Assembly (NCBI GenBank): GCA_022600605.1
Contig: JAHZKD010000133.1
Coordinates: 1-42,414, forward strand
Source: Actinomycetes bacterium
GTDB taxonomy: Bacteria > Actinomycetota > Actinomycetes > Mycobacteriales > Mycobacteriaceae
DNA: 42,414 bases
Direction of reading: 5' to 3'
Below are positions 1 through 42,414 of this stretch, one piece after another. The notes below the pieces were generated by a model, which did not search any database, was not told the DNA's origin, and was given only the letters and a program-made list of their open reading frames with translations. The translations under genes were made by a program, and so were the position numbers. Position 1 is the first letter of the stretch. Every line of letters starts with the position of its first letter.

Positions 1-74
1 GATCGACACAGTTCATCAATGAGGCCCGTCGATTGTCGTCAAACTCGACCAGCCCGAGCGAAACGGCAAACACG

Positions 75-98
75 AAAACCCGGCCCCGCCGTGGCCGG
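75..98 (-). terminator. Probable original tRNA-Ala terminator, left behind at the left island end
   Basis: Read leftward, CCGGCC, a 7-nt loop and GGCCGG form a 6-bp GC-rich hairpin followed by GTTTTCG, a short T run. It lies just outside the 26-bp tRNA-end repeat, at the distance expected of a tRNA terminator. I infer that it served the tRNA-Ala gene before the island separated them. The T tract is short, so strength is uncertain. Confidence 0.5.
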
Positions 99-114
99 AT
101 CAGGTTATTACAAA

Positions 115-140
115 GTGGAGCTAAGGGGACTCGAACCCCT
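115..140. repeat. Left attachment-site repeat (copy of tRNA-Ala 3' end)
   Basis: These 26 bases are identical to bases 42065-42090 in the same orientation. There they form the 3' half of the T-arm and the 3' acceptor strand of tRNA-Ala. Here the rest of the tRNA is absent. Identity ends at 140/141 with an extra T, after which both copies resume with GACC. This is the classic product of tyrosine-integrase insertion into a tRNA 3' end. The intact tRNA is on the right, so this copy is the displaced one. Confidence 0.93.
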
Positions 141-183
141 TGACCGGAAAGGCCCATAATAGCCACTGAGCTGCACAAACGCG

Positions 184-226
184 CTGGGATGCCCTGGGAT
201 GCGAACGGGAAACGACATGAAACGAC
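184..226. repeat. Phased short direct repeats next to the att core, possible integrase arm sites
   Basis: CTGGGATG occurs at 184 and 194, and GAAACGAC at 209 and 219, each pair spaced exactly 10 bases apart. This lies about 45-85 bp inside the left att repeat, where arm-type sites for a tyrosine integrase or excisionase are expected. The role is inferred from position and helical phasing only. Confidence 0.4.
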
Positions 227-251
227 GCCACACGACCTGGGAGAACAGTGA

Positions 252-275
252 GAGTTGTTGACGGCGTCAACACTC
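252..275. promoter_or_regulatory. Inverted repeat, candidate operator near the left island end
   Basis: TGTTGAC-GGC-GTCAACA is a perfect 7-bp dyad with a 3-nt centre, extending imperfectly to GAGT...ACTC. Such 17-bp dyads are typical of TetR-like or phage repressor operators. A good ribosome-binding sequence (GAGGAGA) and an ATG at 312 follow, but that frame does not look like a protein for long. The dyad may have controlled a gene now lost. Confidence 0.4.
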
Positions 276-495
276 ACCCATCCCATAACGATCTGTTCAT
301 GAGGAGACTCAATGGCCTCCCGGGCGGCCTGTCAGCCGAAGGAGATGGCCGAGGACCTCGGAACCATCAGCGAGGTCGCCGCTCTCCGACTGGCCGGGAT
401 CACAGGCCCCCAACATGACTGCCCGCCAATGGGAATCTGCCGCCGCCGCACTGTGAGGTCACAATTGCCCGCCGTCGCCGAGATCGTTAGCCTGC
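276..495. other. No confident gene; possible truncated gene start at 312
   Basis: The ATG at 312 has a convincing Shine-Dalgarno sequence. Its first 50 or so residues are plausible, with a short acidic helical stretch EMAEDLGTISEVAALRL. The frame then runs across the GIY-YIG gene as an arginine/glycine-rich shadow. It may be the head of a lost excisionase or regulator, but I cannot support a function. Confidence 0.3.
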
Positions 496-954
496 GTGGC
501 TCTCAGGGCCGTTTACCCTCATCTGATGGACGCCGAGGGTGCCTTTGTTCCGCACAAGCCCGACCCCGAGTTGTGGGGGACGACGATCCTGTACGCGGTC
601 CGGCTGGACTACTTCGGCAAGCTTTCGAAGAAAGATCGGCACCGGCTTATCGAACACAACCCCGAGGCCAACAAGAAGGCCCCGGTCTTCTACGTCGGAC
701 AGACCACACTGCAGGCCTGGGAGCGGTACGAGAACCATCAGAACGGCCACAAGGACAGCAAGTGGGTGCGCAAGTACGGCCAGCACCTGATCCGGGTCGA
801 CGAGTGGCAGCCGGACTTCGGCGTGGCACTGCCGAAGAAGACCATCAAGGCTGCCTGGAAGTTGGCCCGGCGCAGCAAGTCCGATCCCACCGAGAGAGAG
901 CTGGCATTGACCGAGTTGCTCCGGGCGCAGGGTTACTACGTCATCTCACACTGA
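496..954 (+). CDS. GIY-YIG-like nuclease domain protein
   Basis: This is a protein of 152 aa from the GTG at 496, or 142 aa from an ATG at 526; neither start has a strong ribosome-binding site. Visible in order are ILYAVRL (GIY strand, about residue 31), VFYVGQTT (YIG strand, about 64), an R..Y..H..G helix (ERYENHQNG), and a SKWVRKYG segment. This layout matches single-domain GIY-YIG endonucleases, which cleave DNA with a Tyr/Arg/Glu centre; the usual glutamate is not certain here. The C-terminus is basic and helical. It is the first real gene inside the island and stands alone. Small GIY-YIG proteins are common in phages and defence regions. It could also be a catalytically weakened relative. 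Confidence 0.65.
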   Translation: MALRAVYPHLMDAEGAFVPHKPDPELWGTTILYAVRLDYFGKLSKKDRHRLIEHNPEANKKAPVFYVGQTTLQAWERYENHQNGHKDSKWVRKYGQHLIRVDEWQPDFGVALPKKTIKAAWKLARRSKSDPTERELALTELLRAQGYYVISH

Positions 955-1413
955 GACGGCAGCCGGATGCCCAAGTGTGCCGGATAGTCGCGATCGACGT
1001 CACGATCACCGAAGTGCTTGGTCGCCTTAAGGGTTTGGCCTCCCGGATCGTGGTTGAGCATGGCGGCGGCACCGCCAACGGATAACCGGCCGCCCAAGCT
1101 GAACCCGCGCCGACTCTCTGCACGAATTTTGACTGCGAATAGGTCTGGACTCGTCACGGGGCCAATGTCCGTGACCCTCCACATCAAGCACCCTAGGGCT
1201 GGAATGTCGCCGGGACGCTGCGATCGTGCCTGGCGACCCGAGTAACGAGAACGGGCCTGGCACCGGGCACCGGGCACCGGCGGTTCTGAATAGCTGACAG
1301 GCCACACCAAGATCCACGCAACATGCGTAATTCCCCCCACTGCGGGCATTCATCGGCGCTAACCTTCCGAATAACGCAGCGGCCCCGCTCAGCGTCCGGG
1401 AAGGCAGACAAAC
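955..1413. other. Intergenic, no gene seen
   Basis: The ORFs listed here on both strands are short, rich in Arg/Ser/Pro and overlap one another; none shows a recognisable motif. A short tandem run of CACCGGG units lies near 1261-1280. The stretch should hold the promoter of the secreted-protein gene at 1414, but I see no clear -10/-35 pair. Confidence 0.5.
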
Positions 1414-1743
1414 ATGCGACCTCGAAGCTCTTTCGTCCAGTTGTTGGGCATTGCAACATGTCTCGTATGTTTCAGTCCGGTCGTGAACGCCGACCCGCCC
1501 GGACAAGATCCGCAGATGCCTAACGTCACCATTGGGTGGTGTCCTGGCGGCCAGGGAGGTTTCCTGGCGACGAAGTTCTGCGATGGCTTGCCGTATGCCG
1601 ATGGCAGCTACTGGCACCAGCTGATCATGACCGGAAGCTCGTTCACTGGACCAGTTTTCAACCTGGACTGTGTTGTCTTCAACCCCGACAGCGGCCCGAT
1701 TCCGCAGCCAGCGCCTCCGGGTGGCTGTGACGGTGCGGTGTGA
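1414..1743 (+). CDS. Small secreted protein of mycobacterial type
   Basis: The protein has 109 aa. The N-terminus is a Sec signal peptide: a basic start (MRPRSS), a hydrophobic core (FVQLLGIATCLVCF) and a probable cleavage site at VNA|DPP near residue 26. The mature part is Pro/Gly-rich with four cysteines (WCPGG, KFCDG, LDCVV, GGCDG) and an aromatic YADGSYWHQ segment, and it ends in a proline-rich tail. This composition is common among short exported mycobacterial proteins of unknown function. An AAGG sequence about 10 nt upstream could serve as ribosome-binding site. No operon partner is seen. It suggests a mycobacterial host and could be a decayed host gene carried along. No enzymatic role can be assigned. 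Confidence 0.75.
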   Translation: MRPRSSFVQLLGIATCLVCFSPVVNADPPGQDPQMPNVTIGWCPGGQGGFLATKFCDGLPYADGSYWHQLIMTGSSFTGPVFNLDCVVFNPDSGPIPQPAPPGGCDGAV

Positions 1744-1786
1744 GAGTCGAGAAACCACAGTCTCGGGATCGGCCGACCCGCACCAG

Positions 1787-3032
1787 CTAGTGGCCCATGT
1801 AATCGTGATCCCCAATACTTACCGCCTCCCAGCTTCTCTGGTTGCGAGCGTATTGAAGATGAGCTCGGATCTTTCGGTCCACTCGGACGGAGTAGCAGCC
1901 GGGGCCACCGTTTTTCCACGGTTTGAAGTTGAGGCCCGGCGGTTCGGTCGATTTTTCCAGCATTGATCGGCATTTTGCCCATTTGGCCCGTATCGGTTTG
2001 TCGAGCCGTTGCAGTTCTTTCAGAAATCGTTTTGTCTCGGTGATATTGGGAACCGACTGGAACAGGTCGATATTGATCCCGAGTAGTTGCAGCAGGTCGT
2101 GATCGTCGAGGATGAAGAATGGGGCATCGGTTCCACGCTATGCGCGTGATGCCGGGGTATAACTGACTGGAATCAAGTCCCGGTGGAACTGCCCATTCCG
2201 GATCCACGACCGAGGCGTGTTGAAACTGGGCCGACAGTTCCTGGCACCCCCCGACGTAGCCACTGCGATTTTTTGCGTATTGGGGCGCGAGGTCATAGCC
2301 AGCAGGTTGTCTCTTGCAGTAGTCGACGAGGGCGGCGTACCCGCCACCCGATTTACGCAGAACCCCGCCTCCTGGCCACCTGAAGCCCCGGAGCATGTAG
2401 GCATTGGCCAGGGCTTCCTCCAGCTCGACGTAACCCGCAGCGTTCCGGTAAGCGGTCTTTGCCTTCCAATAAACTTCCCGTCCCGACACCAGTTCCCAGT
2501 TGGCCGCCATGCAGTCGGTGGCGAAATGGAACAGTTCGTGCCTGAAGATGGCGTGGAAGGCGAGTTCAATTCTCCGCTCCATGCTGACGGGTAGACCGGC
2601 CAGAGCATCCCTTGCCATGACGAGTATGCCCTTGATGGGGATGTAAATGCCGTGCTGGTAACGCTGTTGGTGGAAGGTCATGTACCACCCGAGTGCATCT
2701 ATTCCACGGACTTGTTCGAGCCGTTTCATGTCGCCGCCGTCGTGCTCACTGAGGACGTTGTCAATCTCGGCCTCGGTGACAGCGGGCGGGACTTCAAAAA
2801 CGACGCTGGGTTCGTCGGAGAACTCATCGTCGCCATCGGGCCAATCGGGGTTATCCGGCACCGAGTCGACGAGGAATCCGCCTCGGTCTGGAGTCCATAT
2901 CGGAGTCGCCCGGTCGTTTCCTGCCCTAACGTCTTCGGGAAGCGGCTCATAACGAAGCGCACCAGGCACATCTTCCAGCGCCATCCGGATCTCACGAACC
3001 GAAGGAACGCGACCGTTTGTCATGGCTGACAT
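1787..3032 (-). pseudogene. HELFH metallopeptidase-like protein joined to a ParE/RelE-like toxin domain, frameshifted
   Basis: From the ATG at 3032 the frame is convincingly coding for about 300 codons. It then changes frame near 2120-2150, after RIAWNR, and continues as APFFILDDHDLLQLLGI to a TAG at 1787. The downstream part has no start codon of its own before an internal ATG, so this looks like one gene with a frameshift. The N-terminal half has FRHELFHFATD (about residue 163), a zinc-metallopeptidase-like HExxH variant, followed by a helix with glutamates (ELEEALANAYMLRGFR) that could hold the third metal ligand. The C-terminal 80 residues (LNFKPW, YSVRVDRKIRAHL, WEAVSIGDHDYM) match the RelE/ParE toxin fold, with its typical IGxHDxY ending. 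The annotated 474-aa ORF beyond the shift is a shadow. A sequencing error or recoding cannot be excluded. Confidence 0.65.
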
Positions 3033-3389
3033 GCTCCCATCCAGAAGTGACTGTTCGCTGTGCGGGGGGGACGTCTACTGGGGAACAAAGAGACTCTGGT
3101 GGTGGCTGGCACCCGCCTCAGGGGCGACACGTTGTGAGCGGCTTTAGCGCCAGACCGATCACGGGTTTGTGGTGGCGACTTGTCATGCCGCCACGGCCTG
3201 AGATCGGTTGCAACCTCACGCCACGCTGGACGGGTGGTGAGTGAGAGAAAGAAGCCGCTACTCGACACCCCGGCTCTCCCACTCTCCGAAGGTTCCTTGA
3301 TCCGAGATCCATTCTCGACGGCCATTGCAAGAACGGCCGAGAGCGACGGCAGCAGCAGTCGACGGGGAGGGAAAGACGATGTTGCGGGT
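3033..3389. other. No intact gene; decayed sequence
   Basis: The ORFs here, including the 190-aa ORF at 3020-3592 on the minus strand, are rich in Arg/Ser/Pro and have no motif. Because an integrase C-terminus follows on the plus strand, this is probably the wrecked body of that recombinase gene, too decayed to read. Confidence 0.4.
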
Positions 3390-3574
3390 GACACGGCCTC
3401 TGCCATCCTCCACGGCAATGGCACCTGCGCCACAGCTCGATCGCGGTGACTACAGGGACCTACGTCGAAGTCATCGAAGCCGTCCAGTGTGATGCGCTGG
3501 ACTCGATGAGCCCTCTGTTCCCCACCGTCGACGCGATCGACACAACTCCAGGATTCTTCCCTCCCGATGCCTAG
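3390..3574 (+). pseudogene. Tyrosine recombinase (integrase) C-terminal remnant
   Basis: Two frames read in sequence give the end of a phage-type integrase. The first is DTASAILHGNGT, the helix that follows the HxLRH motif in these enzymes. After a frameshift comes RHSSIAVTTGTYVEVIEA, the conserved H-SSI-VT...Y block that carries the catalytic tyrosine, and then a tail ending in TAG at 3572. No start and no upstream catalytic arginine can be read, so the gene is dead. It may be the remains of the integrase that inserted the island, or of an older element. Confidence 0.65.
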
Positions 3575-3848
3575 CAACAGATGCCGATGCAATGGCCCTT
3601 GGGGCCATAGGGCGGTGCGGGCGCGACGGCCGTGCGCAGCGCCTCATGCGAAGATCCCGCGGAGCCTGATCTGCGCTAACCCTTTCGCTCGATGATCCGC
3701 CGGCGGCGTCGATCCATATCGGGCGTTCTAGGCAGTAGAACACGCAATCATCGTTGGGCAGGTCGAGCGGACCAGCAAGCAACGGCGACTCTCTTCTAGC
3801 GGTCGCTGCGCAACGCGAGCCAGGGACACCCGGGTGCAGAGCCTCGCC
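3575..3848. other. Intergenic, no gene supported
   Basis: A minus-strand ORF from 3782 begins with a protein-like stretch (LPNDDCVFYCLERPIWID) and then turns Arg/Ser-rich, so it may be the head of a broken gene. Nothing else is recognisable between the integrase remnant and the end of the 336-aa gene. Confidence 0.35.
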
Positions 3849-4859
3849 TCACCACTTTCCGTCGGTGACTGCGTCCGGGCTGACGTCGCCCAGTCTCACG
3901 ACAGTATTCGGATCGACGGGCAGGAACGGATTCTCTGCACCGCCAGACATTTCCCCAACGGTCTTGAGGTCCGCCAAGGTCTGCGCCGGCGCCAGATCCC
4001 GGGCATCGGCGTCGTAGTAGTCGAACCACGGCAGACCAGCGCTCACGTAGGCGTCGCGGTCGACCGGTGAGGGCGGCGGCATTTCGCCGGTGATCGCCGT
4101 CCACTGGGCGGCCGAGCACAAATGGACGAACACGCGACGGGCGCCGCTCTCGTCGTAGTCAGCGAGCGGGCGATCGTCGGTGTACACCTCCTGACGCATC
4201 CGCCCGCCGACCCCCAACCCCATGTCCGCTGAACCTGTGGGTGCCAAACACGGCATCGGGGCCATGTCCGAACAGACCTCGTAGGGCGCTCGCCGTGCGG
4301 CCCGCCAGGCCGCTAGGGCCTCTTCGGTCAGCCCGACCGCCCGCAATTGCACCCCACCGTGCGTCTCGTGGCCCGTAACCTGACCTTCGACAGTTGCACC
4401 GGAACCGAGAGGCACGGCGACGAACTGCCGGATAAATCCATCGCCGGCGTTGATGCCATCGAGCCACGGCTGATCAGGCAGCACAACGTAGTTCTGCGGG
4501 TCTTTGACCAGGTGCTCGATCCACGGCAAGCCGCTCACCGCGCACACCTTGCCTACACCTACCTGCAACGCGGCAGGCTCTGACGCACCAAAGGACAGCC
4601 ACATCGCCTCGCGTTGGTAGATCGGCAACATCACTCCGCCGCGGACGAGCCACTCCGCTGGCGCAGTCGCGGGATAGTCCGCCACCCGCCGCAAGGGAAA
4701 CCGGCCCAGACCCGGCGGCAACGGATGCAGTCCCGTGTCTGGGATTCGCAGGGTCCGCTCGAACTCCACCGTCACCGGACCCATCACGAGCTGGTCCCTG
4801 ACGATCTCCAGCGGCGCACTCTCTGCTGGCGCACTCTCTGCTGGTGCACTGTCTTTCAC
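3849..4859 (-). CDS. Conserved protein of unknown function (336 aa)
   Basis: The coding character is strong throughout. The N-terminus has three SAPAES/SAPLE-like repeats, mirrored in DNA as tandem copies near 4815-4850, and looks like a flexible acidic lead. The core begins at about residue 20 with VTVEFERTLRIPDTG, followed by LHPLPPGLGRFPLRRVADY and RGGVMLPIYQREAMWLSF. A motif with VGVGKVCAVSG and W.DGI lies mid-protein. There are no membrane segments or known catalytic motifs. Similar proteins are, as I recall, widespread in actinomycetes as hypothetical proteins, so this may be a housekeeping-like passenger rather than a defence gene. It is the last of three leftward genes after the TM0106-type nuclease and a small ORF; gaps of 183 and 85 bp leave the operon uncertain. 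Confidence 0.8.
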   Translation of the reverse strand: MKDSAPAESAPAESAPLEIVRDQLVMGPVTVEFERTLRIPDTGLHPLPPGLGRFPLRRVADYPATAPAEWLVRGGVMLPIYQREAMWLSFGASEPAALQVGVGKVCAVSGLPWIEHLVKDPQNYVVLPDQPWLDGINAGDGFIRQFVAVPLGSGATVEGQVTGHETHGGVQLRAVGLTEEALAAWRAARRAPYEVCSDMAPMPCLAPTGSADMGLGVGGRMRQEVYTDDRPLADYDESGARRVFVHLCSAAQWTAITGEMPPPSPVDRDAYVSAGLPWFDYYDADARDLAPAQTLADLKTVGEMSGGAENPFLPVDPNTVVRLGDVSPDAVTDGKW

Positions 4860-5042
4860 GCTGCCCCCATCTGTTGATTTCTGCGTTCCCGATATCTGTA
4901 TCAGCTGTCACCGACACAAAAACTTCGCGCGCTAACCGGGCGCCCAACCGAGCAGCGTGGGGGTTAGATCTTGCTCGGCTGCGGTGGGTGAATGTCTGGC
5001 GGGCCGGAGGCGTCCGTTTTCCCGCCTCCAGCTCCTGCCGCG

Positions 5043-5288
5043 TCAGCCGCGCCGAGCCGTATCGACCTGATCCTTGATTTCCCGGTATGTCGAGACCCGC
5101 GCCACCACGGAATCGGAAGCGGAGGAGCGCACCTCGTTGTCTGGCTCTACAGCAATCCCGTAGAGCAACCCGTTCAACTTCGCGTGCAGCTCTGCCCGTT
5201 GCTGAGCGGTAAGCGCATCCCTGCGTTCTTGGTCTAACGACCTGTCGATCAGACGGGCTTCCCCAGCGCATCTCTTGATCAGGCGCAC
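5043..5288 (-). CDS. Small hypothetical protein (81 aa)
   Basis: The ORF starts at a GTG. The upstream reading frame is open back to a TGA only about 20 codons away and has no ATG, so the start is unsure. The product is helical and charged, with two recognisable segments: RRDALTAQQRAELHAKLNGLLYGI and STYREIKDQVDTARR. The alternation suggests an amphipathic or coiled-coil protein. It lies 85 bp downstream of the TM0106-type nuclease gene in the same direction and could be its small partner. No family was recognised. Composition is more protein-like than the shadows in the other frames, but a non-coding origin remains possible. Confidence 0.45.
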   Translation of the reverse strand: MRLIKRCAGEARLIDRSLDQERRDALTAQQRAELHAKLNGLLYGIAVEPDNEVRSSASDSVVARVSTYREIKDQVDTARRG

Positions 5289-5373
5289 TCGCTTGTGGGC
5301 GGCGGCGGCAGCCGCGCGGCCCAGGCGCTGCTGAAGACTTCGGGATCAGCGATCCGTCCGCCTCCGGCTGATC

Positions 5374-7122
5374 TCATTCCTGCGCAGCAAGACGCTCAAG
5401 CGCATCGGTCTGGCGCATTCCGTCGCGGATCGCGGCCATTGCCGCGCAGTCGTCTTCGTTATAAGTCAGCAGCCATGACTTGGCGTTGGCGGCCTCAACC
5501 TCGTCGCCGCTCTCATGCAGCTGGGCTAGATGGGTTTGCGAGATCGCCCCGCCGGGATCCTCGACGCGCCAGTGAAAGCCGAAGCGTGGCGCAACCTGTT
5601 TGATGCTGCTGCCGTGCACGGCGACGAAGTGGCGTTTGAAGAACTGCTCGAGGTCGACGAAGACCCCGCCGCACTGGGGATCGATAAGATCAGCGACCGC
5701 GGACGTACCCAGGATCCGTTGCAGCTGCGCACGTTCTGGAGATGACCAGTGGAACACCAGAAGAGTGCTGCCGTCCCTTCTGGCGGCGGCGATCTGGGCG
5801 CGCAGCCATTCGGCGAATTCGACGGCCAGCCGGTGTTCGGAATCGGTTTTCATGGCAGACCAGTTCGCGAAGTGGTGGTAGCGCGGAGTCGTGTCGTCAG
5901 CACCACGGCGCACCCGGGCACCCCAGAGGTAGACGAATTGATTTGTGTCCCATTCGACATCGAGATCGATCTCGATGTCCGCGACCGGCACCGGCCCGGG
6001 TCGGGCTCGGGCGATGTCGATTCCGGCGACGATCATCGCGGCCCGCTCGATGACGCCCCGCAGCCGGCGGCGGGCCCCGGCGCGGCTGCGGTGGCTGACT
6101 TCGGGGTAGTAGGTATCGGCGAACCCGTCGTCGTCGGGGTCCAGGGCCGCAAGCTCCGCGGTAGTAGCCACCCCCAACTGCCGCAGGGCCAGCCATTCGC
6201 GGGTATCCAAGCCACCCACGTTGATCAGCGCCGAGGGATCCTCGGGTCCCATCTTGTCCGCGCAGAACTGCTCGTAGGGGCATCGGCGGCATTCCGGCTG
6301 CCCGATCGGGGCCACCAACAGCCGAGGGTTATCGCCGGCTCCGCCGACGCGCCGGGCGGTTTGGGCGACCTTGACCCGGAAAGCGTGTTCATGGTCGTAA
6401 CGCTGCAGCAGGGATCGGCGGGCCTTGCCCTGGCTGCGCGAGAACGTAAACGCACCCGGCGCCTCCAAGTCATGCCACACCAAAACCAACTCCTCGTCGC
6501 CCCCGCCGAAGATGTCCAGGCCGGTGCTGCCCAGCACCGCCCCCGATGCCGGTCTCCCGGGGGTTCTGCCGCACGCGTTGAGCATCCGCCAGTAGTGAGC
6601 CAGCTGGATCCCGTCACCGTAGCGATGGGGGGTCGCCGCACTCCAGCCCGGCACCGTCCGCCGGACAGCGGGATTGTCCAGCGTGGACACCTCGACGGTG
6701 GTGCGTTGCGACTGCTGTGCGCTGCGGTGGTTCTTGACATCGCCGGGCAGGTACCCGCCGTCGACAGCGACCAGCAGGTCGGGTCTGCCGGTACGTCCGC
6801 CGGCCGGATCATCGGGCAGCCAGCCCCCCATCACCAGCGGGGCGCCGTTGTCCATCGCCTCCACGGTGGCCGCCACCGCTGCATCACGGCGTAACTGTCG
6901 ATCGATCAGCACCCCACCGGGATTCAGTGCCCTTAGTCGAGCAAAGGCATCTGACTCGAAAGCGTTTCCGGCGTCGATGCGGGCCTGATCCTCTGCGCTG
7001 GGAACCTCCACGGTGCGGACCAGCGGCAGCGCGTCATATTGTGCGCGCACAGCACACCGTTTGGCGGCGCAGCCCCCCAGCAGTACCGGTGTCACACTCG
7101 ACTCAGTCATCGTGACGCACAT
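5374..7122 (-). CDS. TM0106-type RecB-like nuclease with C-terminal RNase H-like domain
   Basis: The protein has 582 aa; ATGs at 7122 and 7110 are both possible starts. The N-terminal half is a Cas4/RecB-type PD-(D/E)XK nuclease. GGCAAKRCAVR supplies the first cysteine, GRPDLLV about residue 116 the catalytic Asp, GDVKNHR the DxK-type lysine, and CRRCPYEQFC about residue 280 the cluster-binding cysteines. A helix-hairpin-like linker follows (LRQLGVATTAELAALDPDD). The C-terminal half has the DEDD/RNase H-like pattern IEIDLDVEWD (about 386), LLVFHWSS, and a closing YNEDDCAAM (about 555). Family members (TM0106 family, related to YprB) are predicted DNA processing enzymes, often in defence or repair neighbourhoods. 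Here it stands at the head of a short leftward group. All key residues are present, so it should be active. The substrate is unknown. Confidence 0.85.
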   Translation of the reverse strand: MCVTMTESSVTPVLLGGCAAKRCAVRAQYDALPLVRTVEVPSAEDQARIDAGNAFESDAFARLRALNPGGVLIDRQLRRDAAVAATVEAMDNGAPLVMGGWLPDDPAGGRTGRPDLLVAVDGGYLPGDVKNHRSAQQSQRTTVEVSTLDNPAVRRTVPGWSAATPHRYGDGIQLAHYWRMLNACGRTPGRPASGAVLGSTGLDIFGGGDEELVLVWHDLEAPGAFTFSRSQGKARRSLLQRYDHEHAFRVKVAQTARRVGGAGDNPRLLVAPIGQPECRRCPYEQFCADKMGPEDPSALINVGGLDTREWLALRQLGVATTAELAALDPDDDGFADTYYPEVSHRSRAGARRRLRGVIERAAMIVAGIDIARARPGPVPVADIEIDLDVEWDTNQFVYLWGARVRRGADDTTPRYHHFANWSAMKTDSEHRLAVEFAEWLRAQIAAARRDGSTLLVFHWSSPERAQLQRILGTSAVADLIDPQCGGVFVDLEQFFKRHFVAVHGSSIKQVAPRFGFHWRVEDPGGAISQTHLAQLHESGDEVEAANAKSWLLTYNEDDCAAMAAIRDGMRQTDALERLAAQE

Positions 7123-7429
7123 TCGCCGACAATGTCACGGCGTAGCTACCCCGTGGAAGTATCTCAGCGGCGACGAAGTCTTCACCAGCCGCGCCCCGTC
7201 GTTGGTTGGTGAGCTTCGGCCACCTCATTATGGTCGCAATATTTCATGCCGTATCGCTGCAACGGGTGGCGGGCGATCCCGCTGACTCAACCGAGGCGGC
7301 GATACAGTCGCGCTGTACAGCCAGGCACTGTTCACGCACCTCACCCACCGTCGGCGACAGTCGGTAGGCGTGCTGGTGACAGAAACCGGTGAGTTGATGC
7401 CGGGCGCCGACGGGGGCCGCACCGGCCGG
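7123..7429. other. Intergenic, no gene supported
   Basis: This should contain the promoter of the leftward nuclease gene. A minus-strand ORF at 7244-7453 contains a protein-like patch (HQHAYRLSPTVGEVREQC) but has no motif I recognise. It may be another fragment of a decayed gene. Confidence 0.35.
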
Positions 7430-7830
7430 CGTGGGATCCAGCGACTTCAACACTGCCAGTTTGGCTTTCGCGGTTCCGCTGGCCGGACGTACGCCACAGA
7501 GCGTCGGTGCCGAAATCTCTCGCAGCCTTGCTCAAAAACCGAGATGCAAGGCAAGGGCGCCCGTTCCCGTCACGGCGCGGGGAGGACCGGTGACTGACGT
7601 TGGATGAGCTTCGGTGGGTGTTCGATTCTGCCATGCATACGGTGCGGGTGGCGGCCGCCGGGCAACGCCACGATGAGATCGAGGCGACCGGGGAGTCTGT
7701 CACACCAGAGTTCCCCGTCATGGTTTCTCATGAATTGCGATATTCCTGCTCGAATTTAGCGATTGCCGGCGGCGCGAACATCAATGTGTTGCGGCGACTT
7801 ATAGGCCACAAGAAGGTTTTATCAGTGCCC
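7430..7830 (+). pseudogene. Second tyrosine recombinase remnant
   Basis: One frame gives FAVPLAGRTPQSVGAEISRSL, matching the middle of the integrase catalytic domain where a VPL strand precedes a helix. After a stop and a frame change, the ORF from 7600 gives SHELRYSCSNLAIAGGANINV (about 7725-7790) and LRRLIGHKK, the HxLRY and LGHK boxes. Sequence similarity ends right after GHK, before the catalytic tyrosine, where an ISL3-type transposase fragment begins. The gene is therefore truncated as well as frameshifted. It differs in sequence from the 3390-3574 remnant, so two separate integrases have decayed here. Confidence 0.65.
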
Positions 7831-7831
7831 G

Positions 7832-8040
7832 AGATCATCAGCTTCGCCCGCTACCCTCGAGACCTGGCAGGCCCCGATCATCGCCGCCTCCAGACAGGGG
7901 TAGCCCGCGCCCAGAGCCACAACCGTATCGTCAAACACGTCCGCCGCATCGCGTTCAGCTTCCGCAACGCCGACAACCGGCGCCGCCGCGTGCGGTGGGC
8001 CCACCCCCGGGCCGATCACGCCGAGTCGCACCCAGCCGGC
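7832..8040 (+). mobile_element. ISL3-family transposase C-terminal remnant
   Basis: In two frames the sequence reads PEIISFAR, TLETWQAPIIAA and, after a shift, TGVARAQSHNRIVKHVRRIAFSFRNADNRRRRVRW. These correspond to the conserved end of ISL3-family transposases: T-L-W...I, TG-NA-SE-N-IK, R-A-GFRN, N-R-R. It abuts the integrase remnant without a gap, so the IS insertion or a later deletion cut that gene. No inverted repeats were identified. Bases 8041-8203 beyond it hold nothing recognisable. Confidence 0.65.
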
Positions 8041-8203
8041 ACCAATGCCACTGCTAAATGCGAAGCCACCTTATTCACTGGTACGGCGCCACTTTCAGCC
8101 AGCCCGACGGGGCAGGCCAACCCAGATGACAACCTTCTTATGCTTGCGCAGCAGGCCCTAGCGCGCGGCGCAGCGACGCAGTCTTGGGGAGTGCCGTTGC
8201 TGG

Positions 8204-8701
8204 TCAAAAGATTTCATCGATCGCTTGAACCAATTCGTCATCAACTCGAAAAGAGAACACGATGCTTTCATCCTCGATCCTGAACGAGCCATAGCGAAGC
8301 GCATCTTCCAGTTTGGTAAGTCGGGCAATAGTGCTGTCGATGAAGTCATCAAATGCTCCGAGTAGGTCAACTAGCGCTTTCCCGACAAGCCTACGTAAGC
8401 GATACATGTCCAGCGGAATATTCATCTGACGGTTCTCCTCCGCAAGGCCTAGAACCTGTTCGTGATAGTCCATGAGCCGGCCGGCTGCGAGGACGATCAC
8501 GTCGGCATCGGCTTCGTCATCGGAGTCTTCGCCACACATCGCTTGGAATGCGGGGCTCTTGATCAAGTCCGAAATCTGATCAACGATTTTGACAAGTTCG
8601 TGCAATCGAGCTCCGAGCAGGTACTTCGCGGTCTCGCTGGACCAATCCAGGCCCTCTGGATCGGCGAAGCCAAGCTTCACCTCTCTCAACCGCGAAATCA
8701 C
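8204..8701 (-). CDS. Hypothetical helical protein, translationally coupled to the DUF2510 gene
   Basis: The listed ORF starts at a GTG at 8749, but a GTG at 8701 overlaps the upstream stop codon as GTGA. I prefer that start, giving about 165 aa. The product is acidic and almost entirely helical: a leucine-rich first half (LGARLHELVKIVDQISDLIKS), an Asp/Glu-rich loop (GEDSDDEADADV), and a second helical half (LRRLVGKALVDLLGAFDDFIDSTIARL). No known domain was recognised. The 4-nt overlap argues that it works with the DUF2510 protein, perhaps as its binding partner. A toxin-antitoxin or signalling pair is conceivable but has no motif support. Confidence 0.65.
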   Translation of the reverse strand: MISRLREVKLGFADPEGLDWSSETAKYLLGARLHELVKIVDQISDLIKSPAFQAMCGEDSDDEADADVIVLAAGRLMDYHEQVLGLAEENRQMNIPLDMYRLRRLVGKALVDLLGAFDDFIDSTIARLTKLEDALRYGSFRIEDESIVFSFRVDDELVQAIDEIF

Positions 8702-9537
8702 GGCATCTCGACGTGGATCATCACGGACACGAACGCCGTGGCTGGCCACAAAGGTGGCTGCTCTTCCAGCATCGCAGTCAGATCCGGGTCGGTGTAGACG
8801 ACCTGCGCAACTTTGGCGGAGTCACCAATTGGCCGTCGCGTCGGTTCGATGAAGGCGCGCATCAGGTCGGCGCCTTCCTCACCGTAGATACCGCGCAGGT
8901 CGCCCTCAGATACCCAACGGTGCTGCTGATCCGCACGCGCGCGAAGTCCGTGCTCGTCCAGTTGCGTTGGTGTGAAATGATCTGTCCACCGCTGCCCATC
9001 CCAGTAGCGGTGACGCGGTTGGCCCTGTGGGTCTGGATACCAGCCAGCGGGCGGGGCCGCGCCGGCAACGTGGGGATAGTCCCGACGATCGTCGGCTTCG
9101 GTCTCCACCCGCCCCACGGCACGGGGGGGCTGACCGTGGCGGGCCTCCCTGAAAGCTGGCTGCATGCTGGGTGCGATATCGGCCGCAGCGCTTACTGGCT
9201 TGCGATTATCACCGACAGACGTCGGCAGTTTTGGTCCCGCACCTGTCGAGCGTCTATTTTCGGTTGTGGACGATCGGAGTCGACCAGCGACCGAAGGCGG
9301 CAACTCGGTGTAGTCGACCCCACCGGTGGCGCGGGACCCTTTCCAGCGGTGGTCAAGTTCACGTTTGCCCAGCGAACCGTCCTTAAGCACTCGTGGCCCC
9401 CAGATCCGTACTTCCACCAGCACGCCACCGCACCATTCGGCGGTCACGTATCTGGGACGAAAGACTTGCTCGAACGGTTCGCCGTTTACGCCACATCGCA
9501 TGTCAGTCAAGGTGCCGGGCTCGATTAGGAAGCGCAT
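8698..9537 (-). CDS. DUF2510-domain protein
   Basis: The protein has 279 aa from an ATG at 9537. The N-terminal 60 residues are a compact beta-rich segment (MRFLIEPGTLTDMRCGVNG, VEVRIWGPRVLKDGSLGKRELDH). A low-complexity, Ser/Thr/Pro/Arg-rich linker follows. At about residues 172-195 is PPAGWYPDPQGQ...YWDGQRWTDH, the DUF2510 motif, a short tryptophan-rich module found almost only in actinobacteria and usually attached to membrane or secreted proteins. The C-terminal part (WVSEGDLRGIYGEEGADLMRAFIEP) is helical. No membrane helix or signal peptide is visible, which is unusual for this module. It is the first gene of a two-gene leftward operon with the overlapping 165-aa gene. Function is unknown. 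Confidence 0.8.
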   Translation of the reverse strand: MRFLIEPGTLTDMRCGVNGEPFEQVFRPRYVTAEWCGGVLVEVRIWGPRVLKDGSLGKRELDHRWKGSRATGGVDYTELPPSVAGRLRSSTTENRRSTGAGPKLPTSVGDNRKPVSAAADIAPSMQPAFREARHGQPPRAVGRVETEADDRRDYPHVAGAAPPAGWYPDPQGQPRHRYWDGQRWTDHFTPTQLDEHGLRARADQQHRWVSEGDLRGIYGEEGADLMRAFIEPTRRPIGDSAKVAQVVYTDPDLTAMLEEQPPLWPATAFVSVMIHVEMP

Positions 9538-9808
9538 ATTGTTGGTCTCCTTCGTTCGTATCTCAGCGTGTGACCACCGGTGCAGCCACCCACTCCCAGC
9601 TGGATCTGCACCGCATCCTGTCGCCGCGAGCTAGCCGGGGTCGCCCTAGGGCTGGTCCACTAGCCAGATCCCAATCCCCTCGCATTCTTATGGCACCCGG
9701 TACGCACCGTATACACCGTTGATTTTCCTTTTCGGGATTGTGCGGTGCGGTTTGGTGGCCCACGATTCTGGCCTTCTCGGCGGCGCGCGGCAAGCGATCC
9801 CGGCGTGC
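9538..9808. other. Intergenic; upstream region of the DUF2510 gene
   Basis: No ORF here has protein-like composition. The region should carry the leftward promoter of the DUF2510 operon and, on the right, the lost N-terminal part of the NrtR-like pseudogene. I see no convincing promoter hexamers. Confidence 0.4.
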
Positions 9809-10079
9809 ATACGCTGGGCAACTTTCACAGCCCCGGGCGACTGATCTTCGGCCACCGACTCATTATCGACGCCGCGGTCGCTACCAAAGTCAAACCGACC
9901 CCGAAAACCTACTTGGGCACACTTTCACCATCCGCGAGCTAAGCCTGCTTCACCAGGTGTTCGCCGGCCACAAGATCGACCGCGACTTGTTCGGCCGCGA
10001 AATGCAACCCAAACTCAGGATGGCGGCGCCTCTGCCGCTAGCAGGGTCGCTGGCCCTCACTGGGGCACCCGCCAAGTAG
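9809..10079 (+). pseudogene. Nudix/NrtR-like regulator, C-terminal remnant, frameshifted
   Basis: One frame reads GRLIFGHRLIIDAAVA. After a frameshift another reads DPENLLGHTFTIRELSLLHQVFAGHKIDRDLFGREM to a TAG at 10077. This is the C-terminal layout of NrtR-like Nudix proteins: an FDH-like motif with a helix, then the winged helix FTIREL...VF-G...D...F-R. The Nudix half is missing. A second, longer dead relative is at 14622-15126. The two remnants are related but not identical, so they are either paralogues or parts of two copies of the same cassette. NrtR proteins sense ADP-ribose and control NAD metabolism. Confidence 0.6.
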
Positions 10080-10083
10080 CGGT

Positions 10084-10099
10084 TAGCGGGTGCCCGCTA
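10084..10099. terminator. Hairpin between convergent gene ends
   Basis: TAGCGGG-TG-CCCGCTA is a perfect dyad lying between the end of the NrtR-like remnant and the stop codon of the leftward 140-aa gene. It could act as a bidirectional terminator, but no T run is attached and the loop is very tight. Confidence 0.3.
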
Positions 10100-10519
10100 G
10101 TCGCAGCTGCCGCACACCCCGGTCAACGACAACTGCATCCCGCAGCCACAGAAGCCCGCTTCGCGCTTCTTATCGCGAGAACGCTCACCGGTCGTGTAAA
10201 TGCGGTTCACCGGGTGCCCCGCGTACCAAGTGCCTTTCGGTGAGCTGCTGGGTCCGCGTTGGACCGCACTGCCGGTAATTCGGACGACCTCGTCTTCGGA
10301 CGCGAATCCGGTCGTGTACCCGTAGTAGATCCGCAGATCTCGGAGTCCGTCGCGCCTCCTAGCAATGACATACGGCTTATCGGCCCTGTCCACCGCGAGG
10401 TACTCCGCGATTCCGACGGCAGTGGTAATCCGGCGGATGAACTCGTGGTTGTCCGCCGGAATCCCAGCCTCGGTCATGGCCGCAAGAAGAGAAGCGGATG
10501 GCTTATCTGCTGTGGTCAT
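10097..10519 (-). CDS. Hypothetical protein with Cys-rich C-terminal tail (140 aa)
   Basis: The ATG at 10519 has a good AAGGAG ribosome-binding site 6 nt upstream, so the start is firm. The N-terminal half is helical (SASLLAAMTEAGIPADNHEFIRRITTAVGIAEYL); the middle is basic and aromatic, with DLRIYYGYTTGF. The last 20 residues, CGCGMQLSLTGVCGSC, carry four cysteines spaced like a small zinc ribbon. No family was recognised. The size and the zinc-ribbon tail suggest a nucleic-acid-associated protein, perhaps phage derived. It probably forms a leftward pair with the frameshifted fragment upstream at 10610-10830. Confidence 0.7.
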   Translation of the reverse strand: MTTADKPSASLLAAMTEAGIPADNHEFIRRITTAVGIAEYLAVDRADKPYVIARRRDGLRDLRIYYGYTTGFASEDEVVRITGSAVQRGPSSSPKGTWYAGHPVNRIYTTGERSRDKKREAGFCGCGMQLSLTGVCGSCD

Positions 10520-10609
10520 GGGTGTCTCCTTCGTGAACCTGCCGAGAGTGCAGGCGATCGTGAGATTCTTCTTTCGGGAACCTTTAGAAACAAACGAAAC
10601 TAGCCAGCT

Positions 10610-10830
10610 TCAACCGGCCAGCTTCGTTACGTCCGTCAACGTCCCGAAAGCGGTGTACCCAACCTTGCCGTTCACCGTCGACCCGCGCAAGGTGTCTATA
10701 TCGTTGATCTGAACTTCGGCGACGGCGAAGCCCTTTTCATTGCCCCGTCGCCCAGCCAGCGGGCGGAAAAAGCCTTACCAGAACGATATTCGCCGCCAAC
10801 CGCTTTGATAATTGCCCCGCCGCCCGCCAT
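10610..10830 (-). pseudogene. Short frameshifted gene fragment
   Basis: This is too short for the ORF track. From an ATG at 10830 one frame reads MAGGGAIIKAVGGEYRSGKA and continues FSARWLGDG. After a shift near 10735 another frame reads NEKGFAVAEVQINDIDTL, and the product ends in DVTKLAG and a TGA at 10610. Both halves look protein-like and have no good alternative in other frames. No family was recognised. It lies 90 bp upstream of the Cys-tailed 140-aa gene in the same direction. It may be a decayed phage-like protein. Confidence 0.4.
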
Positions 10831-11067
10831 GACGTCGAGTTCAGCGTCCAGTTCTGTTGCTGATCAGTGGCAGATCGCTTATGGCCGTCTGGCCGCGAAT
10901 CCGCAGTTCAGGGCTATTTTGCGGAAAGGTCATTGCCGCACCCCAAATCCGCTATCCCGAGGCGCGCTAGAGAATAACTCTCAGGAATCCATCCTCGGTT
11001 CATCTTCGACGGGCACATCTAAGGTGCTACCTTCCAGCGACCAGCCACCGAGGATGGGGGCAGCCAT
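10831..11067. other. Leader region of the helicase-nuclease-SIR2 cassette
   Basis: No gene is seen. The region separates the leftward small genes from the rightward cassette and should hold its promoter. A purine-rich GGGGG lies 8-12 nt before the TTG start of the helicase gene. No clear -10/-35 pair was identified. Confidence 0.4.
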
Positions 11068-13380
11068 TTGATCACGACCAAAGAGTTCTTCCGCTGCCAC
11101 GAGGAAGCACTCGGGTTTCGTCCGGACCACGAGAAGTACGAGGCAATCACGGCAGATGCGGCCGACACCTTGTACTTGGTGGCTGGTCCAGGCACCGGCA
11201 AGACCGCCTGTCTGGCTGCGCGCCTGCTCAAACTCATGCTGGTAGACGGAATACCTCCCGACGGAATCGTCGCGACAACCTTCACGACCAAGGCAGCTAA
11301 CGAGTTACGTTCTCGAGTCCTCGATTGGGGATTCCGCATGACCGGCCACCTCGCCCGCGACGAGCGCCTCAGTAAGCGCAAGCGGAAGGCTGCGGAAGCA
11401 CTGGACGTCAACCAGGTCGTCACCGGCACGATCGACAGTCTGTGCCAGGACATGCTGGTGCGCTACCGCGAGTCCGGCACTGAGCCGCCGACAGTCGTCG
11501 ACGAGTTTGTCGCCAAGACCTTGCTGCTGCGTTACGGACTTTTTGAGGACGCTCGATACCGAAGCGAGCGTCTCAACGAACTCCTCATGCAACTCGATGC
11601 TCGGAAGAGCAAGTTCGGCTGGAACATCGGGAGCAAAACGGAGGTTCTCTCAGCGATCGCCGACCGGCTCGTCCATGACCGTGTGGATGCCCGGAAGTAT
11701 CTTGGGGTGCGCGATTCCGACGAAAATTACAAGCGCACCAAGCTGATTGACGCCGTGGGGTCATATGACACTCAACTCGACGAGCGCTTAATGTTGGATT
11801 ACGCCGGCCTGGAGTTAGAGGCACTGACGCGATTGGAGACAGGCCAACTCGCGACGTTTCTCGGCCGCGTACGCGCCGTTTTGGTCGATGAGTATCAGGA
11901 CACCAATCTCCTTCAGGAGCAGATCTACTTCGAACTCGCGAGGGCATGCGGTGGCGCATTGACCGTCGTCGGTGATGATGACCAGAGCCTCTATCGATTC
12001 CGGGGAGCAACAGTGGAGTTGTTCAGCGGATTCGCACAACGCGCCAGCCAAGAGGGGTGGAAGGCGAAACCCATCTTCCTCCAAACGAATTACCGCTCGA
12101 GCATGCAGATTGTCGGTTTCGTCGACAAGTACGCCCGTCTCGACCCCGGGTACCAAACGGTGCGCGCCAAAGACAAACCGCCACTGACGGCGCACGCCTC
12201 CGCGCCCGAGGGGCCGCCCGTGCTCGCCATGTTTCGTGACACCCCTGAAGAACTCGCCGAATCGCTGGCCGACCTGCTTCGAGACGTCTTCAAGGGCCGC
12301 GGGTTCCCAGTGCCAGACTTCGGGAAGATCCGCTGCCAACGCAGGGCCGGCGACGTCGGCGACGCAGCACTGCTTTGCGCAAGTCCGCGGGAACATCGAG
12401 GCAGTAAAACCCTACTGCCGGGTCTCCTGCGGGAAGCCCTGTCCGCCACTCCGCAGATCAACGTGTTCAACCCTCGTGGCCAGGCTTTCGAAGACATTCC
12501 CACGGTGGCCGTCCTGGGCGGCGGCCTCCTGTCTTGCCTCGACCCGGATAGGCGAATTGAGGCAGCGGTTTTCCTACGTCCCGAGATGCGCAGGACCTTT
12601 CAAACATGGCGACAGGCCTTCCAGGACTGCATCCAATTCCGCAAGGACGCCCGCCGAATTCTCACCGGGTGGAGGACTAGGGAACGCAATGTCGCGAAGT
12701 GGCCCAACCGCGTCTCTGCCCTTGAGTTGCTCTACTCGCTCGCCTCCTTCCTTCCGCAACTTCATGATGACCCCGAAGGGCAGGTCTACCTTGAGGTCTT
12801 CACCCGGCAGTTATCAGCCTGCGAGCAGGTCAGTTCCTTCGGGGGTCGAGTGCTAACCGATCCGGCCGGGGAACGGAACGCCAAAGGACTGAACCTGGCA
12901 GACCGCAGTGTCCGGGACCTGCTGCAGGACTTCCTCGGACCTATTGCTGCCGGTTCCACTGACGTCAACGAGGACCTGTTGGAGGACTTCCCGCGAGACC
13001 GGTTGCCGGTCTTGTCCATCCACCAGTCGAAAGGACTTGAGTTCCCGCTAACGATCGTCGACGTCGGGTCGTCGTTCAAGAGCAACCACCACGGCCACCG
13101 CTTCAAGAGGTATCCCGACTGGCCCACCTCGGCCCAAGCAATGGAAGACCATTTCCGGCGCTATACCCCACTGGGTGTGCCCCGCCGTGCCGACGTCGAT
13201 CGGGCATTCGATGACCTCTACCGTCAATACTTCGTCGCATTCAGTCGGGCACGGGACGTCTTGTTGCTGGTGGCACTGAACTCCGCTCGGCCAGACGGCA
13301 CGATTCCCAACGTGGCGGTGGGTTGGCGGCGTGACTGGAAATCGGTGTGGGCTACTGACCCGCCGTGGCTCGAGATTTAG
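11068..13380 (+). CDS. UvrD/Rep-like superfamily 1 helicase
   Basis: The protein has 770 aa from a TTG at 11068 with a GGGGG ribosome-binding site; there is no in-frame ATG nearby. The SF1A motifs appear in order: VAGPGTGKT (motif I, about residue 38), TTFTTKAANELRSR (Ia), LVDEYQDTN (II, about 271), VVGDDDQSLYRFRGA (III), LQTNYRSS (IV), LSIHQSKGLEFPLTIVD (V, about 648) and YVAFSRARDVLLLVA (VI). All catalytic residues are present, so it should be an active 3'-5' DNA translocase. Such helicases work with RecB/AddB-like nucleases in break processing or in defence. The Cas4/RecB-like gene starts 9 bp downstream, pointing to a complex. UvrD-like helicases also occur with SIR2-type effectors. It is not the chromosomal UvrD, because the sequence between motifs is unlike the housekeeping form. 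Confidence 0.9.
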   Translation: MITTKEFFRCHEEALGFRPDHEKYEAITADAADTLYLVAGPGTGKTACLAARLLKLMLVDGIPPDGIVATTFTTKAANELRSRVLDWGFRMTGHLARDERLSKRKRKAAEALDVNQVVTGTIDSLCQDMLVRYRESGTEPPTVVDEFVAKTLLLRYGLFEDARYRSERLNELLMQLDARKSKFGWNIGSKTEVLSAIADRLVHDRVDARKYLGVRDSDENYKRTKLIDAVGSYDTQLDERLMLDYAGLELEALTRLETGQLATFLGRVRAVLVDEYQDTNLLQEQIYFELARACGGALTVVGDDDQSLYRFRGATVELFSGFAQRASQEGWKAKPIFLQTNYRSSMQIVGFVDKYARLDPGYQTVRAKDKPPLTAHASAPEGPPVLAMFRDTPEELAESLADLLRDVFKGRGFPVPDFGKIRCQRRAGDVGDAALLCASPREHRGSKTLLPGLLREALSATPQINVFNPRGQAFEDIPTVAVLGGGLLSCLDPDRRIEAAVFLRPEMRRTFQTWRQAFQDCIQFRKDARRILTGWRTRERNVAKWPNRVSALELLYSLASFLPQLHDDPEGQVYLEVFTRQLSACEQVSSFGGRVLTDPAGERNAKGLNLADRSVRDLLQDFLGPIAAGSTDVNEDLLEDFPRDRLPVLSIHQSKGLEFPLTIVDVGSSFKSNHHGHRFKRYPDWPTSAQAMEDHFRRYTPLGVPRRADVDRAFDDLYRQYFVAFSRARDVLLLVALNSARPDGTIPNVAVGWRRDWKSVWATDPPWLEI

Positions 13381-13389
13381 GTAATTCCA

Positions 13390-14538
13390 ATGGATTTGAG
13401 TGTCCGGAAACCGCCTTATGTAATCCCGTCCTACAGTCTTACTGGCGATCTCTTGAGCTTTATGCGCTGCGGCCTGCAGTACCGGTACGGCACCTTAGGT
13501 CGGCTGCCTGCTACCCGCCCGGTGCAGCTGTGGTTCGGGCAATTCATCCACGGCGTGCTCGAGGAAGCATTCCTTCGCTACCGCGCCAACGGCGAAGGCA
13601 GGGTTGTCGGCAACGAGGAACTCAACGAGATCCTCCACCTCGTGGCGCGTCGACTGGCGGCCAGCGGCCTTCGACCCCGAAACCGCAGCCTCGAAGAAAT
13701 CGGCCATGATCGAGCGCGCACTGCGGTTCGACAACTCGGCCCTGAACTGTTCCCGATCATCAGCCAGGCAGAGATCCCACTGAACGGCACGCGGCACATG
13801 CGACTCGATCGTTGGCCGAAGTCACTTCCGCGCCGAGAATCAGATCGATACGAGATGGCTGGCATCATCGATGTGATCACTGAGGTGGCGCTGGACGACC
13901 CTGCATTGCGGAGCAATCGTATCGTTTCGGCGATCTTGAGCGCACTCAACGAGCCACTGCCCGCCAAATTCGAGGTGATCGTCGACTACAAGGGGATGCG
14001 CAGACCACCCACGAGGACATCCCGCAAGGCTCCCGACTACTGGCGCATCTACGAGTGGCAACTTCAGACGTATGCAACGCTGCGATCTCTGCAGCCAGAT
14101 GCCAGACCGGTCGCGGCAGGAGTGCTGTTGTACCTCAACGAGTTGCGCCCGTCGGTGGGCGACATCGCCGCACTGAGGCGAGAACTTCGTAGCGGATTGA
14201 CCGACGTCGCTCCCCAGCCAGGCAGCAACGATGAGCAGTTCCTGAACAGTGAGAAGTCTCGGGGATTCGTCCCGGACCTGTCGTTCAACTTTCGCCTGAA
14301 GCGGGCGCTGCGGATCGTTCCAATCACCCACGAGTCCCAACAGGACGCCGCCGGGAACTTTGATGAGGTCGTTCTTGACATCGAAATCGCTCGGGCCAAG
14401 GAACGGCAATCGCCACACATCCGCCAACAGTGGCCAAGGAATCCGTTCGACGACGCCACTTGCGTAGCGTGCGACTGGCGGACAGTCTGTCCCGCACATC
14501 CCGATGTGACTACGGCACTTCCTACCGAGAGTGCATGA
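13390..14538 (+). CDS. Cas4/RecB-like PD-(D/E)XK nuclease
   Basis: The protein has 382 aa, with the ATG 9 bp after the helicase stop. YSLTGDLLSFMRCGLQYRY (about residues 15-33) has the first cysteine and the RecB/Cas4 N-terminal motif. FGQFIHGVLEEAF (about 49) has the conserved histidine, GIIDVI (about 158) the metal-binding Asp, and FEVIVDYKGM (about 194) the D-x-K centre. WQLQTYATL is the downstream QxxxY helix. The end, CVACDWRTVCPAH (about 357-369), completes a four-cysteine iron-sulfur site. Every hallmark of an AddB/Cas4-type nuclease is therefore present. With the helicase it would form an AddAB- or RecBCD-like degradation unit. The coding frame is intact. The next gene (Nudix-like) is dead. 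Confidence 0.88.
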   Translation: MDLSVRKPPYVIPSYSLTGDLLSFMRCGLQYRYGTLGRLPATRPVQLWFGQFIHGVLEEAFLRYRANGEGRVVGNEELNEILHLVARRLAASGLRPRNRSLEEIGHDRARTAVRQLGPELFPIISQAEIPLNGTRHMRLDRWPKSLPRRESDRYEMAGIIDVITEVALDDPALRSNRIVSAILSALNEPLPAKFEVIVDYKGMRRPPTRTSRKAPDYWRIYEWQLQTYATLRSLQPDARPVAAGVLLYLNELRPSVGDIAALRRELRSGLTDVAPQPGSNDEQFLNSEKSRGFVPDLSFNFRLKRALRIVPITHESQQDAAGNFDEVVLDIEIARAKERQSPHIRQQWPRNPFDDATCVACDWRTVCPAHPDVTTALPTESA

Positions 14539-14621
14539 CCCGGTTCGCGGATCGCCCCACCGATCGCGGGCTGCCCGTGTCGAGATGCAGGAAAGATTGA
14601 CGAGAAACGTCGAGCTGCTTT

Positions 14622-15126
14622 GACGAGAACCAGCCGTGTTGGGCTCTTCTCGGTACTTTTCTTCATAACGGTGAAGTGCTCGCCGACGCGGTTCAACGCA
14701 CCCTGCACGGGTGAGCGGGTATCTAGGGCCTGGCGCCTCGGCAGTTACAGGTATTCGACGGACTCGGCCTCGAAAGGCGGCTGGGTGTCATCCGCGGCTC
14801 ATGTCTGCGTCATCCCGGTCGAGCGATTCGAAGGACGCTTTCCGAATCGCACCGCACTGGTCCCGATTGGGGATCGTGGCGAACTGATCTGTGACCACCC
14901 CGAAATGATCGAACTGGCGCTGGAGGACTTACGCGCACGTGATGAAGACAAGCTCGATCCGGACCGTCCACTCGGGGAAACCTTCACACTTCAGCAGCTG
15001 CGATTCCTGCACGGATCAGTGGACGGCGAGACGAGTAGGACTCGGCGGCGTGCATTGCGGACACTAACTAAGCCTGCGAGCGATATGGACCAACGTGCCA
15101 CTCGCTCCCTGTTTCAATGGATACCC
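14622..15126 (+). pseudogene. Nudix/NrtR-like gene, inactivated by stops and a frameshift
   Basis: One frame reads WALLGTFLHNGEVLADAVQR, a Nudix-like entry, followed by TLHG*AGI*GLAPRQLQVF with two stops (TGA, TAG). The next frame reads GWVSSAAHVCVIPVER, ELICDHPEMIELALEDLRAR and GETFTLQQLRFLHGSV, the helix and winged helix of NrtR-like proteins, and ends with SLFQW. The start of the gene is missing. In the ORF track this material appears fused in frame to the SIR2 gene (14620-16701). I read that as an accident of the frameshifts. The TGA overlapping the ATG at 15127 would be the original stop. It lies between a nuclease gene and an NAD-related effector, a suggestive place for an ADP-ribose sensor or hydrolase. 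Confidence 0.65.
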
Positions 15127-16701
15127 ATGAGCGGGCACCTCTTTGTCCTACGGGGCGATCTGACGCACCTTCGCTGTAGCGCAGTCCTGGTTCCCTGCGA
15201 CAGCCGGTGGTTCGTTGTGTGGGACCACTGGTCTCAACTTCTTCCCGACGATCGCTTAGGGCCACGTAATGCCAGGGGTTGGAGGGCCCTGACCGATGGC
15301 GGCACGGGACGCTTCGCCGACCTGGTCACCGACGGCGACAAGTGGGTGCGCCTCGTCGTCACCGCCAGTACCGAAAGGTTCGACAGTCCCGAGGCGAGGG
15401 CAGGCTGGGTGTCACAGGGCGTCACTTCTGCGATCGCCGACCTGTCGACGCGCGGAGTTCCCCTGCCAGCCGGCCGCATAAAGCCGCTGATCGCTCTGCC
15501 GCTGGTCGGAACTGGAGCCGGCGGTTTTGAGACAACGCGGGGCGTACTCATTCATGAGCTACTCCCCGCGCTGATCAAGGCCGCACGCGAACACGATGTC
15601 GACATCGCGCTCGTGTTGATAGATCAACGCGACCACGCCGCCGTCCAGGCGGTACGAACAGACTACTGGGCCGAGTTCGCCGAAGAGCAACCTGAAATCG
15701 CTGAATACCTCGACATCGCCGACGAACTGGGACGCCGGGCTGCAGACGGAGAGCTATCACTGTTCCTGGGATCGGGGGTGAGCGTTCCCCTCGGCCTCCC
15801 GGACTGGAAAACCCTCCTTTCGAACATTTCCCCCTTCGCGATCGACTTTCAGGCCGAGACCCTGCAGCAGATCGCCAAGAACATCGAGCATGCAATCGGC
15901 AGAGACGAGTTGGAACAACGCATCGTGCGCAACGTAAGGGTCGATGGTGTGGCGCCAGCGCACCTGCTGCTGGCTGCTCTTGCGGTCCCCCAGGTCGTAA
16001 CGACCAACTACGACACCGCATACGAACGGGCACTCGAGACAACTGAAGGAAGAGGCAAATACCGTGTGCTCACAGGACAACTCGCCCTACAAGGGCACCC
16101 CTGGCTGTTGAAGTATCACGGCTGCATCAACCGCCCAGGGACCATCGTCATCACTACTACGGACTACGAGGAACTCAAGATTCACTACGGCGCGCTCCAG
16201 GCCGTCGTGGAATCGCTCATGATCACCAGCCATCTCATGTTCGTGGGTTTCAGCATGGAAGACGAAGAATTCGTCGACGCGGCGAGAAGAGTCAAAGTCG
16301 TGCGAGATCTCGCTGAAGACAGCAATTTATCCTCTGTGGCAACCGTTTTAGCTCTGCATCCACACGCCGTCTCCACGCTCGCGGGCTTCGATATCGTGCC
16401 CATGCTCAATGACCCAGATAGTCCTAAAGAGGCGGCGCGGCGGCTGGAGATATTCCTGGACCGCGTCTCGTGGAGAGCCACCACGAAAGGTCCGGCATCG
16501 AGCTCGTACTTGCTGCATCCCGACTACCAAGACCTCTTCGCCAAAGATGTCCCGACCAACAAATTCCGCGAACGACTGTTAGAACTGGCCAACGAACTAG
16601 AAACTGACTACGCCTTCTGTCACAGCAGTAGGGGGTGGAACCAGGTAACCGAACTCCTTGCCCAACTGGGGAGACGATCATCAGATCAGCGGTCGCCGTG
16701 A
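15127..16701 (+). CDS. Macro-like plus SIR2-family protein
   Basis: I choose the ATG at 15127 (CCATGAGC), giving 524 aa, because the residues before it belong to the Nudix remnant. Residues 1-175 resemble a macro/ADP-ribose-binding domain: LFVLRGDLTHLRCSAVLVPC at the start, then LIALPLVGTGAGGFETTRGV near 120. A SIR2 domain follows: LSLFLGSGVSVPLGLPDW (about 212), the NAD-binding GAG-type loop, then VVTTNYDTAYERAL with the usual T-N-D, LKYHGCI with the catalytic histidine, and FVGFSMED. SIR2 proteins of this type deplete NAD in abortive-infection systems such as Thoeris ThsA or DSR. The gene ends the helicase/nuclease cassette. Pairing an ADP-ribose binder with an NADase in one chain suggests self-control by the reaction product, which is inference. 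Confidence 0.8.
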   Translation: MSGHLFVLRGDLTHLRCSAVLVPCDSRWFVVWDHWSQLLPDDRLGPRNARGWRALTDGGTGRFADLVTDGDKWVRLVVTASTERFDSPEARAGWVSQGVTSAIADLSTRGVPLPAGRIKPLIALPLVGTGAGGFETTRGVLIHELLPALIKAAREHDVDIALVLIDQRDHAAVQAVRTDYWAEFAEEQPEIAEYLDIADELGRRAADGELSLFLGSGVSVPLGLPDWKTLLSNISPFAIDFQAETLQQIAKNIEHAIGRDELEQRIVRNVRVDGVAPAHLLLAALAVPQVVTTNYDTAYERALETTEGRGKYRVLTGQLALQGHPWLLKYHGCINRPGTIVITTTDYEELKIHYGALQAVVESLMITSHLMFVGFSMEDEEFVDAARRVKVVRDLAEDSNLSSVATVLALHPHAVSTLAGFDIVPMLNDPDSPKEAARRLEIFLDRVSWRATTKGPASSSYLLHPDYQDLFAKDVPTNKFRERLLELANELETDYAFCHSSRGWNQVTELLAQLGRRSSDQRSP

Positions 16702-16704
16702 AGA

Positions 16705-17037
16705 TTCCTCTGAGATTCCCCACGAAAAGTGGACAGGGGGTTGTGCTGCTGGGACTGCCGCGTCTAGCAATTGTTCGGGGACGTCGGGGCTGAGCATTCT
16801 CCGATCGCTGAGCGACGCCTCCGAGCGAGTGTAGTGATGCATCCATTCGTCAACTACTGCAATGAGTTCAGATTTGGTTGCGAAGATGTGAGGTAGTAGT
16901 AACGGCGCTTGAGGGAGTCGACCACAGCGATTCGGCGCGCCGTTGTCGCAGCAGATCCCGGTGGCACCCATGGATCGACGCAGGCGGGTATCAACGCAGC
17001 CCTGGGTCATCGCCCGGGCCGTGTACTGCCCACCCAA
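16705..17037 (-). mobile_element. IS3-family transposase (orfB) C-terminal remnant
   Basis: The minus-strand ORF at 16681-17037 contains GGQYTARAMTQGCVDTRLRR, SMGATGICCDNGAPN and, after a short out-of-frame stretch, HIFATKSELIAVVDEWMHHY and LSPDVPEQLLDAAV. These follow the end of IS3-group orfB transposases: G-QYTS, SMS--G-C-DNA, F-T--E....W...Y, SP..FE. TGTCCACTTTTCGTGGGG near 16714-16731 resembles an IS3-type terminal repeat. The 5' part, orfA and the other end are missing, and there is at least one frameshift. It sits 3 bp after the SIR2 stop and 97 bp from folE2, so it marks the junction between the defence cassette and the Dpd region. Confidence 0.7.
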
Positions 17038-17133
17038 GTAAGCACGACCACAAAACTAAACCTTATTAAACTAGCAGCGATATCCCGCTAATCTTCGTTT
17101 TAGCTCGACACGCGGATACCCGCGGAACAAGCT

Positions 17134-17946
17134 TCATGACGGAGTCCACGACAGTCGTGCGACCGCGTCGTGGCTGTGGATACTTTCGATGTTGCGGGCT
17201 TCGACGCGGTGCGCGAGTTCGAGTGCTCGGCATTGCCCGGAGACGTCACGCAGCAGGTCCTCGACGAACATGGGTTTGTCGTAGGCGGCCATGGTGACGG
17301 CACGTTCGTCGGGTCTCTTCACGACCGGAAAGACCGGGCAGGAACTGTTTGCACGGATGATCTCGATCAGCGTCGACACGGGGACGGGATATGCCGCATC
17401 GCCGCTGCCCTGCACGGTGAGCGACACCCTGCTGCGCTGATTGTGGGCGCCGTAGTCGCTGATCGCCTTGCTGCAGGGGCACAGGGTCGTGACGTCGACC
17501 GACACTGTGGTCTCCAGCGTGTATGAGTCGTCCGACAAGTCGCCGCGCAAATGCACATCGTGGACTTGCCACGCTTCTTGACCTGACGTCGGTGCGGCCA
17601 CCCTGACGGCAACCGGCAATGCCGCCGAGACCCGCGCGGTGGACGCATCGAGCAGGTCGGCAAGGATCTTGAGCGCCGCGGCGAACTCCCGTGGGTTGAT
17701 CACCTGCAGGTGTGTATCGGCGGCCTGGACCATCCGGCTCATGTGGGTCCCGCGGCGGTCGGCCGGCAGTCCGACGGTGATCTCTAGGTCGGCGATGACC
17801 GACTGGGACAGTTCACCGTCGTCGAACACGACTGGATAGCGCAGACCTGAGATGCCGACCTCGTCAATCGGGATACCACGATCGTCGAGCTGGTTCTGAA
17901 TATCGAGAAGTTGGTCGCCCGCGGCTCCGTTCAGCGTGAGTGTCAT
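17134..17946 (-). CDS. folE2: GTP cyclohydrolase IB (FolE2-type)
   Basis: It converts GTP to dihydroneopterin triphosphate, the first step of preQ0 synthesis. The start is the ATG at 17946, overlapping the queD stop as ATGA and giving 270 aa; the longer ORF in the track is a shadow upstream. Family marks are VGISGLRYPVV near the start, LEITVGLPADRRGTHMSRM (about 70), TLCPCSKAISDYGAHNQRS (about 160) with the metal-binding cysteine, and AHRVEARNIESIHSHDA near the end. These are typical of COG1469/FolE2 rather than the classical FolE. It is last in the queC-queE-queD-folE2 operon. Having its own cyclohydrolase frees the island from the host folate pathway. Confidence 0.9.
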   Translation of the reverse strand: MTLTLNGAAGDQLLDIQNQLDDRGIPIDEVGISGLRYPVVFDDGELSQSVIADLEITVGLPADRRGTHMSRMVQAADTHLQVINPREFAAALKILADLLDASTARVSAALPVAVRVAAPTSGQEAWQVHDVHLRGDLSDDSYTLETTVSVDVTTLCPCSKAISDYGAHNQRSRVSLTVQGSGDAAYPVPVSTLIEIIRANSSCPVFPVVKRPDERAVTMAAYDKPMFVEDLLRDVSGQCRALELAHRVEARNIESIHSHDAVARLSWTPS

Positions 17947-18326
17947 TGGTGCGTGCCACCGGGCCCGCGATACACGCACCCGGATGTGCAGGTCTCCGAC
18001 ACCCTGATCGCGGACATCATCGGCAAGGACGCGGTCAGTTCGCGCCACATCCACGCCGCCAGATTTTCGCTGGTGGGGTTCTCCAACCCGGGTACCTCGT
18101 TGAGGTAGTAGTGATCGAGTCGGGCGATGACCGGCTTGCAGGCGTCTTTGATGTGGCCGAAGTCGATGACCCAACCGGCTTGCGGGTCGACCGGTCCGGT
18201 CACGAACACCTGGGCCCGGTACGAATGGCCATGCAGCCGTGAGCACTTGTGATCACTGGGCACGTTCGGCAACCGGTGGGCGGCTTCGAAGGTGAACTCC
18301 CAGAAGATCTCTGCAGTTTCATTCAT
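17943..18326 (-). CDS. queD: 6-carboxytetrahydropterin synthase (QueD)
   Basis: It makes 6-carboxy-5,6,7,8-tetrahydropterin from dihydroneopterin triphosphate. The start is the ATG at 18326, overlapping the queE stop as ATGA and giving 127 aa, the usual QueD length. FEAAHRLPN (about residue 11) and KCSRLHGHSY (about 23-33) carry the zinc histidines and the catalytic cysteine. DFGHIK, LDHYYLNE and PTSENLA complete the family pattern. The C-terminus runs into folE2 with another ATGA overlap. Mycobacteria do not normally make queuosine, so this gene probably exists only for DNA modification. Confidence 0.93.
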   Translation of the reverse strand: MNETAEIFWEFTFEAAHRLPNVPSDHKCSRLHGHSYRAQVFVTGPVDPQAGWVIDFGHIKDACKPVIARLDHYYLNEVPGLENPTSENLAAWMWRELTASLPMMSAIRVSETCTSGCVYRGPGGTHQ

Positions 18327-18958
18327 GCGATTCCTAAGTATTTGTGGGTTTGCAGACTTAGCCGCCATCTGGGCCGTTTGAGGCAGTATTCGACTGCGGC
18401 GGCGGTGTTTTCCCTCACTGCCGGGCCGTCCATCGGCGAGAGCCGGAACGATTTGAAGTTCAACTGCTCGAACTGCGCCGGATCGCCGCCGTCCTGGGGA
18501 TACACGAGTTTCAACTCATCACCGGACGTGAGGACCAGGGGTGCGCCGATTTTGGGGCTCACGCATGTCCAGTCGATCCCGGGCGGTGGGGGACGGGTGC
18601 CGTTGGTCTCCACCGCAATGTAGAAGCCCTCAGCGTGCAGGGCGTCGACCAGTGCGGTGTCGAGTTGCAGTAGGGGTTCTCCCCCGGTGCACACCACCAT
18701 TCGGTCCTCGTGGCCGGTCTCGGGCCACGCGCGTGCCACCGCGGCCGCGAGGGCGTCGGCGTCGCGAAAGTGTCCCCCGCCTGGGCCGTTGGTCCCGACG
18801 AAGTCTGTGTCGCAGAATTTGCAGATCGCTCGTTCGCGATCACTTTCGCGGCCGTTCCACAGGTTGCAACTCGCGAACCGGCAGAACACTGCCGGGCGTC
18901 CGGTATGGAATCCCTCGCCCTGCAGGGTGTAGAAGATTTCCTTGACCGTGTAGGTCAT
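18323..18958 (-). CDS. queE: 7-carboxy-7-deazaguanine synthase (QueE), radical SAM
   Basis: This 211-aa radical-SAM enzyme contracts the pterin ring to 7-carboxy-7-deazaguanine. The substrate region FYTLQGEGFHTGRPAVFCRF is followed by the QueE-type cluster motif: a cysteine in SCNLWNG, then a 14-residue insert to CKFCDTDF. It is the longer C-x14-C-x2-C form typical of this family. CTGGEPLLQLD (about 91) and VETNGT are conserved SAM-site segments. The ATG at 18958 is separated from the queC stop by a single base. It is second in the operon and ends in an ATGA overlap with queD. Confidence 0.93.
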   Translation of the reverse strand: MTYTVKEIFYTLQGEGFHTGRPAVFCRFASCNLWNGRESDRERAICKFCDTDFVGTNGPGGGHFRDADALAAAVARAWPETGHEDRMVVCTGGEPLLQLDTALVDALHAEGFYIAVETNGTRPPPPGIDWTCVSPKIGAPLVLTSGDELKLVYPQDGGDPAQFEQLNFKSFRLSPMDGPAVRENTAAAVEYCLKRPRWRLSLQTHKYLGIA

Positions 18959-18959
18959 T

Positions 18960-19652
18960 TCAGGCCGCCTGGTAGATCAGCGGGTCGGGAAGGCCCGCCT
19001 CAGCGAAGCCTTTGAGTCGCAGCAGGCACGAGTCGCAGCGCCCGCACGGCTTGCCTGCATCGTCGGGGTCATAGCACGACGAGGTGAGGCTGTAGTCGAC
19101 CCCCAATTCCAGGCCCGTGCGAACGATGTCCGCCTTGGTCAGCGTGATCAACGGGGTGTGGATGGTTAGCGCGGAGCCTTCGACGCCGGCCTTGGTGGCC
19201 AGGTTCGCCATCGCCTGGAAGGCGGCGATGTACTCGGGCCGACAGTCCGGATAGCCGGAGTAGTCCAGTGCATTGACGCCGATAAAGATGTCATTTGCGC
19301 CAATGGTTTCTGCATAAGCGAGCGCGAAAGACAGGAAGATGGTGTTGCGTGCCGGCACGTAGGTCGACGGGATATCGTCGTCGCTCAAATCAGAAGCGGA
19401 GGTGTGTTTGGGCACGTCGATGTCCGCGGTCAGCGACGAGCCGCCGAAGACCCGCAAGTCGATGTCGGCGACCACGTGCCGGGCGACCCCGTGCGCCGCG
19501 GCCACCCGTCGCGCCGACTCAAGCTCCGCGGCGTGCCGTTGGCCGTACCGGAAGGACAGGGCGTAAGGCGTGTACCCGCGGCGCTTGGCGATTGCCAACA
19601 CCGTCGTCGAGTCCAACCCTCCGCTGAGTAGTACTACCGCCGGTCTATCCAT
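18960..19652 (-). CDS. queC: 7-cyano-7-deazaguanine synthase (QueC)
   Basis: It converts 7-carboxy-7-deazaguanine to preQ0 using ATP and ammonia. The start is the ATG at 19652 with a GGGAGGA ribosome-binding site, giving 230 aa; the longer listed ORF runs into the promoter region. [12 protein letters not shown] (about residue 6) is the PP-loop, SFRYGQRH the second substrate segment, and [17 protein letters not shown] near the end the four-cysteine zinc site. It is first in the leftward preQ0 operon and divergent from the dpd modification operon. All motifs are intact. Confidence 0.94.
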
Positions 19653-19758
19653 GACGTCCTCCCGGTGCGCGTCGGTGTGTGCGGCTATAGTAACCGAAAC
19701 TACACCAGACAGCCGACACAGTTTGGGCGTAGTTTTACGGCACCGAGAGGAGGATGAC
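19653..19758. promoter_or_regulatory. Divergent promoter region between queC and the dpdC-like gene
   Basis: This 106-bp gap feeds both operons. TATAGT at 19686-19691 could be a rightward -10. CCGAAACTAC (19694-19703) and its near inverse GTAGTTTTACGG (19729-19740) form an imperfect inverted repeat with a 25-bp spacer, a candidate operator coordinating modification and precursor supply. GAGAGGAGG (19745-19753) is a strong ribosome-binding site for the TTG at 19759. No regulator gene is adjacent. Confidence 0.45.
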
Positions 19759-20643
19759 TTGCCGAAACTGACGATCGTAGTGAACTGCACCGACAGAAAG
19801 TCGATGCAACCTGCGGCGAACCTGCGGCTGGGTTCCCTCCCCCGCGGCGACAACCAGGCACGTTTTGAGGTGTGGCGTCGGCGTGTTGATCAGGCAGACG
19901 CACAAGTCAGGCTCGTCGACCTCTATCAGGGAGAGGCTTGGCAGGAAGTCCGGGGGCTGTCCAACGATGCGCGACACGCCGGCTACTCCGTCACGACCCT
20001 GGTCGCCTCGGCGGGCCTTGGCCTGCGCGATGTTTCGACACTGGCGAGCCCTTACGCCGCGACCTTCGCCGGCGGCCACCCCGACTCGGTCGCCTCCAGC
20101 GCCGAGGACAACCGCGACTGGTGGCGCCGCCTGAGCGGTCTCAAGTTCGCGCAGTCTTTGACTGACAGTGCTGACCGGGTGCTGCTGGTCCTGTCCGAGA
20201 CCTACGCCCGCAGCTTGGAGCACGATCTGATCGCCCTGGCCGATCGCGGAGGCGACCTCCTGCTGGTGGGTGGCGCCCGCGACATCGACGGGCTACCGCG
20301 ACTTCCCGCCAACCGCTCCCTGCGCGCCGAACTGGGCGGTACCACCTCCAGTGTCAGCCTGCGTATGGCGCGGCGCTGGCTTCGTTGTCGCACCAGCACC
20401 GCCCTCCATACCGCCAGGGACGCGTCCGCGTGGTCGGATTGGGCGCAATCGGTGGCCCGATCCGAGATCTACCACCGAGCGCCGATGACGGATGCCGAGA
20501 TCGGCCAGTGCATCAATAAGCTCTGCGCCGATGAGCCCAACCTTTCGGCGACCCGCGCCCTACGCCGGGTCCGCGATGCCGGTATTGCCTGCGAGCAGAA
20601 GCGGTTTGGCCGGATTTTTCATTCAGTGATGGACCCGCGATGA
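19759..20643 (+). CDS. YaaA/DUF6884-like protein, candidate DpdC
   Basis: The true start is the TTG at 19759, 5 nt after a perfect ribosome-binding site, giving 294 aa; the 357-aa ORF extends into the promoter. The opening [12 protein letters not shown] and the segment [24 protein letters not shown] (about 79) resemble the YaaA/DUF328/DUF6884 fold, in which a nucleotide-like ligand is bound. DpdC of the Dpd system belongs to this fold and, in Salmonella, converts the preQ0 base already in DNA to the amido form. Position (directly before dpdB and dpdA, ATGA overlap with dpdB1) supports that job. The C-terminal third ([19 protein letters not shown]) is a helical module. Identity to Salmonella DpdC may be low, so I leave the symbol blank. 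Confidence 0.65.
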
Positions 20644-21785
20644 CCGACGGCCAACCCGAACGCATCCTTGAACGGCGGGCACTGCGGATCGAGCAGAACT
20701 CAGACATGCCGTTATACCTGTTCGCTCTGGCCGCCGACGAAGTCGCCTTAGTCGCCGACGTGGCCCGCATCTCCCGCGATGAAGCCGGCAAACTGATCGG
20801 CTACCAACGGCCTGAGCGACGCAACCATGTGAAACAGATCCTCGACTACCTCAACTCCGGGGACGTGCTGTTTCCCAATGGACTGATCCTCGCACTCCCC
20901 GACAACGTGCGGTTCCGGTCCAGTCGCGGCCCGACCACCACCGATGGCCTGGCCACGGCCGGCACCCTCGAGATCCCACTCCCCGCCGGTGACGACGAGC
21001 CACGACCGGCGTGGATCGTCGATGGTCAGCAACGCAGCCTGGCCCTGGCCCGCACCAAGAACACACGCCTGGCGGTCCCGGTGGCCGGCTTCGTCGCACC
21101 AACCTTGGAAATGCAACGCGACCAGTTCCTCCGGGTGAACACCGTCGCGCCACTGCCGTCGAACCTCGTCACCGAACTTCTCCCCGAAGTGATCACAGCG
21201 CCCTCGCCACGGTTATCGCAACGCCGAATGCCCTCTGCACTGGTCGACATGCTCAACCGCGAACCCGACTCCCCATTTTTCGGGTTGATCAAGCGGGCCT
21301 CAACGGACGCCGAGGATCGTCGACAAAGCGTCATCACCGACACCAGTCTTGTTGAGGCGCTGAAGGAATCACTTGAATCACCGTCGGGAGTGCTGTTTCC
21401 CTACCGCAATATGGCCACAGGGTCTACTGATACCGACGGCATCCGGCATGTGCTGTTGCTGTACTGGAACGCGGTGCGCGAGCTGTTTCCCGACGCATGG
21501 GGCAAGCCGGCCACCCAGTCCAAACTCATGGGCGGCGTCGGCATCCGGGCGATGAGTCGCCTGATGGATCGGGTCATGGTCCACGTGGATGTCACCTCCC
21601 CCCGCGCACCAGCTCAGACCAAGAAGGAACTCTCCCGCATCGTTGCGAAATGTCACTGGACTAGTGGCACCTGGGAGGAACTCGGCTTGCCGTGGAACGA
21701 AATGCAGAACGTCTCCAAGCACATCTCCGCGTTATCCAACTACTTGGCGCGGGTTTATGTGGCTGCCCGCAAGGAGCAGCCATGA
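20640..21785 (+). CDS. dpdB: DGQHR-domain protein DpdB, first copy
   Basis: The protein has 381 aa, with the ATG overlapping the upstream stop (ATGA). The hallmark is IVDGQQRSLALA (about residue 124), the DGQHR motif of the DndB/ParB-like family. Around it are a YQRPERRNHVKQILDYL segment and FLRVNTVAPLPSNLVTELLP, also typical. In the Dpd system DpdB partners DpdA and provides an ATP-dependent, DNA-handling function during base exchange. The gene ends with an ATGA overlap to dpdA, so the two are translated as a unit. A diverged second copy follows dpdA at 23022; the two share the order of motifs but differ along most of their length. Confidence 0.85.
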   Translation: MTDGQPERILERRALRIEQNSDMPLYLFALAADEVALVADVARISRDEAGKLIGYQRPERRNHVKQILDYLNSGDVLFPNGLILALPDNVRFRSSRGPTTTDGLATAGTLEIPLPAGDDEPRPAWIVDGQQRSLALARTKNTRLAVPVAGFVAPTLEMQRDQFLRVNTVAPLPSNLVTELLPEVITAPSPRLSQRRMPSALVDMLNREPDSPFFGLIKRASTDAEDRRQSVITDTSLVEALKESLESPSGVLFPYRNMATGSTDTDGIRHVLLLYWNAVRELFPDAWGKPATQSKLMGGVGIRAMSRLMDRVMVHVDVTSPRAPAQTKKELSRIVAKCHWTSGTWEELGLPWNEMQNVSKHISALSNYLARVYVAARKEQP

Positions 21786-23029
21786 AGTTCTACTTCCCCG
21801 ACAGCCAAGACCAAGTCAGCCCAACCTATGACTTCATCCACGACGAGCACTCGCCGCTTCGGGTTCGCCAACGCGACGACCGCTACGCCCACGAGGTGCT
21901 CACCGCGCCCGCCTACGATGGGATCCTGGTTTCCAAAGCAATCGTCGATGGCTCCATCCGGGGCGTCGGGAAATATTCGATGCCCCAACGACAGCGCCTC
22001 TACCGCTTGGGTGTGCGCGGCTTCTTCCGCCTACCCCACGACGTCGAAACACTCGGCGACTGCGGGGCCTTCACCTACATCAACGAACCCGAACCGCCCT
22101 ACACCGTAGATGAGGTCATCGACTTCTACCAGCAGTGCGGATTCGACGCTGGCGTCAGCATCGATCACATCGTCCTCGGATACCACCGGCCCGGCAGAAG
22201 TTCCGAACCACCCGAAGAGTGGAAGCAACGACGCCGAATTTCGCTGGCCTACGCTGAGAAATTTCTGGCGGCCGTTACCGAACAACAAGCGAACTTCGAA
22301 CCGATCGGAGCCGCACAGGGCTGGGATCCAGAAAGCTACGCCGACAGCGTGCGTGAACTTCAGAACATGGGCTACACCCGCATCGCACTCGGGGGCATGG
22401 TCCCCCTCAAAACGCCCGACATCATGGCGTGCCTCGCCGAAATCGCGACAATCCGTTCCGAAGGAACAAGTCTGCACCTTCTCGGGATCACCCGCCTGGA
22501 CTCGATCCAAGCCTTCGAAAGTTTCGGGGTGACAAGTTTTGACAGCACCTCATCGTTCCGGCAGGCATTCATGGACGAACGCGACAACTACCACACCGCG
22601 TCCACCACGTTCGCCGCGATCCGCGTCCCCCAAGTAGACGGCAACGTCGCACTCAAACGGGCCATTCTCGCCGGAACCGTGTCCCAGAGCGAGGCCCTGG
22701 CCGCCGAACGGCGCAGCCTCAAACTCCTGCGTGAATTCGATGCCGGACGCTGCGCCTTGGATGACGCCCTCGATGCTGTCATCGACTACGAAGACATCGT
22801 CGGAGTAAAGAAAAGTTACATCGACCAGTACCGCCGGACACTGCAAGCAACTCCGTGGCGAGACTGCACTTGCGGACTCTGCGCCAAGCACGGCATCGAG
22901 ATGGTGATCTTCCGCGGCAGCGAACGGAACAAACGGCGAGGCTTCCACAATCTGTCGGTGCTCGCCGCGAAAATGAAAGCACTGCGCGACTTGGACGCGG
23001 TGCCCCTTGAAAGGACGGCGTGTGGCTGA
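21782..23029 (+). CDS. dpdA: DNA-guanine transglycosylase DpdA
   Basis: It replaces guanine in DNA with preQ0. The start is the ATG at 21782 inside the dpdB1 stop (ATGA), giving 415 aa; the listed 21692 start is a shadow. Marks of the TGT fold appear in order: GDCGAFTYI (about residue 92) with the general-base Asp, ALGGMVPLK (about 202) as the guanine-binding loop, and GVTSFDSTSSFR (about 249) with the nucleophilic Asp of the FDS motif. DCTCGLCAKHGIE near residue 380 with a histidine in RGFHNL gives the C-x-C-x2-C...H zinc site. It is shorter and differently spaced than tRNA-TGT, as expected of DpdA. It is flanked by two DpdB-like genes. Confidence 0.9.
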   Translation: MKFYFPDSQDQVSPTYDFIHDEHSPLRVRQRDDRYAHEVLTAPAYDGILVSKAIVDGSIRGVGKYSMPQRQRLYRLGVRGFFRLPHDVETLGDCGAFTYINEPEPPYTVDEVIDFYQQCGFDAGVSIDHIVLGYHRPGRSSEPPEEWKQRRRISLAYAEKFLAAVTEQQANFEPIGAAQGWDPESYADSVRELQNMGYTRIALGGMVPLKTPDIMACLAEIATIRSEGTSLHLLGITRLDSIQAFESFGVTSFDSTSSFRQAFMDERDNYHTASTTFAAIRVPQVDGNVALKRAILAGTVSQSEALAAERRSLKLLREFDAGRCALDDALDAVIDYEDIVGVKKSYIDQYRRTLQATPWRDCTCGLCAKHGIEMVIFRGSERNKRRGFHNLSVLAAKMKALRDLDAVPLERTACG

Positions 23030-24116
23030 CAGGTATGACATCAGGGTGCCGGCACTGGAGGTCCTCCAGGGGGCGCGTCGGATCTACTGCTTCGCGATCG
23101 ACGGCAAGCACCTCCTGGACTTCACCGCGGTCTCGCGCGTCAAACGTTCCGGAGATGGTGAGTTGGATGGCTATCAGCGCCCCGAGGTGCTCAGCCACAT
23201 CAGGGCGATACGTCGGTACGTCGAGTCGCCGGATGCTTTCGTACCCAATGCTGTTGTTCTCGCATTTGATTCACGCGTCCGATTCGAAGCCAAACGTCAC
23301 AAGCGCACCGTCGAATACTCCACCATGGGCGAATTGATCATCCCCGTCGACGAGACCCTGGAGGATGCAGCTAAGCCAGCTCTCCTGGTCGACGGACAGC
23401 AACGGGTCGCCGCGATCAGGGACGCCGATGTCGCCGAATTCCCAGTGGCCGCGGTCGCTTTCATCGCCTCAGACGCCGAGGAACAACGCTCGCAGTTCAT
23501 CCTGGTCAACAACACCAAACCGCTGCCCAAGGGCCTCATCCATGAGCTGCTGCCAGGGGCCACAGGCTACCTGCCGCCCAAATACGCCCGCCGGCAACTA
23601 CCCGCGCAAATCATGACCCGCCTCAACCTCGACTCTGACAGCCCTTTCCGCGGCGCCATTGCAACCCCGACCTCGCCCGACGGCTACATCAAAGACAACA
23701 GCGTATTGAAGATGATCGAGAACAGCCTGTACGACGGCGCTCTCTACCAGTACCGAAACCCCGAGGACGGGTCCGGCGACATTGAGCAGATGGTGCTGCA
23801 CCTCAAGATCTTCTGGAGCCTGGTGGAGTGCACCTGGCCCATCGAATGGAAACTCATACCGCGAAAGTCGCGACTGACCCATGGCGTCGGCATCCAGGCC
23901 CTCGGGTACATCATGGACTCCCTTACCGAAGGCCACCACGCAGACGCGTTGCCCAAAATAACGCTAGACCGTCGACTCGAGTCGCTCTGCGAGGTCACAG
24001 CCTGGGCCAGTGGGACCTGGGACCTCGGACCCGGCGATCAGCGGCGTTGGAACGGCCTGCAGAACACACCCAACGACGTCAAGCTCTTGACGAACGTACT
24101 TCTCAGAGCGCTGTGA
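23022..24116 (+). CDS. dpdB: DGQHR-domain protein DpdB, second copy
   Basis: The GTG at 23022 has a GAAAGGA ribosome-binding site and overlaps dpdA by 8 nt, giving 364 aa. LLVDGQQRVAAIRDA (about residue 122) is the DGQHR motif, followed by QFILVNNTKPLPKGLIHELLPG, which closely parallels the FLRVNT-PLP-NL-TELLP segment of the first copy. YQRPEVLSHIRAIRRYV also matches. The copies are therefore paralogues from an old duplication. They could form a heteromer with DpdA, or serve different DNA targets. It is the last gene of the rightward modification operon and converges with dpdD. Confidence 0.85.
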   Translation: MADRYDIRVPALEVLQGARRIYCFAIDGKHLLDFTAVSRVKRSGDGELDGYQRPEVLSHIRAIRRYVESPDAFVPNAVVLAFDSRVRFEAKRHKRTVEYSTMGELIIPVDETLEDAAKPALLVDGQQRVAAIRDADVAEFPVAAVAFIASDAEEQRSQFILVNNTKPLPKGLIHELLPGATGYLPPKYARRQLPAQIMTRLNLDSDSPFRGAIATPTSPDGYIKDNSVLKMIENSLYDGALYQYRNPEDGSGDIEQMVLHLKIFWSLVECTWPIEWKLIPRKSRLTHGVGIQALGYIMDSLTEGHHADALPKITLDRRLESLCEVTAWASGTWDLGPGDQRRWNGLQNTPNDVKLLTNVLLRAL

Positions 24117-24136
24117 AGCGTACTGGGCTGTGGACA

Positions 24137-24149
24137 GGAGGACACCTCC
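24137..24149. terminator. Weak hairpin between convergent operons
   Basis: GGAGG-ACA-CCTCC lies in the 68-bp gap between the dpdB2 and dpdD stops. A second small dyad, GATCGCCTGAACGATC, follows. No T run is present, so this may be only a modest bidirectional block. Confidence 0.3.
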
Positions 24150-24184
24150 GCGGCACTGATCGCCTGAACGATCATCTCGAAAGC

Positions 24185-26302
24185 TCACACGACGACGTCG
24201 TACACCACGTCCCTGGCCGTGTCCGGGCCTGTTTTGATCGCGTCCATCGCCGCCCGCAGCAGCGACGCCGAGCCGCCCCCGTTTGCCTCGACGATAATCG
24301 CGCGCTTGTTGGCATGCTGTCTGATGAACCCGGTGGCGGCATGTTTCGCGCATCGGATGGCGAGAACGATGTAATCGGCGCGGCGTGACCAGTCCCTAAG
24401 TTGCGAGTTACCGACACGGTCATGACTCGACCGGACATTCAGGCCAGGAGCGACTTCGGCCAGAGCGCTTCGCACCCGACTCAGAATGGCCTCGTCGAGA
24501 GAGTATAGAAGCAGATTCCCTTCGATACGCTGTGGTGTCGATTGCACGCCTACTGGCGGATCCCAAACCAATCCAAGTTCAAGCTCCTGGTCGAGACTGC
24601 GCGCCATTCTGAGCTCATCAGAGCCGATTCGCGCACGTTGTCGACTCAACGGTTCCAGAAGACGAGTTGTCAGACGCAGTCTGGCTTCTGGATCAGGTGC
24701 TGCATAGCGCGCCAACATGTCCACTAAATCCAACTCCACCGATGAGCGTTCGATGCTCACCCAACGGTCTATGTCCGCGCTGAGGTCGTCGACTAATCGA
24801 GCGTAGTCACCGTCCGCGGGCGCGGAGCGTAAGACGATATCGGTGAGAGCGACCAGACCGGCTAGGTCAGCCGGACGGAACTTGCCCTGCAGCAGAGCGA
24901 TGTCGATTAGCGCCTGGGCAGCTTTAGGGGCCGGAATGCCGAAGTCGTCGGCGTCGATAAATGGTCCGGCCAGCGACCACACTCGACTGGCTGACGAGTC
25001 ATCCAGGTCTGCTATGACCGCCGCAATCTCCTCGTCGTCGGTTGACGGTGCCGGCCAGCCTCTCCACTGCTCGTTAGCAAGCAAGTCGCAAACATCGACA
25101 CCCGCCCCGATGGCACTGAAGAGCTGCGCCCATGACACTGGTTGAGCGGCTTGCTCCTTCGTGGTAACGCCCGGCTCGGACGAGCCTAGAGCTTCAGACG
25201 ACAATGTGGGTTGCGGCGCGAGTTCTGCTTCTAGCGGCGTCGCTGGCTCAGCCGCATTCCCGTCTGCCGCAGGTATCTCGGCGATAGGTTCCTCAACCCG
25301 AACTGATGCATCGTGTGAGCCCGCAGGTTGCTCCTCGACCTCTCGCACGACCGTCCCGGCTACGTCTACTCTCAGTTCGGCAAGCATTTCGACAACACCG
25401 GGCACCCGCACCAGTTGGTCGCCGAGTCCGTCACCCTGACGGACCACCGCGGCGATCGCGAGCACCTTTAGAGACTTGGGCCCGAAGCCTGCATAAGGCT
25501 TAGTTACCAGTGGCGGGACTAAATCACCGCGGTCCAGCAACGCCTCTTTGGCGGCTTCGATGTCGCCCGCATCCAACGGCGACTCGACCAGTTGGTAGTA
25601 GATCGCGGCCAGAATCGCGTCCTTCACCGGACCCGGAGGATTGCTGTGAGCTACAGATTTCAAGCCGGGTAGGCGAAGCAATTCGCCATAACTGCCAAGG
25701 CGGGCGAGACGTTTGATCAGAAGGTTGGTGTAATTGCTCCCGCTCAATCCGTTTCCGGATAGTCGGTCTAGCAACGCCGCCGACGCCGCGCTCTGACCAG
25801 CAGCTAGTGCTAGGTCGAATTCGGCCAGCAGACGGGACAGAGGAAGTGGAGCAATCCCGACACCGATCGGCTTGCGGCCAACGGCCTCAATAAGTCGTTG
25901 CAACGCTGCCCATAGGCTGGCACCTGTCTCCGTTCGAACATCGAGCAACAGAATGCCACGGTGTCCGACAAATTCCACCAGCGCTGCCTCGATCGGATCA
26001 TTAAGATCCAACGTGCGTGCGCTGTACGGTGCGTAGCTTGGCACAACAAAGGCATCAACCCATTCCCGCACCGCCATTGCCTGATCGCCCGACCGTGGAA
26101 CGACATATATTAGGCGGTCCTCCTGGCCTGGTCCCAGGCGCGGAAGGATATACGGCGCTTCGGAATCCGTTGACATCGACTCCAGGAAGGGACGCAGTCG
26201 CTCCCCTGTCTGAGACTGGAAGTTGCGGTCCCAGTACCTGTTATGCGGAAGGCCGAAAAACCTGTCCAGAAATCCATCCAAGTCCTTGGTCGCTACTCCC
26301 AC
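24185..26302 (-). CDS. dpdD: DpdD-like protein
   Basis: The protein has 705 aa, beginning at a GTG that overlaps the dpdK end by 10 nt. N-terminal signature-like segments are DGFLDRFFGLPHNRYWDRNF and, near residue 95, FVVPSYAPYSA. A long region of alpha-helical repeats follows (about 165-300). An acidic, Pro/Ala/Glu-rich linker (about 325-400) separates it from a C-terminal half that ends in IVLAIRCAKHAATGFIRQHA and a DAIKTGPDTARDVVYDVVV tail, which looks like a small Rossmann-type module. No catalytic motif is certain. The name rests on size, its place at the end of the restriction operon and general likeness to Dpd proteins; in Salmonella dpdD is counted with the restriction part. Confidence 0.7.
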   Translation of the reverse strand: MGVATKDLDGFLDRFFGLPHNRYWDRNFQSQTGERLRPFLESMSTDSEAPYILPRLGPGQEDRLIYVVPRSGDQAMAVREWVDAFVVPSYAPYSARTLDLNDPIEAALVEFVGHRGILLLDVRTETGASLWAALQRLIEAVGRKPIGVGIAPLPLSRLLAEFDLALAAGQSAASAALLDRLSGNGLSGSNYTNLLIKRLARLGSYGELLRLPGLKSVAHSNPPGPVKDAILAAIYYQLVESPLDAGDIEAAKEALLDRGDLVPPLVTKPYAGFGPKSLKVLAIAAVVRQGDGLGDQLVRVPGVVEMLAELRVDVAGTVVREVEEQPAGSHDASVRVEEPIAEIPAADGNAAEPATPLEAELAPQPTLSSEALGSSEPGVTTKEQAAQPVSWAQLFSAIGAGVDVCDLLANEQWRGWPAPSTDDEEIAAVIADLDDSSASRVWSLAGPFIDADDFGIPAPKAAQALIDIALLQGKFRPADLAGLVALTDIVLRSAPADGDYARLVDDLSADIDRWVSIERSSVELDLVDMLARYAAPDPEARLRLTTRLLEPLSRQRARIGSDELRMARSLDQELELGLVWDPPVGVQSTPQRIEGNLLLYSLDEAILSRVRSALAEVAPGLNVRSSHDRVGNSQLRDWSRRADYIVLAIRCAKHAATGFIRQHANKRAIIVEANGGGSASLLRAAMDAIKTGPDTARDVVYDVVV

Positions 26303-26817
26303 GGTTGGCCGCCGAAACGCTGGGTAAATTCGACTCTGGTCAGTGCAGCGGCGGTCCGATCGAGCAGGTATCGGCTTCGTTCGTCGTTCTTATGCATGCC
26401 CTGGTAGGTGTAGTTCATCGATCCGGTGATCTGCCAGTCATCTCCGCATAAGGTCTTTTCGTGGTAGATGGTTTCATCACGAATGACCCTCAGGTTCGCC
26501 GGATCCACCTGTCGCTGCAGGTGGTCCAGAAAGCGCACGCTTTTGCCGGGCCGGGTAATCACCCGCAGCCTCGTCCCAGCCTTCGTCAGAAGCCCCAAGA
26601 CCTCGGCGAACAGATAGGAACGGTTCAGTGGGTCGTTGAATGCCGCGTCGTAGGCGCCACCGGTGTTATCGATCACCTCGATATCCGATATCCAAGGCGA
26701 CATCAACCAGAGGTCCTCGCTGGGAGTCAACAATTCGGACAGCAGCACATCGGATAACAGATGATCGATCTTGACTCCGGTGGCCTGACCGGTCCGTTGA
26801 TCTCTTTCGCGAATCAT
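26293..26817 (-). CDS. dpdK: PLD-superfamily nuclease DpdK
   Basis: The protein has 174 aa; the ATG overlaps the dpdJ stop (ATGA). One HKD motif is present, IYHEKTLCGDDWQITGSMNY (about residue 118), giving H, K, D and the following S-N pair. A single motif per chain means the enzyme would act as a dimer, as in Nuc- and BfiI-type nucleases. LLSDVLLSELLTPSEDLWLMSPWISD is the usual N-terminal strand-helix entry. Within the Dpd system it is the best candidate for the DNA-cutting subunit, working with the DpdJ helicase. Length and frame are intact. Confidence 0.85.
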   Translation of the reverse strand: MIRERDQRTGQATGVKIDHLLSDVLLSELLTPSEDLWLMSPWISDIEVIDNTGGAYDAAFNDPLNRSYLFAEVLGLLTKAGTRLRVITRPGKSVRFLDHLQRQVDPANLRVIRDETIYHEKTLCGDDWQITGSMNYTYQGMHKNDERSRYLLDRTAAALTRVEFTQRFGGQPWE

Positions 26818-29800
26818 CCTGCTGCCTCGGTTAATTCGACAATTGCATTGATCTCACCGGCACTCCGAGCTAGCTTGGCGACGGTTCCGTGCAATCGTAG
26901 GACGTCGCGGTCAACAGCGATCGCCGGAACCTCGCGGAGCGCACGTGTGAATTGCCGCAGGTTGTCCACTGACGCTGACAATCGGACTCGGGCATGGGCA
27001 GTGATTTCCCGGACGTAGTTTTCCGCCCAGACGGGGTGGGTAACGTCGATGACCGGCAACTGCTCGTCGTGGGCGGCGCGGACCAGCAGTGGGTCCAGTC
27101 GTGGGTTCGGACTGTACGGCTGGTAATGCTTCAGATGTTGAATGCGAGCTTCGCTGCCACGCGGCATCAAAATGCTGTAGATCTGGTCCGGATTGAAGTC
27201 CAGTTCTGCGAGCCCCGGAACTTCGATCGCGCCGGCCCCGGCCAGGTAGGCCAGAATTCCGCTGTCGACCTCGAAACCCAGCTGTTCTTCAAGATCGTCC
27301 CAGGCCTGGTTGAGTTCGAGGGCAACCTTGTCGGTGTCCTGACTAGATCCCGGTCGCAGGTAACGTGACGATAATGCGGCCACGGCCCTGTGCCTCGGGG
27401 GCGCGTCAATGTGCGCCCAGGCACGACGCAACTCGTGCAACGCCGCATCAGCCTCTGCAACGGAGGCCGGCGACCGAAGCCGGGCTACCGCTTGCGCTGC
27501 AACCGATTGCGGATTGTCGACGATATGGGCGAGAAGACGACTGACGGTATCACGAACATATTCCTGTTCACTGTCGTCGAGCACGCCGTCGACGAGGTGC
27601 CAGAAACAACTTGGGTCGGTGGCGTAATAATCCACAAACTTGGTTAGGATGCCCAAGCCGCCAAGTGCTGTCTCCGTCAACCACACTTTAGCGCTTCCAG
27701 TACCGTCGGGATCCACGACATCAACGATCAAATCTGTGTCCTGGGCATCGGGGCTGGAGCGTTGGGCCGCAGCCCGGATTGCGGCCGCGACGGTGTCGCG
27801 ATAGGTTCTCTGCGCCAACACGATCGACCCCGGCACGACGTCGTCTGACCACAGCAGGCCAGCATTGCGATCAACCGCTTCAACGACGTTAGCGTCATCA
27901 GCCAAGGCAGTTAAGGTACTAACGAGTCGGGCCGGACTGTTGGAACTATCATCACGATAGATGGCGTTCAGGACACTATCGATGCTGTCAGCCCACGCTC
28001 CCCCGCTCAACTCTTCGCCTACCTGTTCGTTTGTCTTGGTTGGGTTTTCAACTCGCTTGAGCGCAAACGCGGTGGTATACACGAGAGCAAGCCAGCGCCG
28101 CTGGAATGCATTGGCGCGGTGTTCCAACTCTGGGTCATCCTGCAGTGCCGCGTTGAAGGCGAATCCCCGCCATTGCGGTGAGCGCAGATAGTTCTTCACT
28201 CCCGGCGCAGTAGTGTCGAGCGCCAACAGTTGAAACCGCACCCCGTCGACACTTAGCGAGAAGCCGAGTGCTACCGACTCGCCGCCTCTTGCGTAGCTGA
28301 CCGACAACTCTCGGTCGGGCGTGGCGCCACCTTTCGTCTTGATTGTGCAGTCAGCGCCATCGGTCAGACGACGAACCACAACGGGATTTCCGATCCCGCC
28401 AGTGCCGAACCCCATTGCCGGAATACGGCGATGCCAGGGGCTCGATCTTGGTACGTCGGTGTCGGTGAGCGGTTCGCTATCGACGAACTGGGATTTCCAC
28501 CGAGCGACACCCTGTGACTGGTCGGCGATCTCCGGTGGAGGCTGATGCAGTTGGATGGCCAGCGGGCGCAGCACTCGGATCGGTGAGCCGCCATCCGGCG
28601 TCCATTCACCTTCATCAGCGTAGTCATCGAGGAACACCGAAACGTTCAGGGGTTCGTGCTCCCCGGCGGGGAGAGGAAGCCAGGTACGCTGGTCGGATTG
28701 GTTGTATCCGTAGCGCAGGCTGACCTTCCCGGGGACGGCCTCGCGCAGCGCAATCTCGACGCGGCGGGCCGGGTCGTCGTCGAGGAAATCGACATTGAAA
28801 GTTACTTCCGGAACATTCAAACCGTCGAACAAGGTCCGCGTCAGGAACTCCGGCAACAAGGACTTCGGCCGCGCTCCGGCGTCCTTTCCATATACCGCCC
28901 AACGTCGATCAAGTCTCCGCACAATAGTTGGTGCCACTGCAAGCAATATGGAACGCGGCGAGCCCCAAAGCGCTGCGTCCGCTTCCTCGGCGCTGATCTG
29001 CAGGCAGGAACACAGATAGGAGCGGAGGTCAGCCCGAAGTGCATCATCAGTCGCCAGGCTGCTGAGAAGCGCCGTCAAAGCTCTCTCGTCCGCCTGGGCG
29101 GGTTGTTGACCCCCTTCTTTTGGCGCGGCGACGATGGCGCGAGCATCAAGGCCGGTCCTTCGCGACAACCAGACCAGTAATGCCTGTGCCGCCTGTATTT
29201 TCAAGACGAACCGGTTTCCAACTGGCAGGCGCCGAGCCGGAAGCTCGGGCGCGAACAAGGTGTCGTAGGACTGATAGGTCAATCGGTCGCGCCCATAATC
29301 CGTCAATGTCACGACAGTCCATGGCCGGGTACCGCGGCGACGACCCGCGCGGCCGCGTCGCTGGACGAACGACGCTGAGTCGCGAGGAGCCTTATGCTGT
29401 AGCACCAGCCCCACCCGGTCATCATCGAACCCCACCTCAAGAGAGGCAGTCGCTACCACCAGATCCGAATCTTGGGATACCCCGCCGGACTGCGAGGAGG
29501 TCAGCGAGACCCTCAGTCCGCCGGCGCGCGCCGCCGGATCGAGCAGGCGGCCGATGTCTTGCACCAAGTCCCAGGACTGCCCGTCGATGAAGCGTTCGGG
29601 CCGATAGGGCGCGTCGATCGACCTAAGGCCAGCTAGCACCGGCATTCGCCCTCGCTTGCCTTCGGCCTCGGTCAGATCATGAAATAGTCGGTTGGTGACG
29701 TCGAGGTCGTCGGTGAACAGGAAGCCGCGCGAACCGAAGACATCTTCCTGTCTCGGCAGATCCAGTACACGGCCGAACAACATGGCTGTCTGGATGGTGG

Positions 29801-31223
29801 TAGATAACGCGGAAGCCTGCGACAACGGATCATTACGCAACGCGATTGCATACTCGCGGCCCTCTTCGAGTAAGTCGTCGGGTGCAGGCTCGACGAGTTC
29901 TACCGCCGCCCGGGAAAGTCCCGTGAGCTGTCCGAAGAAATCCGCGGCATCACGCAAAGTCGCACTGAGACCAACGAACACCGGTTGGCCCTTAAGCGCA
30001 AAACGCCAGCGCCGCAACAGCAGGGCGACCTGAGCTCCATGCACGCCGGAGTATGTATGCACCTCGTCCAACAGGACCAGCGCCGGAGAGCGCGCGCCGC
30101 TAGTCCACCCAAGCAGCCAGCCCATGTCGGGATCGGTGGAACTACGGTTGAGCATTTCCGTCGTGGTGAATAGCAGATCAGGCGGACTGGCCTTTAGCCT
30201 GTCGCGAGTCAGCACCAGATGCTCGATCACGTACGGACGCTGGGAATTTGTGCATTCGAGGCGCTCGACACCGGCCTTCCGGTCGGCTTCGGTCCAAACT
30301 AAATCGCTCCGGCAGTCCGGGCATTTCAGATAAGGACAGACCCAGGCGTTCCCGCTCGGCTTCCACGACGCCTTGGGTCCGAAATAGTAGTTAGATCGGC
30401 TGTTGTACGGAGTGTCGCCGTAGAGCACACCGACGCGCAGCGGTCGGACGCCTGCCGCCACTTGGACCGTGTTGATCGCCGCCAGTCGGTCGACAGCTTC
30501 ACGGAGTTGATCGCGTAGTAGTTCGTTGCGAGGATACAGTGCGACGGTGTGCACTCCTGTCCCACCACTGCGAGCGTGTGCAGCCATAGCGACGAATCCT
30601 GGCACGTAGAACGCCATCGTCTTGCCGCTACCCGTTCCGGCACCCACGATAACGCCGCGAGAGTCACGCTCGGCCAGGTAGCTCAAGATCGACTTGGCTG
30701 CGTCGACCTGAAACCGCGCTACCGTGGAGTGGCGTATGGCGGCTTCTGCGATGGCGGCCAGTGGATCGACCCAACCATTCGTCAATGAAAGTTGTTTTAT
30801 CGCAGCGGATGTCGCGACATCGCGATTTGGATAGCGACGTGGAGCGACATGCAGTCGGTAGTCGGCAACCAGGGTCGGGCGCCGCCGCCACCAGCCTTGA
30901 GTGGGGTTCTCGACGCGGAACAGTTGGCGAAGTGTAGAAGCCAGGCGGACGGTTTCACTCATGCGGGTTCGGTATTTAGCCGGCGAATATCCCGGGATCG
31001 TAAACAGGAACGACCGGTCGACGAGTAGTTCGATCACGTCGTCGGACAAGAGCCCTAGCGGCCAGTCACCCAGGTGTTTATCGACGACTGCTTCAACTTC
31101 TTCTTTCGATATCGTTCCCGTGGTCACACCCCAGGACAGCAGGGGAAGTTCGAGGTCCTCAAGATCGTCGAGCAGTGCCGAGACGGCTGCACGTTCGTCG
31201 AATGAAGGATCAGTCAAAGTCAA
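26814..31223 (-). CDS. dpdJ: Large DEAD/DEAH-type helicase DpdJ
   Basis: The protein has 1469 aa. Probable starts are the TTGs at 31223 or 31217, overlapping dpdI by 8-14 nt. Helicase motifs are VVGAGTGSGKTMAFYVPGF (Walker A, about residue 197), LLFTTTEMLNRS (Ib), LVLLDEVHTYSG (DEVH, about 377), VFVGLSATLRD (III), VVATASLEVGFDD (V) and SFVQRRGRAGRRRG (VI, about 630). Four cysteines in CPYLKC-CRSD and ECTNS near 290-325 suggest a zinc module inside the first half. The C-terminal 800 residues are not recognisable by motif. The architecture, with a paired PLD protein directly downstream, resembles DrmA/DrmC of DISARM. It probably translocates on DNA and feeds DpdK. Confidence 0.87.
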   Translation of the reverse strand: MTLTDPSFDERAAVSALLDDLEDLELPLLSWGVTTGTISKEEVEAVVDKHLGDWPLGLLSDDVIELLVDRSFLFTIPGYSPAKYRTRMSETVRLASTLRQLFRVENPTQGWWRRRPTLVADYRLHVAPRRYPNRDVATSAAIKQLSLTNGWVDPLAAIAEAAIRHSTVARFQVDAAKSILSYLAERDSRGVIVGAGTGSGKTMAFYVPGFVAMAAHARSGGTGVHTVALYPRNELLRDQLREAVDRLAAINTVQVAAGVRPLRVGVLYGDTPYNSRSNYYFGPKASWKPSGNAWVCPYLKCPDCRSDLVWTEADRKAGVERLECTNSQRPYVIEHLVLTRDRLKASPPDLLFTTTEMLNRSSTDPDMGWLLGWTSGARSPALVLLDEVHTYSGVHGAQVALLLRRWRFALKGQPVFVGLSATLRDAADFFGQLTGLSRAAVELVEPAPDDLLEEGREYAIALRNDPLSQASALSTTIQTAMLFGRVLDLPRQEDVFGSRGFLFTDDLDVTNRLFHDLTEAEGKRGRMPVLAGLRSIDAPYRPERFIDGQSWDLVQDIGRLLDPAARAGGLRVSLTSSQSGGVSQDSDLVVATASLEVGFDDDRVGLVLQHKAPRDSASFVQRRGRAGRRRGTRPWTVVTLTDYGRDRLTYQSYDTLFAPELPARRLPVGNRFVLKIQAAQALLVWLSRRTGLDARAIVAAPKEGGQQPAQADERALTALLSSLATDDALRADLRSYLCSCLQISAEEADAALWGSPRSILLAVAPTIVRRLDRRWAVYGKDAGARPKSLLPEFLTRTLFDGLNVPEVTFNVDFLDDDPARRVEIALREAVPGKVSLRYGYNQSDQRTWLPLPAGEHEPLNVSVFLDDYADEGEWTPDGGSPIRVLRPLAIQLHQPPPEIADQSQGVARWKSQFVDSEPLTDTDVPRSSPWHRRIPAMGFGTGGIGNPVVVRRLTDGADCTIKTKGGATPDRELSVSYARGGESVALGFSLSVDGVRFQLLALDTTAPGVKNYLRSPQWRGFAFNAALQDDPELEHRANAFQRRWLALVYTTAFALKRVENPTKTNEQVGEELSGGAWADSIDSVLNAIYRDDSSNSPARLVSTLTALADDANVVEAVDRNAGLLWSDDVVPGSIVLAQRTYRDTVAAAIRAAAQRSSPDAQDTDLIVDVVDPDGTGSAKVWLTETALGGLGILTKFVDYYATDPSCFWHLVDGVLDDSEQEYVRDTVSRLLAHIVDNPQSVAAQAVARLRSPASVAEADAALHELRRAWAHIDAPPRHRAVAALSSRYLRPGSSQDTDKVALELNQAWDDLEEQLGFEVDSGILAYLAGAGAIEVPGLAELDFNPDQIYSILMPRGSEARIQHLKHYQPYSPNPRLDPLLVRAAHDEQLPVIDVTHPVWAENYVREITAHARVRLSASVDNLRQFTRALREVPAIAVDRDVLRLHGTVAKLARSAGEINAIVELTEAAG

Positions 31224-31893
31224 CCCGCTTTACGCGAATGTTAGCCGCCCAATCACTTTTGCGTAAAACAGCAATGTCATCGTCAGTCAACTGATCCAAC
31301 GTCGTGCCTTCTTGTAGTTGCTTCAGCACTTCACGAAGGTGTGGCCCCGGATCCTCGACCGACAGCAATTCACGCCGGACCATGTCGCGGTAGTGCACGA
31401 ACTGTGCGATGGCAGCCGAATCAGTAGGTACTTGCATGCCTGCGGACTTCATGGCGTCCAGTCCGCGGTTGACCGGCCCAGCACTTCCCTTGCCGATTAG
31501 CGCGAGTCGGTCGGTCGGAAGTTGCTGAATCGCGTTTCCGGCCCACTCCCGCCAGGCAGCACTGAACGCCACGCGAACCCGTTGCTGAACTTCACCTATC
31601 TTCTTGGTGGCCGACTGGACAGCCTGCCGACTCGGTAGACCTCCGGCGCCAGCGTGCCTCTCAAAATTCCTCAGCCCACTGTCGAGTTCGCCGATATCGA
31701 CCTCGACGTTCTGACCGCGCAGAGCCGCTACTAGCTGGAGCGAATTCTCCAGGGACAAAAGCAGCTTCTCTGCATTCTCTACTTCTGTCGCCACCCGTAA
31801 GGCGTCATCTCTGTCCTTGTCGGTGTCACCGCGTTTGCGTGCCTCAGCCTGCAGTTCCAGCGCACGCGCAAAGATGGATCCGTGACCGCTCAT
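31210..31893 (-). CDS. dpdI: DpdI-like coiled-coil protein
   Basis: The protein has 227 aa, with an ATG overlapping the dpdH stop (ATGA). The first half is strongly helical and charged (ARALELQAEARKRGDTDKDR, NAEKLLLSLENSLQLVAALRG), consistent with a coiled coil. The C-terminus (LDQLTDDDIAVLRKSDWAANIRVKRV) is compact. There is no enzymatic motif. It lies between the DpdH ATPase and the DpdJ helicase and could bridge them. The symbol is given by operon position and size rather than by sequence recognition. Confidence 0.65.
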   Translation of the reverse strand: MSGHGSIFARALELQAEARKRGDTDKDRDDALRVATEVENAEKLLLSLENSLQLVAALRGQNVEVDIGELDSGLRNFERHAGAGGLPSRQAVQSATKKIGEVQQRVRVAFSAAWREWAGNAIQQLPTDRLALIGKGSAGPVNRGLDAMKSAGMQVPTDSAAIAQFVHYRDMVRRELLSVEDPGPHLREVLKQLQEGTTLDQLTDDDIAVLRKSDWAANIRVKRVDFD

Positions 31894-34800
31894 TGGGCGC
31901 CTACCACCTTCCGCCAGTGCTTGATCATGCTCTGAACCTTCGCTGCTGCCGCGTCACCGGCACTGGCGCCTAACGAAGGTTCGACAGAACGGCTAGTGAA
32001 CCATTCATCACACATCTTGAGGAAATCGAAGATGGCAGGCAAATCAGGGCCGCGGTCGACGGCCGCGCAAGTGAGTTCGGCAAGGGCACGAGCTTGTTCA
32101 TCATCGGCCGCATCGATTGCCTCAAGGTCCTTACGCAAACGGTTCACCCAGCGGGAATCAGCACCACGCGCATCACTGAGAAGCTTATGGAAGTCAGCTG
32201 GATCGGTAATTGTGAGCGGACCCAGACCGGCACCCTGCGCGTGCTCAAACGCCGAGTCGACGGCATCTAAAGTCTCCGAAAGCGTCGTTCCCTCCGGCAA
32301 CAGTCGCGCCAACGTGTCATTAACGCCACGGAGGTCCCCGACCTGAGCCTGCACCAGTCGGGAAATCTGCGCCAGGCCACTCGGAGCGACTGCGTCCTGT
32401 AATTTTGCCGGCATCGGACTCGGAGGTTGCCACCGCCATGCCTTGGCGGCCTCACGGACCAACGGCACCACCCGTGCGGCATCAATCATGCGGGGGTCAC
32501 CGCTAGTGCCGCGTTGGACGCCGACCAGTCTGCGCAATTCGTTCGCCATGCCCGGTCGCGCCTCGCGATGCCCGCCGTAATACTTCAGCCACGATTCGGA
32601 CCGGAAAGACAGATCACGCAGGTGCCAGTTGATGCCGTCGTCGAACACCGCCGCGACCAGTTCGTCATCGGTCATGCCAGGCCAAGCCCGCCCGCACAAG
32701 ACTGCACCAAGCAGTGATGCGGTGAACCAGGCCACCAGGGTGTCGTCATCCGAATTGCGGGTGCGGACCACTTCGGCCTGGGCGGTAGGCGCGTACTTTT
32801 CGGCGATCTGCGCTAATCGGCGCATCGACTTATTCGCGGCGTTTGCGCCAGCCACTCCGGCATCGGCGCTCAGCAAACCTTTGAAGAAAACAGAGTTCTC
32901 GGCACTGCGGGTGAACTTGATCGGAGCATCTTTGGTTCCGGGTAGGCCTTCCGCGTCGGCGCTCTCAATAGACACCCTGGTTGAATTAACCGGCCACGCC
33001 CGGCGCTTCAACCCCACGTCAGGTTCGGAGCTCAGCGGATAGTTCCACTGAACCCGGTTGAGCACTGCCTGAGCGACTATGCGACGGATTTTCCCAGAAA
33101 TATTCTGGGACAGAGGGTTCCGTCCAGCCGCCCAATCATCGACTTCACCAAATGCCTGGGTAAGCGATGCGGGGACCATACTGCCTGTACCGCCTCGCCC
33201 CTGCCCGTCCTTGGTGCCGCCCTTCTGGTTGCCGTCATCATCACGGGGAATGTACGGTTCTCCGTCTAGGTCGAGTTCAGGCAGTTGGAACGTCGCGTGA
33301 ATTGTTGGGTCCAAATTGACTAGGTGATCCGGAGCGTCGCCCCAGTACTCGAGAAGCACCGTCCGGCGCTCGAAATCCTTCGTGTCGCGTTCGTTTATCG
33401 CGACTTCGACTTCCGGTCGCAGGGCCCGTTCAACGTCGACCAACGGAAACGACTTCTTGAACTGCTGGTCTGGGAACTCGCCGTCAGCAATGCGGTCCGC
33501 CTCTTCGAGGACCGGGATTACGACCTGCCCAATAACGGTTCGGGCATTGAACGCTTCGGGATTGTTGCCCGGAGCAGGTCGAGCATGGATGGCCCGGCGC
33601 AATGCCGACCAGTTCAGTGGGAAGATGCCGAAACCGTGCTCAGAAGCCCCGAACGCCGCGTGGCACGGTCGCCGGAATTTACACTGGACACACTTGTTGG
33701 GGACTGGTTCGCCTTCCGCCACGCGGGATTCGATAAGTTCGGCGGTGCCCAGTCTCGCGGCGTTCAGGTAGCGGCCGACAAATTCGATCGTGTCGGCTCG
33801 GCCCTGCTCTGAGGTATCGAACGAGACGTCGAGGTCATAGACGTAGGGCGTCGCAGCCTCGACTCGAGTGCGGACGGTCTCCGCAAGACGCTTGTAGTAG
33901 CCCGTCGTTACCGCCATCAGCGTGCGCACCGGTGCAAGTTCCTGCTTCCCCTCGCGGAAGGCTGGTTCGATCAGGGCATCGAGCAGGTCGCGTTGGACGC
34001 CCTGAATGACGGCGAAGTCCTCGATCAGAAGAACGATCTCCTTGCCCTGACGCAGATACTCCTTTCGGATGTTGAGCATCGCCTCCTGAAGTTGACCCTG
34101 TCCCATTCCGAACACAGCCTGCACCGCCGGCGACAACGCCTCCGTTAACAACTCGGCGGCCGCCGTCTGCAGCGATGGTCTGCCGCTCATAACCCGAAGA
34201 ATGTTGCGCACTTGTCTGGCCGAGTCTTCGATGACGGTGATTTCCGGCAGGTCGCTCACCTGAAACTCAGTAGGCCGGTCGTCCTCACCGTCCGCACGAT
34301 CGGACAAGAGACTGGTCGCCAACCGCGGGATGAGCGACCCGGCGCGCATGAGGTGACTCTGCACGTTCACATCGCGCAGCATCAAAGCCAACTTGTCCGG
34401 CCCGACCAGCGCCCGCCGGTCAGAATCACTGGGCTCAGCCTGAGCGACGACATCAGCAAGCGCACCAATGAGCTGTCGCTGCAGCACTTCTTCATCCACG
34501 GTGGCAGCGAACTCGTCAACCTTTTCGCGCAATCTTGTCAATTCTGGCGAGTCGACATCGTCGCGCTCGAGCAGAATCCGGATGAGCGCGCGAAGACTCG
34601 TTCTCGCCTTGGGCACGTACACCACGGTGCGGCGCTCGTCAGATTTCGTCCGCTCAGCAATCCATCGGACCAAGTGCGACTTACCGGTACCGGATTCGCC
34701 GATCACCGGCATCAGCAGCACACCGACTGGCGACGATCGAGTCAGAAAGTCGTTGTGTACATCATTCTCCGTCACCTTGTCTGCGCCGTCGGAATCAGAC

Positions 34801-34943
34801 AGGTCAGGGTGGCGGCGGCGAATCCGAAGCGGCACATGGGTGGCAAAAAAAACTGCAGGAGAGGGAGTGACCGCCTCGGTGCTGATCGTGGCGATTGCTT
34901 TTTCATGCGACCAGCAGACCGGGACTCCGGTGGGCGCCGTCAT
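31890..34943 (-). CDS. dpdH: DpdH-like P-loop ATPase
   Basis: The protein has 1017 aa, with an ATG overlapping the dpdG stop (ATGA). MPVIGESGTGKSHLVRWI (about residue 78) is a Walker A, and IVLLIEDFAVIQGV (about 308) a plausible Walker B of AAA-like form. VQCKFRRPC near residue 420, with further cysteines and histidines, may be a metal site. A Gly-rich linker (DDDGNQKGGTKDGQGRGGTG) at about 573 divides the ATPase half from a helical C-terminal half. It is likely a motor or switch that couples ATP to the restriction complex. Function within Dpd is not established. Name by position and size. Confidence 0.75.
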   Translation of the reverse strand: MTAPTGVPVCWSHEKAIATISTEAVTPSPAVFFATHVPLRIRRRHPDLSDSDGADKVTENDVHNDFLTRSSPVGVLLMPVIGESGTGKSHLVRWIAERTKSDERRTVVYVPKARTSLRALIRILLERDDVDSPELTRLREKVDEFAATVDEEVLQRQLIGALADVVAQAEPSDSDRRALVGPDKLALMLRDVNVQSHLMRAGSLIPRLATSLLSDRADGEDDRPTEFQVSDLPEITVIEDSARQVRNILRVMSGRPSLQTAAAELLTEALSPAVQAVFGMGQGQLQEAMLNIRKEYLRQGKEIVLLIEDFAVIQGVQRDLLDALIEPAFREGKQELAPVRTLMAVTTGYYKRLAETVRTRVEAATPYVYDLDVSFDTSEQGRADTIEFVGRYLNAARLGTAELIESRVAEGEPVPNKCVQCKFRRPCHAAFGASEHGFGIFPLNWSALRRAIHARPAPGNNPEAFNARTVIGQVVIPVLEEADRIADGEFPDQQFKKSFPLVDVERALRPEVEVAINERDTKDFERRTVLLEYWGDAPDHLVNLDPTIHATFQLPELDLDGEPYIPRDDDGNQKGGTKDGQGRGGTGSMVPASLTQAFGEVDDWAAGRNPLSQNISGKIRRIVAQAVLNRVQWNYPLSSEPDVGLKRRAWPVNSTRVSIESADAEGLPGTKDAPIKFTRSAENSVFFKGLLSADAGVAGANAANKSMRRLAQIAEKYAPTAQAEVVRTRNSDDDTLVAWFTASLLGAVLCGRAWPGMTDDELVAAVFDDGINWHLRDLSFRSESWLKYYGGHREARPGMANELRRLVGVQRGTSGDPRMIDAARVVPLVREAAKAWRWQPPSPMPAKLQDAVAPSGLAQISRLVQAQVGDLRGVNDTLARLLPEGTTLSETLDAVDSAFEHAQGAGLGPLTITDPADFHKLLSDARGADSRWVNRLRKDLEAIDAADDEQARALAELTCAAVDRGPDLPAIFDFLKMCDEWFTSRSVEPSLGASAGDAAAAKVQSMIKHWRKVVGAQ

Positions 34944-35866
34944 GCGGCGACTTTGATTTCGGCGGCGGAAACCGGTCGCGTACCGCTACCTGCGTCGGGG
35001 TCCCACAACTGGATCGTGTTGGGGGCGTCCGAACGAGACGTCAACACTATCCAGCCGTCGTCATGCCCAGCCAATAACGCCGCTGACAACGCCTGGCTTG
35101 CGCCGTCTTCGGGAACGTCAAACCCTAATGCGCGACTATAGGCACCGCCTGGGAGAATAGGCAGTTCCTCCAGCAGTCCGGTGACCAATTCTTGCGACGA
35201 GAGTTTCGTTCCGTCGCGCCACCTATGTAATGCCGTGCGACGCACGGCCTTACGGCAGTCGGGCACTAGCGTCGCGATGCGCCCGTCGTGGAGCAGTGGA
35301 GTGGCAGCAAATCCAAGAGCTGCGGACCATTCGGGGAAGAAGGCCCACCGGGCGGTGTTCTGAAACGGGTTGCGGAACTCGTCTGAGACCACGCCAGCTT
35401 GGACCTTGCTGAACGTGTTGCTATCGACCGTCTTGTCGGACGGCAGTGTCATGAAAAAGCACAGCGCGCGGAGCAGATCCTTGCCTTCGGTGTTTGAGGT
35501 TTCAGCACCCAAAACCTCGACCGACACGCGGTGCAGAATCGAGTGGCGCAGGACATCGTAGAACCCTTCAACGTCATCCGCGGCCAAACCACTCACGGCC
35601 GCAGTCAATGCGAGGTAACCGTCCTCCTCGTCGAGCACACCAAGTTCCTTGGCGATTTTCACAGTCCTTTCGAAAGTCTTCTCTTTATCCCCTTTCTCTT
35701 TTTCGCCTTTCTCCTTATCGACGCCAGAGTCGAACAGGGTCGGTGGACTGAGAATCGCGTGCACATGCCCGGCTCTTTGGCGCTTACCGGGCACTCCCAG
35801 TAGGTACCGGGTCAGCGCCCAAAGTGGTCTCGGTAGTGCACCTTCAACATTGATTAGGGCAGTCAA
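34940..35866 (-). CDS. dpdG: DpdG-like protein
   Basis: The ORF track starts at 35950, overlapping dpdF by 83 nt. A TTG at 35866 with AAGGAG seven bases upstream lies one base after the dpdF stop and is the better start, giving 308 aa beginning LTALINVEGALPRP. It contains a charged Lys/Glu run (DKEKGEKEKGDKEK, about residue 50-63), an unusual insertion. A helical core with FYDVLRHSILHRVSVEVLG follows, then a C-terminal segment with DDGWIVLTSRSDAPNTIQLW. No catalytic motif was found. By position it matches DpdG of known Dpd clusters. Confidence 0.7.
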   Translation of the reverse strand: MTALINVEGALPRPLWALTRYLLGVPGKRQRAGHVHAILSPPTLFDSGVDKEKGEKEKGDKEKTFERTVKIAKELGVLDEEDGYLALTAAVSGLAADDVEGFYDVLRHSILHRVSVEVLGAETSNTEGKDLLRALCFFMTLPSDKTVDSNTFSKVQAGVVSDEFRNPFQNTARWAFFPEWSAALGFAATPLLHDGRIATLVPDCRKAVRRTALHRWRDGTKLSSQELVTGLLEELPILPGGAYSRALGFDVPEDGASQALSAALLAGHDDGWIVLTSRSDAPNTIQLWDPDAGSGTRPVSAAEIKVAA

Positions 35867-35867
35867 T

Positions 35868-38405
35868 TCAGAGCTCCTTCGCCAATCTTTCCAGTCGAAC
35901 GGTGTTTCCCATAGTCCAGATCGGAGTGCCAGGTTTGCCAGGATGGGCAAGGTCAGTGCGATGCACCAAGTATGTCGGGGCTCCGTTATCCAATCGGTAG
36001 GTGATCAAACTGCTCAACGGTTCGCCGGGTGCGGCGACCCATACCACCGGACCGTCGTAGAAGTCCACCAAGAGCCCGTCGGAGTCGAAGATTATCGGTA
36101 ATGGCGCTGCCGACTTCTGCGCGCGCGAAAGCGACTCTCGGCTCAGGCCGGGGCCGGCGGTGACTGGTATGCCGCGTCGAGAGAGCGCTGAAATAACATG
36201 CGGCAGTAAATCGTTGAAGTGCTGTGGATCGTCCCAGCGTATACTCAGCCAACTGTTGGATCCGAAGTAACTGGACAGTGGCGGATTTGCAGGGAGAGTC
36301 CACTTCGCGATATCAGGCAGTGCGTCGCCGCCGCCTCGACGCAGGCCTTCATCTTGGTTCACCGGCAATTCCCGACGGCATTGCGGACACCCACGGCAGT
36401 TGATCACTGTCTTTAGGTGGATTCCGTTCCGGTCGATCCTGTAGTAATCGGCGATCGCAGTCGATACACACCTATTTCCTTTGTTCAATTCGCGCATCCT
36501 GCCTAGTGCGGTCGCTTGCTCAGTCTTGACGAGGTTGCGCTCGCGGTTGACCTTCTCTTTGAAGAACTCCTCGTCGTTAATACGCACGTGATGCTCGGTG
36601 ACTTCACGAATGTCGCGACGCTTGGCCGCTTCATCGTCCTGGTCGGGGATCACGGTCGGCGCATGGAGTGTGATCAGCCCCGCTCGCTCCATAAGGTGCA
36701 GAAGGCTAGCGTTCCACTGTGCGTTGCGCTTCGACTCGACTTGTAGGCCAGGCCGGTACTTAGACAGATCGATACACAACCGTTCGCCAAGCTTAGTGGC
36801 ACCGGCGCGCATGGCTCGCCAATGTTGCCATGATATTTCGTCGGTCATTAGTTGAATATCATTGATTGCCTGAGCAATCCGGTTGTCATCGGATTGATCC
36901 TGCCCTCTGTGTGCAACATAGGCCGCTAGGTAGGCCACCGACGCTCGACGGTCTCGACCGGCTCGACCGACTTCCTGATAGTAACGGTCGATGGTCTCGG
37001 GGATCGTCGCGTGCACCACCGACCGAACGTCGGGGATGTCCAGTCCGAGGCCGAACGCCGAAGTTCCCACCGCAATGTCGTAGCGGGTCGCCACTATCGT
37101 TCCGTCGGTGTCTTCGCCCCTGAGTCCGGTGACGACGTCGCGGCGTTCGGTATCGCTGGAATCACCGTCAAGTCTGGTAATACGGTCGAACCCGTGGTTT
37201 TGCAGCAGTTCAAACCACCTTGCAACATCCTCGCGAGTCGTCGTATACAGAATCAAGGGTCGCGGTAGTCGCCCCACCGCGGTCAGCACAGCTTGTTGGC
37301 GGTCTTCTCGATTGTCGTACGTCTCGAGGAAATACGCGGGTTCACGGCGGGTCGACGATGCCCACACCAGCTCGACGGGTCCGGGGATGCCGTAGGAGTT
37401 CTCAAGCGCGCGGATTTGTTCGGCGGTCAGTGTCGCGCTCATCGCGATAGTCACCAGTTTTTGCCCGGCTGGGGCTGAGGCCAACCAGTGTCGACGCTTG
37501 CCGGCGATGCCTTTGAACTCGGGCCGAAACGAAGCCCCCCACTGTTCGACCAGGTGAGCTTCGTCGATGACAAGATGGGTCAACCGACCCTCGGCCGCGG
37601 CCGAGTCGAGGGCTGCCCCCAGTCCGGTCATGACCGCTTCCGGCGCCGCCACCACGACCGGTTGACGACCGTCGCGAATCGCTTTACGGATCTGGGTTTT
37701 CGAGATGTCGTCGAGATTCCCGGTATAGGCAAAGCGGGGCACGTCCGGAAAGTAGTCACGCAAACGGCGCTCCATGTCCTGAGCCAGCACCACCGTGGGT
37801 ACGACGATCACGGCCACCCCGCCACCGGTGCGCACTGCGGGAATCACGGCAGCCAAAGCAACTTCGGTCTTGCCCTGCCCGGTCGGCAGGCACACGATCA
37901 ACGTTGATCCCGATGGTGCGGTCACCGCAGCGCGGGCGGCCTGGCGCTGGCCCTCTGAGGTGTAGCCGGAAAAGCCGAAAGTGTAAGACCAAAATGGATC
38001 TGCGGGAATGACATTCGTTCTAGAACGCTGTTCCCGATAGACCGGTTCGATGTCTTCTTCTGCAGCGGACCGATCGTCGGACGGCGGTAGCCACTTCCGG
38101 GCATTGATGTGCGCCACAGTGCCGTCAGTAAACGCATTGCAATTGCCATCACGCCATTGCTCGACGGTGGGCAACCGCTCACCCAACGGAACCGTGATCG
38201 ACGGCGGCGTCGACGTACCAGCGCAAGCCTGATGTTCGAGCAGTAATTGCCGGGTCAGCGCCACCAGATCCTCGACGTTCTCCCGACCGGCGCGGTGTTG
38301 GTCCAGCGCATCGCGCAACCGCTGGGTTGTTCCCCATACTTCCGCATTGCCATCGACATCGGGTTTGAACCGCCAGAGTCGCTTGATTGCGTTCAAATCA
38401 ACCAT
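35868..38405 (-). CDS. dpdF: RecQ-like helicase DpdF
   Basis: The ATG at 38405 overlaps the dpdE stop by 8 nt and is preferred to the listed 38429 start, giving 845 aa. SF2 motifs are LIVCLPTGQGKTEVALA (about residue 165), VIVVPTVVLAQDM (Ia), HLVIDEAHLVEQWG (DEAH, about 275), TIAMSATLT (III), GTSAFGLGLDIPDVRSVVHA (V) and YYQEVGRAGRDRR (VI, about 470). The C-terminal CRGCPQCRRELP (about 660) is a zinc-like cysteine site, as in RecQ family members. The enzyme should unwind or translocate on DNA. With DpdE it forms the head of the restriction operon. Confidence 0.88.
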   Translation of the reverse strand: MVDLNAIKRLWRFKPDVDGNAEVWGTTQRLRDALDQHRAGRENVEDLVALTRQLLLEHQACAGTSTPPSITVPLGERLPTVEQWRDGNCNAFTDGTVAHINARKWLPPSDDRSAAEEDIEPVYREQRSRTNVIPADPFWSYTFGFSGYTSEGQRQAARAAVTAPSGSTLIVCLPTGQGKTEVALAAVIPAVRTGGGVAVIVVPTVVLAQDMERRLRDYFPDVPRFAYTGNLDDISKTQIRKAIRDGRQPVVVAAPEAVMTGLGAALDSAAAEGRLTHLVIDEAHLVEQWGASFRPEFKGIAGKRRHWLASAPAGQKLVTIAMSATLTAEQIRALENSYGIPGPVELVWASSTRREPAYFLETYDNREDRQQAVLTAVGRLPRPLILYTTTREDVARWFELLQNHGFDRITRLDGDSSDTERRDVVTGLRGEDTDGTIVATRYDIAVGTSAFGLGLDIPDVRSVVHATIPETIDRYYQEVGRAGRDRRASVAYLAAYVAHRGQDQSDDNRIAQAINDIQLMTDEISWQHWRAMRAGATKLGERLCIDLSKYRPGLQVESKRNAQWNASLLHLMERAGLITLHAPTVIPDQDDEAAKRRDIREVTEHHVRINDEEFFKEKVNRERNLVKTEQATALGRMRELNKGNRCVSTAIADYYRIDRNGIHLKTVINCRGCPQCRRELPVNQDEGLRRGGGDALPDIAKWTLPANPPLSSYFGSNSWLSIRWDDPQHFNDLLPHVISALSRRGIPVTAGPGLSRESLSRAQKSAAPLPIIFDSDGLLVDFYDGPVVWVAAPGEPLSSLITYRLDNGAPTYLVHRTDLAHPGKPGTPIWTMGNTVRLERLAKEL

Positions 38406-41400
38406 TGGTCCACTGCCCGCCGACAACACAACTGGCCGCCATCACCCGGATGGCCGGGGCCGCCAACGCGTTAACCACCGCTTCTCTCACCACGACATCG
38501 AACAGATAACCTTCAGCGTCGGTGACTAGGCGTCCAGCGGCCTGGCGAGCTTCGGCCTGTGTCCGGTATATCGTCAGTAACTGCTGTGCTTCACTCCTCG
38601 CGCGGTCGGCCCGGGTTCGAAGCGATGCCTCGTTGGCGAAGGTCTCGACAGAGGTCTTCTCGGCGGTCCGTACCTGCTTGCCGAATCGGTCGAACCCCCC
38701 GAAGACGTCGGCCAGAATACTGATCTGCCGGCCGAGATTTTCGTCGCGTAAATTGTCATAGTCGCGGTTGAGCCACGTCAGAAGGTTTGAATCCCGAACA
38801 AAATCGTCTGCACCGGCGCGCAGCCACACCCGGACCAGAATCGGCGGGAACAGCGCATCAGCGTAACGGCGTAGCGCAAGTTCGCCCTCGCCTTCAAGAT
38901 GTTCCACAGCCTTGGTGAGGTCAGCCTCTACCAGCAGGTCGAATCCGAAGAACGACAATGGCTCTCTTGTCTTTAACCGTCGCAGCATCGCTGAGGCCTG
39001 GCCGCGCTCGTCGACCTTGATAACGTTGTCCAACCCCGAGATAAACGGATTGCCTAGCCGGAATAGGCGCAGGCCGGAGTTCCGGAGCGCAACCGTTCGG
39101 TTAAACACGCCGCGCATCGAACCGGCAGGCAGTCTCCCGAACTGCCGGGTGAGCATCAACGGGGAAATCAACGGCTTGCGGAAGGTGTCAACGCCGAACT
39201 CAACTGCCGAGGCTGGTTCAGTCACGGTGAATCGGATACCGCCGCTGTCCGGAGCGACATAGCGACGGGCGTCACGTTCGTATGCTTGCCAACGGGTTTC
39301 ACTTTGACCTATCCGAACCGCGATCTTTTCACCAAGCGAGCTGTCAGCGACGGCATCGAGCGCGTCCATCACTTGAATCTGTTTGCTTTCGTCTGCGACC
39401 GCGGTCACCACGTGAGCGCTCGCGGCGCACATCCGTTGTGGGCCGTTACGGAGCGCCAATGCCCACAGTTCGACCTGCAGTGCGTCGAGTCGATCTTGTA
39501 TGGCTGACATTGACGTTGTCCAGGCCCCGAAGGCGTGAACCAAAAGATCCGTCCACGCCGCGGAGAAGCTGTGGTCGGTATCTCCGAGGGCGATTACGAA
39601 ATGGTCCGCCGGTTTTGTCATAGAGCCGAGAGTTGCGGCGTACCTGTCGATTCGACCGATTCGCTGTTCGAGCCGATTAGGCGACCAGGGCAAGCGTAAA
39701 TGCACAGCGGCGTCTGCCTGTTGCAGGTTGACGCCGTCTTCGGCAGTGGCGTCGGCGATCACCACCCCTCCGGTCGCCCGCCATTGCCTCAGATCGTCGT
39801 CGATCTTGTCCGGGGGTGCGGCAGCGGTGTGTTCGAAGACTGGGACCTTCTTGCTGCGGTCGCGAAGCGCATTTGCTACCAATCCCGCGAGTTGACCTGA
39901 ACCGCAAAACACGACGGTACGTTGCTGATTTCCGATGGTCAAGAGCAGTCCATCGATCAAGGAGTCATCGGATTCACTTGCAACTATTAAGGTTTCGGCT
40001 TCAAACGGCAGCACCGGGGCCTCCCGGAGAATTTCGCGTTCAACAGCGCTGAGCCCCGCGCTCTGAGCGGTACGCGCATCTTCGCCCAGTCGGAACTGCA
40101 CAGCCTGTGCGAAGTCATCAGATAGCCCGTCGAGTCGTGAGGTCAACACTGCTAGCACGTCACCGTATTCAATAAACGCTGCTTCCGCGTCTTCGGGTTC
40201 GTCGGTGTGGTCGAAAATCCAAGCTGCGACCTGCTGTTGCCACTCGAGAAGTGCGTCAACGGTGGCAGGTGCCGACTGGGGAAGCAATGTCGGCGCGCGG
40301 CGACCGGTGACATCGAACGGCAACAGATTCTCGTTGACGTCATCGATCACCCGCGCCCGCCGATGCCGGATGGTTCGGCGATGCAATCGATAGGTTTCCG
40401 CGAGGTGCGCACGCAGAGCGTCCAACGCCTCACCGAGTGCGGGACGGTCGGCCTCGGCGCGCAGGAATGCCTCGTTATCGAGCAAGCCCAATACGTTCGC
40501 CGACAACCACTCAAATCTCGGATCGGCCGGTAGCATTTCGCGGATCTCAGCGATGGAGGACGGCAGCAGCGATTCGAAGCCGGGGTCGAAAGTGTCCATG
40601 GCGTTGGCCAACTCCCGGTGCTGCGCAAACCGCTCGGTGAATGCGGGCAGGTCTTCCCACCGGTACACGTCCGGGTCGAGCAGGTGCAGCAGTGCAAGTT
40701 GCCGATCGGCGCGGGCGGTCGACGGCGTTGCCGACAACAGCAGCAATCGTTCCACCGAATGGGCCAGCACCGCCAGTTGCGGATAAGGCGCCAAGCGCGG
40801 GTCGCCACTCCGGGTTAGAAAATGAACTTCATCGACGACCACCAGGTCATAGCCGTGGTAGTCCGTCCACTTTTCCGGGTTGTCGTGGCTAGAGATTTTG
40901 ACGGTTGCTTTCGGGAAATCGTCAATAAAGAACTTAGTAAGCAGTTCATCCTGCCACTGCCGGCGCAGCACTTCCGGTGCCAGGACAGCGACGTGCGCCT
41001 GCGGACTGTCAATGAGCAACTGGCGGATGATCAGACCGGCTTCAATGGTCTTGCCGAGTCCGACCTCGTCGGCGAGGAGGTAGCGTTGCACCGGGTCAGA
41101 CAACACCGTCAGCGCGGTGTCGATCTGGTGCGAATAGATTTCGACCGCCGACGAAAGCACCGCGGTGAAACTCGCGCAAGCCTGTCGTTGATCGATCAAC
41201 GAGTGCAGCATCGGAAGTCGCGCGTCGCGGTAATAGGGCGATTCGATCGCGCCGGCTACCAACACCTCTGCGGGGGAAGTGATCGACTTCTCCCACCGCA
41301 CTCGCAACTGTTCAACAGGGATGATCTGATCCCACTCGCGATCGGGGAAGCGCACCGCATAGCCGTTGTCGGCTTGAGCCATTACCCGACCTGCCTCCCA

Positions 41401-41613
41401 ACGGCCGGTGTCAGGGTCGCGCCGGTAAACGCGTTGCTCGACCGGTAACAACACCGGGGTGCACTGCTCGAGTGACAGTTTCCAGGTCATCGCGACCGGG
41501 TTAGCCGGGGAGTCGAAGGCTTCAACGACCAGAACGCCGTGGTGGTTTTCAGCTACATGACCGAGCCCCGGGATTTCGGGGTGAACGACAAAGGTACCCG
41601 ACTCAAATGACAC
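38398..41613 (-). CDS. dpdE: SNF2-like helicase DpdE
   Basis: The protein has 1071 aa from a GTG at 41613 with a strong GGGAGGGGGG ribosome-binding site. The N-terminus carries SH3-like beta segments (FVVHPEIPGLGHV, VYRRDPDTGRWEAGRV). SNF2/HepA-type motifs follow: LLADEVGLGKTIEAGLI (about residue 180), VAVLAPEVL (Ia), LVVVDEVHFL (DEVH, about 256), LLLLSATPS (III), TVVFCGSGQLAGL (IV), ADATAEDGVNLQQAD (V) and LEQRIGRIDRY (VI, about 655). The C-terminal 400 residues include a long helix (SVETFANEASLRTRADRARS). The first gene of the restriction operon, it resembles DrmD/HepA-type translocases. It probably scans DNA for missing modification. Confidence 0.88.
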   Translation of the reverse strand: MSFESGTFVVHPEIPGLGHVAENHHGVLVVEAFDSPANPVAMTWKLSLEQCTPVLLPVEQRVYRRDPDTGRWEAGRVMAQADNGYAVRFPDREWDQIIPVEQLRVRWEKSITSPAEVLVAGAIESPYYRDARLPMLHSLIDQRQACASFTAVLSSAVEIYSHQIDTALTVLSDPVQRYLLADEVGLGKTIEAGLIIRQLLIDSPQAHVAVLAPEVLRRQWQDELLTKFFIDDFPKATVKISSHDNPEKWTDYHGYDLVVVDEVHFLTRSGDPRLAPYPQLAVLAHSVERLLLLSATPSTARADRQLALLHLLDPDVYRWEDLPAFTERFAQHRELANAMDTFDPGFESLLPSSIAEIREMLPADPRFEWLSANVLGLLDNEAFLRAEADRPALGEALDALRAHLAETYRLHRRTIRHRRARVIDDVNENLLPFDVTGRRAPTLLPQSAPATVDALLEWQQQVAAWIFDHTDEPEDAEAAFIEYGDVLAVLTSRLDGLSDDFAQAVQFRLGEDARTAQSAGLSAVEREILREAPVLPFEAETLIVASESDDSLIDGLLLTIGNQQRTVVFCGSGQLAGLVANALRDRSKKVPVFEHTAAAPPDKIDDDLRQWRATGGVVIADATAEDGVNLQQADAAVHLRLPWSPNRLEQRIGRIDRYAATLGSMTKPADHFVIALGDTDHSFSAAWTDLLVHAFGAWTTSMSAIQDRLDALQVELWALALRNGPQRMCAASAHVVTAVADESKQIQVMDALDAVADSSLGEKIAVRIGQSETRWQAYERDARRYVAPDSGGIRFTVTEPASAVEFGVDTFRKPLISPLMLTRQFGRLPAGSMRGVFNRTVALRNSGLRLFRLGNPFISGLDNVIKVDERGQASAMLRRLKTREPLSFFGFDLLVEADLTKAVEHLEGEGELALRRYADALFPPILVRVWLRAGADDFVRDSNLLTWLNRDYDNLRDENLGRQISILADVFGGFDRFGKQVRTAEKTSVETFANEASLRTRADRARSEAQQLLTIYRTQAEARQAAGRLVTDAEGYLFDVVVREAVVNALAAPAIRVMAASCVVGGQWTNG

Positions 41614-42028
41614 GTTTGCCCCCCTCCCGCTGTTCCTCAGTCAAGGACCTTAGTAGCCGGGTCTGACAGTAGTCAGGGGGATTTTTGGAGTCGGCGATCC
41701 GTTCACCAACTTGCCCGGACTCGACCTTCATGGCTCTATCTCTAGCCCTGCGGCGACCGTCAGCTTGGTCTCCCACCAAGGGGGTGGAATCGTCAAAACG
41801 TTATTCGCCCATAGCCCGTCCCGTCCCACCGCACCAGAGTGGCATGACTTGCGGGCGCCGAAGTTTGTATCTCCGAGCTGTGGGTCGTGGACAAGCGGGT
41901 GTCGAGGCCCATCGGTCGCTGAGGCACGGCTGTAGTCGCTGCCGAACAGGGAGCCGATTCCGTCGAACAGATCGAACAGAACTGTAGTCGAAATTGTCGT
42001 CAAACGGCGCCTCGGAACCTCGACCAGC
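41614..42028. promoter_or_regulatory. Leader of the dpdE operon; no gene seen
   Basis: All ORFs here are shadows without motifs. A dyad CTGAC-AGTA-GTCAG at 41663-41676, about 50 bp upstream of the dpdE start, could be an operator or leader hairpin. Leftward TACTAA near 41650 could be a -10, but no matching -35 is clear. Bases 41993-42028 contain ATTGTCGTCAAA and CTCGACCAGC, both also present at 32-53 outside the left att repeat. Confidence 0.4.
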
Positions 42029-42054
42029 AAAAAGCCAAAGCTATGTGACTTCGG
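42029..42054 (-). terminator. Terminator downstream of tRNA-Ala, supplied by the island
   Basis: Read leftward, CCGAAG, an 8-nt loop and CTTTGG (with one G-T pair) form a 6-bp hairpin followed by C and TTTTT, a good intrinsic terminator. It lies 9-34 nt beyond the tRNA 3' end, inside the island. It would replace the host terminator left at 75-98. Confidence 0.6.
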
Positions 42055-42062
42055 TGTCTCCC

Positions 42063-42138
42063 TGGTGGAGCTAAGGGGACTCGAACCCCTGACCCCCACA
42101 CTGCCAGTGTGGTGCGCTACCAGCTGCGCCATAGCCCC
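42063..42138 (-). tRNA. tRNA-Ala, anticodon GGC
   Basis: The reverse strand folds as a complete cloverleaf. GGGGCTA pairs with TAGCTCC in the acceptor stem (one G-T pair), GCGC flanks the D loop, CCACA and TGTGG flank the anticodon loop CTGGCAG, and the T-arm reads GGGG-TTCGAGT-CCCC. The anticodon is GGC, reading GCC alanine codons. A discriminator A and encoded CCA (42063-42065) follow. The gene is intact despite the island at its 3' end, because the island carries a copy of the target segment. Confidence 0.96.
42065..42090. repeat. Right attachment-site repeat within tRNA-Ala
   Basis: This is the partner of the repeat at 115-140, identical over 26 bp. It covers the 3' acceptor strand and half of the T-arm. 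It marks the right end of the island. Confidence 0.93.
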
Positions 42139-42195
42139 GTGAAGTTGTGCTAATCGAAGCTACACCACCTGCGGGTTGCCGTTCAAAATCCCAGG

Positions 42196-42414
42196 TCACG
42201 GTACTTCGCCGCCGGCTTCCGGACCCAACGGACGTCCCTGAGTATGGGCCCTGAATGCAGGTGGACGGGTTTCGGGCGCAAAGACCCAGCCGACCGCGGC
42301 CACCCCGAGAATCACACCGCTGACCGTGAAGGCCCAACCGAATGACGCGTGCTGGGCCACCTGCCCCACCACAAGTGAGCCGACGATCGAGCCGAGGTCG
42401 GCCATCATCTGAAA
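42196..42414 (-). CDS. MFS transporter, C-terminal end (partial)
   Basis: The frame is open to the window edge and is therefore a partial gene; the ATG at 42408 is unlikely to be the true start. The visible 72 residues include two hydrophobic segments, GSIVGSLVVGQVA and FGWAFTVSGVILGVAAVGWVFAP, followed by ETRPPAF, the typical last helices and end of a major facilitator transporter. The protein finishes in a short polar tail. The gene lies upstream of tRNA-Ala on the same strand, outside the island, and is ordinary chromosomal sequence. The substrate cannot be inferred. Confidence 0.75.
   Translation of the reverse strand, partial: FQMMADLGSIVGSLVVGQVAQHASFGWAFTVSGVILGVAAVGWVFAPETRPPAFRAHTQGRPLGPEAGGEVP

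Follow-up and report, generated by a model that had tools for sequence, protein, structure and literature searches.

The window that we analyzed, a stretch of 42,414 nucleotides from an actinomycete of the family Mycobacteriaceae, contains a broken gene that joins a peptidase-like domain to a RelE-type toxin domain. This gene runs on the minus strand from its start at 3032 to its stop at 1787, and its two domains are encoded in frames that are one base apart. Five relatives encode both domains in a single uninterrupted open reading frame, and in some mycobacteria the gene is found directly behind the two genes of a type III Druantia defense system. On balance we lean towards the view that the family is a rare defense accessory, in which a domain with a metal site holds and gates the fused ribonuclease toxin.

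The N-terminal part of the broken gene (2136-3032, minus strand, 299 codons) is 48-53% identical to intact homologs over about 290-300 amino acids. It includes HELFH, an instance of the HExxH motif, at residues 165-169 (2526-2540), followed by EEALA (the start of EEALANAYM; 2406-2420), whose distal glutamates are candidates for the third metal ligand; EE, both alanines, and M are invariant in the alignment. The C-terminal part (1787-2137, also on the minus strand) has 116 open codons and a stop, and it comprises the RelE-type domain and a short lead-in. It is 42-55% identical to the C-termini of mycobacterial relatives and it matches the RelE-like toxins of PHROG (phrog_1213, E = 1.3e-6). The profile match covers 1802-2044 (residues 32-112 of P0003, at profile positions 5-84 of 88), and the tail contains the motifs YSVRV (1880-1894), RAHL (1856-1867), and IGDHDYMGH (1790-1816), after which comes the stop codon. 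Given the identities of both parts and the PHROG match, this feature is not due to chance. A 58-residue reading frame that had been listed in the initial annotation (1787-1963) is just the terminal piece of the 116-codon open stretch.

The N-terminal frame stays continuous from 3032 to about 2130. It aligns to the homologs through ..RIAWNRCP, and the C-terminal part aligns from P[F/I].I..D onward, with zero residues missing at the junction, which places a single frame change within about 2120-2132 (minus strand). This is where the protein alignment changes frame, and the homologs are uninterrupted there. Third-codon-position G+C declines in the N-terminal frame at the same site, which in the window copy is a short single-base run. 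The initial annotation had described an HELFH domain and a RelE-like end on either side of a single frame change at about 2125-2130, and the alignment to homologs bears out both the arrangement and the site.

The five uninterrupted homologs (four from mycobacteria and one from another actinobacterium) are each a single protein of about 390-425 amino acids with both domains, so the earlier reading of the two parts as one gene is correct. Three of the mycobacterial homologs (L003, L004, and L005), which were found by scanning genome contigs and which account for the 48-53% identity given above, are unbroken reading frames of 408-410 codons. Genome searches gave a fourth intact mycobacterial copy (L010) and a homolog from another actinobacterial family (L019), which is about 30% identical and has the identical layout in an intact single reading frame. 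It follows that the fusion is real and that the gene is broken in the window copy. Furthermore, with L010 and L019 added to the first three, the fusion must be old, and no frameshift is needed to make it. We reject the idea that the two parts are separate genes, as the relatives never show such an arrangement, linked or unlinked.

Other mycobacterial copies are broken too. In L011, the RelE end is lost where sequence adjoining a transposase-like gene begins; in L012/L016, the frame breaks inside the N-terminal domain; and L014 (G235) consists of the C-terminal part alone, close to the end of a contig, with no N-terminal part ahead of it. (A partial reading frame in G637, L020, was too weak and was left out.) The gene is rare and often broken, and its repeated independent loss among mycobacteria fits a costly defense or toxin gene. 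Wide samples of the class, the phylum, and Fibrobacterota yielded few or no further members. We also reject an origin in phages or plasmids, because tblastn searches of plasmids and phages with several members as queries, and a scan of viral contigs, did not find any member of the family. We slightly favor the idea that the gene has been scattered horizontally.

The initial annotation had offered decay, sequencing error, or recoding as the cause of the frame change. We favor decay, because about 24 kb of neighboring Dpd genes are unbroken and because other copies are broken elsewhere. Since the frame change parts the two domains, this genome probably does not produce the complete fusion. If the change were instead an error of assembly or sequencing, then the gene would be intact in the genome itself. 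The source is a draft MAG (565 contigs, 88% complete, 7% contaminated) and the change sits in a short single-base run, but the roughly 24 kb of Dpd genes on the same contig show long unbroken reading frames and the related mycobacterial copies were broken by other means, so we consider an error to be improbable. The single-base run might also suggest programmed frameshifting, which would yield an N-domain product as well as the fusion. But none of the five intact homologs requires a shift at that point, which rules out recoding as a feature of the family, and we give programmed frameshifting in this copy almost no credence.

Judging from a structural model and from conserved residues, the C-terminal domain is a RelE-fold member of the RelE/ParE (BECR) toxin superfamily: fold, profile, and conserved basic and histidine positions all fit. 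In the AlphaFold2 model of L004 (mean pLDDT 67.8), the C-terminal domain has the higher confidence, with region 320-400 mostly at pLDDT 68-94. Foldseek matches this domain to RelE structures with probability 1.00 (target TM of 0.75-0.76 for RelE from M. jannaschii and 0.70 for RelE2 from M. tuberculosis). The PHROG RelE match is found in seven of eight family members, while the result for ParE_toxin from Pfam (0.011) is below Pfam thresholds. R91, H93, H111, and H116 are invariant over the eight rows of the alignment, and the window copy retains all four. We take R91 to correspond to R61 of RelE, and H111 and H116 to lie near R81 and Y87, based on the order of the motifs rather than on superposition. 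The end of the protein had been called ParE-like; given the Foldseek and PHROG results, RelE-like is the better label. Within the superfamily, the domain is like the RelE/HigB branch in its fold and in its arginine and histidine positions. It differs from that branch in that the toxin is fused behind a peptidase-like domain, most copies have no evident antitoxin, and the domain falls below Pfam thresholds. The insecticidal protein Txp40 (PDB 7xbj) was the best match by E-value in the structure search, yet its whole-length TM is 0.2 and we rejected it. As a separate observation, C-terminal residues 322-365 of Txp40 (about 45 residues) resemble the RelE end of the family, both in a weak profile match (E = 0.08) and in the structure search.

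The H, E, and H of HExxH are invariant in seven relatives with as little as 26% identity, including a HicA-fused member and a member from Fibrobacteres. Across these relatives, the invariant positions of the N-terminal domain are D, WY, H, HExxH, E, EE..A.A.M, and P..Y. An HExxH motif with a downstream glutamate, as in gluzincins, is thus found in all seven rows. The pattern is gluzincin-like, and "peptidase" is a prediction from these motifs. The domain had no sequence matches in Pfam, NCBIfam, PADLOC, or PDB, and its model, which is mostly helical and of low confidence, did not match a zincin or any other fold in PDB. We also rejected membership in the M78/ImmA family (no Pfam match; HHalign, run with an M78 set of just four sequences, gave a probability of about 0). 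A search for Lit-type U49 peptidases gave no match for the domain and none in the controls either, so its result carries no weight. It is quite possible that the domain is not a peptidase at all, but rather an all-helical metal-binding domain or a purely structural antitoxin in cis, with HExxH as part of some other metal site. The mostly helical model, the missing match to the zincin fold, and the missing profile link to M78 would all fit this. On the other hand, the residues that are invariant are HExxH and a distal glutamate, like those of gluzincins, and with models of such low confidence a missing fold match says little.

The N-terminal domain is thus joined to two or more RNase toxin folds that are unrelated, RelE and HicA among them, because a distant mycobacterial relative (L015) has a HicA toxin domain in place of RelE (Pfam HicA_toxin, 29.7 bits versus a cutoff of 27). 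A relative from Fibrobacteres (L006) has the N-terminal domain and no recognized toxin end. We also note that an XRE-family HTH gene (L015:2550-3263) lies directly after the HicA-fused relative; it might be a regulator or an antitoxin.

In five mycobacterial loci (L023, L024, L026, L027, and L028), genes for a protein of about 1120 amino acids and a helicase of about 1540 amino acids come first, and the gene follows directly as the third on the same strand. PADLOC identifies the helicase as DruE (E = 3e-184) and has no match for the first protein, which we assigned as a DruH homolog by its length, by the gene order, and by comparison with the type III Druantia of M. smegmatis, where DruH has 1132 amino acids and DruE has 1667 (MSMEG_1253/1254; PMC13316683). 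The protein lengths and the order agree with that system, and the paper does not mention a third gene, a toxin, or a peptidase. In the three loci with a clear start, the gap between DruE and the gene is about 50-70 nt. We found DruH homologs in 22 of the 394 mycobacteria sampled, and 19 of the 22 are close. The fusion lies behind DruE in 5 of the 19 close DruH-DruE loci, an overlap with a hypergeometric P of about 2e-5 if genomes are taken as independent of kinship. The other 14 loci have varied genes at that place, so Druantia III does not need the gene, which is at most an accessory. The window copy's own genome had no DruH match.

Most members of the family neighbor known anti-phage systems, and these are not limited to Druantia. 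The HicA-fused copy starts beside the DISARM genes DrmD and DrmMI, and the Fibrobacteres member adjoins a type IIG restriction enzyme. The window copy shares its contig, at a distance of some 14 kb, with queuosine-type genes and a Dpd defense system (7-deazaguanine in DNA; 17137-41613; DpdA, DpdB, DpdD, DpdE, DpdF, DpdH, and DpdJ by PADLOC). One could see in this a selfish toxin cassette that hitchhikes in defense islands and has no joint function with Druantia. That the gene is found beside such different systems (Druantia, DISARM, Dpd, and type IIG restriction-modification) and that it is rare and often broken would be expected of a passenger. We still find this rather unlikely, as the gene is directly downstream, on the same strand and in the same order, in five loci that are divergent (their DruH proteins are 53-66% identical to the one from L023). 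Around the window copy itself, a tRNA-Ala is found at 42063-42138, and 31 bp at 115-145 match its 3' end (30 of 31 positions agree with the copy near 42065-42094). Because the end of the tRNA is partially repeated near both ends of the window, the region may well be a genomic island, about 42 kb in size, that has integrated here, with the broken gene just inside the border at 115-145. A SIR2-like (ThsA-like) gene at 14620-16698 lies beside the near-complete Dpd system.

How might the intact protein work? The gene would encode one protein of about 400 residues, with a gluzincin-like metal motif in its N-terminal domain and a RelE-type ribonuclease toxin as its C-terminal domain. No same-strand, antitoxin-like small gene is evident beside L003, L004, L005, or L010 (in gene tables with reading frames of at least 60 codons), so the RNase would have to be held by its own N-terminal domain or by partners such as DruH-DruE. 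(Downstream of L019 there is a small reading frame, of 110 amino acids, that could encode an antitoxin.) We propose that the N-terminal domain would keep the RNase inactive in cis and that, once phage infection is sensed, it would free or position the RNase, possibly together with DruH-DruE. The released RNase would stop translation and the infection would abort. Release upon infection, via conformational change or cleavage, seems most likely, and the evidence does not separate cleavage by a peptidase from a change of shape. That the protein binds metal, acts as a peptidase, is toxic, is gated, and aborts infection is in each case inferred. CapRel, as summarized in a survey of HicA (PMC10865869), sets a precedent, as a fused toxin whose restraint and release upon phage infection both occur in cis. 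Some observations sit less easily with this proposal: the N-terminal domain is unmatched, 14 of the 19 DruH-DruE loci are without the gene, L019 has its small reading frame, and L006 has no recognized toxin end.

Alternatively, the RelE-type domain could be a targeting module that binds the ribosome, RNA, or DNA, and the N-terminal domain, as a peptidase or another metal enzyme, could be the effector that acts on a target from the phage or the host. In favor of this, most copies have no antitoxin gene alongside, L006 has no recognized toxin end, and these islands also encode a UvrD helicase with a fused RelE-like stretch (L023:12385-14679). However, basic and histidine residues at the catalytic positions of RelE-type toxins are invariant, and the swap of RelE for another RNase toxin, HicA, suggests that RNase activity matters. 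We think that a targeting role is unlikely. As for the gated toxin, a more far-reaching form of the idea is that these are modular defense proteins with a metallopeptidase-like sensor or gate and exchangeable RNase ends, which act as the third, suicide effector of Druantia III and as accessories to DISARM and Dpd, and in which self-cleavage frees the toxin. We would be surprised if all of that were true.

Multidomain BECR-fold RNases in defense operons are already known, and ptuZ is a close parallel. It is the third gene of the ptuXYZ defense operon and likewise encodes a two-domain RNase toxin (PIN-like plus BECR RNase; Gerdes 2025, PMC11980606). But the N-terminal domain of PtuZ is PIN-like rather than of the HExxH type, and its partner genes encode DUF262 and PtuA-like proteins instead of DruH and DruE. 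That survey omitted many multidomain relatives because the antitoxin was absent or there were too few members (PMC11980606), which fits the present family. HicA Class 13 fusions, with 340-440 amino acids and a helical N-terminal region (Gerdes 2024, PMC10865869), match L015 in size and layout and, by that comparison, may be the same. In that article, the N-terminal region is called a large HicB domain and a peptidase motif is not mentioned; the present gene carries RelE. The COG2856/M78 (ImmA/IrrE) peptidases, with their Xre and RelE or PIN neighbors, also tie the idea of an HExxH peptidase to RelE toxins (Makarova 2009, PMC2701414). Those are separate genes, whereas ours is a fusion, and its N-terminal domain has no profile similarity to M78 and no HTH. 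The literature that we found mentions neither a peptidase-like RelE fusion nor a third gene of Druantia III. Fused toxins that restrain themselves are a growing theme in phage defense, and the trigger is known for few of them. With a natural fusion of an HExxH domain to an RNase, in which the RNase is exchanged between two unrelated toxin families, one could directly test whether toxins are activated by proteolysis. The fixed place of the fusion behind DruH-DruE in several mycobacteria suggests an optional third effector for a two-gene system that has been studied recently.

We also noticed a conserved, defense-like cassette that faces the Druantia III operon (L023:10083-17740, L024:2907-7127, and L028:13-7431). 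It includes a type IIG/DrmMI-like methyltransferase, the RelE-like-UvrD helicase, and a HEC-05-like protein of the DUF262 type, and parts of it are also present in L055 and L064. The slot behind DruE may be a general accessory slot. In L055-L068 its content is variable, for example a von Willebrand factor protein (L057), a GIY-YIG-looking protein (L062), and unknowns, and in L064 an Exo_endo_phos protein faces the slot.
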